A stretch of DNA of 6,756 bases from Planctomycetota bacterium (lineage in GTDB: Bacteria; Planctomycetota; Phycisphaerae; WQYP01): assembly GCA_021785155.1 (NCBI GenBank), contig JAJYGE010000364.1, forward strand, positions 1 through 6,756, written 5' to 3'. This document shows, one piece after another, positions 1 through 6,756 of the stretch (the stretch's first letter is position 1; each line of letters starts with the position of its first letter). Made by a program: the position numbers and the translations under genes. A model generated the notes under the pieces. It was not told where the DNA came from and ran no database searches. It was given only the letters and a program-made list of their open reading frames with translations.

Positions 1-38
1 GCTATAAATCTTGAGAAATAATTATCGAAGTCCTTCAT
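1..38 (-). CDS. Possible start of a further gene, cut by the window edge
   Basis: An ATG at 36-38 opens a minus-strand frame of 12 codons (MKDFDNYFSRFI) that is still open at the window edge. It lies about 110 bp downstream of the last glycosyltransferase, in AT-rich DNA of the kind expected at a gene start. No convincing Shine-Dalgarno precedes it. Twelve codons do not identify a family, and the frame could be chance. I include it only because it is the next minus-strand start in line with the cluster. Confidence 0.25.
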   Translation of the reverse strand, partial: MKDFDNYFSRFI

Positions 39-47
39 AAAGGCAAG

Positions 48-87
48 AAAAAAAACACCGAATTTTCGATTATCAGGGTACGATAAT
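48..87 (-). terminator. Weak candidate terminator after the glycosyltransferase pair
   Basis: Read on the minus strand, an AT-rich stem (ATTATC at 82-87 pairing with GATAAT at 69-74) is followed by a short CGAA/TTCG element and then by eight T residues (48-55). The position, about 65 bp after the stop at 152, suits a terminator. The stem is short and AT-rich and does not abut the T run, so this is only a candidate. CGATAAT or its complement occurs three times nearby (21-27, 81-87, 96-102), so the same sequence could instead be a regulatory site for the gene that may begin at 38. Confidence 0.25.
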
Positions 88-151
88 GTTTAGCCCGATA
101 ATACCGACCTATTCTTTCAATGAGACTCCCGGCACAGGGGTTCTAAATAGA

Positions 152-1318
152 TCAGGGTCCTCCGCAACCGCGATAAATCCGCGCCATTTGTTCGGCTACC
201 CGTTCCCAACTGAATTGCTGATGAACACGTTCATAGCCACGCCGTCCCATTTCTGTTGCCCCATTCCGATCCGCATTTAGCTTACCGATCGCTGTGGCCA
301 GCGCAACCGGATCGCTCTCCGGTACGACCAATCCGGCTTCATCCACCACCTCCGGAATAGCACCCGAATTACTGCCTATCACCGGAACCGCGCACGCATG
401 TGCTTCAATAATGACGCGGCCAAATTGTTCTTTCCAGGTCTTGGTTGTGCGGGATGGCAAGGCAAAAACATTCATGGAATTCATCAGCAGCGGAAGCTTT
501 TGCGGCGGCACACCCGGGATCATTCGAACGCGATCCATAATTCCCAACTGCTTAATTTGTGATTCCAGGGCCGCCTTAAATGGCCCGTCACCCACAAAAA
601 GCAACTTCACCTCACGCGGGCACTGCGCCACGGCCGCCACCAAATCCTCAAGGCCCTTCGCCTCCACCAATCTGCCCGCATAGCCTACAAGAAAATCACC
701 GGCCCCGCACCAATCCGCCAAACCTGTTTCCCGCCGAGAGTTCGCACGATCCATCGGCACAAAGAGTTTGGCATCCACCGCGTTGGGCACCACTTCGCCC
801 GGCCCGCGATAACCTTTCGCGTGTGTGATCGCCAACGCCTCTCGGCTGCGGCCAATGACAAAATCGGCATGCTTAAGTGTATAGCGACGAAATTGCTCAA
901 ATGGCGGCGGCAAAATACGATTAATATTCTGCTCCGTCTCCGAAATTATTTTAGCCCCCGGCAAAATGCGATCGCGCAGCCATACCGCATGCGCACTGAC
1001 CAAGCCCCACGGCTCTTCCCAAAGGTCGATAACATCCGGCCTGAACGCACGGAGAATTTTCGGCAGTTCCGGATAATAATGGAGATAAAACTGCGCGGGA
1101 CCAACCCATGGCCAGCGCACCTTACCAACCTGATAATGCGCTGCGGCATGATCCACAAACGTCACCGGTCGCCACTGGCCGTAATGCTTCCACCGATTTG
1201 GTATCAGCACACGCAAATCCATATCCGGCATCGCATGGAGCAATTCTGCCTTAGGCTGTCCTTCCGCAGGAGATTGGCAGGTGTGTGAAATCAGTAATAT
1301 TTTTATTCGTCGGCTCAA
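152..1318 (-). CDS. Glycosyltransferase family 4 (GT-B fold)
   Basis: A 388-residue retaining glycosyltransferase that should transfer a sugar from a nucleotide-sugar donor to a glycan at the cytoplasmic membrane. The N-terminal acceptor half opens with IKILLISHTCQ and reaches about residue 175 (VVPNAVD at 177-182). The Rossmann-like donor half carries GYAGRLVEAKG (212-222), FVGDGP (241-246) and the family EX7E signature with E297 and E305, followed by a SGAIPEVV loop (318-325). Length is normal for GT4. The start is TTG at 1316-1318; it overlaps the TGA of the upstream gene as TTGA, and AGAGG at 1326-1330 lies 7 nt ahead of it, so both coupling and a Shine-Dalgarno support this unusual start. 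The sugar and linkage cannot be read from sequence. It is clearly co-translated with the preceding glycosyltransferase. Confidence 0.93.
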   Translation of the reverse strand: MSRRIKILLISHTCQSPAEGQPKAELLHAMPDMDLRVLIPNRWKHYGQWRPVTFVDHAAAHYQVGKVRWPWVGPAQFYLHYYPELPKILRAFRPDVIDLWEEPWGLVSAHAVWLRDRILPGAKIISETEQNINRILPPPFEQFRRYTLKHADFVIGRSREALAITHAKGYRGPGEVVPNAVDAKLFVPMDRANSRRETGLADWCGAGDFLVGYAGRLVEAKGLEDLVAAVAQCPREVKLLFVGDGPFKAALESQIKQLGIMDRVRMIPGVPPQKLPLLMNSMNVFALPSRTTKTWKEQFGRVIIEAHACAVPVIGSNSGAIPEVVDEAGLVVPESDPVALATAIGKLNADRNGATEMGRRGYERVHQQFSWERVAEQMARIYRGCGGP

Positions 1319-2775
1319 TTCTTTGCCTCTCGTATGACAGCCACTATCTCATCCACACGCGAATGCCAGGAATGTTTGCCCGCTTCTGCGCGTCGTAAGT
1401 CGCTTTTTTCCGTACCCTCGGCCAGCGCCGCCTGGCATTGTGCCAGAAAATCTTCAGCCGTCCGGGCGATCCGCACAAACTGCGGGTAATCGCGAAAGCC
1501 CGCGACATCCGTGGATACTATCGGCTTGCCCGCCGCCAGGTATTCCCACAGCTTTATCGGGTTAAGACTCTCCACAAACGCAGTCATGCAGTGCGGCACA
1601 ATGCACACATCAAACGCCCGCATATACTGCGGCAAATCTCGGTACGCCATCGGCCCCGTAAATATCACGCGGCCCGTAGCCTCCAGCCGCTTCCGGTCAT
1701 CAGCCGGCAGCATCACCGGGCCAATAAGCACAAGGGTCCCCGGCAGCTTTTTCGCTGTCATCGCCACGGTCATCGCCTCGACCAACTTAACATCCACACG
1801 ATCCGCATGAATACTGCCCGTGTAGCCGAAAACGGGCGGGCACCAGTTCCGGCACGCTTCCGGCAAGGGTGTATGGTCATCAAGGACACAGCGATAATGT
1901 GCCGCATCCACGCCATTGGGAACCAGGTGAATGTTCCTTGATAATGCTTTGCGCGATTCATACAGTGACCTGGAACATACAATAACCGCATCCGCCCGGC
2001 GACAAAGTTCCGCATCTTCCGCCATGGTGCGTTCCAGCAACGCCTTGCGCTGCGTAAAATGTGTGAATTGCGTCCAGTCATCGGTGATATCATAAATCAC
2101 CCGCGACTCGCCCATGCGTCCCACCATGTGAACAGCATCCTGCGGGTTGAGCCACAGCACGACGCTGCGATGCGGAGAGGAGTTGGGAGTTAGGAGATAG
2201 GAGTTAGAATTATTTGTGCAGTCAGTATTGGCAGTACATTCAGGATTTTCCGCCTCCGTTACCTCCTTCGCCTCTGTGGTGGATCCCCCCGTGTCGCCCT
2301 CTTCTAACTTCTCACTTCTATCCCGGCGCGCCGGGACTAACTTCTCGTCCCCCCCTGTCCCCTGTAACCTATAATCTGCAACCTCTCGCCACCTTTGATC
2401 CGTGATCCGTGATCCGTGATCCGTGGTCATTGATCTTTGATCATTGAAGCGCAGCGCCGCCCGCCGAACATGCACCCGAGCCATGAAATCATTGACCCAT
2501 CTCCCCACCGCCAGCGAACTGGGCAACAACTTAAGCGGTTTGGTGACCGTGATATTAGGAAAACCCTCCGGGTGCCAATTGTTTGACCCGCGCAGCGACC
2601 CAAGCCGCCGTGTGCGAATGGCATTGGAAACATCCCGCGGCGGACACACAAACAGTATCCGCATATCCGGATACCGCCGCGCCAGCTCCGCGCAAACAAA
2701 CTGATTGCGCCGCCAGATGTCGTCCCAATTTTCCAAAGAAACAAATATCAATAAACACATAGGGCGATGGAGCAT
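1315..2775 (-). CDS. GT4-type glycosyltransferase with a 90-residue repeat-encoded insert
   Basis: A GT-B glycosyltransferase of 486 residues, about 90 longer than expected. The N-terminal part (1-110) has LLIFVSLENWDDIWRRNQ and LFVCPPRDVSN. Homology-like sequence resumes at about 204 with VVLWLNPQDAV, then YDITDDW (228-234), VPNGVD (275-280), FGYTGSIH (316-323) and a C-terminal donor motif with E402 and E411 (NPIKLWEYLAAGKPIVS). Residues 111-200 are low-complexity, polar and encoded by tandem short repeats (2176-2445); they fall between the two Rossmann domains or in a loop ahead of the second. Start: ATG at 2775 with AGGAG (2780-2784) 4 nt upstream; a second Met at residue 6 is possible. 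It overlaps the downstream glycosyltransferase by 4 nt, so the two form one translation unit. Whether the insert leaves the enzyme active is unknown. Confidence 0.88.
   Translation of the reverse strand: MLHRPMCLLIFVSLENWDDIWRRNQFVCAELARRYPDMRILFVCPPRDVSNAIRTRRLGSLRGSNNWHPEGFPNITVTKPLKLLPSSLAVGRWVNDFMARVHVRRAALRFNDQRSMTTDHGSRITDQRWREVADYRLQGTGGDEKLVPARRDRSEKLEEGDTGGSTTEAKEVTEAENPECTANTDCTNNSNSYLLTPNSSPHRSVVLWLNPQDAVHMVGRMGESRVIYDITDDWTQFTHFTQRKALLERTMAEDAELCRRADAVIVCSRSLYESRKALSRNIHLVPNGVDAAHYRCVLDDHTPLPEACRNWCPPVFGYTGSIHADRVDVKLVEAMTVAMTAKKLPGTLVLIGPVMLPADDRKRLEATGRVIFTGPMAYRDLPQYMRAFDVCIVPHCMTAFVESLNPIKLWEYLAAGKPIVSTDVAGFRDYPQFVRIARTAEDFLAQCQAALAEGTEKSDLRRAEAGKHSWHSRVDEIVAVIREAKN
2176..2445. 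repeat. Mosaic of several unrelated 7-nt and 9-nt tandem repeats inside a glycosyltransferase gene
   Basis: On the plus strand the blocks are: GAGTTGG, GAGTTAG, GAGATAG, GAGTTAG (2180-2207); a CAGTATT segment (about 2219-2245); a 9-nt family CCTCCGTTA, CCTCCTTCG, CCTCTGTGG (about 2252-2278); CTTCTAA, CTTCTCA, CTTCTAT (2301-2321) and CTTCTCG (2341-2347) split by a 16-bp palindrome; CCCTGTC, CCCTGTA, ACCTATA, ATCTGCA, ACCTCTC (2353-2387); and TGATCCG four times, then TGGTCAT, TGATCTT, TGATCAT (2396-2444). The tract is about 270 nt, a multiple of three, with no stop in the host frame. Dominance of 7-nt units recalls the short tandemly repeated repetitive (STRR) heptamers known from heterocystous cyanobacteria, but many different units are packed together here. 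The edges coincide closely with the foreign-looking segment of the protein. Confidence 0.9.
2321..2336. repeat. 16-bp perfect palindrome inside the repeat mosaic
   Basis: TCCCGGCGCGCCGGGA equals its own reverse complement and interrupts the CTTCTNN heptamer run: three units precede it and one follows. Its GC-only core contrasts with the pyrimidine-rich repeats around it. It could form a cruciform or an RNA hairpin and may mark where the array was joined or nucleated. Confidence 0.85.
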
Positions 2776-2892
2776 AGATCTCCTGAAATTGGGAGGAAGA
2801 TGAACCCCGGCATTCCTTAACAGACCATTCAGAAATTGCGGTATTGCTAGTGCCCGGTTCCACCCATAATGACGGGTTGACGGAGGGCCAAG

Positions 2893-2925
2893 GGGTTTAC
2901 GAACCCGGTTCTGGCCGGTAAACCC
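2893..2925 (-). repeat. Hairpin between the DUF433/DUF5615 module and the GT4 pair
   Basis: GGGTTTAC (2893-2900) and GTAAACCC (2918-2925) are perfect 8-bp inverted arms; between them lies the near-palindrome GAACCCGGTTC (2901-2911). It falls 36-68 bp after the toxin stop on the minus strand and could end that transcript, but no T run follows it. The GGTAAACC core recurs in the hairpin at 6555-6572, so this may be a repeated palindromic element and not a dedicated terminator. Confidence 0.5.
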
Positions 2926-2960
2926 GCCATTTTGCGAAGCTGAATACTCAATACACGATC

Positions 2961-3302
2961 TTACCGAATCGCCTCGATCCGATCTCGATACACACTAATG
3001 AGTCTATGGCTGGGCAAAAGCCGCTCAATGCGCGGCCAGACAGCGGCGGCGAATGCGTGAAACTCAGCTCGTTGCAGATTACCAATACAAAACCGCACGA
3101 CCCAAGGCGGCGGCTCAGATAGCATGGCCCGGTTGGAAAAATCAGCATCCTTCGTAATAATTACATAGCGGTGTGCCCGGGCATAATCCCAAAGGAAGGA
3201 ATCTGAGAGGCCCTTTCCCAGCGACGTTACGTGGACCATGGGATGGGATGGCGCGAAAGTAACGCGGCATGGCATGTTCTCGTCAAGCAGGAAGCCATTC
3301 AC
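2961..3302 (-). CDS. DUF5615 PIN-like toxin (putative RNase)
   Basis: A 113-residue protein of the DUF5615 PIN-like family, expected to act as the RNase toxin of a TA pair. Conserved acidic and polar residues are visible: LLDENMP near the N-terminus (D7, E8, N9), SDSFLWDYA (S33, D34, D39), and VIITKDADF (K51, D52, D54), matching the D-E-N ... S-D ... T-K-D-x-D-F order of this family. The start is GTG at 3300-3302; it overlaps the antitoxin stop as GTGA, and GAGGAA (3308-3313) lies 5 nt ahead. The antitoxin gene directly upstream is DUF433, its usual partner. The target RNA cannot be predicted. Two nucleotides away an ATG exists in another frame but gives no matching protein. Confidence 0.88.
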   Translation of the reverse strand: MNGFLLDENMPCRVTFAPSHPMVHVTSLGKGLSDSFLWDYARAHRYVIITKDADFSNRAMLSEPPPWVVRFCIGNLQRAEFHAFAAAVWPRIERLLPSHRLISVYRDRIEAIR

Positions 3303-3520
3303 GTGACTTCCTCAAGCGTGAAGTGGTGTCCCATCAGGTCGGCGGAAAAGCGGAGACATTGAAGCACATCTTCACGCGTCAACGAAGGATATTCCTCAAT
3401 CACGCTTTCGATTGAATCCCCCGCCGCCAAGAATTCCAGCACAGTCTGCACCGGAATTCGCGTGCCGCTGATTACCGGCGATCCGTTGCATATGTCGGGA
3501 TCAACAATGATTCGTTCCAT
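3299..3520 (-). CDS. DUF433 antitoxin (winged/helix-turn-helix type)
   Basis: A 73-residue DUF433 protein, intact and typical in length. It carries the family landmarks IVDPDICNGSPVISGTRIPV (5-24) and SIESVIEEYPSLTREDVLQC (36-55), where the second half is the small helical DNA-binding unit. It should neutralise the DUF5615 toxin encoded immediately downstream and repress the shared promoter. The ATG at 3518-3520 lies only 6 nt from a perfect TATAAT box (3527-3532), and no Shine-Dalgarno can fit between, so the mRNA is likely leaderless. The pair is inserted between two glycosyltransferase genes without disturbing either. Confidence 0.9.
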   Translation of the reverse strand: MERIIVDPDICNGSPVISGTRIPVQTVLEFLAAGDSIESVIEEYPSLTREDVLQCLRFSADLMGHHFTLEEVT

Positions 3521-3526
3521 TGCTCT

Positions 3527-3554
3527 ATTATACCACTTGAAAGCCTACGGACAA
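3527..3554 (-). promoter_or_regulatory. Sigma-70-type promoter of the DUF433-DUF5615 operon
   Basis: On the minus strand TTGTCC (3549-3554) is separated by 16 nt from TATAAT (3527-3532), with an extended -10 TG one base upstream (TGGTATAAT). The expected transcription start falls at or next to the ATG at 3520, which implies a leaderless transcript. The direct repeat ACAATCCC (3551-3558 and 3628-3635) overlaps the -35 box and might belong to an operator. Confidence 0.7.
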
Positions 3555-3594
3555 TCCCGCCATTGGTAATGTGGATCCTCCGCAGGCCGCTCAC

Positions 3595-3622
3595 TTGGAG
3601 TCCGGAATCTGGAGGTCGCAGG
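3595..3622. repeat. Degenerate heptamer run upstream of the TA promoter
   Basis: TTGGAGT, CCGGAAT, CTGGAGG, TCGCAGG follow each other at 7-nt spacing, loosely NNGGANN. It is too short and diverged to stand alone, but it resembles the other heptamer tracts of this window. The rest of the 165-bp gap between the TA promoter and the GT2 stop shows no gene. Confidence 0.4.
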
Positions 3623-3683
3623 CGGCACAATCCCACCAGTGCGTTTTCCCAGCAAAATAGCAGCCACGCCTGCACGAGGTTAT

Positions 3684-3718
3684 CTCTATTCCAAGTTCCA
3701 GGCTCTATCTCCCAACCT
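3684..3718. repeat. Degenerate heptamer run at the 3' end of the GT2 gene
   Basis: On the minus strand AGGTTGG, GAGATAG, AGCCTGG, AACTTGG, AATAGAG run at 7-nt spacing and encode the last residues and the TAG stop of the GT2 protein. GTTGGGAG and GGAGATAG also occur in the mosaic at 2181-2200, on the opposite strand, which supports a shared origin. Divergence between units makes this less certain than the tract at 2396-2444. Confidence 0.5.
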
Positions 3719-4642
3719 CCGATGTTCCGCTCCGCCGCGGCGGACGATTAGCCATGCGCGCAGGCGGATTTTCGCCGCCAACTTCGCCCGCCGCTTGGGC
3801 ATCACCAGCCACATAATTCCCCACAGCGGCATTCGTAACAACCCGCCCACCATCACCGCCACCCGCGCACTGTACATACCCGGCACACCATGATGTTTGC
3901 GATAATAGTAATCTCCGCTTTCAAAAAAATAATTGTTTATCTTCGGTCTATCATCCGCACCGCTGGCCCCACCCAGGTGCGTCACCCGAGCCGCGGGAGT
4001 AAACGCGATTTTCCACCCGCCGGCACGAATCCGCCTCTGCCAATCCGTCTCCTCGGCATACATGAAAAATCCCGAATCAAAGCCCCCCACCGTTTCATAC
4101 ACGCTTCGCCGCACCATCATACACGCCCCGATCACCCATTCCGGATGGTACGGTGTATCATGCGGCCAGCGACGAAGATCCCCCAGAAAACTGGTCGCCG
4201 GTGCTACCGCGGAAATCCATAATGCCTCCAGCCACGCCACCAGCGGCGAAGGAAACCGATAACACGATCGCTGCAACGATCCATCCGCATTCAACAGCCG
4301 CGGTCCCACCAACCCAATGTCCGGCTTGTCATGCAACGCCTTGAGCATCGCCGGCAATGCGCCGGAAGTTAAAAACGCATCGCTGTTCAACAGCAGAAAG
4401 TTATCCCCCTTCGCCTGCTTCATCGCCACATTATTCGCGGCTCCAAATCCCGCATTCTCCGCATTGCGTATCAGCACCACCTGCGGAAACTCATTGACAA
4501 TGGCATCCGCACTGCCGTCCGCGGACGCGTTATCCACCACGATAACCTCCGCCGCCACGCCATCCAGATGCGCAAACACCGCCCGCAGACAACGAAGCGT
4601 CGTGTCACGGGTATTAAACGAAATGATGATAATGGAAAGCAT
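3686..4642 (-). CDS. Glycosyltransferase family 2 (rhamnosyltransferase-like)
   Basis: A 318-residue inverting GT-A glycosyltransferase of the WcaE/rhamnosyltransferase-like group, acting on the cytoplasmic face during polysaccharide assembly. Seen in order: LSIIIISFNTRD (2-13), VIVVDNASADGS (33-44), NAENAGFGAANN (60-71), the metal-binding LLNSDAF (84-90), WVIGACMMVRRS (169-180), and the acceptor or base motif FFMYAEETDWQRR (192-204). A hydrophobic stretch near 263-282 may dock it to the membrane. The ATG at 4640-4642 has AAGGA (4648-4652) 5 nt ahead. The final residues (RLGDRAWNLE) are encoded by a degenerate heptamer run and may not be native. A 78-bp copy of its 5' end lies 1.3 kb upstream at 5871-5948. 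Confidence 0.93.
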   Translation of the reverse strand: MLSIIIISFNTRDTTLRCLRAVFAHLDGVAAEVIVVDNASADGSADAIVNEFPQVVLIRNAENAGFGAANNVAMKQAKGDNFLLLNSDAFLTSGALPAMLKALHDKPDIGLVGPRLLNADGSLQRSCYRFPSPLVAWLEALWISAVAPATSFLGDLRRWPHDTPYHPEWVIGACMMVRRSVYETVGGFDSGFFMYAEETDWQRRIRAGGWKIAFTPAARVTHLGGASGADDRPKINNYFFESGDYYYRKHHGVPGMYSARVAVMVGGLLRMPLWGIMWLVMPKRRAKLAAKIRLRAWLIVRRGGAEHRRLGDRAWNLE

Positions 4643-4647
4643 TGTTT

Positions 4648-4652
4648 TCCTT
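4648..4652 (-). promoter_or_regulatory. Ribosome binding site of the GT2 gene
   Basis: AAGGA on the minus strand, 5 nt before the ATG at 4642. It fixes the start and shows that this gene, unlike the TA genes nearby, uses a leadered mRNA. The homologous start at 5946-5948 lacks it because repeat DNA replaces the upstream sequence. Confidence 0.7.
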
Positions 4653-4722
4653 GGAGAGGAGCTGGTGAATAGATCCCCCCATTGTCATACGTTCATCGGT
4701 GTCCAGCAGTGCCACCTGTGGA

Positions 4723-5130
4723 TCAGTATTTCAAATGTTTGATGTCGTTAAATTTACCAAGATCGTTGTCAAATGATGCGACGCCGGTATTCGTATAATG
4801 CGCCGTCGCCGCAAGATACGCATCACCAAAGTCCACGTTCGCCACTTGCACACGCCTCAGAGCGTCGTTGACACGTTGCGGTTCGTGTAAGCGAAAGGCG
4901 GGCGTATTGAGCACGTCAGCCAGCGTATTGGCGGCACTGCGGCGGTCAATTTGATAAACCGATTTCAACGTATAAAACATTTCTGCAACGGTCACGGCGG
5001 ATACTTCCAGCACGCATTCGCCGGCGTTAGCCCGGGCAATTAAGGATCGGGCCTTCCGCGAATATTCTTTGTGGTCGTCACGCAGGAACCGCAGCAGAAT
5101 ATTGGCGTCCATTTGGTAAACATCCGGCAT
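4723..5130 (-). CDS. PIN-domain toxin of a VapBC-type pair
   Basis: A 135-residue PIN-domain ribonuclease, the toxin of a type II TA module. The four acidic metal-binding positions are all present: D8 (QMDANILLRFL), E50 (TVAEMFYTL), D100 and D103 (VDFGDAYLAATA), and D121/D123 (ASFDNDLGKF), so it should be catalytically competent. The typical targets of VapC proteins are tRNAs or rRNA, but the specificity here is unknown. Its ATG (5128-5130) shares one base with the antitoxin TAA, giving translational coupling. The last codon and stop (TAC TGA) belong to a single AATACTGATC motif that matches the CAGTATT repeat family elsewhere in the window. The GT2 gene follows 80 bp downstream. Confidence 0.92.
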   Translation of the reverse strand: MPDVYQMDANILLRFLRDDHKEYSRKARSLIARANAGECVLEVSAVTVAEMFYTLKSVYQIDRRSAANTLADVLNTPAFRLHEPQRVNDALRRVQVANVDFGDAYLAATAHYTNTGVASFDNDLGKFNDIKHLKY

Positions 5131-5393
5131 TAACGAGCCTCTTTCGCGGCCCTGCCGGCGATGGCGCGATGGGCCTTGGCCTTCTCATGGCGGTCATAGG
5201 GGATCCGATTTTTCAGCGCGCCATAATAAGACATTACGTCAGGGAGCGGACGAAGTGTCACATCACCATCCGCGGACAGGTGCATACGAATTTTTCGGGC
5301 TGTGCCCAGCCGGAGAGATTTTCTTATGGCCACGGGCAGCGTTATCTGGCCACGCGTGGTAACGGTTATGTCGCGCATAATTTCTTGTTTCAT
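5130..5393 (-). CDS. AbrB/MazE-type antitoxin of the VapBC pair
   Basis: A small DNA-binding antitoxin with an N-terminal SpoVT/AbrB swapped-hairpin domain (DITVTTRGQITLPVAIRKSL, then LGTARKIRMHL and DVTLRPL) and a basic C-terminal tail that should bind the PIN toxin. The frame is open to 5444, but I choose the ATG at 5391-5393 (MKQEIMRD), giving 87 residues, because a promoter-like element lies over the longer version and the domain begins a few residues later. The ATG at 5376-5378 is the other possibility. The -10 box ends 7 nt before the chosen ATG and no Shine-Dalgarno is visible, so translation is probably leaderless. Its stop overlaps the toxin start as TAATG. Confidence 0.87.
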   Translation of the reverse strand: MKQEIMRDITVTTRGQITLPVAIRKSLRLGTARKIRMHLSADGDVTLRPLPDVMSYYGALKNRIPYDRHEKAKAHRAIAGRAAKEAR

Positions 5394-5400
5394 AGGAATT

Positions 5401-5429
5401 ATCTTACATTTATACAAAGCAAGATACAA
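5401..5429 (-). promoter_or_regulatory. Promoter and possible operator of the VapBC-type operon
   Basis: TTGTAT (5424-5429) and TAAGAT (5401-5406) are separated by 17 nt on the minus strand, and TTTGTATAAAT lies between. The arms ATCTT (5401-5405) and AAGAT (5421-5425) form an inverted repeat across the promoter, a reasonable site for autorepression by the AbrB-type antitoxin. The start site would fall about at the ATG (5393). Confidence 0.55.
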
Positions 5430-5444
5430 GTTGGCATGGCGCAA

Positions 5445-5465
5445 CCGCGAATCAAGGATTCGCGG
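5445..5465. terminator. Strong hairpin between the mntA remnant and the VapBC-type promoter
   Basis: CCGCGAATC (5445-5453) and GATTCGCGG (5457-5465) form a perfect 9-bp stem with a 3-nt loop (AAG). It lies 12 bp after the mntA stop on the minus strand. A T run follows only on the plus side (CTTTTG at 5469-5474), so as a minus-strand terminator it lacks a U tract; it may still insulate the two modules. Confidence 0.5.
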
Positions 5466-5476
5466 ACGCTTTTGAG

Positions 5477-5786
5477 TCAGGCAGCAAAGAGTGTCACCTT
5501 GTCTCGATTAACAGTTTCCAGAAAATAGGAATTGACAGCGGTGCGGGCGCTGACCAATTCAACCTTAACGTCGAACAGGGCTTCCAGGTCTTCCTGCAAA
5601 CCAAACCATTGGTCCGCGATGGAAGGGACCGCATAGTCGGTAAATTCCACGATAAAATCCAAGTCACTGGTCTTGGGATTAAAGTCTCCACGCGCTGCCG
5701 ATCCAAAATAGCTCAAGCCGGCGGACATCATGCCTGCGGCAAAGTGAGTCGATCTCGGCGCGGTGTTGTTCAATCAATGGCAACAT
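5477..5786 (-). pseudogene. mntA: MntA-type nucleotidyltransferase, frameshifted
   Basis: This is a minimal nucleotidyltransferase of the MntA/HepT family, in which MntA is the antitoxin that modifies (AMPylates) the HEPN toxin HepT. The C-terminal part contains the catalytic GSAARGDFNPKTSDLDF with the GS and DxD residues, then ALFDVKVELVS and a normal C-terminus. The N-terminal part, MLPLIEQHRAEIDSLCRRHD followed by VRRLELF, is typical of the family but lies in another frame. The two join if one T is removed from the T4 run at 5705-5708; as it stands the first frame stops soon after. The restored protein would be about 105 residues. An intact-looking frame starting at 5773 has a meaningless N-terminus (MNNTAPRSTHF). 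No HEPN gene is visible on either side. Alternatives are a sequencing error or slippage in the T run. Confidence 0.83.
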
Positions 5787-5793
5787 GGGATTC

Positions 5794-5823
5794 ATTATAA
5801 CAGAATTAGGAAATCGAAGTCAG
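5794..5823 (-). promoter_or_regulatory. Promoter of the mntA remnant
   Basis: On the minus strand CTGACT (5818-5823) is followed after 18 nt by a perfect TATAAT (5794-5799) with an extended -10 TG (TGTTATAAT). The ATG at 5784-5786 lies 7 nt downstream, again predicting a leaderless mRNA. Another ATG overlaps the -10 box (5793-5795) and is therefore unlikely as the start. Confidence 0.65.
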
Positions 5824-5825
5824 AA

Positions 5826-5843
5826 CGCTGCGGGAGCGCAGCG
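5826..5843. repeat. GC-rich hairpin upstream of the mntA promoter
   Basis: CGCTGCG (5826-5832) and CGCAGCG (5837-5843) pair perfectly around a GGAG loop. It sits just upstream of the -35 box of mntA and downstream of the GT2 fragment on the minus strand. It could end read-through from upstream or be a dispersed palindromic element; no clear T run follows. Confidence 0.5.
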
Positions 5844-5870
5844 CTTTCCAAGAATGCTCGATGCTAAAGG

Positions 5871-5948
5871 CCAGATGCGCAAACACCGCCCGCAGACAAC
5901 ATGCGTCGTATCACGGGTATTAAACACAATGATGATAATGGAAAGCAT
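5871..5948 (-). pseudogene. Broken copy of the GT2 gene 5' end
   Basis: The 78 bp here match 4564-4642, the first 26 codons of the GT2 gene, with four substitutions and one 1-nt gap by my count. The copy starts exactly at the ATG (5946-5948) and reads MLSIIIIVFNTRDTT before the gap shifts the frame. Beyond 5871 the match ends abruptly. Directly upstream of the ATG there is no ribosome binding site but CAGTATT-type repeat DNA. The copy and the original are in the same orientation and bracket the mntA-VapBC segment as imperfect direct repeats, so the pair records a duplication or an insertion event. Confidence 0.85.
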
Positions 5949-5951
5949 TTT

Positions 5952-5988
5952 CAGTATTTTCAGTATTGGTCAGTATTAATCAGTATCG
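5952..5988. repeat. CAGTATT array downstream of the four-helix-bundle gene
   Basis: Four units begin at 5952, 5961, 5971 and 5981 (CAGTATT, CAGTATT, CAGTATT, CAGTATC), with spacing of 9 to 10 nt and variable filler (TT, GGT, AAT). Read on the minus strand, the units contain TACTGA, and TGA or TAA falls in all three frames. The array encodes the last codons and TAA stop of the four-helix-bundle protein and ends two to three bases before the ATG of the GT2 fragment. Confidence 0.9.
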
Positions 5989-6416
5989 GTAGGCAGGGAT
6001 TGTTTTCGGCGGAGTGTGCGCATAGAGGCGTAGAGTATACGTGCCACTTCGTCGGCAGATGCGATAATTTCGGCACCACTTGCGTTGCTGAGATAGCCCG
6101 AATCGACCAGCAGGTTCACCCAGTATTTTGATTCCTGACATTCCTTATACGCAATTGCAATCTTGTTGGAAAGATCGGCTCCAGACACGGCCCCGCCCGA
6201 TTCGGCTAAATTCGCTCCCGCAGAGGTTCCGCTGCGCAGCAACTGCTTCGAGAGTACATACTCACGTTTTTCAGACCGCAGATGTTCGCATATTTTTACC
6301 ACCTTTAGCGCCAGCGCATACCCCATCTTAAATGCCGGCCCCTCATTCGCCACTGTCGGCGAATTGCCGCCAAAAGCCTTCCGATTTCCACCGTTCGATT
6401 TATAAGAATTCACCAT
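5976..6416 (-). CDS. Four-helix-bundle protein (23S rRNA intervening-sequence / S23 family)
   Basis: A 146-residue member of the S23 / four-helix-bundle family. Family features visible: YALALKVVKICEHL (33-46), KREYVLSKQLLRSGTSAGAN (50-69) with the conserved QLLRSGTS turn, AESGGAVSGADLSNKIAIAY (71-90) and KECQESKYWVNLLVDSGYL (91-109). Relatives are encoded inside 23S rRNA intervening sequences or alone, and the Avd accessory protein of diversity-generating retroelements belongs to the same fold; the general function is not settled, though basic surfaces suggest nucleic-acid binding. The ATG at 6414-6416 has GGAGG (6424-6428) 7 nt upstream, giving about 25 extra N-terminal residues rich in Gly and Asn. 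The C-terminus (PTDTD) is written by repeat DNA, and CAGTATT arrays lie on both sides. No rRNA or reverse transcriptase is present. Confidence 0.88.
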   Translation of the reverse strand: MVNSYKSNGGNRKAFGGNSPTVANEGPAFKMGYALALKVVKICEHLRSEKREYVLSKQLLRSGTSAGANLAESGGAVSGADLSNKIAIAYKECQESKYWVNLLVDSGYLSNASGAEIIASADEVARILYASMRTLRRKQSLPTDTD

Positions 6417-6423
6417 GGGTCAT

Positions 6424-6428
6424 CCTCC
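6424..6428 (-). promoter_or_regulatory. Ribosome binding site of the four-helix-bundle gene
   Basis: GGAGG on the minus strand, 7 nt before the ATG at 6416, begins where the CAGTATT array ends (the last unit is at 6433). It decides the long start over the internal Met at residue 31 and shows that the gene carries its own translation signal inside the repeat-flanked unit. Confidence 0.8.
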
Positions 6429-6432
6429 GATA

Positions 6433-6665
6433 CAGTATCTTCAGTATTACTCAGTATTGATCAGTATTATCAGTATTGTCGGCATCATCAGTATTATGGG
6501 TATATTCAGTGCCTGCAGTCGCGGCAGTATTAACAGGACATTCAGTATTTTGCTCGGCAGGTAAACCTGCCGGGTACTGCATATTCTGAACGTACTGAAG
6601 AACACTGACCAATACTGATAATACTGATAATACTGATCAATACTGACCAATACTGATACTTACTG
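6433..6665. repeat. Large CAGTATT/AATACTG array with inverted halves
   Basis: On the plus strand the left half holds CAGTATT-type units at 6433, 6442, 6452, 6462, 6471, 6489, 6525 and 6543; the right half holds the complementary AATACTG at 6611, 6620, 6629, 6639 and 6649. Spacing within runs is 9-10 nt. The segments 6451-6477 and 6620-6646 are perfect 27-bp inverted complements, so the region can fold into a long stem whose 142-nt loop contains another hairpin (6555-6572). No gene is seen between 6417 and 6636. The array fills the gap between the upstream glycosyltransferase and the four-helix-bundle gene, and runs into the coding end of the former. Confidence 0.9.
6555..6572. repeat. Hairpin at the centre of the CAGTATT array
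   Basis: CGGCAGG (6555-6561) and CCTGCCG (6566-6572) pair perfectly around TAAA. It lies between the two oppositely oriented halves of the array. Like the palindrome at 2321-2336 it is a GC-rich symmetric element inside AT-richer repeats. It may also serve as a transcription terminator, but no T run follows on either strand. Confidence 0.8.
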
Positions 6666-6756
6666 AATACGCATCCAGCATCTTCTCCGCCATCTGTTGC
6701 GCGGTGAACATTTTCTCATACCGCTTCCGCCCCGCTTCCCCCATGCGCTTCCGCAT
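6637..6756 (-). CDS. C-terminal end of a GT4 glycosyltransferase (cut by window edge)
   Basis: The minus-strand frame entering at 6756 encodes RMGEAGRKRYEKMFTAQQ followed by MAEKMLDAY, the usual C-terminal helix of GT4 glycosyltransferases (compare EMGRRGYERVHQQFSWERVAEQMARIY in the gene at 152-1318, split here as EMGRRGYERVHQQF and SWERVAEQMARIY). The gene starts outside the window. After the tyrosine the frame enters the CAGTATT array, which adds SVSISIGQY and the TGA at 6637-6639, so the last nine residues are repeat-derived. It is probably the upstream member of the same polysaccharide cluster. Confidence 0.82.
   Translation of the reverse strand: MRKRMGEAGRKRYEKMFTAQQMAEKMLDAYSVSISIGQY

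Follow-up and report, generated by a model that had tools for sequence, protein, structure and literature searches.

Tandem heptamers are familiar from cyanobacteria as STRR repeats, which are single-family, mainly intergenic, present in many tandem copies and restricted to lineages, and P6b of the Nostoc tRNA-Leu intron contains heptanucleotide hairpins in which both arms are heptamer arrays. The TAACTGA repeats of Beggiatoaceae are also single-family tandem heptamers, mainly intergenic and lineage-restricted, according to the sections of PMC4679880 that deal with them. Palindromes that are read as protein are represented by the RPE of Rickettsia and by related elements of Wolbachia and M. 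jannaschii, which the relevant parts of PMC10969869 and PMC2996958 describe as in-frame palindromic repeats in unrelated proteins. The same parts give RPEs as ~150-bp units in unrelated metabolic genes, typically inserted in non-structured segments and with further copies outside ORFs (PMC10969869, PMC2996958). PARCEL (palindromic amphipathic repeat coding elements) are presented in the corresponding section of PMC2996958 as a tandem 25-aa domain repeat, found in lipoproteins in some taxa.

We have analysed a stretch of 6,756 nucleotides from a Planctomycetota bacterium (the window), in which a glycosyltransferase (GT) gene is interrupted by an in-frame mosaic of short repeats. Compared by description, the closest known kind is the protein-coding palindromic element exemplified by RPE. 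As in RPE, the repeats of the relatives are palindromic with inverted arms, they lie in-frame at tolerated places in unrelated proteins (several GT4 subfamilies and four pseudopilin ORFs), and homologues without the insert exist (outgroup GTs, median 33 residues). Unlike RPE, the Planctomycetota repeat has arms of tandem heptamer arrays and combinatorial modules, it is known from GT-B enzymes and prepilin leaders as hosts, and whether a copy is free of stops or contains them depends on its location. The heptamer-array arms, the coding and non-coding versions, and the GT-B and prepilin hosts are new relative to the known coding palindromes. With PARCEL, thought to be shuffled within genomes according to its section in PMC2996958, it shares palindromic coding repeats that vary surface-related proteins; unlike PARCEL, the insert is a predicted disordered linker, and the Pfam scan gave no 25-aa amphipathic repeat (DUF285/TIGR02167). 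Tandem heptamers, many copies and restriction to a lineage are shared with STRR and TAACTGA repeats, but here several families are combined, inverted pairs surround palindromic cores, and the repeats are read as protein. In being short hairpins dispersed over intergenic sites and the ends of genes, the repeats resemble REP, BIME and MITE elements. The modules have inverted arms; these are tandem heptamers, and no transposase was linked to them at six Y1_Tnp loci. In contrast to Nostoc P6b, which is confined to one site in an intron and does not encode protein, the Planctomycetota repeat is both dispersed and coding.

The original prediction described a tract of many tandem-repeat families, with a nonamer and a palindrome, lying in-frame within the GT gene and free of stops in the host frame. 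All of these elements were located (Table 1), and CAGTATT words were recognised as one further family. Identity at lag 7 in 2176-2445 was 0.468, compared with 0.249 +/- 0.027 (z 8.2) in overlapping windows of 270 nt elsewhere in the sequence; the z values for lags 14, 21 and 9 were 5.7, 3.6 and 2.1. Of the six frames, the host frame alone runs through the tract without a stop. Repeat material probably extends to ~2463, since the core word that follows the TGATCAT-type units here follows such arrays elsewhere too. In the CTAACTC arm the second unit is CTATCTC, i.e. TAT in place of TAA. The CAGTATT family also makes up arrays at 5947-5990 and 6433-6666 of the window, and the peptide of the palindrome, VPARRD, recurs in the homologues P0003 and P0007. 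On its own the window insert consists of module fragments and one 16-nt palindrome only, and its matches in the other DNA retrieved are pieces of ~90 nt, in genome G001.

Table 1. Positions of the GT gene, the elements of its insert and the second module in the window.
Feature	Position	Strand	Basis
GT-B (GT4-type) glycosyltransferase gene, insert host, 486 aa	1315-2775	-	Pfam PF13692/PF00534/PF13524
In-frame mosaic repeat insert, residues ~105-200, between R104 and LW(207)	2176-2463	-	alignment, lag-7 excess, pLDDT
CTAACTC arm, GGAGTTGG...GAGTTAGAA, peptide NSYLLTPNS	2179-2209	-	stop-avoiding variant test
CAGTATT-type words (AATACTG on coding strand); CAGTATT at 2223-2229	2223-2243	-	
Nonamer CCTCCGTTACCTCC / GGAGGTAACGGAGG, peptide EVTEAEN	2253-2266	-	
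AAGTTAG-type units (CTTCTAA on +), 2.9 copies; CTTCTAACTTCT at 2301-2312	2301-2320	-	
Perfect 16-nt palindrome TCCCGGCGCGCCGGGA flanked by AAGTTAG words, peptide VPARRD	2321-2336	.	
Words CCCCTGTCCCCTGTAACCT / AGGTTACAGGGGACAGGGG, peptide YRLQGTG	2352-2370	-	families AACCTGT/ACAGGGG
ACGGATC array (TGATCCG on +), 4.3 exact copies, peptide DHGSRITD	2396-2425	-	
Degenerate TGATCAT/TGATCTT/TGGTCAT units (GGTCATTGATC...)	2425-2447	-	words recur in other islands
Core word GAAGCGCAGCGCC / GGCGCTGCGCTTC, adjoining TGATCAT units	2446-2458	-	recurrent core word
Second module, outside gene: CAGTATT array, palindrome GGCAGGTAAACCTGCC (6556-6571), AATACTG array	6433-6666	.	

The host protein matched PF13692 (Glyco_trans_1_4) with an E value of 2.6e-13 in the Pfam scan, and its top Foldseek matches were GT-B enzymes, e.g. 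sucrose-phosphate synthase and MshA (TM ~0.5). The flanks of the insert are under purifying selection (dN 0.02-0.08 and dS 0.48-0.73 relative to loci L001 and L002), and the resulting flank dN/dS of ~0.03-0.13 rules out a pseudogene. A protein search returned 1413 matches, of which 120 are listed and used for comparison; among those listed, the window protein and P0002-P0019 make up a close group of 19 sequences with 65-78% identity, and two of its members are named Phycisphaerae MAG proteins. In the alignment the 19 sequences are conserved to residue ~104 (R104) and again from residue 207 (LW), and in most of them the stretch between these blocks is low-complexity sequence that differs from one protein to the next. 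P0012-P0017 carry one insert in near-identical variants, and P0003 and P0007 have part of the insert in common. Across the close group, two fixed motifs stand 76-213 residues apart, compared with a median of 33 residues at the insert site in the 64 of 98 listed outgroups where both anchors were found (one negative outgroup distance reflects an anchor mis-hit, one outgroup reaches 105, and the value for P0021 is unreliable). Extra low-complexity residues at a tolerated site had been predicted, and the alignment agrees with this and shows the stretch to vary between homologues. No empty site was found among the 19 close sequences, and the outgroup GTs serve as the insert-free comparison. P0018 has a shorter, mid-length insert in which no heptamer words are visible by eye, so the loop may predate the repeats as a long loop.

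In the AlphaFold model of the window protein (mean pLDDT 69.8), residues 120-201 fall below 50, most other residues lie at 60-92, and there is a second low stretch at 393-404; the insert is accordingly predicted to be disordered. A conserved domain at the site is rejected, as the insert sequence differs among most homologues, and the Pfam scan (E up to 0.001) gave only glycosyltransferase domains. An assembly artefact is unlikely because separate MAGs have the same kind of insert with conserved flanks. A different insert with HHKDTKAQR words is present in P0020, a GT with 55% identity, and suggests that a more distant lineage may have a repeat lexicon of its own.

The closest relatives from a scan of GTDB genomes were L001-L004 in genomes G001-G004 (among 80 of 113 loci), which are all MAGs; the relatives are Phycisphaerales/Planctomycetota MAGs, and to our knowledge the lineage with the repeat is known only from MAGs. 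Words of the insert were found elsewhere in these relatives. The ACGGATC/TGATCCG word of the window array occurs in all four genomes, with 15, 32, 7 and 1 TGATCCG dimers and none of the reversed control. In a sample of the phylum the dimer was present in 11 of 246 genomes, in more than one copy in G002 only, and the reversed control in 3 of 246. GRAGTTAG dimers were present in 16 of 28 family genomes, at 1 to 339 copies each (control 0), and in 7 of 246 genomes of the phylum sample, where the genome next after G002 has 9. The control also matched 7 of 246, so that GRAGTTAG is near background outside the family, with G189 as a perhaps genuine exception. G189 has 9 GAGTTAG dimers (control 0), and no other genome sampled from outside the family has more than two.

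A de novo count of exact arrays, at loci partly chosen for repeats, was dominated by heptamers (AACTCCT 65, AACTTCT 28, ACGGATC 25 and AACCTGG 23, then smaller heptamer families), with nonamers also represented, e.g. AATCTGTGT with 6 arrays. Period 7 dominates the repeats of the G002 contigs: eight lag-7 runs of at least 12 matches were found in 246 kb (contigs 1-20), compared with none in a Markov shuffle and one in 797 kb of actinobacterial loci. Other dense repeat islands, themselves chosen for repeats, adjoin pseudopilin, transporter and acyltransferase genes; the names of such non-GT genes were assigned by eye. Six IMG/VR contigs (L247-L252) carry a 23-nt GAGTTAG array. As a check on a viral origin, seven GT proteins were compared by tblastn with the retrieved parts of these contigs and gave no match at 1e-10. 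The open-licence literature searched yielded no publication dealing with these repeat words or with inserts of this kind in Planctomycetota.

In the relatives several of the words are arranged in modules, in which a heptamer array is followed by a palindromic core and a reverse-complement array. Neighbouring GAGTTAG arms converge in 18 cases and diverge in 4, with 8 and 11 same-direction neighbours; converging and diverging arms stand at 5:0 for GAACCTG, 6:3 for CAGTATT and 1:0 for GATCACG, and the GTTACAG and GCAAATG families gave no neighbouring arm pairs. The gap between converging GAGTTAG arms is 66-75 nt in 11 of the 18 pairs, and palindromic cores, e.g. GGCAGGC...GCCTGCC or AGCGCAGCGCTTCC, are often found within the gaps of converging pairs. 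RNA folding gave -55 to -67 kcal/mol (z -7.4 to -10.3) for three non-coding and two coding modules, whereas part 6540-6660 of the second module of the window folds more weakly (z -3.3). The relatives and the window at 6433-6666 share one module plan, and several of the supposedly unrelated families are thus parts of one repeat system. Copies of the modules lie between genes, at gene ends and, in stop-free form and in a recurring frame, within GT-B genes and prepilin leaders.

We consider it probable that the insert is a mosaic of fragments from a lineage-specific dispersed palindromic repeat family, whose in-gene copies are stop-free. The original prediction had instead proposed a process that writes or collects unrelated repeats at tolerated sites. 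That part was not supported, as several of the words form ordered modules of one dispersed family in the relatives and inserts of different GT genes have stretches of 138-191 bp in common; the extra, in-frame and variable nature of the tract and the presence of its words elsewhere were borne out. No conserved domain occupies the site, and the units do occur elsewhere in the relatives.

The shared stretches also bear on ordinary microsatellite growth, in which a disordered GT loop would have gathered repeats by local slippage and mutation, unconnected with other repeats. The predominance of period 7, the short linker of the outgroups and the mid-length linker of P0018 with no visible heptamers are all in line with such growth. 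However, other GT4 genes, prepilin leaders and intergenic DNA of the relatives contain these words, cores and peptides as well, and the inserts of four different GT genes of G002 share their 138-191 bp at 84-92%, while no more than 93 nt at 72-73% is common to the flanks of these genes. Local growth is thus very unlikely as an explanation. For five of six coding inserts in G002 the best other match is another coding insert, and for the sixth it is an intergenic copy.

When the insert of P0011 (residues 106-296) was used as the sole query against 1775 candidates of ~0.55-1.75 times the length of P0011, all 22 matches (E at most 0.001), which include the query and three close homologues, carried glycosyltransferase Pfams. 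By sequence, 17 of the 22 belong to other GT4 subfamilies and one (P0122) is mixed. In other GT4s the inserts occupy the interdomain linker and loops of the C-domain that precede the region of the PFG/GFG motif. Across 872 kb of G002, selected in part for repeats or GT genes, internal tracts were present in 6 of 26 GT4-like ORFs and in 10 of 646 other ORFs, the latter being four pseudopilins and six which by eye were doubtful ORFs or contained other words. The 20 tracts of this sample are thus divided between GT4 genes (10), pseudopilins (4) and doubtful cases (6), and the Fisher p value for GT4 enrichment is 7e-7, 7e-6 or 1e-5 when 5, 9 or all 10 of the non-GT ORFs are counted.

The same peptides appear in the same frame in GT-B enzymes and prepilin leaders. 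At L137 196-5377, four tandem pseudopilin ORFs have 67-122 residues ahead of the cleavage motif, mostly repeat peptides, and the cassette peptides precede a motif of GFTLIE type. Three of the four have no ATG, GTG or TTG between the cassette and the cleavage motif, and the fourth has a TTG, located between two copies of the cassette. If starts use such codons, the lack of one between cassette and motif means that the cassette is at least partly translated.

In-gene and other copies differ at the codons where the repeat would terminate a protein. In the right arm the consensus of the second unit would read TAA in the GT frame. Copies classed as in-gene (at least 100 open codons on each side, judged without the test codon) have TAT here in 11 of 11 cases, as do 3 of 3 leader copies, in contrast to TAA in 107 of 114 others. 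With any codon counted, there are no stops among the 17 in-gene and leader copies and 112 among 131 elsewhere. The 17 comprise 14 TAT, two CAA and one TCA but never TAC, a hint that one stop-free module was the common ancestor, apart from a few separate solutions. The TAG site of the left arm reads TGG in 8 of 8 in-gene copies (seven sense, with L227 on the strand opposite its GT gene) and in 27 of 236 elsewhere, where TAG accounts for 209. Since the TAT and TGG copies are interrelated, the counts do not represent independent events and the evidence is suggestive. At gene ends the TAG of the heptamer serves as the stop, giving C-termini such as KLGVRS; GAGTTAG stops after C-termini ending in GVRS are found at L115 3399, L135 6046 and 7594, L148 7437 and L133 2930. 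Of nine left-arm sites scored as C-terminal, several lie in antisense frames and five were judged to be real gene ends. On the best reading, the in-gene copies descend largely from the stop-free version and persist in loops.

The original prediction also took part of the tract to be recent, which is supported indirectly by near-identical GTs that differ by 0, 1 or 2 added units of 46 residues. Between P0014 and P0016 the flanks match at 106/106 N-terminal and 279/279 C-terminal positions, and one of the two has an additional 46 residues in the insert; P0017 has 92 residues more than P0014 with flanks identical in 106/106 and 277/279 positions, although short-read collapse could shorten some copies. 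A rival reading is a contingency locus, in which slippage of heptamers would toggle the GT by phase variation, as short repeats do in surface-glycan genes of some pathogens. Unit lengths that are not multiples of three and hosts that are glycan enzymes agree with this, and P0022 begins at the very end of the insert, as expected of a frame-broken gene. On the other hand, the in-gene arrays are short and interrupted, the length steps seen are in-frame (138 nt) in protein databases, which would hide out-of-frame alleles, and 18 of the 19 close sequences have an uninterrupted frame from the usual N-terminus to beyond the insert; P0019 has a later start with the insert still in frame. We find toggling of the GT by slippage improbable.

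It is somewhat less doubtful, but still unlikely, that the common cassettes exist as a recombination machine for swapping GT domains and diversifying surface glycan. The strongest support would come from one candidate chimera and one internal duplication. In P0122 (458 aa), 203 N-terminal aa with 99.5% identity to P0002 are followed by the C-terminal part of a different GT4, the junction lying at a shared NSYLLTPNSS cassette, and P0130 (675 aa) has the host GT segment PYIFALGRMAKQKGFDVLIRAYGALRFND twice, bounded by cassettes. P0122 sits, however, on a single 3.2-kb contig (3205 nt), where misassembly at the repeat is possible, and the internal duplication of P0130 could likewise be an assembly error. 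The arrays do concentrate in glycan loci: in 427 kb of G002 (contigs C1-C41 in order, minus C34, C24 and C26, which had been picked for repeats or arrays), 19 of 22 period-7 arrays fall within a single 3.2-kb segment of a GT cluster, and no other locus in that sample has GT4 ORFs. The contigs left out hold 32 arrays and one GT4 ORF (C34) and 1 and 3 arrays (C24 and C26), and with them included 51 of 58 arrays lie in two stretches bearing GT4 ORFs. TGATCCG arrays, by contrast, are found on 11 G002 contigs, 8 of which have no PF00534 match.

A further possibility is a REP/BIME family driven by RAYT, in which Y1-type transposases move palindromes. Each of the eight genomes with at least 20 heptamer dimers has 5-8 Y1_Tnp matches, and the rank correlation between Y1_Tnp and heptamer numbers is 0.58 across 28 genomes, although it is confounded with genome size (0.40 and 0.56). 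G250 and G267 have 9 Y1_Tnp matches yet only 4 and 3 heptamer dimers, and Y1_Tnp genes are also present in family members without the heptamer. As regards a mobilising enzyme, no module flanked any of the six Y1_Tnp (RAYT-type) loci inspected, which contained stray words only: a GAGTTAG ~200 nt away (L224) and a core word ~390 nt away (L202). RAYT as the mover is thus not supported, and we rate this origin as quite improbable.

In this dispersed palindromic repeat family, the full module of heptamer array, palindromic GC-rich core and reverse-complement array forms a long, very stable hairpin on folding. We infer that stop-free modules were copied from gene to gene, through gene conversion or some other copy-and-insert step, and that the in-gene copies spread in this way. 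Slippage or unequal recombination would then alter the numbers of arrays and superunits, and versions that close the frame would be eliminated by selection. The protein would thereby gain a long disordered linker with no fixed sequence, which may be tolerated because of its position in loops.

An 80-nt near-copy of the start of a GT2 gene (3686-4642) is present in the window, where 4564-4643 is repeated at 5871-5949, downstream of a PIN/antitoxin/nucleotidyltransferase block that looks as if inserted with a duplication of ~80 bp. By Pfam, toxin-antitoxin-like genes lie between the GT genes at 2961-3302, 4723-5444, 5477-5773 and 5976-6416 and comprise DUF5615, PIN, nucleotidyltransferase and a 23S rRNA intervening-sequence protein, with a PrlF-like PIN partner below the cut-off. 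A PIN protein with nearly identical first 25 residues lies between GAGTTAG modules at L183 1447-1851.

In-frame insertion of palindromes has previously been described in Rickettsia and a few other organisms; in this Planctomycetota lineage such insertions have repeatedly affected a single enzyme class and show signs of recent change, and related bacteria have different floppy loops at one protein site. As in-gene and non-coding copies differ at the decisive codons, they offer a natural experiment in how a non-coding repeat becomes protein. More speculatively, and as a tentative possibility only, the family could be a genome-wide hairpin repeat in two versions, one containing stops for intergenic sites and gene ends and one stop-free and actively copied among surface-glycan GTs and prepilin leaders, which would provide built-in diversification through hypervariable linkers and, by cassette recombination, new combinations of GT domains. 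The repeats may also show a route by which genes for surface polysaccharides diversify.
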